In this document: positions 1 to 58,570 of the stretch, in pieces
Position numbering within the stretch: the stretch's first letter is position 1
How the letters are laid out: every line of letters starts with the position of its first letter
Assembly (NCBI GenBank): GCA_019096195.1
Contig: JAGTXK010000048.1
Location: forward strand, 1 to 58,570
From: Boletus sp. NGJ
Taxonomy: Eukaryota; Basidiomycota; Agaricomycetes; Boletales; Boletaceae
Direction of reading: 5' to 3'
Length of the DNA stretch: 58,570 nt
Notes under the pieces: model-generated
What the model saw: the letters and a program-made list of their open reading frames with translations, nothing else
Databases searched by the model: none
What the model was told of the DNA's origin: nothing
Position numbers and translations under genes: made by a program

Positions 1-719
1 CTTCAGGGCAAGGATTAGGGCTATCAATGGCCCAGCAAGGGTTAGGGCTAATGTCTTTTGGTTCTTTTGCAAATGTCAAGTCTTTGCAAAATAGTCAAAT
101 ATTGGGACACTTTTTTGAGCCACTGTATCCTATATAAATCCAACAAGTCCAACTCTGGACTTCCACCCACAACTTTGGCACGTTCTTCCTTAGAACATGC
201 TTCTATGCCCTCAGACTTGTATGTCCTACATTGTAGTCATCTCATCTCTTCATTTATATATATCTATGCTTTCTCATCCATTCTAGTCCCACTCTGTTCA
301 TACCTTCAATCCAGTGTCTGTCTTGTTTAAGAGCACTGCTCTGGCGAGGTACCAACTCTGTTCTGTTACTCATCATACCATATGAACTCCATTACTAATA
401 CCTTTATTCTGATCATATATAAACCCTCAATACAACTCCTGTAGACTCAGTTCAAATATCAACTCTGAACATCACTCCTGTCCTTCATCTGAGTCTTGAC
501 GACTCACTCTGACCTCCGCTCGACTTGACATTTGACCACATCGAGTCTGTACCTCTGATCTTCTGACATCCTCGAAATCCGGGACATTGGACTCAAGTGA
601 GGGTGCACCACATAAGGTGAAGCCAAGTTCCGACAGCCTCAGTCAACTCCAGTACTTCAGAGTTCCTTTGAAGTTCTCGTTCTTAACAGTCACTATCAGA
701 ATCATATTCTAAGTCATTG
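1..719. other. unassigned repeat-like DNA, possible LTR remnant
   Basis: I see no convincing gene here. A TATA-like TATATAAA at 131-138 is followed by C/T-rich, G-poor DNA resembling the transcribed part of a fungal LTR, but I could not define TG...CA ends or a partner copy in the window. The small open frame at 58-330 has no recognisable domain. The call as an LTR remnant is inference. Confidence 0.25.
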
Positions 720-1333
720 TTATTCTTAGAGTGGTATTGGGTGCTTCACCCTTTTTGGTTGAATCTGTAATAATGTAATAATTACTCTATGATAGTGCTG
801 ATTTCACTGTTTGTAAAGGGTTTGGATATATCCTTGTTAGTATCCTCAGCTAATATATGGGTTTCTACTCTGTTTTGCATATCCCTGGAGATTTCTAACC
901 AGGAATATATATTGTAGTCATTCTCTTGGATGACATACTCAGCCTTAAGCCATTAGTCTATGACTATAAACTTCCTAACATATTATTTCCAGGCCACTAG
1001 ACTATCTAGGGGCTTCTTAGATTTTTTTTTTTTCACAAACTGTTCAATATTACCCTTTTGAGAACAGGTCTCCTCCTGCTCTGCATCATATAGTAAGAGT
1101 AGTTTGGTTTTTACCTCATCCAATTGACTGGTTCTGTATTTGTCCAGTAGCTCTATGAGATGGCACACTTCAGTGCTATAGTAGTTGGTAATTCCTTTGC
1201 ACTTTTCTTCATCATTAATGATTTGACAATAGCTCAATACTTGCTCATATTAGCAAATAAAGTTCTTGACTTTGTTGTAGTGCCCCTTAAACTTGTCAGG
1301 GGCATCTCTACATTTTTGGCTAGGTAATGGATG
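720..1333 (-). pseudogene. gag fragment of an old LTR retrotransposon (element I), downstream part
   Basis: Read on the minus strand, this stretch has the look of an Agaricomycete retrotransposon Gag. It has a start like CRDAPDKFKGHYNKVKNFI, then EKCKGITNYYS...VCHLIELLDKY, a charged linker with a lysine run, and a segment YVIQENDYNIYSWLEISRDM near the distal end. The family pattern (a Pro-rich leader, a Phe-Lys-Gly motif, then a helical capsid-like domain) is recalled from fungal elements, not searched. In-frame stops interrupt it, so it is dead. The 5' side is cut by the solo LTR at 1334-2270 and the frame resumes beyond it. No pol is visible downstream. Function of the intact protein would be the virus-like particle shell. 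Confidence 0.6.
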
Positions 1334-2270
1334 TGTTACGCTGGGTAACAATATGACATGTTTCTGAGTAATCAATCTGTTTGATTACTGGACTAGCAGG
1401 ACTTGAGGGGAAAATACCTCCCAAGGCCCAATGGTTCCTTGGACTAGGGACCAACTGCTAGCTTTATGTAGAGTGTCCTGGTTGCCTCTACGACCAATGG
1501 CAAAGTCTTGGATTTACCTCAGTGGTGCAATCCTCCAAGAAGGAAGGGCAGACTGGATGCAGATGCCAGCAACCAAGTGTCCTGGGCTTACATGGCCTAG
1601 TGTCAGTGGCAGAGTCCTGGGCTTATATGGTTGCCAGTGGCAAAGTCCCAGGCTTGCACTGACCAACCTCTGTTGGGAGTTGGAGTTGCCAAAGCTTTAG
1701 AAGTGGGTTCGGATGGCAACAAGGTCACACAAGTGTGGAATGATGAGGAAGATGATCACAAGCACAAGGGTGATCACCTCCAGAGTGGGAGCAAGCTTCT
1801 AAGGTGAAGTGGAACTGGTAGTGGGAGAAGCTGGTAGATTACACGGAAAGAAGTGTAGATCTAGATTAGAGTTACATGGAAGGCCAGTGTCCCTATAAAT
1901 AGATCCTACCCATCTAGGGCAGGCTTCATATTGTATATGATAATCGTAAGTCACAGAAAGAAGATTACCATAATGGATCAAGGCATCAGTCAAATGGTAG
2001 GTTGGAATACTAGGCTGTGTGCGAGAGAGCACAGCCAAGGAGGCAATGTCTATGATCAGATCAAAAGAGGTGAAATGCATGTATCAATGAAATAGGAAGG
2101 CAGTGTTCAAATCAAACAGGTAACTTCCTAGAAAGGGAGTTCTAAATGGAGCAATGCCTGAGTTGGTGTCATGGGGGAATCCCTGGTCTGAGTTGAAGAA
2201 TAGGTTGTCCCATAGTCCTACAGGGGGTGAAGGGAGAGGAAAAGATGTATCCCCTCCTGTGATCATAACA
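1334..2270 (-). mobile_element. solo LTR of the B-type gypsy family, with target duplication GGATG
   Basis: The sequence begins TGTTACG and ends CATAACA, and matches the LTR of element B over its whole 937 bp. It is flanked on both sides by GGATG (1329-1333 and 2271-2275), a perfect 5-bp target-site duplication. No internal gypsy sequence is attached, so this is a solo LTR left by LTR-LTR recombination. Its sense orientation is minus, judged from the order U3-R-U5 in the complete elements. It sits inside the gag fragment of element I. Confidence 0.93.
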
Positions 2271-2420
2271 GGATGAAGTTCTTAATTAGGAGTTCCTGAA
2301 ATCATAGTGGCTAGTGTGATTTGTAATGTAGGTGTTGTATTGGAAAGTTGTTGAGACAATTAAAAAACACTTAATGTCTCCTTGCAGTGGACTCCAATTT
2401 GACTTCTATATCAGATGAAA
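2271..2420 (-). pseudogene. gag fragment of element I, upstream part
   Basis: Minus-strand reading just beyond the solo LTR continues the element I Gag leader: a Ser-Gly-Thr-Pro-Asn stretch, then Glu-Leu-His-Pro running into the Leu-Pro-Ser of the downstream part. Removing the solo LTR and one copy of GGATG joins the two parts in register. The region between about 2350 and 2430 would be the 5' untranslated leader next to the candidate LTR. Only weak coding signal is visible. Confidence 0.45.
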
Positions 2421-2429
2421 ACAATGGAA

Positions 2430-3739
2430 ACTGCAATCAATAGGCTTTCCCAGACTTTTGCTTTGCCTTCTGTGGTTAGAACACTATAAGCTAGGGGAAA
2501 TATACCTCCTCAATGAAACATTATCTAGCTCAGCTAGATGTTAGTCAGTTAATAAACCTAGTATAACTAAGTGCATGGCTTGTTTGCCAATTCCCAACAA
2601 ACACTGAGAATTAAAATTAATTTATTTCAACTGTGGTCTGATTAGTAAGGTGTTAGTGGTGTAAACAACAGTAAACACATCTAAATATGTGCTAGTCAAC
2701 ACTACTAGATTGCTAGGCTTTGTTAGAATGAATTCTAAGATCAAATGGATCAATTCCTATAAAAGGCAATGACTTTGTGGCTGGTAATCTACAGATATGC
2801 TGGATTGTTAAGATGTTGAGATGTTCCGGATAAAACTGGAATGGGTTCACACTTCACTTAATTCACTCAGAAAGGTTACAGCAATACAATTTTATTGTTT
2901 GCTAAGGAGAATGTATTTTAGGGCTGTATTTGGCTGTACTATCACTTATCCCTTGAGTGGGGAGTCAGCAGAGTGGCAGGGTTGCTTAGGTTCCAGTAGA
3001 ATTAGAGTGTTGGGGATCTATTCCCTTTTGTTGCCCTATTTAGGGTTTTCTCCCAAATGGTGACCTATTTTTCTTGTGCACTATTGGCTACAAGTCTTTA
3101 CTCTTAATAGTCTAACTAGCTATCTAAACAATGGAGATTGTTCTCCTCAAGGTCCTCTGTGGGATGCCTGTAAGGGGTACTGCAATGGTAATAAGAATTG
3201 TTCTCCTTAAGAGAACTTCTCTAGTTGAGATAAAATCACTGAGGGTAAATCTAATTGAGGCAAAAACCTGCTCATTTGGTGGCCTGAAGAGCTCTTTTAT
3301 ACATGGGCTTGACTACCCAATCAGAAGGGTTGGCTGCTTACAAATGCCAAGTGTTTGCTGACTGATACATGGAACACTATGGAACACCATAGAATCTTAT
3401 GGAATTTTATGAAATATCATGAAATGCTAAGTCATGTGATGCAAGGCTGTGTAGGATATGGTCACATGGTCACTTTTTCTCACTGGCACTTAACTATATC
3501 TGTATACATAGTATTTACAATTCTATTAACTATGAACTTGTAGATAGAAACAAAGCTATATGTTGGAGAAAAACATTAATTTCTTCATGAAATATTCTGA
3601 AAATTGTAGGGGTGCTAAGTCATACTAAGGGTTATTAGGTCTTAAAATATTGAAAGATTCTAACTGCTGCAAGTGGCAGAATTAATTCCACTTGGGTGAT
3701 AGCTTCTAACTATGCATAAAATAAGTGTGATGAAGGTCA
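2430..3739 (-). repeat. candidate LTR of element I (left copy, minus strand)
   Basis: This segment is the reverse complement, with mismatches and indels, of 32394-34490. In the minus sense both copies start TGACCT, and this one has a TATA-like TATAAAAGAG at + positions 3292-3301. In this orientation it lies just 5' of the element I gag, which is where a 5' LTR should be. The 3' limit near 2430 is set only by where similarity to the other copy stops (shared CTGGGAAA then CTATT), and it lacks a clear terminal CA. The small open frames inside have no recognisable domains. Confidence 0.5.
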
Positions 3740-4048
3740 TCCATAGGAAACAGAATACAATTGTCCCTAATTGTCCCTCTCTTTCAGGGTTAGGGGTTTA
3801 TATGTCTATGGGCTACAGTGTCGGTCACTCAAGGGCAGTATCTCTGCTAAGGGCTTAACTTTGAGCCAGAGGGTCTTAGATTGAAAACTTAGAAGGAAAC
3901 ATAATTTAATTAGCATAATTCTGCATTTCTTAAATTTACCCCTGATTGTATAATCATTCACTTTTGGGGTTTAGCATGACAGAGAATAAAATTCTTAGAG
4001 ACTTGATCTATCCAATGAAATAACAAAGATAGGCCAAGTGCAAGTGAG
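3740..4048. other. no gene seen
   Basis: AT-rich DNA between the candidate LTR and the transposase remnant. I see no coding frame, repeat or RNA gene here. Confidence 0.5.
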
Positions 4049-5460
4049 CCTTCCAAGCAAAGGCATTCAACAGTGGCTTTATTGAGAGCCTCCTCAAAGT
4101 TGCCCTGGACCCAAGTTATCAGCCAGATTCAGATGTCGAAAATCAATCTGATGTTGACTTACACAGGTCCAGCGAGATCTCATTCAGTTTGATGGATGAG
4201 ACTGGCATTGAAGAAGAGTTGAAACATAGTGATTTTGATGGGGCTACTCAGGAATCTGAGTCAGATCCAGAGATTCTCCATATGGGTGTTTAAAAACAAA
4301 GACACACTGGCAATGAATTTAAAAAAGCACTCATGTAGTTTAAAGTGGCTGAGGAGACTAATGACTATGTTGAAAGGTGTGCACATCAGACTGCAGCAGC
4401 AGGACACCAATCTTGGACAGATATCAAACATTCTGTATATGTTGTTGACTTGAATAAGTTGGTTTATAATCTGTATAATTTTCATGCACAGGACCTGGGT
4501 AATGCCCTTGTAAGGTTGCCAACACAGTCAATGCCACAGTAAACAGGAGCAGGATATATCCAAACTTACCTCCATGAGTGCAGCTTGTGAGAAGCCACAA
4601 AAAATAATTAAAAGATTACATTTTTTTTCAGCATCAATCTCAACATCAGACTGCTTCTCCAAGCCACAGTCCTAGCATTTCCATCCTGGAGCCACCTCTA
4701 ACTTGGAGTCTGAGCCTGGTTCACACTGGTAGCACCTCACCATGTGAAACCTTGGTCCCATTGCCCAATTCTCTAGACCCAGATCATAGTACCAATGACA
4801 ACTCAGATGATGAATCTCCTATCTCCTTTCTTGATATGACAAATGACAATGATGAGAAGGGATCACATACTGAACCTGTTCTGGAGATGATCAAGAGACT
4901 TACACTTGAGGCAAAGAAGTACAAATCATTCACCTTGCTTTTCTACCTCAACTCACTCATCCAATTCATTGACTTATGGGAGAAGTATTGGTGGAACTCA
5001 AAGGTCAACCAATCCATGCAAAAGGCCAGCTGCATCATTGCTGTCTCTGTTGGAAAGGGACTATACATGGCATGAAAGATACACACCCTATTGCACAGTT
5101 CTGCACATTACCACCTATCAGCAAAGGAAAGCATTATGCTTACCTGTCACTGTTAAACAATAAGCAGATCATGGCTGCAGTCCAATGGTACCTCACTGTA
5201 CTTGCAGATAGTGAGGTAAGTATCAATATTAGAAGTTGAACCAGTACCACTTACTTAGAATGATTTTTAGATCACTCCACTCCATTTGATGAAATAGGTA
5301 AATGGAGTGATTATTCCATCTTTGGGACTCAATACTGGAGGTCAGCGGATCTCAGAGTTGACTGCTTGTTAGTGGCTCACCAAACTTGGTTATGAGCTAA
5401 AGGAGGTGAAAAGGGGCATTTACAGTATCTAGTAGGCTTCCTGTGACTCAGGCATTGGCT
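4049..5460 (+). pseudogene. DDE superfamily endonuclease (transposase) gene, 5' half, decayed
   Basis: Several short plus-strand frames line up as exons or frameshifted pieces of a transposase type that is abundant in mushroom genomes. First comes LPSKAFNSGFIESLLKVAL at about 4050 followed by an acidic linker. A Thr/Ser/Pro-rich region and SDDESPISFLDMTNDNDEKG follow near 4800. Then comes a helical block with ...EAKKYKSFTLLFYLNSLIQF... and a LSLLNNKQIMAAVQWYL segment (4900-5215). Last is VIIPSLGLNTGGQRISE plus WLTKLGYELKEVKRGIYS (5300-5430), which resembles the helix-turn-helix just before the DDE domain. Stops and frameshifts occur throughout and the catalytic half is not visible, so this is a relic. 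The family assignment is from memory of the motif order. Confidence 0.55.
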
Positions 5461-5818
5461 GGTATTTCCAGTTTTCTAATAACTATACATATATTGGCAG
5501 GGCATGATCAATGTAATGATGGCTGAAAGCTAATGACCCTAGAATGTCAAGAATGGCCAGGCCAAGCAAAGCCAGATGTTTTTGAGTTGTTAGCATGAGA
5601 TAGTGCATGGCCAGTTTGCCTCATATAGATCTGGTGAAGGAGGAAATACAAGATTACATTGTCTGTAGCAGACATTCAGTGAGAAGCTCTGATGCAAGTA
5701 AAGGAATAACTTACTTAGGGTTATACTCACAAAGTCTGAAGGGCAAGAAGAGAAAAAAGACAATACAACCATAGTAGATCCAAGCCATGGCAAGATCACT
5801 GAGACAACTGAGAATACT
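5461..5818. other. pre-insertion DNA left of element B
   Basis: No coding frame is recognisable. The last five bases, ATACT (5814-5818), are repeated at 29998-30002 after element B and form its target-site duplication. This DNA was contiguous with position 30003 before B inserted. Confidence 0.6.
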
Positions 5819-6757
5819 TGTTATGCCGGGTAACAATGTGACATGTTCCCGAATAATCAACCCTGTTTGATTATTGAACTAGCAGGACTTGAGGGGAAAA
5901 TATCTCCCAAGGCCCAATGGTTCCTCAAACTGGGGACCAACTGCTAGCTTTATATAGAGTGTTCTGTGTTGCCTCTACGACCAATGGCAGAGTCTTGGAT
6001 TTACCTCAGTGGTGCAATCCTCCAAGAAGGAAGGGCAGACTGGATGCAGATGCCAGCAACCAAGTGTCCTGGGCTTACATGGCCTAGTGTCAGTGGCGGA
6101 GTCCTGGGCTTATATGGTTGCCAGTGGCAGAGTCCCAGGCTTGCACTGACCAACCTCTGTTGGGAGTTGGAGTTGCCAAAGCTTTAGAAGTGGGTTCGGA
6201 TGGCAACAAGGTCACACAAGTGTGAAGTGATGAGGAAGATGATCACAAGCACAAGGGTGATCACCTCCAGAGTGGAAGCAAGCTTCTGAGGTGAAGTGGA
6301 ACTGGTAGTGGGAGCAGCTGGTAGATTACATGGAAAGAAGTGTAGATCTAGATTAGAGTTACATGGAGGGCCAGTGTCCCTATAAATAGATCCTGCCCAT
6401 CTAGGGCAGGCTTCATATTGTATATGGTAATCGTAAGTCACAGAAAGAAGATTACCATAATGGATCAAGGCATCAGTCAAATGGTAGGTTGGAATACTAG
6501 GCTGTGTGCAAGAGAGCACAGCCAAGGAGGCAATGTCTATGATTAGATCAAAAGAGGTGAAATGCATGTATCAATGAAATAGGAAGGTGGTGTTCAAATC
6601 AAACAGGTAACTTCCTAGAAAGGGAGTTCTGGCTGGGGCAATGCCTGAGTTGGTGTCGTGGAGGAATCCCTGGTCCAAGTCGAAAAATAAGTCATCCTAT
6701 AGCCCTACAGGGGGTAAAGGAAGGGGAAAAAATATACTCCCTTCTGTGACCATAACA
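5819..6757 (-). repeat. 3' LTR of element B
   Basis: 939 bp, TGTTATG...CATAACA. It closely matches the solo LTR at 1334-2270 and less closely the roughly 1.02-1.06 kb LTRs of C and D, so it defines a second LTR subfamily. The core-promoter-like CTATTTATAG lies where C and D have CTATAAATAG. The outer U3 end is followed on the element side by the polypurine tract. Confidence 0.92.
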
Positions 6758-6770
6758 TTACCCTCCTCAT
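6758..6770 (-). promoter_or_regulatory. polypurine tract of element B
   Basis: In the sense strand it reads ATGAGGAGGGTAA and directly abuts the LTR start TGTTATG. The same tract precedes the 3' LTR in C and D, with a close variant in E. It would prime plus-strand DNA synthesis during reverse transcription. Confidence 0.85.
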
Positions 6771-6787
6771 AGTCTTGAAGTTCCATT

Positions 6788-7933
6788 TCAAGAACTTCTG
6801 TCCCCCTCATTCTCCTCGTAACCAGTAAGGTCCCAGGAGTCATCAAGGACTCCCTGGCTAGGACAGGTCTGGTAACCATGTCCTCTTCCGCCACAGTAGG
6901 TGCAAGCTCTTTGTGGGCAAGCATACTGTGGATGGTTGGGGGCAACCACCCGACAGTAGGGGCACTGGTAGTAGGGGCAGGCAGGCCGAAGGTGACCTTG
7001 ATGTCCACATTTGAAACAGTGGAGGCCAGAGATGGGAGCTTGATGGTGATTAGCCGGTCAGGTGCCAGACAAGGAATGGGGATGACTAGCCATTAAGTCA
7101 GAATAGCTGGTAGGAGAGGCACCTGTGGCAGCCCCAGGAATGGGAATGGAGGAAGGAGGAGGGCTCCTCATTGTAGTGTCTCCCAGTGTGTAGAGAAGAT
7201 CTCGGTTGTTGGGGCGAGAGGGGAGGCTGGCTAAGAATACCATGGCTCCTCGCCGATGGAGGGTCCTGGTCTGATGGGAAAGGGCTGGGGAAGGAACTGG
7301 GAGGACTGGTATTGCAGGGGTTCCTCAGGAGAAGGGGTTGGAGGAAGTGGAGGAAGGGGAGGTGACAATGGTGTCATCAGAGGACTGGGCCCTCTGTGTC
7401 TCTGGAGGGTTTCTATCAACTCCGTTAACGCCTCTAATTCTGTTGATGTTCTCTAGGGGTTGCTCCACAACAGAAGGAACTGGGTAGGAGGGTGTGGTGG
7501 TCAATGAGGGGGCAAAGAAAAGGTGATTTTTCTCTTCCGAGAGGGAGAGGAGGGTGGCATGGAGGAGGCAATCATGGGTGTTGATGGGCAGAAGGGCAAG
7601 GGAATAGTTGAATCCCTCAATGAAAAGGAGGTGGAGAATAAGTTTGCGAATCTCAACGATGCTTTCCGTTGCCCTTTCTTCTTCAGTGGTCTGCTGGGTG
7701 TTGAAGACATGGGAACTTGTTGAGCTCCCAGCAGTCCCGGTGAGAATGGATTGAAGTGAGGAGTAGGATCTGTAAAGAGCGACAAGTTGGACGAGTGAGT
7801 CATCACAAGAGAAGAAGGGGATGGATTGGAGGATTTGGATTGTGACAGGATCATCGAGGACGGTTGCATAGAGATTTCAGTGATGGGTGGGGGAGAGTCA
7901 GTTGAGGCGTACAGAGAGAAGGGCGATGGCCAT
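6788..7933 (-). pseudogene. post-pol ORF3 with three C-terminal zinc knuckles (element B copy)
   Basis: The minus-strand frame starts at ATG 7933, directly after the UAG of the small upstream ORF, and ends at TGA 6788-6790: 382 codons, 15 nt shorter than in C and D, so indels kept the frame. The N-terminal part is globular-looking (LVQLVALYRSYSS, FNYSLALLPINTHD). The middle is Pro/Ser-rich. The C-terminus has three zinc knuckles: CFKCGHQGHLRPAC, CPYCRVVAPNHPQYAC and CTYCGGRGHGYQTC. Several in-frame stops are present, mostly where C or D has CGA. Zinc knuckles suggest nucleic-acid binding, perhaps a nucleocapsid or chaperone role. I know of no named family for the whole protein. Confidence 0.75.
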
Positions 7934-8101
7934 CTACCAATTATGGTGGTAGGGGCAATAGTCAATGTGGCAGAAGCAGGAATGTGAGCCGGCGTATTTA
8001 GAAATGTCGAGGTCTGGGTATTGTCTCTGAAGATGGGCTTGGGTGAGGGCAGCTGATACATGGGCGAGTAGTATAAACAGGGAGGTATTGTCCTGGGACA
8101 T
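7934..8101 (-). CDS. small post-pol ORF3a, Cys/His-cluster peptide (element B copy)
   Basis: The frame has 55 codons plus UAG, uninterrupted in this copy, starting MSQDNTSLFILLAHVSAALT and ending with CFCHIDYCPYHHNW. The cluster C-x-C-x4-C-x2-H-H could bind zinc. It begins just after the pol stop and its UAG is followed immediately by AUG of ORF3. A further in-frame ATG lies two codons upstream. The same ORF, same length, is found in D, in C (start changed to ATA) and in E (stop changed to TAA plus TAG). Role unknown. Confidence 0.65.
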   Translation of the reverse strand: MSQDNTSLFILLAHVSAALTQAHLQRQYPDLDISKYAGSHSCFCHIDYCPYHHNW

Positions 8102-8110
8102 GAGCATGTC

Positions 8111-8601
8111 TCAAAGTTTGAGTCGCCTGTTATACTCCAAGAGTATTTTCTTGGTGTTTCCTAGGTTGGCCTCTGGTTCCCAAGTTCGTTCTGCTGCGGA
8201 GTATCCCTTCCAGTGGGTTATGTATTGCCTTCTTCCTGGTTTTCCCCAATGGTTTATGATGCTGTTCACTTTGTATTCCTCTTCTGTTCCAATGAGTTCT
8301 GAGGGTGGTTGAGTGAAATTGGGACCATGTTTCATAGTTTCCCGATACAGGGAGAGTAGGGATGCATGGAACACATCATGGATCTTCCACTGTTTTGGCA
8401 ACTTGAGTCAGAATGCCATAGAGGATACCACTTGAGTAATTTCAAATGGCCCAGTGTGTTTCAGAGACAGCTTTCATGATGGGACTTGGAGTTTCAGGTT
8501 CTTGGCATCCAGCCATACCTTATCTCCGAGTTTTCAGGGTTTGAAGCGAGAGTGGACTCTCTCCTTCATGCGTAGTTGTGCCAGTTTATGTGCTGCTTCT
8601 G
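8111..8601 (-). pseudogene. pol fragment of B: integrase C-terminus and chromodomain
   Basis: The minus-strand frame carries the end of integrase (MKERVHSRFKP, then the GPY/F region GPFEITQVVSSMAF), the hinge LKLPKQWKIHDVFHASLLS, and a chromodomain with RRQYITHWKGYSAAERTWEP. The aromatic and acidic positions typical of chromovirus chromodomains are present (Tyr, Trp-Lys-Gly-Tyr, Thr-Trp-Glu-Pro). In-frame TGA/TAG codons replace residues seen in D or C. The fragment is cut at 8601 by the 1203-bp solo LTR and resumes at 9810 after the repeated TTCTG. Confidence 0.9.
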
Positions 8602-9804
8602 TGAAAGGAACTTGCAATGAATGAAAGAAAGAACCTAGACCTAATATCTAAAGTGTTACTAGCTAAAGCAATATGCGACAGAGAGAAAGGCAATTTCAAG
8701 ACTAAGCGAAACATGGTACTCTACTGGCTACTTATATACTACTGGTAGTGGTGCATGGACCGTGTGGTGCTATGACGTTGTAGGTACTGGGTATGACATC
8801 ACAGGAACGGGGGAATGTCAGTGTCCAATGGCAAAAGAGAGAAACGGTGGAATGAGATGTGCATGATGTATGCATGTAAGTGAAATGTAGTCCGGAGCAC
8901 TCTAGGCATGGCTACATGTGATATATCTAAAGGGGAACTAATATATAGGAATGGAAGCGAGAGGGGAAATGGAAGGTGATGTGTAAGGCATCGCATAGGG
9001 TGACCGGTGGGTCGGGTATCAAGATGGGATCGTATCGGGTGATAGATCGGATCTTGTCTATGTCTAGGGGTTGTGATCTGACGTTCGCCTGATCAGTACT
9101 TGGATTAATCTAGCATAGGCTTGATTAGTACTTGGTGAGGATACCATGGGGCATCGTTGGGGGTGATCTGTGGTGTGAGCCGGAGATCGGGGATTGAGCA
9201 GGGGATTTGAGGATCTGGAGGCGAGCTCCTGATTAGTACTTGGTGTAGTGTACTGAGCTCTGCATCAGGTACTGTCTATGGGGGTCGTGCATGTAACGAG
9301 CGTATACGTGACAAAGGGGTTGTTGTCATCTTATGGCGCATTATGTCATGTGATGTGGCTACTGAGCGCTGCATCAGGTAGATTCATAGGGGAGGGCGTA
9401 GTTTATAGGCGTGTGGGCCTTGCTTGTGGCTGTGAGGCTGGGGTTTAGCCGTGTGCGGCCTTGTGTGGGTACCAAGCACTGCTTTAGGTATGTCCATGGG
9501 GTGTGGCAGTTTAGAGGCATGCGGGCCTGTGCTTGTGGTGATGAACACCGGGTTTAGCCGTGGGACTACTTGGTGTCGTAGTGTGACAGATATGACGAGG
9601 GTACGACTAATGAAAGTGTACATGGGTGTGTGTGGTGTGTAGTGTGTCGCATGAGGGAGGATGTGATGAGTGGCTACTCTAAGTGTGTGTGGGGTAAGGC
9701 TAGGGTGGAGTTTGGGTGAAGTAGGCGAGTGTATCGTCTATGGGTAGTGTGAAAGTGTAGATAGGGGTGCTAATAATTAGGTGGTATCATCGGTGATCGT
9801 TTCA
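8602..9804 (-). mobile_element. solo LTR of an unrelated family nested in B pol
   Basis: The 1203-bp insert starts TGAAAGGA and ends TCGTTTCA, a short imperfect inverted repeat with TG...CA ends, and is flanked by TTCTG on both sides (8597-8601 and 9805-9809). Its sequence is unlike any other LTR here. Removing it and one TTCTG restores the integrase reading frame order seen in D. On the minus strand a TATATAA (+ 8732-8738) lies near the low-coordinate end, which suggests a long U3 and short R-U5, with the LTR sense on the minus strand. No protein is encoded. A non-autonomous element is an alternative. Confidence 0.85.
9080..9545. repeat. diverged direct repeats inside the U3 of the nested LTR
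   Basis: A motif TGAT(C/T)AGTACTTGG recurs near 9088, 9122 and 9231. A longer block of the form GAGC(T/G)CTGCATCAGGTA followed by a CATGGGG-like or TATGGGG-like run recurs near 9255, 9365 and 9470. A GCGGGCCT...GTTTAGCCGTG block recurs near 9410 and 9510. Repeated U3 blocks often act as enhancers in LTR elements, but nothing here proves that. Confidence 0.6.
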
Positions 9805-10200
9805 TTCTGCTTTCTTTCTTGATTCTTCTAGGAAAGAGAGTCTTTCTTCCAGGGCCAGTAGAAAGGTTTTTCCAATGAAAGGATACACTCTTGGTTCATA
9901 TCCGAGGATGAAGAAGAAGGGTGATTTTCCAGTGACCAAGTGGGTTGCGGAGTTGTGGGCGAACTCTGCCATGGATAATAGTTTCAACCACTTCTGTGGT
10001 TGGCCGTCACAGAATATCCATAGGTAGGTTTCCAGTTCCTGGTTATATCGTTCCGTTTCGCCATCCGTTTGTGGGTGGTAAGCCATGGAAAGGGCAACAT
10101 CATAGTTTAGGAGTCTAGCAAGCTTCCAAGCAAACATGGATGTGAATTGTGGACCACGATCAGAAACCAGTTTGTCATGTAAACTATACCGTAGGAAAAC
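9805..10200 (-). pseudogene. pol fragment of B: integrase core, distal part
   Basis: The minus-strand frame contains LHDKLVSDRGPQFTSM with the second catalytic Asp of integrase, then AYHPQTDGETERYNQELE with the catalytic Glu, then the segment KWLKLLSMAEFAHNSATH. It is interrupted at 10200 by element C after AAAAC. The remainder continues at 18659. At low coordinates it is cut by the solo LTR. Confidence 0.9.
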
Positions 10201-11218
10201 TGTTACGGTTACCGAAGGGGGTACATCTTTTCCCCTTCCCTCTCCCCCCGTAGGCCTATGGGACAACCTCTTTTTCGACTCTGACCAGGGATTCCCCCGC
10301 AACCCCAACTCAGGCATCGCCCCATTCGGAACTACCTTTCTAGGAAGTTACTCATAACTCTCTTTTTAGGAACCTACCCATTTGGTATGGACACCACCTT
10401 CCTATTTCATTGATACATGCTTTCTTCCTTCTTGACCCAATCATTGACATTGCCTCCTTGGCTGTGTTCTCTCGCACACAGCCCAATATTCCTACCTTCC
10501 TATTTCGACTCATGCCTTAATCCACTTATAGTAATCTCTTGTCTGCGACTAGATATTACTATACTTGTCACGAAGCCTGCCCTAGAGGGGTAAGGCCTAT
10601 AAATAGGGATGCGGGCCCTTCATATAACCTCAACCTAGATCTACACTTCTTCCCGTGTAATCTAAAGCTCGCTTCTCCCACTTAAAGGTTCCACTTCACC
10701 TCAGAAGCCTTCTCCCGTGATCTGGAGGTGCTCGCCCTCGTGCTCGTGATCATCTTACTCATCACTTCGCACTTGTGTGCCATCGCTGTTGTCGCCAGCT
10801 TCTAAAGCTTCAGCAACACAAACAACCAACAGAGGTTGGCTGTTGTCAGTCAGGACTCTACCACTTACTAGACGGGATAAAGCCCGAGACTCCGCCATCG
10901 GCATCGAAGACTCCACCATTCAATTATAGGCCCAGTAAGCCTTAGGAATCAGCAGACGGAAGGCTACTGCTCCTAGGCCTGCACACCGGTCTGCCCCCTC
11001 CTTTGTGTAAGGATTGGGATTCCGTGGTAAATCCGAGACTCCGCCATCGGTCGTAGAGGTAACGAGAGGACTCTACGTAAAGCTAGCAGTGGTCCCCAGT
11101 CAGAGGGTATTTGGGCCTCTGGAGGTTAAGTGATCTCTTCCTCAAGCCTGCTAGTCCGGTAATCCAACAGGTGTTGGGATTATACAGGAACGTGTCACCA
11201 TTGTTACAAGGCGTAACA
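10201..11218 (+). repeat. 5' LTR of element C
   Basis: TGTTACGGTTACC...GGCGTAACA, 1018 bp, direct repeat of 17634-18653. A TATAAATA box lies at 10598-10605. The open frame over the first about 157 bases is the U3 copy of the end of the overlapping frame described at 16507-17790. An earlier B-element pol sequence abuts it on the left. Confidence 0.95.
10598..10605 (+). promoter_or_regulatory. TATA box of the C 5' LTR
   Basis: TATAAATA, followed by GGG, about 400 bases into the 1018-bp LTR. The same box is at 18031-18038 in the 3' LTR and on the minus strand of D LTRs. Position is consistent with an LTR core promoter; the start of transcription was not determined. Confidence 0.6.
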
Positions 11219-11677
11219 AAAGATCTAAGTTATAAATTGTCAAAGACTATCAAGTCTAGCAACTCCCATCTCAATTAACGGAATTGAAACTGCCTATCAG
11301 AGGATAGGCCCTTGCTCTACGCACTGCACAGAATCAACCTTTCCCATCTCCTAGGAGAAGATCGAGAAGAAGAAGCTACACCATCACGGGCTTCTACTCC
11401 TATCTCCGATATGTCTTCATCAAGAAGGATCCCCGGGTCATCGTCCCATTACAACGACCCTCCCTCCCATACATTTCCAGATCAGCCCAGACGAACAGAT
11501 TTTCTAGGTGGTCTCTGCTCTCACACCGTGACCCCATCGGACGCTCCTATTCCACTACCAGCGTTCCAACCGGTCCCCATCTGAGTAGACTCACCCGACC
11601 CACTGTTCCCAAGCGGAAGATCTAGTCCCAACCTAGGAAATCCCCGGCCCAAAGAAGACACAGACGACAATGACGAT
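11219..11677 (+). other. leader of element C and possible Gag N-terminal extension
   Basis: Directly after the LTR the sequence AAAGATCTAAGTTATAAATT (11219-11238) occupies the primer-binding position. It does not begin with the TGG expected for a tRNA 3' end. From 11288 the gag frame is open upstream of the first shared ATG, with a Ser/Pro-rich reading (SSSRRIPGSSSHYNDPP, LPAFQPVPI), except for one TGA at 11582-11584. D has CAA at that place, so an ancestral CGA is possible. No ATG in this extension is shared with D, so I do not include it in the gag call. Confidence 0.5.
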
Positions 11678-12712
11678 ATGGTTGAAATCAAAGCTGCCCT
11701 GCCTGAGGAGTTCTCAGAGGAGACACATGATGCCAAGAGATGGCTCATGGCGATGGAAGGATATTTCCATCTAGGAGGCACAGAGAAGTTCACTGAGGAA
11801 GCCAAGAGGCTCATCCTGCTGAACTGGATGTCCAAGGGAAGAGGAAAAGTGTTTGCAGAAGCCTGGTTGACCAGGCTACTCGATGACACCGTGCCACTCA
11901 CAGACAAATCCTATAATGAAATCAAGAAAGCCTTCGCCCTCACCTTCACCCCCCATAACACCAGCAACCTAGCAATGGCAGATCTCGGGTCCCTCCGACA
12001 AAACACCAAGGACCCAAAGGGATTCGATAAATTCATATCCCAGTTTTCATTGCTAGTGGTCCGCTCGGAACTACAAGAATTCCATTCCATCCTCAAATTC
12101 TTCCTTAGGGGAATCGACCCAAGAATTGCCCGACAAATGATTAACAGCGAGATCTTCCAAAATGCCAAGAAAATGGAAGAAGTCTATGAAGTTGCTGCTA
12201 ACATCCACGGGGCATGGCAAAGAATCGAAGGAATACAGAAAGGACCCTTCGTGTCCTTTGAAAGAGGGCAAGGAAACCACCACAATCCGAACACGATGGA
12301 CATGGATAGGATAACGTTATCTCCACTCGAACGGGCCAAGTGGATGAGAGAGCAAAGATGCTTCATCTGCAACAAAACTGGGTGCAGTACCAGGAACCAC
12401 CCAGGATACTGGCCGGCTAGGAGAGAAGAATATAGGAAACCACAGAAAACGCACACTAGGATGGTCATCACGCAAGAAACACCACAGGATGCCCTGGACA
12501 AGTATTTCACAGAAGTCGCCAGAAATAACAGACAAGACACAGTTCTCAGAATGCTGCAAACAGTCTATGACATGGGACTGGATGAGCGAGGACTCGTTTT
12601 GGAACAAGTACACGAAGCTGCCGCACAGGAATGGGAAGAGAACATCAATTCTCTTGCCCTAGGACCTGCTACACAAGTTCCCCCTTCTCCCACAGATCAA
12701 ATGTCTTTTTAG
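11678..12712 (+). CDS. gag of element C
   Basis: The 344-residue open frame begins MVEIKAALPEEFSEETHDAK. It has a capsid-like helical region (residues about 10-180: DAKRWLMAMEGYFHLGG, KRLILLNWMSKGRGKVF, FALTFTPHNTSNLAMADLGS). A basic linker and one zinc knuckle near residue 225 follow, with C-x2-C-x4-C-x4-H ([14 protein letters not shown]) rather than the usual C-C-H-C order. The ATG chosen is the first one shared with D, giving the same 1035-bp length in both. The frame is intact here. The end overlaps the start of pol by about 80 bases in a different frame. The product would form the virus-like particle and bind element RNA. Confidence 0.88.
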   Translation: MVEIKAALPEEFSEETHDAKRWLMAMEGYFHLGGTEKFTEEAKRLILLNWMSKGRGKVFAEAWLTRLLDDTVPLTDKSYNEIKKAFALTFTPHNTSNLAMADLGSLRQNTKDPKGFDKFISQFSLLVVRSELQEFHSILKFFLRGIDPRIARQMINSEIFQNAKKMEEVYEVAANIHGAWQRIEGIQKGPFVSFERGQGNHHNPNTMDMDRITLSPLERAKWMREQRCFICNKTGCSTRNHPGYWPARREEYRKPQKTHTRMVITQETPQDALDKYFTEVARNNRQDTVLRMLQTVYDMGLDERGLVLEQVHEAAAQEWEENINSLALGPATQVPPSPTDQMSF

Positions 12713-15700
12713 GTGGAAGAGATGTACCAACGTCACCCTCTTCCTACACGATTGCACCTGTATTTATTTCTGGATTGAAGAGTAATTCTATTCGTATTCC
12801 TCTCTCGATCTGGAAGCAGGATGGCAAAATCGTTGGAACACAAGCCCTAATCGATAGTGGAGCAACTGGATGCTTCATTTCAAGACACACGGTGGAGAAG
12901 ATGGGGTTACCCACATGGAAGCTGGACCATCTGGTCCAAGCTTGGAACATCGATGGAACCCTAAACCGGTCAGAGACCATCCAGGAAAGAACCAACATTG
13001 TGTTGGATTACGGAGGCATACAAGAACAGCGGGATCTCTATGTCCTCAATTGCGGCAAGAATGAAGTCATTCTAGGATTTCCATGGCTCAGGGCAGTGAA
13101 CCCTGACATCAACTGGATGGAAGGACGGGTAACAATAGTGCCGTCTTCCTATCGGTGGACTCAAGGTGATCCACCAGGAACACTGGAACAGCAATACCTA
13201 CTGAGGTATCTGGAACACGACGAAAGAGAGTATGTACAAGACAGACTCTACGAAACCTTTCGCCACTGGACGCCCTTGCAATGGGCCAAGTTCTTCAATG
13301 CGCATGGGGATGTGCCAGAGTTTATCATCAAGCAAACTACTCTGTCCACCGAGATTGCCCAACAGGCACAGAAGAAAAAGAGCATGTTATCACACGCCTT
13401 CAAGGAGTATAAAGACGTCTTCATAGAGAAGACGATCACCAAACTACTCCTCTCCAGGCAGTACAACCACGCCATCGAGTTAAAAGACTCGTTTGTGCCA
13501 AAACGGGCCAAGGTGTACCCTCTTAACCCACTGGAACAACAGGCATGCCAGGAATTCATTGCCGAACACCTCAAAACTGGGAAGATATCCCCATCAAAAT
13601 CTCCCCAAGCCGCTCCCTTCTTCTTTGTGCAGAAGAAGGATGGGAAACTCTGCCCCTGCCAAGACTACTGATACCTTAACAGCCACATGATCAAGAACAC
13701 CTACCCCCTCCCCTTAATTTCCAACCTTCTGGACAAATTAAGGGGGTCGTCGATCTTTACCAAGTTTGACGTATGGTGGGGATATAACAACGTCTTGATC
13801 AAACCAGAAGATCGGTGGAAAGCGGCCTTTCTCACTCTGTTCAGGCTATTTGAGCCAAATGTCATGTTCTTCGGAATGTGCAATTCCCCGGCAACATTCC
13901 AAGCATTTATGGATGATCTCTTTGGAGATTATATCGTGGAGAGATGGTTGGTGATCTGTTGATTCATTCTTCAGATCAGGAAAACCACGACAAAAGGACA
14001 TGGAAGGTCCTAGAACACTTCCGACAGCATGAAATGTACCTCAAGTTAGAGAAGTGTACCTTCTCCGCCGAAGAGGTCGAATATCTCGGGATGATCGTAG
14101 GGAAGGACGGAGTCCAGATGGACCTGGTCAAACTCAATGCCATCAAACAGTGGACACCCCCGGTAAACGTAAAGGACGTACGGTCCTTTATTGGGTTCTG
14201 CAATTTCTACAGAAAGTTTATCCCCTCCTTTTCTGATATTGCACGTCCTTTGCTGGACCTCACAAAGCAAACGACAACTTGGTCTTGGGGACCACTTCAA
14301 GAAAGATCATTCAGAACCCTACAGACAGCCTTCACTAAGAAACCCGTCCTCGCCTTCCCAGATACTTCAAAGCCCTTCATCCTCATGACGGACGCCTCGC
14401 TTACGGCGTCAGGAGTGGTACTCATGCAACACAACGACAACAGAGATATGCAACCGTGTGGCTATCTCTCAGAAACGTTCTCTCCGGTAGAGAGAAATTA
14501 CGACATCTATGACAGGGAACTATTGGCTGTCATACGAGGTCTGAAAGAATGGCGACAGTACCTCCTTGGATCCCCTCATCCCGTAACAGTGTTAACCGAC
14601 CACAAGAACTTGATGTTCTTCAAGGAACCCTGCCAACTATTCCGATGACAAGCACGCTGGCTTTTGTTCCTCCAGGATTACGACATGGTCTACCAAGCCC
14701 TACCTGGAACAAAAATGGCCCCAGCAGACGCTCTATCTCGTCGGGATGAGATCGACACTTCCAAGGACAACGAAGATGTACAACTCCTCCCATCCAACAC
14801 ATTCAACCACCAAGTCCGACTAATCAACTTGGCTCTAGCCAAGAAGATTAAAGAGTCTGCACAAAAGGACCCATTGGTGCTCTCCGCCCTGGAATGTGTA
14901 GGACAAGGAGAACCTCTCTTCACCCAGTCCAACGTGGAAGACTGGACCTTTGACAATGGCAACCTCTACTATAAAAACCAAATGTATATCCCAGGCCCAG
15001 CAAGACAGGAGTTAGTCTCCTCTGTCCACTCCTCATTCGAGGGTGGACATGGAGGACACCTTCGCACCACCCAACTCCTCGCTAACGATTACTGGTGGCC
15101 AGGACTCACCACATTTGTTCGGAAATACGTCGCTGGTTGCGCCATTTGCCAGAGTAACAAGGTCCAGACACACCCTACAGTTCCCCCGGTCACCCCTCTA
15201 GCCTTCCAAGGACGCCGCCCCTTCCAAAATCTATCAGTGGATTTGATCACTGACCTACCCCCAGTGGGGGGTTTCGATTCAGTCATGGTCGTGGTCGACC
15301 ATGGGCTTAGTAAGGGGGTAATTCTTGCCCCTTGCATAAAAACGGTGGACACGGCTGGTATAGCCCGTCTTTTCTTTGAAAAAGTCTTCCTATGGTACGG
15401 TTTACACGACAAATTGGTTTCAGATCGTGGTCCACAATTCGCATCGGCATTTGCTCGGGAGCTAGCCAGACTCCTGAATTACGACATCGCCCTCTCCACT
15501 GCCTACCATCCACAGACCGATGGTGAAACGGAATGATACAACCAAGAACTAGAAACCTACCTACGGATATTTTGCGACGGCCAACCACAGAAGTGGTTGG
15601 AATTATTGCCTATGGCGGAGTTTGCTCACAACTCTGCAACACATTTGGTCACCAGAAAATCACCCTTCTCGCTAATCCTTGGATACGAACCCCGAGCATA

Positions 15701-16265
15701 TCCCCCTATCAGAAAAATGTTCCTACCTGCCTTGGAAGAAAGGCTCATTTTCCTGGAAGAAGCAAGAAAGGAAGCAGAAGCTGCGCACCAACTGGCATAG
15801 CTACAAATGAAGGAGAGAGTTCACTCTCGCTTCAAGCCCTGGAAACTCGGAGATAAGGTTTGGCTGGATGCCAAAAACCTAAAACTCCAAGTCACATCTC
15901 GAAAACTCTCCCCTAAACGAACAGGACCATTTGAAATCACTCAAGTAGTGTCCTCCATGGCATTCCGACTCAAGTTGCCGAAACAGTGGAAGATCCACAA
16001 CATGTTCCACGCATCCCTACTTTCCCCGTATCAGGAAACCACGGAACATGGTCCCAATTTCACTCAACCACCACCGGAACTTGTCAGAACAAACGAGGAG
16101 TACGAAGTGGACAGCATCATCAACCATCAGGGGAAACTGGGAAGAAGGCAGTACCTGACACACTGGAAAGGATACTCTGCAGCAGAACGAACTTGGGAAC
16201 CGGAAGCCAATCTTGGAAATGCCAAGAAGATTCTCTTGGAATATAAAAAGCGGCTCAGACTGTGA
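12631..16265 (+). pseudogene. pol of element C (PR-RT-RNaseH-IN-chromodomain), inactivated
   Basis: The frame lies one base back from gag (or two forward) and overlaps it. Domains in order are: aspartic protease with ALIDSGATGCFIS near residue 75; reverse transcriptase from PLNPLEQQACQEFI; RNase H with LMTDASLTASGVVLM; integrase with an HHCC finger (ending CAICQSNK) and DDE residues in VDLITDLP, SDRGPQF and HPQTDGETE; GPY/F; and chromodomain QYLTHWKGYSAAERTWEP near the end. Lesions are TGA at 13669-13671, TGA at 14646-14648, TGA at 15534-15536, TAG at 15798-15800, and a 13-bp deletion near 13956 that removes the YMDD motif and shifts the frame. Three of the stops replace CGA seen in D. With the deletion added back, its length equals D pol exactly (3648 bp). 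Confidence 0.93.
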
Positions 16266-16274
16266 GACCGTCTC

Positions 16275-16442
16275 ATACCCCAAGATAATACCTCCCTCCT
16301 CATTCTAATCGCCCGAGTATCCGCTGCTCTCACCCAAGCCCGCCTTCAGAAACAGTACCCAGATCTAGACATCCCAAAACACATTCGACAACACGAGTGT
16401 TTTTGCAAGATCAACTACTGCCCCTATCACCATAACTGGTAG
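16275..16442 (+). pseudogene. small post-pol ORF3a (element C copy), start codon lost
   Basis: 56 codons including the UAG stop, homologous to the B and D copies, with ALTQARLQKQYPDLDIPK in the middle and CFCKINYCPYHHNW at the end. The initiator position reads ATA where B, D and E have ATG. UAG at 16440-16442 is directly followed by the AUG of ORF3. The Cys/His cluster may bind zinc; function unknown. Confidence 0.6.
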
Positions 16443-17603
16443 ATGACTCTCGCCCCCCTCTCCGTACACCTCAACTGACTCTCCCCTATCCACCGATGGA
16501 ACCTCTATGCCGCTATCCTCGATGACCCCATTGCAGTTCAGACCTTACAGACCATCTTCTTCTTCTCCTGCGACGACTCACTCGTCCAACTCGTTGCCCT
16601 CTACTAATCTTACTCCACACTTCAATCCTTTCTCTCCCGGACCTATGGGAGCTTGGCAGGTCCCCATGACTCCAATGCCCAAAAGACCGCCGAAGAAGAA
16701 AGGCCAACGGAAGGGATCCTCGAGATTTGCGAACTTATTCTCGACCTCCTTTTCATCGAAGGGTTCAACTACTCCCTCGCCCTTCTACCCATCAACACCC
16801 ATGATCACCTCCTCCACCCCACCATCCTCTCCCTCTCGGAAGAGGAAAGTTGAATTTTCTTTGCCCCCTCGACAACTACCTTGTTCCCCCACCCCGTTCC
16901 CCCAAGACGAAACCCTTCCGTGGCGGAGCGACCCATGGAGAACCTCAATGGAGTCCGAAGCATTAACAGAGTTGATAGAAACTCTCCAGAGACACGGAGA
17001 GCCCAGTGCTCCAATGACACCATTGTTGCCTCCCCCTCCTCCATGAGTCCCAACCCCTCCTCCCAAGGAACCTCCTCAGTACCAATCCTCCCAGTTCCTC
17101 CCCCAGCCGTTTCCTGACCCACCAGAACCCTCCACCGACGAGGAGCAATGGTATTCTCAGTCGGCCTCCCCTCTTGCCCCAACGGCTGAGGTCTTCTCAA
17201 CACACTGGGGGACTCTACAACGAGAAGCCCTACTCCTTCCGCCATTCCCATTCCTGGGGCCACCACAGGCACCTCTCCTACCAGCCATTCCAACTCAATG
17301 GTTGGTAATCCCAATCCCCTGTCCAGCGCCAGATCGCCTCATTACCATCGAACTCCCCTCACCAGCATCCACTGCTACGAATGCGGACGTCAAGGTCACC
17401 TTCGGCCAGCCTGCCCCCAGTACCAATGCCCCTACTGTAGGGTGGTTGCCCCCAACCATCCACAGTATGCTTGCCCACAAAGAACTTGCACGTACTGTGG
17501 AGGACGAGGACATGGCTACCAGACGTGCCCTAGTCAGGGAGTCTTTGACGACTCCTGGGACCTTACCAACTACGAGGAGAATGAGGGAGATAGGAGTTCT
17601 TGA
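16443..17603 (+). pseudogene. post-pol ORF3 with three zinc knuckles (element C copy)
   Basis: 387 codons including the stop, identical in length to D. The N-terminal region (residues 1-140) carries NLYAAILDDPIAV and DSLVQLVALY-like segments and a helical block GFNYSLALLPINTHDHLLHP. A Pro/Ser-rich middle follows, then CYECGRQGHLRPAC, CPYCRVVAPNHPQYAC and CTYCGGRGHGYQTC, and an acidic tail. Stops in this copy include TGA where D has CGA (codon 12, and a stop near 17190). One TGA near 17115 is shared with D, but B has CAT at that place. The zinc knuckles argue for RNA or DNA binding. I recognise no enzyme motif, no signal peptide and no membrane segment, so it is not envelope-like. Confidence 0.75.
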
Positions 17604-17790
17604 GATGAAACTTCAAGACTATGAGGAGGGTAATGTTACGGTTACCGAAGGGGGTACATCTTTTCCCCTTCCCTCTCCCCCCATAGGCCTATGGGACAAC
17701 CTCTTTTTCGACTCTGACCAGGTATTCCCCCGCAACCTCAACTCGGGCATCGCCCCATTCGGAACTACCTTTCTAGGAAGTTACTCATAA
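16507..17790 (+). other. overlapping frame X across ORF3 and into the 3' LTR (candidate dual coding)
   Basis: A second plus-strand frame starts at ATG 16507 and stays open for 428 codons except for one TGA at 17044-17046, where D has CAA. It is Ser/Pro-rich (DPF SPGP-like block, KKKGQRKGSSRFANLFSTSF, then long proline runs, then MESEALTELIETLQRHGEP) and near its end reads EMKLQDYEEGNVTVTEGGTS across the polypurine tract. It stops 157 bases inside U3 with TTFLGSYS. D has the identical length. Whether it is translated is unknown. It could be a by-product of C-rich sequence, so I list it as a candidate only. Confidence 0.45.
17621..17633 (+). promoter_or_regulatory. polypurine tract of element C
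   Basis: ATGAGGAGGGTAA immediately before the 3' LTR start TGTTACG. Same position and nearly the same sequence in B, D and E. Confidence 0.88.
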
Positions 17791-18653
17791 CTCCCTTTTT
17801 AGGAACCTACCCATTTGGTATGGACACCACCTTCCTATTTCATTTATACATGCTTTCTTCCTTCTTGACCCGATCATTGACATTGCCTCCTTGGCTGTGT
17901 TCTCTCGCACACAGCCCAATATTCCTACCTTCCTATTTTGACTCATGCCTTGATCCACTTATAGTAATTTCTTGTCTGCGACTAGATATTACTATACTCG
18001 TCACGAAGCCTGCCCTAGAGGGGTAAGGCCTATAAATAGGGACGTGGGCCCTCCATGTAACCTTAACCTAGATCTACACTCCTTCCCGTGTAATCTACCA
18101 AGCCAGCTTCTCCCGCTTAAAGGTTCCACTTCACCTCAGAAGCCTTCTCCCGTGATCTGGAGGTGCTCGCCCTCGTGCTCGTGATCATCTTACTCATCAC
18201 TTCGCACTTGTGTGCCATCGCTGTTGTCGCCAGCTTCTAAAGCTTCAGCAACACAAACAACCAACAGAGGTTGGCTGTTGTCAGTCAGGACTCTGCCACT
18301 CACTAGACGGGATAAAGCCCGAGACTCCGCCATCGGCATTGAAGACTCCGCCATTCGATTATAGGCCCAGTAAGCCCTAGGAATCAGCTGATGGAAGGCA
18401 ACTGCTCCTAGGCCTGCACACCGGTCTGCCCCCTCCTTTGTGTAAGGATTGGGATTCCGTGGTAAATCTGAGACTCCGCCATCGGTCATAGAGGTAACAA
18501 GAGGACTCTACGTAAAGCTAGCAGTGGTCCCCAGTCAGAGGGTATTTGGGCCTCTGGAGGTTAAGTGATCTCTTCCTCAAGCCTGCTAGTCTGGTAATCC
18601 AACAGGTGTTGGGATTATACGGGAACGTGTCACCATTGTTACAAGGTGTAACA
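17634..18653 (+). repeat. 3' LTR of element C
   Basis: 1020 bp, TGTTACGGTTACC...GGTGTAACA, with TATAAATA at 18031-18038. It differs from the 5' LTR by scattered substitutions, many of them C/T or G/A. It is followed by AAAAC and then the interrupted B integrase. Confidence 0.95.
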
Positions 18654-18658
18654 AAAAC

Positions 18659-19493
18659 CTTTTCAAAGAAAAGACAGGCTATACTAGCTATGTCCACCAT
18701 TTTTGTGCAAGGGGCAAGAATTACCCCTTACTAAGCTCATGGTCAACCATGACCATGACTGAATCGAAGCCCTCCACTGAGGGCAGGTCAGTGATCAAGT
18801 CCACCAACAGATGTTGAAAAGGGTGGCGGCCCTCAAAAGCTAGGGGGGTGACCAGGGGAACCGTAGGGTGTGTTTGGACCTTGTTACTTTGACAGATGGC
18901 ATAACCAGCAACAAATTTGCGGACGAAAGTAGTAAGTCCAGGCCACCAATAGTCCTTGGCCAGGAGTTCAGTGGTGCAAAGGTATCCTCCATGTTCTTCT
19001 TTGAAGGAGGAATGAATGGAGGATACCAATTCCTGTCGGAACGGGCTGGGGACATACATCTGGTTTTTGAAGTAAAGGTTGCCATTGTCGAAGGTCCAGT
19101 CTTCCACTTTGGACCAGGTGAAGAGAGGTTCTCCTTTCGCCATATTTTGTACAGCCGAGAGTACCAGGGGGTCGCTTTGAGATGATCCCTTAATTTTCTC
19201 AGCTAGTGCCAGGTCAATCATTTATACTTGACAGTCAAATGCATTGGATGGGAGGAGTTGCACATCTTCATTGTCCTTGAAAGTGTTGATCTCATCTCAA
19301 TGAGATAGAGCATCAGCAGAAGCCATTTTTGTTTCAGATAAGGCTTTGTAGCACATATTGTAGTCCTGGAGGAACAAAAGCCATCTCGCCTGTCGTCGGG
19401 ATAGTTGGCAGGGTTCCTTAAAGAACATCAGGTTCTTGTGGTTGGTCAATACTGTAATGGGGTGGGGAGATCCAAGGAGGTATTGCCGCCATT
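18659..19493 (-). pseudogene. pol fragment of B: RNase H end to integrase core
   Basis: The minus-strand frames cover the end of RNase H and its connection to integrase, the HHCC finger region (SIHSSFKEEHGGYLCTTELL then the CAIC-like AICQSNKVQTHPT) and the first catalytic Asp block (LVDLITDLPSVEGFDSVMVM). In-frame stops separate them. The high-coordinate end CCATT (19489-19493) is duplicated after element D at 28023-28027; the low-coordinate end follows the duplicated AAAAC. Confidence 0.9.
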
Positions 19494-20540
19494 TGTTACG
19501 CCTTGTAACAATGGTGACACATTCCCGTATAATCCCAACACCTGTTGGATTACCAGACTAGCAGGCTTGAGGAAGAGATCACTTAACCTCCAGAGGCCCA
19601 AATACCCTCTGACTGGGGACCACTGCTAGCTTTAACATAGAGTCCTCTCGTTACCTCTACGACCGATGGCAGAGTCTCGGATTTACCACGGAATCTCAGC
19701 ACCTTCTCGTGGAGGTGGGAGTAGACCGGTGCGCAGGCCTAGGAAGAGTAGCCTTCCGTCTGCTGGTTCCTAGGACTTACTGGGCCTATAATCGAATGGC
19801 GGAGTCTTCGATGCTGATGGTGGAGTCTCAGGCTTCGTGAGTGCCGGTGGCGGAGTCCCAGTCTTGCTGGGTCAGTGGCGGAGTCCTGACCGATGACGAC
19901 CAACCTCTGTTGGTCGTTGGAGTTGCCAAAGCTTTAGAAGTGGGGGACGGCAACGACGGCGCACAAGTGTGAAGTGATGAGTAAGATGATCACGAGCACG
20001 AGGGCGAGCACCTCCAGATCATGGGAGAAGGCTTCTGAGGTGAAGTGGAACCTTTAAGCGGGAGAAGCTGGCTTGGTAGATTACACGGGAAGGAGTGTAG
20101 ATCTAGGTTAAGGTTACATGGAGGGCCCACGTCCCTATTTATAGGCCTTACCCCTCTAGGGCAGGCTTCGTGACGAGTATAGTAATATCTAGTCGCAGAC
20201 AAGAAATTACTATAAGTGGATCAAGGCATGAGTCAAAATAGGAAGGTAGGAATATTGGGCTGTGTGCGAGAGAACACAGCCAAGGAGGCAATGTCAATGA
20301 TCGGGTCAAGAAGGAAGAAAGCATGTATCAATGAAATAGGAAGGTGGTGTCCATACCAAATGGGTAGGTTCCTAAAAAGGGAGTTATGAGTAACTTCCTA
20401 GAAAGGTAGTTCCGAATGGGGCGATGCCCGAGTTGAGGTTGCGGGGGAATCCCTGGTCAGAGTCGAAAAAGAGGTTGTCCCATAGGCCTATGGGGGGAGA
20501 GGGAAGGGGAAAAGATGTACCCCCTTCGGTAACCGTAACA
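19494..20540 (-). repeat. 3' LTR of element D
   Basis: 1047 bp, starting TGTTACGCCTTG on the plus strand and ending ACCGTAACA. The minus strand carries a TATAAATAGGG box around + 20135-20142. The inner edge abuts the polypurine tract (20541-20553). Confidence 0.94.
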
Positions 20541-21667
20541 TTACCCTCCTCATAGTCTTGAAGTTTCATCTCAAGAACTCCTATCTCCCTCATTCTCCTC
20601 ATAGTTGGTAAGGTCCCAGGAGTCATCAAAGACTCCCTGGCTAGGATAGGTCTGGTATCCATGTCCGTGTCCTCCACAGTATGTGCAAGTTCTTTGTGGG
20701 CAAGCATACTGTGGATGGTTGGGGGCAACCACCCTACAGTAGGGGCATCGGTACTGGGGGCAGGCTGGCCGAAGGTGACCTTGACGTCCGCATTCGTAGC
20801 AGCAGATGCCGGTGAGAGGAGCTCGATGGTTATGAGGCAATCCGGCGCTGGGCAAGGGATTGGGATTACTAGCCATTGGGTCGGAATGGCTGGTAGGAGA
20901 GGTGCCTGCGGCGGCCCCAGGAATGGGAATGGCGGAAGGAGTAGGGCTTCTCGTTGTAGAGTCCCCCAGTGTGTGGAAAAGACCTCGGTTGTTGGGGTGA
21001 GAGGGAAGGCTGACCGAGAACACCATGGCTCCTCGTCGGCAGAGGGTTCTGGTGGGTCAGGAAATGGCTGGGGGAGGAACTGCGAGGATTGGTACTGGGG
21101 TGGTTCCTTGAGAGGAGGGGTTGGGACTTGTGGAGGAGGGGGAGGCAACAATGGTGTCGTTGGAGGACTGGGCTCTCTGTGTTTCTGGAGAGTTTCTATC
21201 AACTCCATTAGTGCTTCTGACTCCATTGAGGTTCTTCATGGGTCACTCCGCCACGGAAGGGTTTCGTCTCGGGGGAATGGGGTAGGAGGGCATGGCGGTT
21301 GTAGAGGGGGCAAAGAAAATGCAACTTTCTTCTTCCGAGAGGGAGAGGATGGTGGGGTGGAGGAGGCGATCATGGGTGTTGATGGGTAAAAGGGCGAGGG
21401 AGTAGTTGAACCCCTCGATGAAAAGGAGGTCGAGAACAAGTTCGCGAATCTCGAGGATTCCTTCCGTTGGCCTTTCTTCTTCGACCGTCTGTTGGGCATT
21501 GGAGTCATGGGGACTTGCCGAGTTCCCATAGGTCCTGGAGAGAAGGGATCGAAGTGAGGAGTAGGATCTATAGAGGGCGACGAGCTGGACAAGAGAGTCA
21601 TCGCAGGAGAAGAAGGGGATGGTCTGAAGGATCCGAACTGCAATGGGGTCGTCAAGGATGGCGGCAT
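20384..21667 (-). other. overlapping frame X, element D copy
   Basis: 428 codons from ATG 21667 to a stop inside U3 of the 3' LTR, the same length as in C. One in-frame TGA occurs at 21236-21238, where C has TGG. The uninterrupted 280-residue end part starts MESEALMELIETLQKHREP, is proline-rich, and passes through the polypurine tract (LQDYEEGNVTVTEGG) to TTFLGSYS. It overlaps the zinc-knuckle frame over most of its length. Translation is unproven. Confidence 0.45.
20541..20553 (-). promoter_or_regulatory. polypurine tract of element D
   Basis: Sense-strand ATGAGGAGGGTAA directly next to the LTR start. Needed for plus-strand priming. Confidence 0.88.
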
Positions 21668-21731
21668 AGAGATTTCGGCGGTGATTGGGGGAAAGTCGGT
21701 TGAGGCGTACGGAAAGGGGAGCAAGAGTCAT
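20571..21731 (-). pseudogene. post-pol ORF3 with three zinc knuckles (element D copy)
   Basis: 387 codons including the stop. ATG 21731 follows UAG 21734-21732 directly. This copy has the longest unbroken N-terminal part (162 residues: RLNRLSPNHRRNLYAAILDD, FFSCDDSLVQLVALYRSYSS, FNYSLALLPINTHDRLLHPT). Two stops interrupt the middle; one is TGA where C has CGA, the other is shared with C but open in B. The C-terminal 151 residues carry CYECGRQGHLRPAC, CPYCRVVAPNHPQYAC and CTYCGGHGHGYQTY; the last knuckle has lost its final Cys here. Likely nucleic-acid binding by its knuckles, otherwise unknown. Confidence 0.75.
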
Positions 21732-21899
21732 CTACCAGGTGTGATGGTAGGGGCAGTAATCGATCTTGCAGAAACACCAGTGTTGTTCGATATGTTTGGG
21801 GATATCTAGATCCGGGTATTGTTTCTGAAGGTGGGCTTGGGTGAGAGCAGCGGATACTTGGGCAAGTAGAATGAGGAGGGAGGCGTTGTCTTGGATCAT
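21732..21899 (-). CDS. small post-pol ORF3a (element D copy)
   Basis: 55 residues, intact: MIQDNASLLILLAQVSAALT, then a linker with KQYPDLDIPKHIEQH, ending CFCKIDYCPYHHTW and UAG. It starts 10 bases after the pol stop. The Cys/His pattern C-x-C-x4-C-x2-H-H is preserved in B, C and D. Its stop and the ORF3 start are adjacent, which suggests coupled termination-reinitiation or stop readthrough. Confidence 0.68.
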   Translation of the reverse strand: MIQDNASLLILLAQVSAALTQAHLQKQYPDLDIPKHIEQHWCFCKIDYCPYHHTW

Positions 21900-21908
21900 G
21901 GGTTCGTT

Positions 21909-24900
21909 TCAATGTTTGTGCTGCCTTTTATATTCCTGGAGAATTTTCTTGGCATTTCCAAGATTGGTCTCGGGCTCCCAAGTTCGTTCTGCTGCGGAGT
22001 ATCCTTTCCAGTGTGTCAGGTACTGCCTTTTTCCCGGTTTTCCCCGATGGTTGATGATATTGTCCACTTCGTACTCCTCGTTGGTCCTGATAAGTTCCGG
22101 TGGCGGTTGAGTGAAATTGGGACCATGTTCCATAGTTTCCCGATACGGGGAAAGTAGGGATGCATGGAACATGTCATGGATTTTCCACTGTTTTGGCAGC
22201 TTGAGTCAGAACGCCACGGAGGATACTACTTGCATGATTTCAAATGGTCCGGTTCGTTTGGGTGAGAGTTTTCAGAAAGGGACTTGGAGTTTTAGGTTTT
22301 TGGCATCTAACCAAACCTTCTCTCTGAGTTTCCAAGGTTTGAAGCGAGAGTGAACTCTCTCCTTCATTCGTAATTGTGCCAATTGATGTGCTGCTTCTGC
22401 TTCCTTCCTTGATTCCTCCAGGGAAGTGAGCCTTTCTTCTAAGGCTGGTAGGAAGGTTTTTCCGATCAAAGGATATGTTCTTGGTTCATATCCAAGGATT
22501 AACGAGAAGGGTGATTTTCTGGTGACTGAATGGATCGTGGAGTTATGGGCAAACTCCGCCATAGGTAGTAGTTCTAACCACTTCTGTGGTTGGCCATCGC
22601 AGAATATTCGTAGGTAGGTTTCTAGTTCTTGGTTGTATCGTTCCGTTTCGCCATCGGTTTGTGGATGGTAGGCCGTGGAGAGGGCGACTTCGTAGTTCAG
22701 GAGTCTGGCCAGTTCCCGAGCGAATGCCAATGCGAATTGTGGGCCACGATCTGAGACCAATTTGTCGTGTAAACCATACCGTAGGAAGACTTTTTCAAAG
22801 AAAAGACGGGCTATACCAGCCACGTCCACCGTTTTTGTGCAAGGGGCGAGAATTACCCCCTTACTAAGCCCATGGTCGACCACGACCATGACTGAATCGA
22901 AGCCCCCCACTGGGGGAAGGTCGGTGATTAAATCCACCGATAGATTTTGGAAAGGGCGGCATCCTTGGAAGGCTAGGGGGGTGACCGGGGGAACCGTAGG
23001 GTGAGTTTGGACCTTGTTGCTCTGGCAGATGGCGCAACCGGCGATGTATTTGCGAACGAATGTAGTGAGTCCTGGCCACCAGTAGTCTTTGGCGAGGAGT
23101 TGAGTGGTGCGGAGATGTCCGCCATGTCCCCCCTCGAACGAGGAATGGACGGAGGAAACTAACTCCTGTCGTGCTGGGCCGGGGATGTACATTCGATTCT
23201 TGTAGTAGAGGTTGCCATTGTCAAAGGTCCAGTCTTCCACATTGGATCGGGTGAAGAGAGGTTCTTCTTGTCCGACACATTCTAAGGCGGAGAGTACCAA
23301 GGGATCTTTCTGGGCTGATCCTTTGATTTTCTTGGCTAAGGCCAAGTCTATCATTCGTACTTGGTAGTCGAATGCGTTGGACGGGAGTAGTTGTACGTCT
23401 TCATTATCCTTGGAAGTATCGATTTCATCCCGACGGGATAGAGCATCTGCTGGGGCCATTTTTGTTCCTGGTAGGGCTTGATAGACCATATCATAGTTTT
23501 GGAGGAATAAAAGCCAGTGTGCTTGTCGTTGGAACAGTTGGCGGGGTTCTTTGAAGAATGTTAGGTTCTTGTGGTCGGTTAATACCGTTACTGGGTGGGG
23601 GGATCCAAGGAGGTATTGTCGCCATTCTTTCAATCCTCGTATGACAGCCAATAGTTCCCTGTCATAGATGTCGTAATTTCTCTCCGCCGGAGAGAACGTT
23701 TCTAAGAGATAGCCACACGGTTGCATATCTCCGTTGTCGTTGTTTTGCATGAGTACTGCTCCTGACGCCATTAGCGAGGCGTCTGTCATGAGAGTGAAGG
23801 GTTTTGAAGTATCTGGGAAGGCGAGGACGGGTTTCTTGGTAAACGCTGCTTGTAGAGTTCGGAACGATTTTTCCTGAAGGGGTCCCCAAGACCACGTTGT
23901 TGTTTGCTTTGTGAGGTCCAGCAAAGGACATGCGATGTCGGAAAAGGAGGGGATAAACTTCCTGTAGAAGTTACAGAACCCAATGAAGGACCGTATGTCC
24001 TTTACGTTTACCGGAGGTTTCCATTGTTTGATGGCGTTGAGTTTAACCGAGTCCATCTGGACTCCGTCCTTCCCTACGATCATCCCGAGATATTCGACTT
24101 CATTGGCTGAGAAGATACACTTCTCCAGTTTGAGGTACATTTCATGTTTCCGGAAGCGTTCTAGGACCTTCCGTGTCCTTTCGTTGTGGGTTTCCTGATC
24201 TGAGGAATGGATCAACAGATCGTCCATGTATATCACCAACCATCCCTCTGCAATGTAATCTCCAAAGAAATCATCCATAAATGCCTGGAATGTTGCTGGG
24301 GAATTGCACATTCCGAAGAACATGACGTTTGGTTCGAATAGCCCGAACGGGGTGAGAAAAGCTGCCTTCCACCAATCTTCTGATTTGATCAAGACATTGT
24401 TATACCCCCACCATACGTCAAACTTGGTAAAGATTGACGATCCTTTTAACTTGTCTAAAAGGTCGGAAATTAAGGGGAGGGGGTAGGCGTTCTTGATCGT
24501 ATGGCTGTTAAGGTATCGGTAGTCTTGGCAGGGGCGGAGTTTCCCATCTTTCTTCTGTACAAAGAAGAAAGGAGTGGCTTGGGGAGATTTTGATGGAGAT
24601 ATCTTCCCCGTTTTGAGATGTTCGGCAATGAATTCCCGGCATGCTTGTTGTTCCAGTGGGTTGAGAGGGTATGCCTTGGCCCGTTTTGGCACAAATGAGT
24701 CCTTTAACTCGATGGCGTGGTCGTATTGTCTGGAGGGAGGTAGTTTGGTGATCGTCTCCTCCGTGAAGACGTCTTCGTATTCCTTGAACACATTCGGTAA
24801 TGTGCTCTTTTTCTTCTGTGCTTGTTGGGCGATCTCGGTAGACAGAGTGGCCCTTTTGATGACAAACTCTGGTACATCCCCATGCGCGTTGAAGAATTTG

Positions 24901-25556
24901 GCCCGTTGCAAGGGCGTCCAGTGGCGAAAGGTTTCATAGAGTCCGTCTTGCACGTACTCCCTTTCGTCGTGTTCCAGATACCTTAATAGGTATCGTTGTT
25001 CCAATGTTCCCGGTGGGTCACCTTGAGTCCACCGATAGGAAGACAGCACTATTGTTACCCGTCCTTCTGTCCAGTTGATGTCAGGGTTCACTACCCTGAG
25101 CCATGGAAGTCCTAAGATGACTTCATCCTTGCCGCAATTGAGGACATAGAGATCCCGCTGTTCTTGTATGCCTCCGTAGTCCAACACGATGTTGGTTCTT
25201 TCCTTGATGGTTCCAGATTGATTTAAGGTTCCATCGATGTTCCAAGCTCGGACCGGGTTGTCCAGCTTTCATATGGGTAACCCCATCTTCTCCACCGTGT
25301 GTCTTGAAATGAAGCATCCAGTTGCTCCACTATCGATTAGGGCTTGTGTTCCAACGATTTTGCCATCCTGCTTCCAGATCGAGAGAGGAATACGAATAGA
25401 ATTACTCTTTGATCCGGAAATAAATACAGGGGCAATCGTGTAGGAAGAGGGTGACGTTGGTACATTTCTTCCACCTAAAAAGACGTTTGGTCCATGGGAG
25501 AAGGGGGAATTTGCATAGCGGGTCCTAGGGCAAGAGAGTTGACGTTCTCTTCCCAT
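21909..25556 (-). pseudogene. pol of element D, best-preserved copy
   Basis: 1216 codons from the ATG equivalent to that of C. The protease part contains LIDSGATGCFIS, then TGA at 25269-25271 where C has TGG. The following 971 residues are open: RT with VIYMDDLLIHSS, RNase H with LMTDASLMASGAVLM, integrase with an HHCC finger ending CAICQSNK, the DDE residues in VDLITDLP, SDRGPQF and HPQTDGETE, and the start of the GPY/F region. TGA at 22272-22274 and another near 22204 both stand where C has CGA. After them come the chromodomain (RQYLTHWKGYSAAERTWEP) and the basic C-terminus. The product is a polyprotein for reverse transcription and integration; the chromodomain would guide target choice by binding histone marks. 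Confidence 0.94.
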
Positions 25557-26509
25557 TCCTGTGCGGCAGTTTCGTGTACTCGTTCCAAAACGAGTCCTCA
25601 CTCGTCCAGTCCCGTGTCATAGACTGTTTGTAGCGTTCTAAGAACGGTGTCTCGTCCGTTCTGCTTGGCGACTTCTGTGAGATACTTGTCAAGGGGATCT
25701 TGTGGTGTTTCTTGCGTGACGACCACCCTGGTGTGCATTTCCTGTGGTTTCCTATATTCTTCTCTCCTAGCCAGTCAGTATCCTGGGTGGTTCCTGGTAC
25801 TGCACCCAGTTCTGTTGCAGATGAAGCATCTTTGCTCTCTCATCCGCTTGGCCTGTTCAATAGGAGATAACGTGATCCTGTCCACGTCCATTGCGTTTGG
25901 ATCGTGGTGATTTCCTCGGCCTCTTCCAAAGGATGCAAAGGGTCCTTTCTGTATTCCTTCAATTTATTGCCATGCCCCGTGGATGTTAGCAGCTACTTCG
26001 TAGACTTCTTCCATTTTTTTGGCTTTTTGGAAGGTCTTGCTGTTAACCATTTGTCGGGCAATGCACGGGTCAATTCCCCTAAGGAAGAATTCAAGGATGG
26101 AACGGAATTCTTGTAGTTCCGAGCAAACCACTAGCAGTGAGAACTGGAAGATGAATTTATCAAATCCCTTTGGGTCCTTGGTGTTTTGTCGGAGGGACCC
26201 TAGGTCTGCCATTGCCAGGTTGCTGGTGTTATGGGGGGTGAAGGTGAGGGCGAAGGCTTTCTTGATTTCATTATAGGATTTGTCTGCGAGTGGCACGGTG
26301 TCGTCGAGTAGCCTGGTCAACCAGGCTTCTGCAAACGCTTTTCCTCTTCCCTTGGACATCCGGTTCAGCAGGATGAGCCTCTTGGCTTCCTTGGTGAACT
26401 TCTCTGCGCCTCCTAGATGGAAATATCCTTCCATTGCCATGAGCCATCTCTTGGCATCATGTGTCTCCCCTGAGAACTCCTCAGGCAGGGCAGCTTTGAT
26501 TTCAACCAT
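25475..26509 (-). pseudogene. gag of element D, with premature stops
   Basis: 1035 bp, the same length as C gag, starting MVEIKAALPEEFSGETHDAK. The first 181 residues are open. TAA follows at 25964-25966 where C has AGA, then further stops occur (TGG to TGA just after the zinc knuckle, and CGA to TGA near the end). The zinc knuckle [14 protein letters not shown] keeps the C-x2-C-x4-C-x4-H pattern. It overlaps pol in another frame. Confidence 0.9.
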
Positions 26510-26964
26510 ATCGTCTTTGTCGTCTGTGTCTTCTTCGGACCGGGGATTTCCTGGATTGGGACTAGATCTTCCGCTTGAGAACAGTGGGTCAGGTGAGTCT
26601 ACTTGGATAGGGACCGGTTGGAACGCTGGCAGTGGGATGGGAGCGTCCGATGGGGTTGCAGTTCGAGAGTGAAGACCACCTGGAAAATCTAGTCGCCTGG
26701 GTTGATCTGGAAATGCGCGGGCGGGAGGGTCGTTGTAATGAGATGATGACCCTGGGATTCTCCTTGATGAAGACGTATCGGAGGTAGGAGTAGAAGCCCG
26801 TAATGATGTGGCTTCTTCTTCTTGATCTTCTCATAGAAGATGGGAAAGGTTGATTCTGCGCAGTGCGTAGAGCGAGGGCCTATCCTCTGATAGGCGGTTT
26901 CGACTCCTTGTCAATGGGAGTTGCTAGACTGAATAGTCTTCGGCAATTTATAACCTAGATCTTT
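26510..26964 (-). other. leader of element D
   Basis: Between the 5' LTR and the gag ATG. The sense strand right after the LTR reads AAAGATCTAGGTTATAAATT, nearly identical to C, and again not starting with TGG. The gag frame is open upstream over about 110 codons with a Ser/Arg/Pro-rich reading and one TGA. No upstream ATG is shared with C. Confidence 0.5.
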
Positions 26965-28022
26965 TGTTACGCCTTGTAACAATGGTGACACGTTCCCGTA
27001 TAATCCCAACACCTGTTGAATTACCAGACTAGCAGGCTTGAGGAAGAGATCACTTAACCTCCAGAGGCCCAAATACCCTCTGACTGGGGACCACTGCTAG
27101 CTTTACGTAGAGTCCTCTTGTTACCTCTACGACCGATGGCGGAGTCTCGGATTTACCACGGAATCTCAGCACCTTCTCGTGGAGGTGGGAGTAGACCGGT
27201 GCACAGGCCTAGGAAGAGTAGCCTTCCATCTGCTGGTTCCTAGGACTTACTGGGCCTATAATCGAATGGCGGAGTCTTCGATGCTGATGGTGGAGTCTTG
27301 GGCTTCGTGAGTGCCGGTGGCGGAGTCCCGGTCTTGCTGGGTCAGTGGCGGAGTCCTGACCGATGACGACCAACCTCTGTTGGTCGTTGGAGTTGCCGAA
27401 GCTTTAGAAGTGGGGGATGGCAACAACGGCGCACAAGTGTGAAGTGATGAGTAGGATGATCACGAGCACGAGGGCGAGCACCTCCAGATCACGGGAGAAG
27501 GCTTCTGAGGTGAAGTGGAACCTTTAAGCGGGAGAAGCTGGCTTGGTAGATTACACGGGAAGGAGTGTAGATCTAGGTTAAGGTTACATGGAGGGCCCGC
27601 GTCCCTATTTATAGGCCTTACCCCTCTAGGGCAGGCTTCGTGACGAGTATAGTAATATCTAGTCGCAGACAAGAAATTACTATAAGTGGATCAAGGCATG
27701 AGTCGAAAATAGGAAGGTAGGAATACTGGGCTGTGTGCGAGAGAACACAGCCAAGGAGGCAATGTCAATGATCGGGTCAAAAAGGAAAAAGGCATGTATC
27801 AATGAAATAGGAAGGCGATGTCCATACCAAATGGGTAGGTTCCTAAAAAGGGAGTTACGAGTAACTTCCTAGAAAGATAGTTCCGGATGGGGCAATGCCT
27901 GGGTTGGTGCTGTGGGGGAATCCCAGGGAAATCCCTGGTCAGAGTTGAAGAAGAGGTCGTCCCATAGGCCTACGGGGGGAGAGGGAAGGGGAAAAGATGT
28001 ACCCCCTTCGGTAACCGTAACA
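26965..28022 (-). repeat. 5' LTR of element D
   Basis: 1058 bp, TGTTACGCC...CCGTAACA on the plus strand. It is 11 bp longer than the 3' LTR because of a small duplication-like insertion near 27925 (CAGGGAAATCC). The outer U3 differs from the 3' LTR at more places than the rest does. Confidence 0.94.
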
Positions 28023-29560
28023 CCATTCTTTCAAGCCTCGTATGACAGCCAGTAGTTCTCTGTCATAGATGTTATAGTTTCTCTTGGCTGGAGAGAAAGT
28101 CTCAGAGAGGTGACCGCATGGTTGCATGTCTCCATTGTCATTGTTCTGCATGAGTACCACTCCTGACGCAGTGAGGGAGGCATCCATCATGAGAGTGAAG
28201 GGTTTTGAAGTATCAGAGAAGGCAAGGATGGGTTTCCTAGTGAATGCCATTTGTAGGGTTCTGAATGATTTTTCTTGAAGTGATCCCCAGGACCAGGTTG
28301 TCATTTGCTTTGTAAGGTCCAGCAAAGGATGTGTGATGTCAGAGAAAGAGGGGATGAACTTCCTGTAAAAATTGCAGAATCCGATGAAGGATTGTACATC
28401 TTTCATGTTCACTGGAGGTTTCCATTGCTTGATGGTGTTGAGCTTGACTGGGTCCATCTGGACGCCATCCTTCTCTATGATCATCCCGAGATATTCAACT
28501 TCCTCAGCTGAGAAGGTACACTTCTCCAATTTGAGGTACATTCCATGCTGTCAGAAGCGTTCTAGGACCTTCCATGTCCTCTCGTCATGAGTTATCTGAT
28601 CTGAGGAGTGAATCAACAGATCATCCATATATATTACCAACCATCCCTCCACAATATAATTTCCAAAGAGATCATCCATGAAGGCTTGGAACATTGCCAG
28701 GGAATTACATATCCCAAAGAACATCACATTTGATTCGAACAGCCCAAATGAAGTGAGAAAAGCCACTTTCCACCAATCTTCTGATTTGATCAAGATATTA
28801 TTGTAGCCCCATTGTACGTCAAATTTGGTGAAGATCGATGATCCCTTTGATTTGTCCAGGAGATCAGAAATTAAGGGGAGGGGGTAAGTGTTCTTGATCA
28901 TATGGTTGTTGAGATATTGGTAGTCTTGGCAGGGGCAGAGCTCTTCATCTTTCTTCCATATGAAGAAAAAAGTGGCAGCCTGGGAAGATTTTGATGGAGA
29001 TATCTTCCCTGTTTTGAGGTATTTGTTGATGAATTCCTGGCATGCTTGTTGTTCCAGTGGGTTGAGAGGATATGCCTTGGCTCATTTCGGAACAATTGAG
29101 TCTTTCAATTCAATGGCATGGTCGTATTGCCTGGAGGGAGGTAGCTTGGTGATTGTCATTTCCGTAAAGACATCCGCATATTCTTTGAATGCATCTGGTA
29201 ATGCAATCTTGGCCTTTGGTGCCTATTGGGCAATCTCAGTAGACAGAGCGGTCCTCTTGATGACAAACTCTGGTACATTCCTATGCGCATTAAAAAACTT
29301 GGCCTGTTGTAAGGGCATCCAGTGACAAAAGGTTTTGTAGAGTCTGTCTTACATGTACTCCTTTTCATCATGCTCCAGATACCGTAGTAGGTATCACTAT
29401 TCCAATGTTTCCAGCGGGTCCCCTTGGGTCCATTGGTAGAAGACGGCATTATGGTTACCTGTCCTTCCGTCCAGTTGATATCAGGATTCACTGTCCTGAG
29501 CCATGGAAGTCCTAAGATGACTTTGACCTTGCCGCAATTGAGGACATAGAGATCCCGCTG
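28023..29560 (-). pseudogene. pol fragment of B: protease end, reverse transcriptase, RNase H
   Basis: Minus-strand frames give, from high to low coordinates, the end of protease and the connecting region (29100-29500, frameshifted). RT follows with MIKNTYPLPLISDLLDK and an intact VIYMDDLLIHSS (28551-28901), then the RT thumb and RNase H with LMMDASLTASGVVLMQ (28040-28541). It joins the RNase H end at 19493 after removal of D. At 29557-29560 it is fused to the middle of the 5' LTR by a deletion that removed gag. Confidence 0.92.
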
Positions 29561-29997
29561 GTAGATTACACGGAAAGAAGTGTAGATCTAGGTTAGAGTT
29601 ACATGAAGGGCCAGTGTCCCTATAAATAGGCCCTGCCCATCTAGGGCAGGCTTCATATCGTATATGGTAATCATAAGTCACAGAGAGAAGATTACCATAA
29701 TAGATCAAGGCATCAGTCAAATGGTCAATTGGAATACTAGGCTGTGTGTGAGAGAGCACAGCCGAGGAGGCAATGTCTATGATTAGATCAAAAGAGGTGA
29801 AATGCATGTATCAATGAAATAGGAAGGCAGTGTTCAAACCAAACAGGTAACTTCCTAGAAAGGGAGTTCCGAATGGGGCAATGCCTGAGTTGGTGTCATG
29901 GGGGAATCCCTGGTCTGAGCCAAAGAATAAGTCATCCCATAGCCCTATGGGGGGTAAAGGAAGGGGAAAAGATGTACTCCCTTCTGTAACCATAACA
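29561..29997 (-). repeat. truncated 5' LTR of element B
   Basis: The last 437 bp on the plus strand match the end part of the B 3' LTR (from GTAGATTACA to CATAACA). The junction with pol shares GCTG with both parents. It is followed by ATACT, the second copy of the B target-site duplication. Confidence 0.9.
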
Positions 29998-30002
29998 ATA
30001 CT

Positions 30003-32393
30003 AGACATGAAGCCTCCTGTGATGCTGCCTGATTAAATGTTCAAGTACAACATACATAATCATCATTGACATGTTGAAAATGCATGAAGCCTGTCCTGTT
30101 GACAATAGCCTGGGATGGGGTTAGTAACTTGGTGGTAATGCAATTGAGACTCCAAAAGGTCACAAGACCACCCCTGCTTATATGTTACTATCCAGAGTCT
30201 TCTCATGATGACTGCAATGATGCATGCCAGTGATGACTCAAATTCTCCCATAGTCATGATGCTGATGCATGGTAATCAAGTGTTCAAACACAAGTCAGTT
30301 TTGCACTGTTCCATGTGTCTATCAAGTCTTGTTGATTGCCCTTTAATTAATATAGTCAAATGCAACAAGCAAGGTATGCAAATGCTTTCATGCTAACTGC
30401 ACCTTCACATACTGTCTTTCCCTCACCTAAGCCTCTATTCATCCAAATTATATGCAACCACTTTTCATACACACAGTCTTGATCTAAAGCTGGGCTCTGT
30501 CCTTCCAGATACGCTTTGTAATCCTAGCTATCCCCAGCTCAGGAACTTGTGTGATATGCACTGCTCACCAAGTCTGATAGTTTAATCTGAATGGACCAAA
30601 TGTTGCTACCTTCTAAATGAGTCAAGTTATAGCAAACATGTTGCATATTCAAAACATGGCAGTCAACTCAGGCAGATGCTTGCATTTAGCATTGAGATGA
30701 TTGCTGCCATATCATCCCTATGATGTTCTTGCATGTGCTATGTCCAAAAATGCATGTCATTGAATATCTACATGATTACTCAGTGAGACAAAGGAAATGC
30801 AAACATTTGATTCAGTTTGGTGACTCCAACATGCCACATATTGTTATTGCACATGCAGTTCATGGCCACAATGTTGCTTCATGGGATGTCATTATACATA
30901 TTAGCAACTGGTATGGATGTAATACTATAGGGCAAAAGCCACATATATTGAACAGTGTGTCAAATCTGAGGCTGCCAGGGTAGTGCTGAGATCACAATGC
31001 ATGACACCATGTTGTTGCCAATGTGAACTATGTACTCTCAATTCTTTTCAAGTTGTTATTCAATACAATATAAAAGAAAAGTGATACAGTATGTACTTCA
31101 CCCATAATAGTGAGGTGGTATGACTTCCAGGAGCAGATGAAAATTTTGGTAATCTTTGAGCCAATACATGATAACCTCAAGGAGGGCAAACTAACAGCAT
31201 TGGACACATATTTGGCTCTGGCTATTGCTAATGAAGAACATGTGCTTGAGCTGGAAGCTTGCATCATCAATCTAGCAAAATTTCTTGCAGAAGTGGCTTA
31301 TAATCCAGATTCCTGTTTGCAGCAACTACTATAACAGAGGTAAACCTGATCTCTTACCCACCTCATTTAGAGCTCTTGATTTAAGTATGTTTACTTGCTC
31401 TCTGGACAACAATCTGGACATCTGATTTTTCAAATAGGATCAAAGTGTACACTTTGCCAACAAGTGTTTGAGCCAAGGGCATCTCTCATCTCATCTCCTC
31501 TATACCAGACTTTGACATTGTTGAATGTATGTTCAGAGTATTCTCTAGCTGTCCTAATCTCGTTATTGATTTAACAAACTGATGCTGTGTTATATGTCTT
31601 TTAGAATAGGCAATAGGATACTCAGAGCATGAATATACTTCCCATTATATATTGCCTTGATTGCACTGCTTGCATATAGGTTTAACTCACCACACTTCAG
31701 TATGTGTGTCATATTTGTCAGCTTTGGGGGAAGAATTATAAATGCCTGTTTGCCTGTAACGCCCCTTTTAATCTTGTGTCTTAAGTTCATTCCTTTCTTT
31801 AGGCAATGCAACTTGAGCTCCACAGAGTCATAGAGTGAGGTACTTGTTTTTCCCCCATATTTGCCACCTGGAATAGCAGAATGTATCAACAGCCTTGTGA
31901 CACTCATCTCTGTGTTCATTATGTGGCATACTAGCCTGCATGTGCTTGCTTTCACCAACATATAAACACTTACCTAAATGAGGGAGAGTAATTTAAATGA
32001 CTCAGACACAGCTAGAGGGGGAGAGCATAGTGTGCATGTACAATGGTCACACAATGGTAAAAATGGATGTCACTCATAGGCCTGATATTAAAATTTATTA
32101 TTGTCTGTGATTGACAGGAATGTTTAATCTCTGGTGATGGACATTAAGCACCAGCATCCATAACTTCAGTGTCATGGACATCAACATTGGCTGGAATAGT
32201 GTCTGGGACCCCAATTTATAATAATTTTACTCTTCATAGTAACACAGTCAATCTCCACCATGTGTGAGTTTCTAAGGCTTTGGAATGTGGGACTTCATTA
32301 ATATCATGCACAGCATGGTGTTGCATCTTTTCCGAGGGCAAATTGCCTACTTGAGTTTCTGTTGGAGTACCTGTTCACCCCAAAGAGCCTTAG
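30003..32393. other. AT-rich CpG-poor DNA without a recognised gene
   Basis: Several short open frames exist. 31110-31334 (+) reads like a helical segment (VLELEACIINLAKFLAEVAY), and 31590-31961 (-) gives 123 residues. None carries a family motif I recognise, and all are in DNA that looks like decayed repeats. They may be fragments of old transposon proteins. I see no RNA gene. Confidence 0.4.
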
Positions 32394-34490
32394 TGACCTG
32401 CATCAAACTTGTTTCATGCATAGTTAGAAGCTACCATCTGAATGGAGTTAATTCTGCCACTTGTAGTGGTTAGAATCTTTCAATATTCTAGGGCCTAATG
32501 ACCTTTAGTATGACCTGGCATGCCTGCAATGTTATATTTGGAATATTCCATCAAGAAACTCAGAAGAAATTAATATTTTTCTCCAACATACTGTATAGCT
32601 TTGTTACTATTTACAAGTACTGTACATAGCTAATAGGATTGTAAATACTACATATATAGTTAAGTGTCAGTGAGAGAAATTGATCATGTGACCATATCCT
32701 ATACAACCTTCCATCATATGACTAAGCATTTTATGATATTCCATGAAATTCTATAATATTTCATAGTGTTCTATATATTAGTCAGCACAAGCTTAGGAAT
32801 TTCTTGGCATTAGTAAGCAGCCAACCCTTCTGATTGACTAGCCAAGTCCATGTATTTATTCCCACAACAGTAGTAGTGGGTTTTTTCACCCCCCTCTCTC
32901 AAGTCCATTTGGCAGGAATTTGCACATTCCTGTCCACAGTCTTTATGTCTGTTTGTCTGCTTGTGTGATCAACATTTGTAAATACATGATATGGCCTCCA
33001 GTCGGTATCTTTATCTTTTTTTCCCCTTGTTCTTACAATATGATGGGTGGGTCATCTATCAAAAACCTACCACAAAAGTGTTCGATTATATTGTAAGTAA
33101 TGTCTGTCATCACCTCCTACTGAGCTGTCAGCATGATTCTCAGTATCACTAAATTGACCGATGGACATAGGGCAATTAATGTCATCAAATCAGCATCTTT
33201 ATCACCATTCAATCCAATATTCAAGTTCATTTAATAGTGGTAATGAAATTTTTGTCCAGTGATGGCTTCTTTTCAGCATACCTGATGTTGACAATGAAAC
33301 ATTGGAGTCTTGAGAATCTCATCCCTTATGTGCACAACAAACTAATGTTACACACATTACTATGCTACAAGAAGTACAAAAGTCATGGTTTTGACCTCAT
33401 TTTTAATATGAAGCATTGGAATGAAATGAAGGGAAAGTCTTATAATTGTCACACATCTTGGCATTGCCCTTACACCATTTGATCAACATATGATGGAGGT
33501 TGCTTGTTCATGCCTTTCCATTACTTTACCACCCATCACGATGTCAGTGAAAAAGATGTTGCTGAAAAGGAAGTTAGCAAAAAAGAAACAGTTAGATGCT
33601 TCATAGAAAGAAGGCTGTGGTATGGCACTTAGGTGGTGAAAAATGTGAAGATTGGTACAAGCCTTTACAACCATTCACTACAACAGCTGCTGCATTCTCA
33701 TATTAATTCCTTATAATACAATACCTGATGCTGGATGTTTATATCTATCTAAAAAATTAACACTAGCCTTCTAACCATAGCAGGTATTGCCATGCATGTG
33801 GCCTTTCATGATTATCTATAAAAAGAAAGCCCTTCAGACTACCAATAGAGTGGATTTTTCTCTTCAGAAATTATCTCAACTAGAGAGGTTCTTTCAAGGA
33901 GGACAATTCTCATCCTATCTGAAGTACCCCTCACAGGTAACCCTCAGAGGACCTTGGGCAGGACCACCTCCATTTTTGGACTGCTAGTTATATTGTTAGA
34001 AGTAAAATACTTGTAGCTAATAGTACACAAATAAAATAGGACATCTTTGGGAAAAAACTCTAAATGGGGCAACAAAAGGGAATAGATCCCCAACACTCTA
34101 ATTCTACTAGAATCTAAGCAACCCTGCTACTCTTGCCCATCTAAAGGGATATTATAGTGACAGTACAGCCAAACAGTCCTGAAATGTGTTATCATAACCT
34201 ATCTGAGTGAACTAAATGAAGTGTGAATTCAGTTCAACCTTACTGAATATCTCAACATCTCAACAATCCCTCACTAACCAGATCACAGTTGAACTCAATC
34301 AATTTCATATCTTCAATGCTTGTTGGAAATTGCTGAAAAATCTATGCATGTAGCTATATTAAGTACTTAATTAACTCACATCTAGTTGATCTAGATACTA
34401 TTTCACCTAGGAGGTATATTTCCCCTAGCTTATAGTATGCTAACCATGGAAGGCAAAGCAAAAGTCTGGGAAAATCTATTATTTATATAT
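32394..34490 (+). repeat. second copy of the element I candidate LTR, with an internal insertion
   Basis: Inverted relative to 2430-3739. Matching blocks include the start TGACCT(G/T)CATCA, ATTCTGCCACTTG, AAGCAGCCAACCCTTCTGATTG, the ACCCCTCACAGG region and GCAAAGCAAAAGTCTGGGAAA at the end. Similarity is interrupted from about 32863 to 33822, where this copy has extra DNA. No gag or pol is attached, so it is a solo LTR or LTR-like repeat. Substitutions relative to the left copy are numerous, so both are old. Confidence 0.55.
32863..33822. mobile_element. about 960-bp insertion inside the right LTR copy
   Basis: The left copy reads straight through CATGTATAAAAG. Here CATGTAT is followed by about 960 unrelated bases, then TATAAAAAG and the shared sequence resumes. 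TAT/TA at both borders could be a 2-3 bp target duplication, as for a DNA transposon, but I see no terminal inverted repeat. An 81-residue open frame at 33237-33482 has no recognisable domain. Confidence 0.45.
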
Positions 34491-37400
34491 AGTTTGCTTT
34501 TGCCTTCATAGCAGTTATCAATTCTTATCTTGCTAGTTGCACACTCTACAAGTTTGGCATGTCATTGCTGATACACACCAACAAGGAGGATCCTGTGAGA
34601 GTGTGCTTGGAAGCATATGAAATTGAACTGGTGCAAGTATATTTCCTTGCAGTGATTTTAACATTATATGTGAAGTCATTTGTGATCCCTAGAAAAGTGG
34701 CCAGTATTGCATGTTAGTGCAAGAGATTGCAGCTGTTTGCATCCTAAATATTCTCAAGAAATCCAGCTGTAATTATTGTTGCAGTTTATATATGACTGCA
34801 GAGTGCTATATAATCATGCAAATGTCATTGCAGAAAACACCCTTTGTAATGCTAGGTCTCTATTACCCCAATCAACTATACTGTACCATTTTAATTAATT
34901 TGACAGCCCTTGTGATGCATCACATGGCCAACTGGGTTTTTGATTTAACATCAACAGTTGTGACACATGATGACAGGAGGATTTTGTCAGTCTCTGTTTT
35001 GTTAGCAGCTAGAGCATATGACAGCAAAGTTTTTCATCATACTACTACATTTCATGTTCATTACATACATGCCTTATTAAGGATACATAGCTTTAGGATG
35101 TAAAATGCAGTTAATGCAGTACAAAAAGTTATAATGTTATGCATATACATATACTAGTAACTAGTCATTCAACCTTTGTCTATATCATTTAACTTGTGTT
35201 CCAATGTCAATCCAAACAGCACTCACTATGCCTGCTCATGCAATTGCATGTCTACTTCCAAACCCAAGCCTATATGGTAGAATTATGCCTTTGGGGGAGG
35301 TTAAATCATTGGATTTCAATAGAGGGGATGAAGTTGCTAGGAAAATGGAGGATGAACTAGGGTGTGGGAAGTGGAAATGCAAGATGAACATACTCTATGT
35401 GCATAGTTTCTGACTAAGTCACAAATGCCTGATTAGCTTAGAACAAGTAATTACTTGTCTTTCTGCTTATCCTAAATACAGTACAAAAATAAAGGAAGCT
35501 AGAACATCCTTATCTGACATTCAATTAGATAAAGCATGATGAGCAAATTCATCAGGCTACATTTATGACATGTGATAGACACAACCAGAAAACTTATCAA
35601 CATCAGCCCCTGTGATGCATGATCAGGTGCATATTTCATCTCATCAAACCCCCTGTGTAACATGTGTTGGACAAATCAATCAAAATGGTATAGTAATCTA
35701 CTGCTGCCTGGTGAAGCCCTCACTTTTCTGAAGGATATGTTCAATCTCTAACACAAGATAGACAAACTTGTTGGAAAACTTGACAATCAGTGCCTAAATG
35801 CTTTGTTCACCATTAGTAAAGCAGGTCTGATTGCTTCTTTTATTTGACAGCATGCAGTAATCAAGGCATTATAGAGGACAAATTGATGTGAAATGTTGGA
35901 CCCGATTTCACAAGATATTCAGCAACTTGGTCAGCATTATGCAAGACAATCTCTTTTTGCAGATGACTCTGAACACCAGCAATATCTAGCTGACATGAAT
36001 TATAGGATAGAGATAAACCTTTATGAAGTAGGTTTCTTGGTATTCCAGTTCTTCCTTATGTTAATTTTCTCTAGTTTGATAATGTAAGCATGATATCTTG
36101 TGAGTCTAATTCCTTAGAGAGAGGGTTCCTTAAAGTTATGAAACAAGAGCATGAGATGGCAATATTGTAGTACTTGCTAACCTCATCTTTCTGGAGAACC
36201 ATGTCTTCAAGTGTGGACTGTACACTCAGGAAATCTCATTATCTATAGCACCTCTGGAGTTATACATGTAAAACAGCATATTGATAGATCTAGTGTATAC
36301 AGATATAAACCTCTAAACAGTATATAAAGGCCCAAGAGCTGCCAGAGGACCTCAGTCTTGTCCTCTTGGTCTTTCCCATCCTCTACAGATTTGTGCTAAG
36401 AGCTACAAGTACTAGCTTTACTTGTCTATTGTTTAGATCAGCCCCAAATAAGGTTTGGTCATCTCATTAGGACAAGACTAATAACTGGCCCTCAGACTAG
36501 CTATGCAATCATCCACCTTTAGTCAACTCTTGTTCCTAGTCATCAGTAGGAGCTTACAAACTCACCATCCATAATTCCTGGCTGATCCCTTGTAACCATC
36601 AGTGCCCATCAAGCACAAGGAGACTCTCTTCATCCCCCTCCAATTCTTTGATAAAGAGGAGACACTATCAAAGTGCAGGGGGAGCACATACAATCCTGCC
36701 CCTAGTTATAGTAGCACTCAGTACCCTAGCAGATCCCCAAGTCCCTCTTGTTGAGCCACTAGCAGGCTCTCTTTCTACCATATCTAAAGCCTGGCACCTT
36801 GATATACACCATACTCAAGTGTTTATAGGCTAGCCACACCCATAAGAGAACCAACCCTGCTAGCTGAGGTAGTTAGTTGGGATCAGAGAATCAGTCACCA
36901 TGGAGAATCCCCCAACACCATCTTCCATGCCCCTATTGCCTCATTAGAGGCAATAACATTACTTGATCCTCTTCATTTCCATTTCTGTCGAGCTTTCCTT
37001 TCATCAGAGATCTCAAAAATTATTAAAGAGGGGATACAATTGGGTCTACAGCAATGAGCCCATCAGAAACAGATCAATCAGATTAGAAGATGAGTCCACA
37101 TGGCCTATATCCATATCAAGGCACATCTATAATTTTAATCATCACTTTCAGAGTGATCAACTTCTAATCATATCATCTCTACTCTTCTGCAATGATAGTC
37201 ATGGCTTTCTGATCATTCTATTCCTGTACACAGCACTACATCTACTTTAGACCTCAAGCTGTACTCTGCACATCTGTGTGTTACCATATGGATTTCAACC
37301 AGCACTAGCATCCTTTTATCTACAATCTACAAGACCAGCTGCATCTCCTTCATACTCTAAATCTAATAAAGTGAATTCAAATCTCATCACTTAGTAATCA

Positions 37401-38219
37401 TAGATCACATAGATCAACATTAGAAGTTAAACTCCAATCAAAGGAAACACTTTCAATTTCACATAACAAATCTCATCAAGCATAAATTGAGTAAAATCTA
37501 TTAGCCCAATTCCCTCTATCACTCAATCTTGAAAACCTTATGTTGTTTGAAATGACAAAACTCTTGCAAGGCTTACAAATGTATATAAACAAGTTTCTAT
37601 TTGTAATCCTATATATCTACACCATCTTACTCCTCACTATCATATATTGCATTTGAAGGTTAATATCTAAGAATTACCTCCTTGCAATTGACTTTCCCAG
37701 AAATGCAAATTCTGGTCAGTCACAATTGATGATCCCACTATCATATGGAACATTCAAGGACAAGCAGAGATCAAAGAAGAAGAGGAACTAGCAAACTGGG
37801 AAAATTCTGACTATTAGAATAGTTGATACAACCCAGATTTTGACAACAAAAACATCTGGAATGCTCAACCTCTAGAAATTGAGCAACTAGATTGTCACAC
37901 ATCCAAGTGGATTGATTGGATCTTCACTCACATCCCAACCAGCCAGATTCAACTAATCACTAGTCAATTTTACTATTCATCTTTTCTCTCTAACTAGACT
38001 GGACACAAATATCATCTAGGCCTTGTAGGTCTCATACCTGAAGTAACCCTTGTCATTGAAAAAGCCAAACAGCTGGCAGATGCTTGAAAAACAGACTCCA
38101 CAATGGAGATACCCAGGCTTGATCTTTAATAGATCTACCTAGTTCTTATCTCAAGGACTTTCTCACCCAATATGTCATCCTTCAACCCCCACAACTTCAA
38201 CTTGAACCAGTTTCTGCAA
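34491..38219. other. long stretch without a recognised gene
   Basis: AT-rich, CpG-poor DNA with only short open frames (for example 34711-35103 and 35893-36087, plus strand) that I do not recognise. A TATATAAAG at about 36319 followed by C/T-rich leader-like DNA may be the promoter part of a 5' LTR for the gypsy remnant that begins near 38.2 kb. No matching 3' LTR was found in the window. Confidence 0.35.
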
Positions 38220-40460
38220 GACTTATATGCATGTACAGATCATGATGCACAAATGACATTGGTAGCCACAGTTAAGACTGTTAGTTAACCATGCAACCAC
38301 ACTAGAACACACTCTGACTATAGCACAGACACAACTTGCTAAAGTACCAGCTATAACCACATCATCTAAAGCAGCAAAGAAGATTGAGATCTTCTCTAAT
38401 CCTGGTGAATTTAAAGGAGAAATCAATAAGTTCAAATATTGGTGACTTAAGATGAAGACCTACATCTCCATTAATCCAGAAACAATTCCCCTTAAGTTAT
38501 ATGAGGCAGTCATCACTGTCTTATTCCATATAACTGGATAACAAGCTGGAAGCTTTGCTACCACTCATCTAGAAAAGGAAACAGCTTACCTATGGGACAA
38601 ACTAACAGTGAATATTGAGAAATAGTTCCATCCCATAGCCAAGCCAGATTAGGCTCTAGAAAAACTCTGGAACAAGGAAACACTCACACTTGTGATTGGA
38701 TCAACCATAAAAAACTCCATAAGGATGCTGACATTGGTAATACATATGGTGTAAACATTATTGAGTATAATGTGAACCCTGAAATCCACAATCAAGTGAT
38801 TAAACAGGGCAAATGAAGCACAGCAGATGTCTATATATATCTTGAAGCTTGAAGCAATCAGAGAAGTTGGAGAAACCATTGAAACCCTGGGTTTTCTTCA
38901 TAAAAGGACAGGATTTGCTTCATCTAGTTCCTTCTATCACCCTAGACCATCCTGCAATCCTAATGCAATAGATGTTGATCAAATTCACAATAGTCAATGA
39001 TGAAGATGAACATGACATTAATGTATTCAGCAAGAAACCAGTAAAGAAACTGTTTACTGGATGCTTTGATTGTGGTGGAACCAGACACATGGATAAAGAT
39101 TGCAAGAAACCCTCCACTGAATGTTGTGAATGTAACTGGTCTAGAAAAGACCACAAGAAGACTTGCTTCAAATTCTGAAAGATTCATACCATAGATGAAG
39201 AACCCACTAATCATAAGGGAAAAGCCCAAGCAACTTGAACAATCTGAGTGTCCAAGTTGCTAACACATCTAATCTTGTATTTAGTCCATCATCTAGCCTA
39301 AATTATCATAACCAAGTGGGATCTTCAATTAATTTGAAACTCAGTTGGGACTCCAAATCAGTATTTACAGTAATTCCACTTCTCACTCATCTCCAATTCC
39401 AGAAAATGCTAGAATTCGCACTTTAAATGATTATTCTATCATTCTATCTACAGAAATTACTCCTACTCATCATTAGAACAAACTCATGTAAACCAAAGCT
39501 CTCTTAGATAGTGGAGCTGAGACTATCTATATCAACAAATCATATGTGCAAAAGATCAAGCTTCTGCTTCTCTCTTTATCTGATTCTCTACCAGTATATA
39601 ATATTGATAGAACATGTAATGCTACTGGATCTATCATCCATTGTGCAGAAATCATTATTCAGTTTCAGAATCATTAATCTAGGAAAGAATCAGGTGATTC
39701 GAGGGTACATATAACTTAGTAAACACAACCCTCAGATTAATTGGACTTTTAAAAATGCCCAAATGACTTGATGTCCCTAGACTTGTTAAACTTTGAATGG
39801 AAAACCCCCTTTTGCATGCCAGATTGAATCTAAAGAATGTGATTCCCTAACTCATATTTTCACTATGAAACATCATGAACCCACCATGTAGAAAGATTCA
39901 AAACCAAAAGGTCTTATTCTGAAACAATACCATAAGCATATAAGAGTATTCTCCAAAAAAGAACCAAAAAATGCCTATATGAAAACCTTGGGACTACACC
40001 ATAGATCTCAAAGATACCTTCAAACCAAAGAAAGGCCATTTGATACCTCTTTCATCTGAAGAATAGAAGGAGTATCTGATTCCATTGATAATCAGTTATT
40101 CAAAAAATACATCGGACCTTCCAAATCTCCACAAACATCAGAAAAATCTACACAACTGATGATCAAAGATTATGAATGAAGATCATTAGATTGCATCATA
40201 ATACTCCAGTCACAGGTCAGCCTGGATTCAAAGCTATACATGGCCTGGCATAAACACATTTATCAAAGAATATGTCTCTAGATGTGAACAATGTGCAAGA
40301 TGCAAGCCATCTAATATAGTACTACCCAAAAACATTTGACCATTAGATCTACCTAATATGCCCTGGATTGAAGTTACCACAGATTTTACCACAGATCTAC
40401 CCCTATCTAAAGGATTTGACTCAATTCTAGTAGTTGTTGATCAATTCTCTAAGAACCTTT
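38220..40460 (+). pseudogene. remnant of a second Ty3/gypsy lineage (element H)
   Basis: Decayed plus-strand frames give, in order: a Gag capsid-like stretch (KKIEIFSNPGEFKGEINKFK near 38370); two Cys/His clusters, CFDCGGTRHMDKDC (the usual C-C-H-C knuckle) and a following CCECNWSRKDH; an aspartic protease with ALLDSGAETIYINKSYV near 39500; the beginning of the RT region (IDLKDTFKPKKGHLIPLSS near 40010); then directly an integrase piece (FIKEYVSRCEQCARCK and WIEVTTDFTTDLPLSKGFD near 40270-40440). The RT and RNase H cores are missing, so a large internal deletion occurred. It is much diverged from B/C/D, which have a different Gag knuckle. Confidence 0.7.
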
Positions 40461-40479
40461 TCTACCATTGATATGGTGA

Positions 40480-40672
40480 TGCCAACACCATAATCATAGT
40501 GCTTATAGTGAGAAATCAACTGAATAGTGGTTTGATAGTACTATGACAGTATCTCATAGTCTGTTCATGGTGTGACCATAGTCTGTTATAGTATTCTCAT
40601 TGTATCTCATAGTGTCTTATAGTACTTTCATAGTGGTGATAGTGATTTGATAGTATACATAGTGGCTTAGCA
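40480..40672. repeat. ATAGT-rich degenerate minisatellite
   Basis: The motif ATAGT (often CATAGTG or TATAGTA) recurs about every 10-25 bases across the block, with a repeated TATCTCATAGT unit. It starts right where the element H integrase sequence stops. Confidence 0.65.
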
Positions 40673-40673
40673 A

Positions 40674-40770
40674 TCCTAATTCTATTAATCCTCATCCTCA
40701 TCCTAATTCCAATTCCAATTCCAATCCCAATCAATTCCAATCCTAATCCCAATCCTAATTCTAATGATTT
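40674..40770. repeat. (AATTCC)n / (AATCC)n simple repeat
   Basis: Runs of CCAATT, CCAATC and CCTAAT hexamers, interrupted, across about 95 bases. Microsatellite; no coding role is apparent. Confidence 0.85.
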
Positions 40771-40871
40771 ACAAAGTGAAGTGTTGACTTCATGTAATAA
40801 GTAGAGAAGAATAAAATCGAGAAACAAAATGATGTGGGAAAGTTTTTGAAGTCTGGCTTGTTTATATAAGA

Positions 40872-41078
40872 ATGGTGGCACAAACATTGGCAAACAATGT
40901 CCCCTTTTTTAACACTGAATTCCTCATCAAAAAATTTCTTAGCAACTCTAAAGGCATAATACAAGATGGTAGGCAACTTTCAAATGATCTGTCAAACAAA
41001 TATAAAGTGAATGTCATGGATGACCCTAGCGGATTTCCTTCTATCATCCATATGTACATTCTAGCAGTATCCAACTAG
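40872..41078 (+). CDS. short open frame of unknown origin
   Basis: 68 residues with a fairly protein-like composition (FFNTEFLIKKFLSNSKGIIQ, then FPSIIHMYILAVSN). It may be one exon or a fragment of an old transposon gene. I do not recognise it, and nothing around it confirms expression. Confidence 0.2.
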   Translation: MVAQTLANNVPFFNTEFLIKKFLSNSKGIIQDGRQLSNDLSNKYKVNVMDDPSGFPSIIHMYILAVSN

Positions 41079-41454
41079 TTAAGCAGATACATATGAGGCC
41101 CATAACCATTAGAGATGAGGAAGACATTTTGAATATTGATGATACACCCTTATGAAGTTTTTGAAAATAGAATTCAATGCTGGTATGTCAATTATGCCTA
41201 TAATGCTAATTCACACTGATCAAAGGGCCAAATATGAAAATGAAAAGGAAGAATGACAGAAAAAGAAGACTAGTGGAGTGCAAAAGGAAGGGAAGAAAGT
41301 AATGCACAAATTATCATTGTCTGTAATGTCTGCTAGAGTACTATAGCACAGATTATACATCCTCTGGTCATAGAATCCCTATAAGAATTTACAGATGATA
41401 CAATAACTATCATCCTATTGATATTCTGAGAACTCCACACTATCAGATTCCACT

Positions 41455-41545
41455 TCTGACTATAATTGGATTTAAACTATGTTTATACAAGGCTAATTGG
41501 ACAATGCCACTATCCTGTACACCATGCCTTTAGTAGTGCATCACA
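41455..41545 (-). repeat. copy 1 of a conserved roughly 80-bp repeat
   Basis: Nearly the same sequence occurs at 49980-50070. On the minus strand both copies read RHG-x-x-DSGI-x-QLALYK-x-SLNPI with most nucleotide differences not changing the residues, so it may derive from a coding sequence. Family unknown. Confidence 0.5.
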
Positions 41546-41639
41546 ATAACTAGTAGCACTAGAGGTTCTGGATTTGAGAATGCTCTTCTACATGTGGAGC
41601 CATCTGGTAACAAGACATACAGTGATAGGAAGATGCAGC

Positions 41640-42290
41640 CATTAATGTCTCTTACATTGCGTTTCAACTCCAAAGTCCAGGAATTCTCAAGACAGCCACC
41701 TCTATGAAAGACATTTACTCAAAAGCTGCAGATATCAATAGCAGCATTCAACATATCTGGTCTCTCCAAGGAGGGGGAGCATACTACAGAGAATGAGAGA
41801 ACCATGGGAGACAAAGAGACCCAAATGCAATGGACATGAACTACCTCACCCTTGACCCCATCACCTATGCCTGACTCATGCAGGATCAAAGATGCTTTGT
41901 ATGCTAGCAAACTGGTGTTCTACTAAGAACTGTGAAGGATACAAGCCTGCAAAGAAGGGGTACACCCAGAGACCACAGCAGCTATGAGGAACCTACACCA
42001 GGGTAGTGATAACTACCACCAATGCACCCTCTGCCATACCACAGAAAGACTTGCTGGATGAATACTTAGATAGTATTTCCAGGAGAATAAGAGAGAAACA
42101 ATTCTTAGAGTGCTCAAGACCTCCTTTAACATAGAGATGGATAAGCAAGGCCTCTCATTGATTGGAGGAACCCAGGAGACACTAGAAGCTGCAACTAATT
42201 GGAAGGTAGACATTGATGTCTGCTTCACAGATTTCACATCCAAAACCTCATCTTCTTTCACTTCTTTAACTGCTGAGTCGCATTTTTAAA
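41640..42290 (+). pseudogene. gag end of element E
   Basis: Recognisable pieces are KDIYSKAADINSSIQHIW, DPNAMDMNYLTLDP, the former zinc knuckle region (MQDQRCFVC then disrupted) and the C-terminal helical stretch ending near 42290. Stops and frameshifts are frequent. Confidence 0.75.
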
Positions 42291-42299
42291 AGGAGTGCC

Positions 42300-45200
42300 T
42301 GGACCAATGCCACCTCCCTCCTTCACAATAGCCCCTGTATTTATTTCTGGATTGAAGTGTAATTCTATTTGTATTTCCCTCTCAATCTGGAAGCAGGATG
42401 GCAAAATCATAGGAGCACATGCACTCATCAATAGCAGTGCAACAGGATGTTTCATATCAAAAAGCATGATAAGAAGGATGTGGTTGCTAGTAATTCCCCT
42501 TGATACATCAGTATGAGCATGGAATGTGGATGGTACTCAAAATCAATCAGGGACCATCAAATACAAGACCAACATGGTCTTAAACTATGGAGGAATGAGA
42601 GAGCAATAGGACCTCTTCATTCTTAACTACAGCAAAGATGATCTCATCTTTGGACTTCTCTGGTTCTGGGCAGTGAACCCAGATATTAAGTAAAAGAGTA
42701 GATAGGTAACAATAGTACCATCCAACTATCAATTCACCCACAGAGATCCTCTGGAGACCTTAGAACAGAGATACCTACTATAGTATCTAGGATATGATGA
42801 AGAGAAATTTGTTAAAAGGGAACTATATGAACAGTTCCACCACTGGAGCCCCATACAACAGGCAGAATTCTTTAGAGCCACTGGAGACATACTGGAGTAT
42901 ATCGTCCAAAGAACAACTCTGTCTACTACTATTGCCCAACAAGCAGAGAAGATGAAAGTATTCCTACCTCCTGCCCTTAAAGAATACCAAGATATCTTCA
43001 CAGAGAAGACCCTAGCCAAATTACCCCCATTCTAACTATACCGCCATATGATTGAATTTAAAGAATCATTCACACAAAAAAGAGCCAAGGCCTACCCATT
43101 AAACCCTACTAAACAGGAAGCCTACAAGGAATTCATTCAAGAATATTTCAAAACTGGGAAGATCTTGCCATTCAAATCTTCCCAGGCTACCTCTTTTTTC
43201 TTTGTCCAGAAGAAAAATGGAAAACTCTGACCTTGCCAAGACTACTGGTACCTGAATGAACACATAATTAAAAACACTTATTCCCTCCCTTTAATCTTTA
43301 ATTTTGTGGATAAATTAAAAGAATTGTTGATCTTCTCAAAGTTCAACGTATGATGGAGATATAACAATGTGCTCATCAAACCAGAAGATTGGTGGAAGGC
43401 TACCTTCCTCACCCCCTTTTGGCTGTTCAAACCCAATATAATGTTCTTCAGTTCAGAATGTGTAATTCTCCCACTACCTTTCAGGCCTTCATAGATGATC
43501 TTTTTAGAGATTGTATTGCTGAAGAATAGCTGGTAATTTACATGAGAAGTGTACCTTCTTGACAGAAGAGGTCAAATGATTGTTGGCAAACATGGGGTCA
43601 GAATGAACCCAGTCAAACTCCAGGCCATCCAGGAATGGAAAGCACCACTCCACATGAAGGACATATGGTTCTTCCTCAGGTTCTGCAACTTTTACTGAAA
43701 ATTCATTCCCTTGTTCTCTGACATTGCCCATTCATTGCTAGACCTGACAAAAAGCAAGAAACCCTGGCAATGGGATGAACTTCAACAAAAATCCTTCCTG
43801 GCCCTAAAGGATGCCTTCATCCAAAAACTGGTCCTTGCCTTCCCCAACCCCACCAAGCCCTTCATCCTAATGATGGATGCCTCCCTCACTGCCTCTGAAG
43901 GGGTACTCATGCAAAAGAATACCAATGGAGACTTGCAGCCATGTGGCTACCTTTCTCAGACTTTCTCTCCAGCAGAGAGAAACTATGACATATATGATAG
44001 GGAACTTTTGGCTGTCATATGAGGGTTGGAGGAATGGTGACAGTATCTTCTAGGGTTGCCCCATTCCATGATGGTATTGACCAATCACAAAAACCTCATC
44101 TACTTTAAGGAACCATGGAAGCTGTCAAGGTGACAGGCTAGGTGGCTTCTATTCCTACAAGACTTTGATGTGAAATACTGGGCACTCCCAGGCATGAAAA
44201 TGGCACTGGCAGACACACTTTCTCACTGTGATAAAATAGACACATCCAAGGATAATGAAGATGTACAAGTCCTTCCCTTCAATGCCTTTAATCACCAAGT
44301 CCAACAAATTGATCTTACACTTGATGAGAAGATCAAAGAGTCTTCTCAATCCGACCCCCTGGTAATCAGAGTGTTAGATAACATGGCAAAAACTGTACCA
44401 CTGTTCACCAGATCCTCTGCTACTGATTGGATCTACACCAATGGTCAATTATACTTCAAGAGATGGCTATATGTCTCTGAACAAGCATGAAAAGATCTTG
44501 TCACCAATCTCCATGAATCACCTAGAGAAGGCCACGGAGGCCATCTCTGCACTCTGGCCCTTCTAACAAAAGAATATTGGTGGCCTGGTCTCTCTACATT
44601 CATCCAGAAATTTGTTTCCAGCTGCATAGTATGTTAAGCCAACAAGGTCCAAACTCATCCTACAGTTTCCCTGGTCAACCTATTAGCCTTTGAAGGACAC
44701 TGCCCATTCCAAAATCTCTTGGAGGGATTTGACTCTATCATGGTCATGATTGACCATGGCCTTAGTAAGGGGGTATTTCTTGCCCCTTGCACAAAAATGG
44801 TAGACACAGCTAGTATAGCCTGTCTTTTCTTCAAAAAAGTCTTTCTATGGTATGGTTTACACAACAAACTGGTCTTTAATCACAGCTCCCAATTCATCTC
44901 TGTCTTTGCTTGGGAGCTTGCCCAACTCCTGAACTATGATGTCACTCTCTCCACAGCTTATTACCCACAAACTGATGGTGAAATGGAACAATACAACCAG
45001 GAACTAGAAATCTACCTATGGATATTCTGCAACAGCCAATCTCAGAAGTGGTTGGAACTGCTACCCATGGCAGAGTTTGCCCACAACTCCATGGCCCATT
45101 CAGTGACAGGAACATCCCCCTTCTCCTTGATTTTGGAATATGAACCACAAGCCTATTCTCCTATTGGAAAATCATTCCTACCTGCACTAGAGAAAAGACT

Positions 45201-45717
45201 CTCATTTCTAGAAGAAGCAAGGCAAGAAGCCAAAGCTACCCATAAACTCACACAAGTAAAAATGAAAGAGAGGATCCACTCTCGCTTCAAACCATGGAAC
45301 TCAGATAAAGTGTGGCTAGGCACCAAAAATCTTAAACTCCAGGTCCCATCTAGGAAGCTGTCTCTGAAATGCAGTGGACCATTTGAAATTGTTCAAGTGG
45401 TTTCCTCTATAGCATTCTGACTCAAGTTGCCAAAACAGTGGAAGATTCACGATGTGTTCCATGCCTTCCTGCTTTCTCCATATCAGAAAATAACAGAACA
45501 TGGCCCCAATTTCACTCAACCATCACCAGAACTTATCAGAACAGAAGAGGAATACAAAGTGAACAGCATCATTAATCATTGGGAAAAACCAGGACGAAAG
45601 CAGTATCTTACACACTGAAAATAGTACTTCACAGTAGAATGGACTTGGGATTCAGAATCAAATTTAGGAAACACCAAAGCCATGCTTTCAGAGTATAAAA
45701 GACAACTGAAACTCTAA
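42300..45717 (+). pseudogene. pol of element E, heavily decayed
   Basis: The protease reads ALINSSATGCFIS, so the catalytic Asp-Ser-Gly has become Asn-Ser-Ser. RT pieces lie at 43048-43530, with a deletion of roughly 90 bases around the active site (the text jumps from the Leu-Val-Ile-Tyr-Met before the Asp pair to EKCTF). RNase H (LMMDASLTASEGVLMQ) is at 43711-44022 and the integrase finger region at 44500-44650. The core at 44719-45420 has VFNHSSQF in place of the SDRGPQF-type Asp block, and the first Asp block is deleted. The chromodomain remnant at 45580-45700 has a stop in the aromatic cage region. Confidence 0.88.
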
Positions 45718-45728
45718 GATGCACCCCC

Positions 45729-45893
45729 ATGCCCCAAGACAACATGTCTCTCTTAATACTCTTGGCCTCTGTCTCTACTGCTCTCACACAAGCCCACCTT
45801 CAAGTACAATACTCCAACCTTGACACCCCGAAACATATTTCCCAACATTCCTGTTTCTGCAGGATTAATTACTACCTATACCACACCCACTAA
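45729..45893 (+). pseudogene. small post-pol ORF3a (element E copy)
   Basis: MPQDNMSLLILLASVSTALT, then AHLQVQYSNLD, and a degraded Cys/His end (CFCRINYYLYHTH), so the third Cys is lost. It ends TAA then TAG then ATG, keeping the stop-start adjacency. It begins 11 bases after the pol stop. Confidence 0.6.
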
Positions 45894-45896
45894 TAG

Positions 45897-47008
45897 ATGG
45901 CGATTGCCCCCCTCTCTAAATGTCTAAATCGCCTCTCCCCCATCCACTGCTGTAACCTTTATGCATTCATACTTAACAACCACATCACACTTCAGGTGCT
46001 CCAATGCATTCCATTCTTCACCTGTGATAACTTTCTTGTTCAGCTTGTTACTCTCTACAGATCCTACTTCACCCTTTGATCCCTTTTCTCCAGGACCCCT
46101 GGGAGCTCAGCAAGTTCCCTCAATGCCCAGCAGACTGCCAAAGAAGAAAGGGTGATGGAAAACATCATCAAAATTCATGAACTTGTTCTCAACCTCCTCT
46201 TCATTTTTCATCGAAGAATTCAACTATTTCCTCACCCTTCTATCCATCAACACCCATGATTGCATGCTCTACACCACCCTCATCTCCCTCTTGGAAGAAG
46301 AGAGTAACCTTTTCTTTGCCTCCTCATTAACTGCCACAACTTAGCACTCCATTCCCCATTGACAAGACTCTTCTGTTGCAGAGCAGCCCCTGGAGAACAT
46401 TAGTGGAATCCCAAGCACTAATGGAGTTGATAGAAGCCCTTCAGGAACATGGAGAGCTGGATCCTCCAGTGACACCATTGTTGCCTCTTTCCTCCATGAC
46501 CTCTAATCCCACAGTACCACTCCTTGCAATACCTCCCCAGCCCTTTTCAACCAACCTAGAACTCTCTGCCAGCAAGGGGCCATGGTATTCTCAGCCAATC
46601 TCCCCTCTCACCTCAACACCCAAGGTATTCTCCACTTATTGGGGAACCTTACAATGAGGAGCCTTTCTCCTTCCTCCATTCCCATTCCTGGGCCTGCCAT
46701 AGATACCTCTTATATCAACTATTCCAGCTCAATGGCTAGTAATCCCCATCCCATGCCTGCTCCTGCTCAGTACATCACCATCAAACTCCCATCACTAGCC
46801 TTCCCTGCTTCAAATGTGGATATCAAGGTCACCTTCAGCCACTCTGCCCCCACTACTAATGTCCCTACTGTCAGGTGGTTGCCCCCAACCATCCACAGTA
46901 TGCTTGCCCAAGAAAGACATGTACCTACTGTGGAGAGTGAGGACACGGCTACCAGCTCTTGACAACTCATGGGACCTCACAGATTATGGAATCAACAAGA
47001 GGGATTGA
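45897..47008 (+). pseudogene. post-pol ORF3 (element E copy)
   Basis: The first 60 residues are open and align without gaps to the D copy (LNRLSPIHCCNLYAFILNN against LNRLSPNHRRNLYAAILDD, and FFTCDNFLVQLVTLYRSYFT). Afterwards frameshifts and stops appear. The zinc-knuckle region is visible near 46810-46940 (GCPQPS... in one frame, CPYC-like and NHPQYACPRKTCTYC in the other) and the tail DNSWDLTDYGINKRD precedes the stop at 47006-47008. Confidence 0.65.
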
Positions 47009-47034
47009 AGTTCTTGAGATGGAACTTCAAGACT

Positions 47035-47047
47035 ACAAGGAGGGTAA
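47035..47047 (+). promoter_or_regulatory. polypurine tract of element E
   Basis: AAGGAGGGTAA next to TGTTATG of the 3' LTR, matching the tracts of B, C and D. Confidence 0.8.
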
Positions 47048-47923
47048 TGTTATGGTTGTAGAAGGGGGTACACCTTTTTCCCTACCAACACCTCCTCCCA
47101 GGCTCTCAAATGACCTCCTCTTTGACTCTTCTAACACAGAATTCCCCTGGGATTTCTCTGAAACACCCACAAGCATTGCCTTACTAGATCTACTCCCTTT
47201 TCGGTGATGCTATTCCACTCTCATGGCTGTGACACAGCCCTCTATTTCACCTTTTCTATTTCATCTTTTAGATTTAATCTCAGACATTGCCTCCTTGGCT
47301 ATGCTCTCTCACACACAGCCCAGTATTTCCATTCCTCCATTTGTTTAATGTTCTGAAGTTCTCTTTAAGATAATACTAGATCATTGATCTCATATTACCT
47401 TATATGATAAGAAACCTGTTCTAGATAGAACAGGACTATTTATACAGACATTTGCCCTTCATATATTTCCCTAAACTTGATCTACACTCATCATCAACTT
47501 CTGTTCCTAAGAAGTTAATCCTGGAAGCATTGCTTCTCCTCATGTTTATGATTAGTGTAATCACTAACTTCTGCCTTTGCTTCATGACACATTAGGTCAA
47601 GGCGAAGCTGTCCTCCCTGTTATTGGACCAGGATTATAAAAGGTGTCTGTTCTCTACCAGAGTAGAGCAAATAGTAGAAACCTTGCAGAGCATACATCGT
47701 GGATGGTTGCTGATCTGAGATATATTAGGAGCTGGGACATCTTTGTTGCTCACATATCTAGTGTTAGGTGGTTATCCTAACACAGTTAAAGTCTCGCTAC
47801 AGTACCCACCGGCCAACCGGACCCTTGCCTATTCAGAGGAAGGGAGAGTAGCAGGTCCTAGTGAAACCCAGATCACTTTAGATTCACTCAGGTTGTGTGT
47901 TCCATTATTATGAGAGCATAACA
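47048..47923 (+). repeat. 3' LTR of element E
   Basis: 876 bp, TGTTATGGTTG...GAGCATAACA. The beginning and several inner blocks (GGCTGTGACACAGCCC-type and CATTGCCTCCTTGGCT) align with the C LTR. The shorter length reflects deletions. The next bases are GCACA; their partner is lost with the 5' end. Confidence 0.8.
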
Positions 47924-49979
47924 GCACATATGTGTGGTGAAGTTGATGTAAAACTCAAGAAAAATAAAGCAAGCATGGGAAAATGGAATCTGGGCAAAAA
48001 AAACCCTTGGAGTCAGGTTTAGTGGAATTGATAGATTGTGAATATACTCTTAATTAAGAAGGTTATACACTCTATTAGTGCAAAGAAGATTGCAAAGTCA
48101 GAGAAAGGAGATCACCTGCATGTCCCAGCATCTCATCCACAACATTGAACATGTCCTAGAATTTGGTAAACATGTAGTTTCACATCATCATCCATTGAAC
48201 AGACAGGAAAATATATATAATAATCATTCAGAGTTGTAGATTGTTCAGCAACTGTAAATCAAATTCCTGAAGAAATAAAAGAATGGAAGTGCCAAACATT
48301 ACTAGTATCCACCCCCCTTTACTGCTCTCTGATGAATATACATTTGCTCTGAATATGAGGATAAGGTTATTCTGACAATATCTGTATTGGAAATTAACTC
48401 TGCTTTTCCCCCTTGAGTACCAGTCCAGGATTCTAGGAGATAGGTGGCTAGTAGTATCACATGTTTCCTCATAATTTCCCTTTGTTAACACATCACCTCT
48501 CTAATTTTTGAAGCCTGGTATTATCACACAGTCTATAGACGTTACTCTAATTCAAAATATGAAATATTGATAGTTGCCAATATCTTTGGCTGGTGTGCAT
48601 CTATGCTTAAATGATCAAGCATTACTAGAAGAACTTAGTACAATTCATAGACAAGTAATCCATCACCAATGTTAGTATGGCATCCTTGAACCATATGAAT
48701 CCACAAATTCTCCCACATGGTTCAGATTCTCTACATAATCAGTCATATCATTTGGAGGCAAGGAATTGATTCAGGCATCCCTGGGCTTTTCAAATGGTTC
48801 ATTCCAATATGATTCAGATTGAACACTTTCTTGTATAGCACTCATGTACTCCAATGGTGAAATGCATGTGTTCTGAGTCAATGTCTACATGTTGTCTGAC
48901 AACTCTCTGGAAAGTAGTGGGTGTTGCAGGTGAGTTTTGGGACTACAAAGAATGAAAACCACTTGAATTTATGTTGGAAAACAGTCCTCAGAGGGTAAAA
49001 AACAATGAGTGAAGGACTGGAATTATAGTGTTTGTCAGATTCAGTTCTCATCATACATAAATTTCAGTACTATATTATGGGCAGGAAAGTACTGGAATTC
49101 AGTACACTCCAATGCTGACTCTCAGCTCTTCTGCATCTTAAAATCAAGGTGCTCTCTTCCTACAGAGCCTAAGACAAATAATATCCTCCAATTGGGATAC
49201 CATAGTGGAGAGTTCATTCTGGTCAATGTCTACAAGAATGTAGAGCCCAATGCTTTGGAAAAGTAAGTAGTGTCTTCCTTAGAACCTGTTGTTACTACAT
49301 TCAGGTGATATGGCAGGTTATACTGGTGACTAGCATACAAAGACTTTGGCAGCTATCAGGGGGTGATCAAGAGAAGAGGCCCAGGCAAGTTTGAGTCTGC
49401 AATCTGATTTGAAGCTTGCAGATTTGCAAGGTCTGAGATCCATACTTGTTAGTTTCTGTTCTAGTGTTACTCAATCTTTTCACCATTCTAGAAGGCAGGA
49501 TAAGGATAAGGTCAGTGTAACTTGTCTATATGGTAGAAATGCTAAGTCATATTAGATGCCTTAGAAAAGACCAACCAGTTACTACATTGAGTTGCTGGTG
49601 GCTGTTACATCTTAGAATCACCTAAGGATGAAATACAGTAATGGTCTTCTGGCTCACCTTTATGGAGGTAGACATACCAAGTGGGGTGAAGGGAATACAG
49701 AAGATAACCATTTGCATTTGAATCCTCTCTAGCTACATGGTGTACAGTGTGCTGACAGCTTTGCCCCATCTGGCACAATCTATAAATGCAAGTGGAAGTC
49801 TAAACACTCTAGAGATCTGGTAACTATGAGAAGAAAGGCCTGTCCTACTCCTGACAGAATGTATCTCTCTTCAGTTTGCAATCTACATGAGTAGGTTTAA
49901 CAACTTTGCAGTCCTATATCACATTTACATGCTGATCTAAAGGTGATTGGTACACGCTGCACCATTGCAAGATCTGTCT
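47924..49979. other. no gene recognised
   Basis: CpG-poor, AT-rich DNA. Short frames at 48228-48491 (-) and 49009-49266 (+) have no recognisable domain. It may be further degraded repeat sequence. Confidence 0.4.
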
Positions 49980-50070
49980 CTACATTAATTGGGTTTAAAC
50001 TCAGTTTATACAAGGCCAATTGGATAATGCCACTATCATGTGCACCATGCCTTTGCCAGTCCCTCACAAG
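49980..50070 (-). repeat. copy 2 of the conserved roughly 80-bp repeat
   Basis: See the copy at 41455-41545. Here the minus-strand frame is longer (64 residues, 49897-50091) and contains RHGAHDSGIIQLALYKLSLN. Confidence 0.5.
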
Positions 50071-50157
50071 CACATCCACTAGCCATATCATGTTAGAGGG
50101 TCCCTGCTTATTTTTTAACTAACCACACCATTGTGATCAGATTCCTCATCTATGCCA

Positions 50158-50202
50158 CATCATTGTGGCAAAAAGCCCCATGATGTGGCAAAAAGCCCCT
50201 CT
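50158..50202. repeat. tandem duplication of a 21-22 bp unit
   Basis: CAT(CAT)TGTGGCAAAAAGCCC and CATGATGTGGCAAAAAGCCC lie side by side. Probably a replication slip inside the DIRS-like remnant's upstream region. Confidence 0.7.
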
Positions 50203-50279
50203 TTCCAAACTCTGATTCAAACTCCAACTGACAAGCCACTAAGAGCACTCCTCCAGCCCCTCTCCCTACAGTGCTGGAG

Positions 50280-51746
50280 GAAGAGAGCCCTGCCATAACT
50301 GGAATAGAGGCACCTGTTACAAGCAAGCATCTGAATGCTTCTACTCTCATATCTGTGATCACAACAAGTGTGGAGAAGCTCACAGACAGCCCAAGTATCT
50401 AAAGTTAAAGCCTCAATCAGGAGCTCAGTAGGGGTCAGAAGTTCAGGAGACACTTTGTGTGGGACCCAGCTGCAGCTGTTAGAAGCAGGACTGTGTGCTG
50501 GATCAAGCTTGCTGAGCCCTTACCATCTCCTCCAGCTACTGAGTTTAACAATCTTGAGGCTTTGTCTTTGGAGACAAATTGCCCATCATTGGTTTTGATG
50601 TCCAACCAAACCTCATAAGGGTATGCATGTCAGAGGAGTCTAAGCTCCAGCTCATTACAGCTGTTCAAGATTTCGCTCTACATAGCACGAGATGTCCTTT
50701 GAGAGATTTCCAGCACATTGCTGGCCATCTCAACTGGGCACTCAATGTGTATCCTCTCCTTTGCCCTGGTCTCTCTGCCCTCTATGCCAAGACAGCTGGC
50801 AAGCTGTTTTAGAAGGCACTTCTATGGGTGAACCAGGATCTTGAGAGGAAATTAACTTGGATGGTCAATCATCTTATTCATTCAGATGGAATCTACTTCC
50901 TTCGCTCTGTTGCCTGGTCGTTCGATGACCACTCACCTTCCATCCTTCATGTGTATTGTATTGTGATGCCTTCCCATTTGGTTTGGGCTTCTGGTACCCA
51001 TCATTCAGGCTAGCATTCCATGCACCAGCCCATGACATCTTCCCCCAACATGGAGGATCAATCTTCTATCTTGAGTCTCTGTGTGTCTGTGCAGCCATCC
51101 TTGATGCAGCACCTCATCTTATAAAAGAACAATGCCTTGTAGTCTTCACAGACAGCCTAAACACTGTCCAACTGTTTAATTCGCTTTCAGCACTGCCTGC
51201 ATTCAACTGGATGTTGATTCAGGTTGCTGATCTTGTGCTTAGTCAAGGGTTTGACTTTTGATTGTTCCATGTTCCTGGAATTCATAATCAGATCAATGCA
51301 CTGTCTTGTCTTTAGAATGCTCAGCTTATAGCATCACACCCTGAGCTGACCATTTCTGCCTTTCAACCCCCTTAACCTGCACTAGAGGCAGCCAAGTTAT
51401 GACCCTCACCATCTCCTTCTGGGCCAGACAACCTGTCTGGGCTGCTTGGTCCATGGAGCACCTCCTTATTGAGCACTCCATTTCTCTTGGCTGTGCTCTT
51501 GACCAATCTACTCAAGCAGTCTACTTATCAGCTCTGAATTTCTATCTCACCTTCTGCCAACTCCATCACCTTGACCTAGATCCTACTGCCAACACCTTGT
51601 CCCTATATGTTACCTTCATGTCCCATCACATTGAGCCATGCTCTGTTCATGCCTACTTGGCTGGCACTGTATCCAAACTTGAGTCACTGAACAGAGACTG
51701 GACAGCTCAGCATGGTAATAGTCTGAAGAGGGAGAAAGCGGCATAG
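50280..51746 (+). pseudogene. DIRS-like (tyrosine-recombinase) retrotransposon remnant: CCCH region, RNase H, recombinase start
   Basis: A Cys/His segment near 50310-50390 (CFYSHICDHNKCGEAH) resembles the N-terminal Gag-like finger of fungal DIRS-type proteins. From 50579 comes GFDVQPNLIRVCMSEESKLQ and RDFQHIAGHLNWALNVYPLL, then an RNase H-like fold with DAFPFGLGFWYPSF (Asp), FYLESLCVCAAI (Glu) and LVVFTDSLNTVQLFNSL (Asp). HVPGIHNQINALSCL stands where intact copies usually have an Asp-Ala-Leu-Ser. At 51399-51746 follows a tyrosine-recombinase core-binding-like domain (YLSALNFYLTFCQLHHLDLD, LYVTFMSHHIEPCSVHAYLAG). The RT palm and the catalytic recombinase part are missing, and stops interrupt the rest. 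The family is recalled, not searched. Confidence 0.65.
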
Positions 51747-51805
51747 AGGAGTGCATGAGAGTAGCAACAAAAGGAAAGGAGAAGGGGAAAAGATGGATCA
51801 TAACA
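51716..51805 (-). repeat. truncated LTR start of gypsy fragment G
   Basis: On the minus strand GGTAA is followed by TGTTATGATCC and a CTTTTCCCC run, the same arrangement as the polypurine tract and LTR start of B/C/D. Only about 90 bases of LTR remain before the DIRS-like remnant. Confidence 0.5.
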
Positions 51806-52203
51806 TTACCCTGACAGTACATTCGAAGTACCCACTTCAAACTAATCTAAACCCCAGTATGATCTGCAGAGGGATCTGGTGATGTTGCTCATCACCGCGC
51901 TGTCTAGAATGTCAGGGTTGTTACAATAGTTTGCATTGGGAATGTTGAGACATTTGAGGTGTTGCTCCTACTGGGAGATGAAAGAAGTGCAACGACAGGG
52001 AGTGTGCCTGGTAGTGTGTGGCAGGAGAACACGGTGTGTGGGAGGGGAGGAGAATGACTGGCAACCACAATAATAGAGGAAAGATGAAGACAACAAGGAG
52101 GGGGAAGACAGCAGGTTAGGATAACAATGGAGAGGGCATTGTGTGGAGATGTGGTTTGGTTCCCAATGTAGGCAGTTAAGGCATTGGTAGAACTGGCACC
52201 TAT
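51806..52203 (-). pseudogene. zinc-knuckle ORF3 remnant of a distant gypsy family (fragment G)
   Basis: Minus-strand reading begins CQFYQCLNCLHWEPNHIS and continues TQCP, aligning with the second knuckle region of ORF3 in C (C-x2-YQC-x2-C-x4-PNH-x4-CP). It is followed by a Ser/Pro-rich stretch and then the polypurine-like tract at 51806-51812. The upstream side is cut by the LTR at 52204. If right, the post-pol zinc-knuckle ORF is older than the B/C/D/E family. Confidence 0.5.
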
Positions 52204-52659
52204 TGTTATGAACCTTTCGGAACAAATCACAAGGCTCGATGCTCGCAGACTACACAGGTCCTGGCTGAACTGATCAGGTGAGGAGTCGCGTCCATACTAT
52301 GCCAACCCTACAATGGCCAGAGTGGTTAAGGCAATGAGTTGTTGGAGCAGAATACAAATGGATTAGGCTGGAGATTCCAGTTGTTAAAGTGCTACCTTAT
52401 ATATGTACAGGGATGGTGCACAGACCAAGCTATGTATGTGATAAATTACTACATATAGTAAGATGGAGATTAAATAGGCTATGTAAGAAGAGTGGAAATT
52501 AAAAGGTCATGGATCACATGAGGTATGATGTCATCTGACATCAATAGGTTCTAGACCATGTCATGTGATTGTTCTTATGGTCATGTGCACAGTCATGTGA
52601 CTTGAAAAGAAAAAGGTTGATGAAGTGAAAAAGTTTTGAAATTATTGTGTATTATAACA
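52204..52659 (-). repeat. LTR of gypsy fragment F
   Basis: 456 bp with ends TGTTATGAACC...TTATAACA (inverted TGTTAT/ATAACA). The minus-strand neighbour on the high side is a polypurine tract and then a chromodomain, so this is the 3' LTR of a minus-strand element. It is inserted in fragment G. Confidence 0.7.
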
Positions 52660-52675
52660 CTACCCCCTTTTTAGG
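52660..52675 (-). promoter_or_regulatory. polypurine tract of fragment F
   Basis: Sense strand CCTAAAAAGGGGGTAG directly before TGTTATAATAC of the LTR. Confidence 0.7.
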
Positions 52676-53455
52676 ACTTGAATTCCAGGCAAGTTCTTGT
52701 TTTCTTGTTTTCCATGTAGGTTTTATAAGGAGTGAATAAAGAAGCAAATGTGGCAATGAATAATCCACGAAGCTTGTGTGGAGTGGAAGGGTTGAGATAA
52801 TGGAAATCTTTAATTGCATCCGGTGCAATGTTGGTAATGTCTTCAGATTCCCATGTACGATCAGTTTCATCGTAACCCTTCCAATGCACTAAATATTCCA
52901 GCTTGCCTTTCTTCAATCTAGAAGCAGCTATGAAGTCAACTTTGAACTGTTCTTCCCCTTCTTCATCGATCTCAATCATGTTTGATCTAGATTTAGGCTG
53001 ACCCGGCAGCATTTCTCTATATGGTTTAATATGAGATATGTTCACAATAGGATGGATGTGAACAGAATTGGGGAGTTTAAGTGTTACAGCATTAGGAAGG
53101 ACCTGGGTGATTGTATATGGTCCTATCCATTTTTGAGTTAATTTCTTTGCTGTATAGGGGAGTTTGAATTTATTGATTAACAGCCAGACTTGCTGACCGA
53201 TAGAATATTCTGGTGCAGTTGATCATTTTTTATCAGAAGAGGTGATCATCCTCTCACATGTCACTTCTAGCACTTCTTCAATCTCCTTATGATTGTGACT
53301 GATCTCGTCTGCAAAGCCAGTGAGATTCCCTTTGAAACCCATGCAAGGTGCATAGTTTCTAGTGACATTGAAAGGTATTTCTCCTATGGCTGTAGTCACA
53401 GTATTATTGTGCAAGAATTGCACAAGTTTGATCCAGTACAACAAGGACTGACTGT
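52671..53455 (-). pseudogene. pol end of gypsy fragment F: integrase tail, GPY/F, chromodomain
   Basis: Minus-strand frames show FLHNNTVTTAIGEIPFNVTR (integrase core exit), then TQKWIGPYTITQVLPNAVTL (GPY/F) and NISHIKPYREMLPGQ. A chromodomain with LEYLVHWKGYDETDRTWESE and an extended tail ending near 52671 follow. Two stops or frameshifts separate the parts. The chromodomain itself is intact in sequence. The upstream side is truncated near 53455, where an unrelated plus-strand gene remnant begins. This is a different gypsy lineage from B/C/D. Confidence 0.82.
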
Positions 53456-54487
53456 TAACATGCACTTTGCCGATTCATGGACTTTTGCATGTTGCAGAGG
53501 GAATCCGATTTTGTGGACCAGTCTGGACCACCTGGACTTTTTTGATGGAACATTTCTGTGGGTTTCTCAAGATCAGATTGCACTCCAGATGTTTCCCATG
53601 GAGTAATCTGAATAAACGAATTCTGCATCTATCGTACTTGAGCCAAATTAAAGTCAAATTCAACTTGGAGGACGAACTTGGGGAACTAGGACAGTCAGTA
53701 CATCATGGCGACAAACTTTCCCGCAATGAGCGCGAATATGCGGGATGTGAGTTCATAACGCAGCGAGAACCAACCTGACTCAGAGCTCACATAGAATCCA
53801 TATACAGATCCACACCATATTTTCACCAGTCCTTTCACAGCTGATTTCCAGCCAGATAACGACCTACGACGACGAATCGCAGTGTACCTGCACCAAGTGA
53901 TCGGTGGTAGACAAGATCAAATTATTGCCAATTTGCCACGAGTGATGCCACTATGGGGGAAGGTGCGCTTACGCCCTGGCGGTGATCAACTACACACAGT
54001 TAAATGCCTATGAAAGAGATCCCAAGGGACATTCCATGACAACTCCTTCGTGTGGGTGCGTAGTATCTATGTCTTTCCTCATGTTTGTGTCCATCCTGAT
54101 GTTCAAGTTCCCATAGTACGAGATTGTCTACAAGTCAGTCGATGGGTCAGAAATAACATCTATTCATTATGGACAACTCGAGTGTGTATTAGTTTGCACA
54201 TTAGGTGATCTGGAGTGGATATGGAAAGCACTACGCAACAGTACCATCCTCCTTGCACTCGTCACGCCAGCTGTAACCAGTGGGCAAGATGCCAGTTCTA
54301 CAAATACCTCGTTCTCTCGTTTTGCAGCTCCATTAATAATGGATGTACGAAATATCAAGGTGGCCATTGGGCATATACAAACACGAAGGAAATGGGGCAT
54401 TATCAATCAGACACCAAATCTCGCTCAAGTTGTTTTTGCGCCGCTTGATGAATCTGAACACTCACAGTCTGGTGATGAGTCGAGTTA
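53455..54487 (+). pseudogene. 3' part of a Tnp2/DUF4218-like transposon gene
   Basis: Plus-strand exons read LPIHGLLHVAEGIRFCGPVW, TTWTFLMEHFCGFLK and NLNKRILHLSYLSQIKVKFN (53460-53670). LRRRIAVYLHQVIGGRQDQ with LPRVMPLWGKVRLRPGGDQL follows (53850-54005), then HDNSFVW. A probable intron (GTGCGT 54056 to TAG 54117) comes next, and then EITSIHYGQLECVLVCTLGD and RRKWGIINQTPNLAQVVFAP ending at 54485-54487. The motif order matches the C-terminal half of Tnp2/DUF4218-like proteins frequent in Agaricomycetes, as I recall them. One TGA at about 54011 may replace CGA. The 5' half is missing, lost at the junction with fragment F. Confidence 0.6.
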
Positions 54488-54595
54488 GACTTTAAACAGG
54501 CGTCTATACATGCACGTATATCGTAGTTGTTTGTAGATCTTTTCAAGCATGTAGTATGGACCCCACAGACTCGGAATTCAATGATTTCCCAACAA

Positions 54596-54716
54596 CTGCC
54601 TGAATTCCAGACCGACAACGGGAACTCAGTGATCATTAAATTCACTGAATTAAATATCAACACTGAATTTCGGATCGACAACGGGAACTCAGTGATCAGT
54701 AAGAATCACTGAATAC
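54596..54716. repeat. two-copy tandem repeat
   Basis: A unit of about 65 bp beginning CTGAATT(C/T)C and containing GACAACGGGAACTCAGTGAT occurs twice in a row, with scattered TCAGTGAT/ATCACTGA elements around it. It lies in the spacer between the transposon remnant and the kinase. Confidence 0.75.
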
Positions 54717-55076
54717 TGTAGTGAGAAGTTTCAGTCATTTCGACATTGAACTTCCATTGTTCAGTGCTTGCATATAGTATTTTTCATTCATTCTACTACC
54801 CACAAGTGTATGTGTCAGAAAAAAGAGGGCATAGGGAGATGTAGTGTACTACCCGCCCGCATATCGTGGGTATCGTATGGACAAGACGGAAAGCTGACGC
54901 GTTGCGGCGTACGTGGGATGAAGTGATGTGAGGCAAGTGGCCGTGACCGCGCGCATGCTTGTATTCCAACACCGAATACAGCCAAGGAATGGTCTATGCA
55001 AGTTGGTTTTCTAGGTGTGAATAGTTCGGCCGAGCATCGATGCTACAGATAGGCCCGGAAGTTAGCAAGAGCAATG
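54717..55076. other. spacer 3' of the kinase gene
   Basis: CpG-rich DNA with no coding frame I can support. It would hold the 3' untranslated region of the minus-strand kinase gene. Confidence 0.5.
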
Positions 55077-56033
55077 TTACGGGAGGATAGAGACGCACTC
55101 GAGACTCTGGGCACAGATAAAGAATGACTTCAATGCTGAGGACAACGGCGGGCTGAGCTGCGAAAGTTGGAAACCTTGCTTTCGTTTCAAACATTCCTTG
55201 GCATCTTTGCAGTGATACCATGGAAGAGTTCCATATGCAAGGTAGATTAGCATGTATGCGAGGGACAGCATGTCATTTCGTCGGGCATAACCTAAAAGAG
55301 CAATCAAAAGTGAGCAATGTGTGGCTTTAGGGCGATCAACTCATGCATCCCAACATGCACGTTGATACTCATGAAAGGCATCGTCCCAACAGCACTGAAG
55401 GATCTGCGTCCTTCCTCCGACTCTTGGAAGTATTTTGCACATCCAAAGTCAACTAGATGCGGTCGCAATTCGCCATTCGGCAGAAGCATTACGTTATCCG
55501 GTTTCACGTCCCTGTAGATGAAGCCTTTGTCGTGGACGGCCTGTAAAGTTCGGACCTAAAGAAATGGAGCTAAGTTTGTCACTAGTAATGGTGTGATGTA
55601 GAGGCGATCAATACCATTGCTCAACCAATTTCATGGACCTTTTCAATAGGAACAACTCCGCATCTGTCACGCATGAGAGTTTGGAGGGTAGTGCCGAGAC
55701 GTTCCAGTACGATGACGCCATGGCCTTGAAGTGTATAGGCCCCGTAACACCGAGGAATTCCGGGAGTAGATCCTAGCTTGCGGTATACTCGATATTCAAT
55801 GCGAGTGCACTTGACCCCGCACTCTGTTTTCAATGCCACTGCTTCGCCAGTGTGGTAGTCTGTTGCAATTAGTACGCGACCTGTAAACTTAAGTGCTCAG
55901 CAGACCGTCGAGTCGACCCTGTGAGAAGAAACATACCATGACTGCCTTTCCCAGCGTAGCTCAACAACCAATATTTGTCGAAAATCGGAGTTAGCGACCT
56001 ATACAACAAATGAGTGTGTTCACAAGGGGGCAT
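55077..56033 (-). CDS. casein kinase 1-like protein kinase, intron-containing
   Basis: Minus-strand exons give a Ser/Thr kinase of CK1 type. Exon 1 from ATG 56033 reads SLTPIFDKYWLLSYAGKGSHG, which is the Gly-rich loop. Intron 55881-55936 (GTATGT...CAG, 56 bp) is followed by RVLIATDYHTGEAVALKTE with the ATP-binding Lys, then RIEYRVYRKLGSTPGIPRCY. After a second intron near 55556-55625 come GFIYRDVKPDNVMLLPNGEL (catalytic Asp) and VDFGCAKYF (Asp-Phe-Gly). Then GTMPFMSINVHVGMHE, in the CK1 position of GTARYASINAHLG, and after a third intron RRNDMLSLAYMLIYLAYGTLPW. CK1 kinases phosphorylate pre-primed substrates in many pathways. Junctions of introns 2 and 3 are uncertain. It is short at the C-terminus and diverged, so it may be an expanded, non-canonical or decaying copy. 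Confidence 0.75.
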
Positions 56034-56785
56034 TGCACAGATAAATGGTTGGAGTCTAGACTGCGTTACATCGCGACAGTGGAAGTGGAGATCGTGGGAT
56101 CTGGCTACAGCCAGATCAAGATTCAAAACATTTAGATACTTCTTACGCACTCGGATTGGTCCACATCACTCACGATCGCGCGTGACTTGGGATTCCTCGC
56201 CCGTTTTGGGCACTGTCGACCGTCGAGAGACTCGGACTGGTAAATTTGGTTGCACCACGTCGCTTTTTGAACCTTTTTGTTAGTAATCGATTGGGTTCCT
56301 GCTCCTGGCGGCATAGAGATTGGCATATCTTGACTGGTTTGTTGCCTCATAGCTAGTGCTAGAATGGCATGCCGTGCATGTGAGCATTTCAACCCGAGCG
56401 GGATCGTATGAGAACCTATGAACACTATTGGCATATTCTCGAGCATTTGCACATACAACGGCATGCAATCAAAATCTATGATAGAGTGCATGTACGCGGA
56501 AAGCTACGGACTGCATCGGCATAGCTCCACATGCTTCCCCATATTAACATTTCTCACTGGGGGTGAATCATGAAGCGGAAGAGGCGCCAAGTTCACCGAA
56601 CTTCCCGAATGTATTCATGCAACGTTCAACTTTAGTACTTCGTATTGTCACTAGTGTTGAACAAAAGCTATAGTAGAGATTGGCATTTGATTTGCAGGAG
56701 ATGAGTTTGCATGGTGGAATTGAACATAATGCTCTGTAGCCAATCGCGCTGATGCATTTTTATTTCGTCAGGTTTTCGGGCTTAC
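56034..56785. other. intergenic region between divergent genes
   Basis: CpG-rich DNA lying between the minus-strand kinase and the plus-strand gene at 57023. The minus-strand frame at 56132-56491 (119 residues) shows no recognisable domain and I do not support it as a gene. Promoters of both genes may lie here. Confidence 0.45.
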
Positions 56786-56797
56786 TAATTGTCGTCG

Positions 56798-56912
56798 GGT
56801 GCGTGCATCGGCACTTGCAGGCCTCCGCCCTTGCTCCATCTTTTTGGATTCGGAGGGTCGGCATTGGGTGGGTGCGTCTGCGTTTGTAGGCCTCTGCCCT
56901 TGCTCGGGCGGA
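56798..56912. repeat. imperfect direct repeat upstream of the 57023 gene
   Basis: GGTGCGT...GCAGGCCTCCGCCCTTGCTC at about 56798-56836 recurs as GGTGCGT...GTAGGCCTCTGCCCTTGCTC at about 56870-56902. Function unknown. Confidence 0.6.
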
Positions 56913-57022
56913 AGGGCAGATCGCACCGCTTGTTCGGACATTGTAGATGCTGAACCGGAAACTTCCTTTTTGAACTTTTTGCGGTTCTACTCCATTTCTT
57001 CACTCCTCCCTGCATTGACGCC

Positions 57023-58147
57023 ATGCACCCAGAACTGAAACAAATCCTCAACAAGTATGATGCTGGCGAGCCAGTCGATATGCACATTTCAACTCTCAAG
57101 AGCCTAGCTTCGAACCACCTCTGCATTCCATACAAAAAAACAGGTGGTCTCAGCAATATAATCGCCACGCTATGCAAGGTCCAAGTCAACGAGCGCAGGG
57201 AAGATGAGCCCCCTCCCCAATTCATTGATGCCGTCGTACATTTAAAGCTGACATCCGCCAATTTCTCCACTGAGCTACCCTTCCAACTTCACGTCCCTAA
57301 CAGTGGATGCTGCATATGGAATGAAGCCATCAAGGCTATCCTCAACGAAATAAACAAAACAGGGATGAAGGACTCAAAACACACACTACACCTTCTTACA
57401 CCTCACGAGAAGGTCCCTCTCGAGCACCACAGCGGCGTATTTGTCTGTACCCGCGACCAGACAAATATGCATTTTACTGCCAATATCCCAACGCATCATT
57501 TTGTAATTGAACCGACGGAGGTAGGTTTTGTAACTACCCAGACCTGAAGCTCTTGACCGTTGATGATTGTCCAGCCTTTTGCATGCCTTCCTCTGACCAA
57601 CAGCTTGCCCAGCAACACCTCAAGCGATGCAATACCCTCCACCTCTATTTTGTCCACTGCAGCAGCCGACAATGCACGCTTCGCTGCAATAATTAAATGC
57701 TTTCGGACTGAGCATCCGGAGGTAGAGATCAAGTGGCAAAGGATCCGCATTTGCTCCAAGTTAGACCTAACCCCCATTGACGCATTCGAACTTTTTTACC
57801 AATACGTATATCCCCTTCTCCAAGAGGTGTGTTACATTTCTTGGAATTCAATTTGTACTAATGCTATCTAGGCTGGCATTGTGGAATCAGGGTGCACACC
57901 CCTTTCCCACTTTGCCCCAATATGCAAAGATCTTACAATGATCTCGCCTGGCTCACTCCAGAGGGCAAAGGAACTCAATGGACTTGATTTTGACGTTATC
58001 TTGAACTTCCTCCGTGACAATCATAAAAGGTACAATCTATCTAAAAAGGTCCGGGGGTCAACAAAGGCCTTCAACGCATTTTTCCAGGCCCTTAAAGAGG
58101 GAGGCATCCTCGAGGGTTCTTCAAGCTCGGGTCAGGGTTCTGAGTAA
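57023..58147 (+). CDS. unrecognised three-exon gene
   Basis: Exon 1 is 57023-57520 (166 residues, MHPELKQILNKYDAGEPVDM...), exon 2 57575-57826 (84 residues, with an Ala/Thr/Ser-rich start and FRTEHPEVEIKWQRIRIC), exon 3 57872-58147 (91 residues plus stop, Lys/Arg-rich, ending SSSSGQGSE). Introns are 54 bp (GTAGGT...CCAG) and 45 bp (GTGTGT...TACTAATGCTATCTAG). Both are multiples of three and contain in-frame stops, so retention would truncate the protein. All exons share one phase, giving about 341 residues. I recognise no domain, signal peptide or membrane segment. The start is the first ATG of the open frame. Intron calls are inferred from splice signals. Confidence 0.65.
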
Positions 58148-58329
58148 ATTGCTGTATTTTGTACATTGCCGTTTACCGCCATTTTTGTCTCCACGCCAAC
58201 TTCCCCATCCAATCCCAGCTGAGTGTACGGTGGGAAAAGCTATTCGCCCTCCACAAAAACATGAGCAGAGTTGTCTGAGTTGATAGATGATTAGCAATCT
58301 CATGAGGATATTGCATCGCTTACACTTCT
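58148..58329. other. 3' flank of the 57023 gene
   Basis: No gene seen. Ends where the tandem repeats begin. Confidence 0.4.
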
Positions 58330-58570
58330 GATTTGGGGGTGAAAAGTCGGCAATCGCAGCCTGTCAATTGGAATTGCACGCGCTTGGGGGTGAAAAGTCG
58401 GCAATCGCAGCCTGTCAATTGGAATTGCACGCGCGTCTGTCACATGGAGGTATGCAATTTGCGACGCAAAACGATCTACCGACACCTCCCAAGACGCATT
58501 CGCTTGCGGCCTGTCAATTGGAATCGCGCGCACATCCGTCACGCACATGGAGGTATGCAATTTGCGCCAT
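58330..58570. repeat. short tandem repeats running off the window end
   Basis: A unit of about 50 bp starting TTGGGGGTGAAAAGTCGGCA and continuing with a CCTGTCAATTGGAATTGCAC block occurs twice in a row from about 58333 to 58432. The CCTGTCAATTGGAAT part recurs near 58510. A second unit, CACATGGAGGTATGCAATTT then GCG, occurs near 58440 and 58545. The minus-strand open frame across them (58300-58560) only reflects the repeat. Confidence 0.8.

What the first reader, a model, noticed from the sequence alone, without database searches (positions are those of the whole stretch)
16266..17633. A post-pol accessory module (Cys/His micro-ORF plus zinc-knuckle ORF3) conserved in four copies of one gypsy family
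B, C, D and E all carry the same 1.3-kb module between the chromodomain stop and the polypurine tract: a 55-codon ORF with a C-x-C-x4-C-x2-H-H end, then an ORF of 382-387 codons whose end holds three zinc knuckles. B differs from C and D by 15 nt, a multiple of three. The module has no signal peptide or membrane segment, so it is not an envelope gene. A second nucleic-acid-binding protein 3' of pol is unusual for a Ty3/gypsy chromovirus. I do not know of a described family for it.
Basis: partly seen in the sequence, partly recalled or inferred. Interest (0 to 1): 0.85.

Follow-up and report, generated by a model that had tools for sequence, protein, structure and literature searches.

The report
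Overlapping extra genes in a retrotransposon

Summary
Behind the chromodomain stop lie, in the pol frame, ORF3a (Cys/His micro-ORF) and ORF3 (helical domain, linker, three zinc knuckles). All four window copies have ORF3 broken by stops; it is open in seven identical copies elsewhere. The +1 frame over ORF3 is also a gene (ORF4, Pro-rich; 49 of 53 copies keep its ATG). Codon-wise tests on 53 copies show pol-frame selection in ORF3a, the ORF3 start and the knuckles; +1-frame selection over ORF3's linker, 17051-17370 (nominal P 1.5e-6); and, at 16601-17050, selection in both frames when all changes are counted (transversions alone favour the +1 frame). Sister families (pol end about 54% identical) hold a one-frame ORF3 homologue; 17 metagenome proteins are relatives, two carrying pol's SH3-like end. 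Three metagenome proteins resemble ORF4. No Pfam family passed its cut-off, no known fold matched. Most likely ORF3 is an accessory nucleic-acid-binding protein made by stop-restart translation, later overprinted by ORF4. Function is inferred, not shown. New variant of a known kind (post-pol additional ORFs).

The parts
10202..11221 (+). 5' LTR of the copy that holds the stated module
   Evidence: 96.4% identical to 17635-18657
15807..16265 (+). end of pol: integrase C-terminal SH3-like domain and chromodomain; stop TGA 16263-16265
   Evidence: ORF; Pfam SH3_Tf2-1 1.2e-19 and Chromo 3.4e-14 on the equivalent piece L005:3-458; TGA in 44 and TAA in 5 of 53 copies
16266..16442 (+). ORF3a, same frame as pol, ends C-x-C-x4-C-x2-H-H-x-W, stop TAG 16440-16442; its ATG reads ATA in this copy
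   Evidence: transversion classes SN 12/4.3 against NS 2/8.1; TAG in 51 of 53 copies
16443..17603 (+). ORF3 (pol frame): ATG directly behind the TAG of ORF3a, stop TGA 17601-17603; broken by five stops in this copy (16476, 16605, 16851, 17115, 17187)
   Evidence: ATG in 50 and TGA in 53 of 53 copies; stops; open in L005-L011
16443..16870 (+). predicted all-helical domain of ORF3
   Evidence: AlphaFold2 on the copy at 21243-21731 (-): best model pLDDT 72.5, the other four 44.6-54.3
16871..17372 (+). linker of ORF3; its 17051-17370 part is selected in the +1 frame
   Evidence: SN 1/16.0, NS 22/15.0 for 17051-17370
17373..17414 (+). zinc knuckle 1, C-x2-C-x4-H-x4-C
   Evidence: sequence; 46 of 53 copies
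17427..17474 (+). zinc knuckle 2, variant spacing C-x2-C-x6-H-x4-C
   Evidence: sequence; 44 of 53 copies
17487..17528 (+). zinc knuckle 3, C-x2-C-x4-H-x4-C; lost by a frame change in the seven identical recent copies
   Evidence: sequence; 39 of 53 copies; L005 protein
16507..17790 (+). ORF4, +1 frame over ORF3: ATG 16507, runs past the end of ORF3 into the 3' LTR, stop TAA 17788-17790; one stop in this copy (17044)
   Evidence: ATG 16507 in 49 of 53 copies; open in L016, L034, L028, L081. A stop at 17221 in 24 of 53 copies is CGA/CAA to TGA/TAA decay
17051..17370 (+). most constrained part of ORF4 (F-x2-HW-x2-LQ ... LPPFPFL ... TQWLVIPIP)
17635..18657 (+). 3' LTR; ORF4's open frame covers its first 156 bases
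   Evidence: selection on this tail not shown
20384..21908 (-). same module in the second copy: ORF3a 21908-21732, ORF3 21731-20571, ORF4 frame 21667-20384
6695..8373 (-). same module with the pol end, third copy, 80% identical, 15 bases shorter, broken in both frames
45455..47086 (+). same module with the pol end, fourth copy, 72% identical, heavily decayed

Best explanation
This is a post-pol accessory locus of a Ty3 chromovirus family. Supported by sequence and substitution pattern: ORF3a and ORF3 are protein genes in the pol frame; ORF4 is a second protein gene in the +1 frame, overlapping ORF3; about 150 codons (16601-17050) bear selection in both frames, while 17051-17370 (ORF3's linker) is selected as ORF4 and the knuckles as ORF3. 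Inferred: ORF3 is made by termination and restart of translation (its ATG abuts the ORF3a TAG here and sits in an ATGA string behind pol in sister families), folds into a helical domain that joins subunits, and binds the element's RNA or cDNA through its tandem knuckles, as an accessory nucleocapsid-like chaperone. ORF4 arose later by overprinting ORF3's long linker, starts from its own ATG 64 bases inside ORF3 by leaky scanning or restart, and is a Pro-rich protein with a basic cluster that probably regulates or partners the element's RNA or ORF3.
For: Codon-position and class tests on 53 copies with pol as internal control; the transversion counts keep their pattern when the recent group is reduced or removed. 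Both-frame selection at 16601-17050, all changes: SN over NN P 5e-6, NS over NN P 2.5e-8, nominal. Starts and stops conserved; the third frame has stops in 53 of 53 copies at three sites inside ORF3, while the pol and +1 frames have none in more than 20 of 52 and 24 of 53 inside. Cross-family: ORF4 of L016 matches L038 at 43.7% over 190 residues, 119 bits. The ORF4 profile finds 3 metagenome proteins, best E 1.4e-17. Sister ORF3 finds 17, best E 2.6e-73, two with SH3_Tf2-1 in the same chain. The sister ORF3 hits this window's knuckles (53%, E 7.9e-4). Sister ORF3 is selected in its own frame over helical part, linker and knuckles; ATGA string at its start in 27 of 27. Helical domains predicted in both.
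Against: No transcript or peptide data. Openness of the +1 frame alone is weak: 212 of 5000 synonymous shuffles of the L005 ORF3 are as open. At 16601-16900 transversions favour the +1 frame (SN 2/12.0, NS 14/13.4); the pol-frame share at 16601-17050 rests on transitions (transversions alone: SN over NN P 0.08) and on protein likeness to L038-L040. 24 of 53 copies have a +1-frame stop at 17221 inside the ORF4 core; its codons are TGA 22, CGA 20, CAA 9, TAA 2, so I read it as repeated decay, and the +1 signal behind it stands in both groups. The seven identical recent copies lost knuckle 3 and carry local frame swaps. Homology of the two helical domains is not significant by hhalign (probability 0.5%). 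No fold matched. ORF4 is 19-22% proline, which can give loose matches. Class P values treat sites as independent. RNA binding and restart are untested.
Confidence: 0.7

Rival explanations
1. One spliced or frameshifted protein: the helical part (pol frame), the middle (+1 frame) and the knuckles (pol frame) are joined in one product by introns or programmed frameshifts.
For: Selection switches from pol frame to +1 frame and back along the stretch; at 16601-16900 transversions alone favour the +1 frame.
Against: At 16601-17050 both frames are selected on the same bases when all changes are counted, and the pol-frame helical piece stays alignable to L038-L040 over 144-163 residues at 31-33%; one product cannot use both. 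The pol frame is open through the linker in recent copies, and sister families have the same parts in one frame. No transcript was examined.
Confidence: 0.17
2. Only ORF3a and ORF3 are genes; the +1 frame is open by base composition.
For: The stretch is stop-poor: 212 of 5000 synonymous shuffles keep the +1 frame as open.
Against: At 17051-17370 transversions are silent in the +1 frame and replacing in the pol frame 22 times, the reverse once (expected 15.0 and 16.0); 21 to 0 in a stricter subset. Proteins like ORF4 exist in metagenomes.
Confidence: 0.05
3. A decaying pseudogene stretch with no function.
For: All four window copies are broken; the median of 53 copies has 4 pol-frame and 2 +1-frame stops at 16443-17600.
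Against: Frame-specific constraint on shared, older substitutions; the recent identical copies are open in both frames.
Confidence: 0.02
4. The same two genes, but ORF3 is a second Gag-like capsid rather than a chaperone, and ORF4 an export or transactivating regulator comparable to the Rex/Tax pair.
For: A helical domain plus knuckles resembles Gag architecture; the overlap and 3' position resemble the deltaretrovirus region (PMC3744397, abstract).
Against: Pfam gives no Retrotrans_gag match to ORF3 although it finds one in this element's Gag (2.9e-5); fold searches gave no significant match.
Confidence: 0.12

Closest known systems
[quoted passage not shown]
   Same: Position between pol and 3' LTR, present in most copies, sense strand
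   Different: Knuckle protein, no env-like membrane stretch, and a second gene in an overlapping sense frame; the abstract speaks of sense or antisense aORFs, not of two overlapping sense ones
'add. ORF' of unknown function in a survey of fungal Gypsy elements (PMC2864245; passages, section 5 and Figure 3 legend seen)
   Same: Extra ORF of unknown function in chromodomain elements; may include this ORF3 family
   Different: The figure and additional files were not seen; the text read names no overlap and no selection test
ORF3s of bdelloid rotifer LTR retrotransposons (PMC5408684; abstract and passages seen)
   Same: Third ORF behind pol, kept in families
   Different: Those named are env-like, GDSL, DEDDy, coiled-coil or membrane types; the word 'overlapping' does not occur in its text
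Deltaretrovirus Tax/Rex overlap (PMC3744397; abstract and section list seen)
   Same: Overlapping accessory genes, one predicted to have arisen by overprinting the other
   Different: No sequence relation tested; function here unknown
Retroviral and Ty3 Gag nucleocapsid (recalled architecture)
   Same: C-x2-C-x4-H-x4-C knuckles behind a helical domain
   Different: Separate ORF 3' of pol; knuckle 2 has wider spacing; no Pfam Gag match

Membership tests
Ty3/gypsy chromovirus (Metaviridae) | RT, RNase H and integrase in this order with a C-terminal chromodomain | tested here: met
   Pfam on the window pol piece 25268-22272: RVT_1 3.1e-28, RT_RNaseH 3.1e-33, Integrase_H2C2 9.1e-17; rve only 0.16 (below cut-off); Chromo 3.4e-14 on the L005 pol end
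Ty3/gypsy chromovirus (Metaviridae) | gag with Retrotrans_gag domain, LTRs | tested here: met
   Retrotrans_gag 2.9e-5; LTR pair 96.4%
post-pol additional ORF (aORF) elements | ORF between pol and 3' LTR kept in most copies of a family | tested here: met
   50-53 of 53 aligned copies keep ORF3's start and stop; at least 40 genome places; many copies are decayed inside
zf-CCHC zinc knuckle (PF00098) | score above Pfam's curated cut-off | tested here: not met
   15.8 bits against 20.8 for L005 ORF3, 7.9 for L046
zf-CCHC zinc knuckle (PF00098) | C-x2-C-x4-H-x4-C pattern (recalled; also given in PMC2864245) | tested here: met
   knuckle 1 in 46 and knuckle 3 in 39 of 53 copies; knuckle 2 has spacing x6
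retroviral Gag / capsid | Gag-type domain by profile or fold | tested here: inconclusive
   no Pfam Gag match to ORF3; no significant fold match
envelope (env-like ORF3) | membrane segment | tested here: not met
   best 19-residue hydropathy 1.52 in six natural proteins; no signal-peptide predictor was run
overlapping (overprinted) gene pair | both frames under purifying selection on the same bases | tested here: met
   16601-17050, all changes: SN over NN P 5e-6, NS over NN P 2.5e-8, nominal; transversions alone P 0.08 and 3e-6
overlapping (overprinted) gene pair | both frames translated | not testable with these tools
   no RNA or peptide data
Tax/Rex-like regulatory pair | transactivation or RNA export activity | not testable with these tools
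   laboratory work needed

The most novel reading that the evidence does not exclude
Chromovirus LTR retrotransposons of this clade carry a complex-retrovirus-like accessory locus in which two different proteins are encoded on the same nucleotides, the second overprinted on the linker of a post-pol knuckle protein, and the arrangement is shared by other, still unnamed hosts.
Probability: 0.63. Interest if true: 0.75.

Novelty: new variant of a known kind. Interest (0 to 1): 0.62.

Why it matters
Additional ORFs behind pol are known in LTR retrotransposons, but their functions are mostly open. Here many copies of one family, plus sister families with a simpler one-frame state, let the birth of an overprinted gene inside a retrotransposon be followed, with a clear prediction of which stretch belongs to which protein. 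It also adds a knuckle-protein family to chromoviruses and a candidate stop-restart (ATGA, TAG-ATG) expression signal.

Tried and rejected

Rows dropped: two of the 40 places (C28:1650, C32:500) were not fetched. Of 77 loci or copies with a match 64 distinct ones with enough coverage were kept; of these 53 were used after leaving out messy, short or distant ones named in the script and those of 1700 bases or less. The 53 include six near-identical recent copies, which reduces or removes. Of 30 sister loci given, 27 were used. Single-copy or rarer changes (minor count below 3-5, as stated per call) were left out of the tests.

Full report
What was checked. The window is contig C90 of an unnamed 32.8-Mb assembly of 141 contigs. 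I name copies by window coordinates. The stated module lies in a + strand element with LTRs at 10202-11221 and 17635-18657, 96.4% identical. It recurs at 22174-20474 (-), 8373-6695 (-) and 45455-47086 (+), and in at least 40 places of the genome (40 of 82 candidates scored).

Anatomy. In the frame of pol, behind its TGA (16263-16265), come ORF3a, closed by TAG at 16440-16442, and directly behind it an ATG that opens ORF3, closed by TGA at 17601-17603. Of 53 aligned copies 51 keep the TAG, 50 the ATG and 53 the TGA. The three knuckles begin at 17373, 17427 and 17487. In the window all four copies are broken in ORF3 (5, 2, 4 and 6 in-register stops). Elsewhere seven modules (L005-L011), identical over the aligned piece, are open, and pol is open for 1229-1264 codons at all seven places. 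The flanks of L005 and L007 differ, L008 breaks off before the LTR end, L006 ends with its contig, and those of L009-L011 were not read; so these are, in part at least, separate recent insertions. In these copies ORF3 has local frame swaps and has lost knuckle 3.

The second frame. The +1 frame over ORF3 is also open. Its ATG at 16507 is kept in 49 of 53 copies. The third frame has stops in 53 of 53 copies at 16802, 16964 and 16973; the pol frame has no stop in more than 20 of 52 copies inside ORF3 (17064), the +1 frame none in more than 24 of 53 behind its ATG (17221). Both of these are CGA codons turned to TGA or, with CAA, to TAA (17221: TGA 22, CGA 20, CAA 9, TAA 2), which looks like repeated decay; the +1-frame transversion pattern behind 17221 is the same in the 24 copies with the stop (0/1/11 at +1 codon positions 1/2/3) and in the 29 without (1/0/12). 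The frame is open for 443, 442 and 415 codons in the diverged copies L016, L034 and L028, and lies in a 553-codon open frame in L081. Openness by itself is weak evidence: 212 of 5000 synonymous shuffles of the L005 ORF3 reach it.

Selection. I used sites whose rarer base is shared by several copies, above all transversions, because old copies seem to decay by transitions. At minor count 5 or more the transversions fall on pol-frame codon positions 1/2/3 as 0/2/17 in pol, 2/6/14 in ORF3a, 11/3/8 at 16443-16700, 9/1/5 at 16701-16950, 9/2/2 at 16951-17200, 13/0/0 at 17201-17370, 2/1/6 at 17371-17520 and 1/0/1 at 17521-17603. Sorted by effect (first letter pol frame, second +1 frame; S silent, N replacing; transversions, observed/expected): pol SN 15/12.9, NS 0/13.5; ORF3a SN 12/4.3, NS 2/8.1; 16446-16600 SN 10/6.9, NS 3/7.1; 16601-16900 SN 2/12.0, NS 14/13.4; 16901-17050 4/5.8 and 4/5.8; 17051-17370 SN 1/16.0, NS 22/15.0 (P 1.5e-6); 17371-17603 SN 11/7.1, NS 1/8.7 (P 0.0011). 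A control with the +2 frame shows no such +2 signal inside ORF3 (NS 0-1 in the five stretches from 16446 to 17603). With all changes, 16601-17050 shows selection in both frames (SN over NN 2.7-fold, P 5e-6; NS over NN 3.2-fold, P 2.5e-8); with transversions alone the pol-frame part is weaker (P 0.08) and the +1 part stands (P 3e-6). At 17051-17370 the pol-frame part is not significant (SN over NN P 0.06), at 17371-17603 the +1 part is not (NS over NN P 0.14). Reducing or removing the recent group does not change the pattern. These P values are nominal, since sites on one tree are not fully independent.

Relatives in the genome. A search with the pol end scored 150 of 530 candidates and gave families at about 72%, 54-47% and 40% identity; 20 loci were fetched. 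At about 72% (L038-L044) both frames are recognisable: ORF4 of L016 matches L038 at 43.7% over 190 residues (119 bits), the pol-frame helical piece matches L038-L040 at 31-33% over 144-163 residues. At about 54% there is a one-frame ORF3 homologue, open for 377, 377, 377, 336 and 397 codons in L045-L048 and L050, broken in L049. All 27 aligned sister copies have the string ATGA at its start. The TGA of this string is the pol stop in L046-L048, L050 and L053, while L045, L051, L052 and L100 stop earlier. The sister ORF3 is selected in its own frame over helical part, linker and knuckles (P 0.0013, 0.024, 0.00055 by transversions); its start (490-720) is not clear. Its genome search hits this window's knuckles (17364-17483, 53%, E 7.9e-4). 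In the three loci at about 40% (L055-L057) no ORF of 90 or more codons resembles it and one search lists no match there. By the simplest reading ORF3 is older than ORF4.

Other hosts. The sister ORF3 finds 17 metagenome proteins (E 2.6e-73 to 1.9e-27; 7990 candidates scored), two of them carrying pol's SH3_Tf2-1 end, one also Chromo, in one chain. In an alignment of 19 rows the four ligands of knuckle 1 and three of knuckle 2 are invariant, the fourth nearly so. The ORF4 profile finds three (E 1.4e-17, 4.9e-16, 3.1e-5; 7992 scored); two of them share the HW-x2-LQ block, and all three hold an IGVLEMELQ block near the end. Their DNA was not at hand, so the overlap in those hosts was not tested.

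Domains and folds. Pfam finds no family above cut-off in ORF3a, ORF3 or ORF4. AlphaFold2 predicts a helical domain in sister ORF3 (residues 101-200, ten-residue blocks 73-94; whole model mean 55.4) and in this family's ORF3 (best model mean 72.5, the other four below 55), with a similar order of helices, two long ones in the middle. No fold match was significant. ORF4 is 19-22% proline, with a KKKGQ(R/W)K cluster.

Mechanism. Supported: two protein genes on one stretch. Inferred: ORF3 by termination and restart; RNA/cDNA binding through knuckles; ORF4 from its own ATG; ORF4 regulates or partners ORF3 or the RNA. A single spliced or frameshifted protein is the main rival, disfavoured by the doubly selected stretch and the one-frame sister state.

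Known kinds. Post-pol additional ORFs are known in plants (PMC7264820, abstract) and marked in fungal elements as 'add. ORF' of unknown function (PMC2864245, section 5 and figure legend; figure not held). Rotifer ORF3s differ in kind (PMC5408684, abstract and passages). The overprinted pair may work like, but is not shown to be a member of, the Tax/Rex kind (PMC3744397, abstract). I rate it a new variant of a known kind.

Noticed in passing
window 12359-12400 (+) and 25775-25963 (-): Gag's cysteine motif reads C-x2-C-x4-C-x4-H, the usual knuckle spacing with the third and fourth ligands swapped.
   Followed up: no
window 12701-12712 (+): gag ends ATG TCT TTT TAG and pol continues in the -1 frame across C-TTT-TTA-G, which looks like a -1 frameshift site.
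   Followed up: no
L046:490-720 and equivalents in 27 sister copies: Behind the pol stop of sister families the pol frame stays stop-free in 14 of 27 copies and reads very hydrophobic (best 19-residue hydropathy above 2 in 24 of 27); a weak codon signal (P 0.07) hints at a further overlapping frame over ORF3's Ser/Pro-rich start.
   Followed up: partly
L005-L011: Seven identical modules have compensating small frame swaps in ORF3 and end it in the +1 frame, without knuckle 3.
   Followed up: partly
L055-L057 (about 40% family): Pol has a C-terminal extension behind the chromodomain with a C-x-C-x2-C motif (CNCPTC or CDCPTC), loosely like the end of ORF3a.
   Followed up: no
L052:326-562 (-): A piece resembling this family's module end and LTR start lies downstream of a sister-family copy, perhaps a nested remnant.
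   Followed up: no
window 17064 and 17221 and the same codons in other copies: Recurrent stops sit at CGA codons (CGA, TGA, CAA, TAA all present), suggesting C-to-T decay of repeats on both strands.
   Followed up: partly
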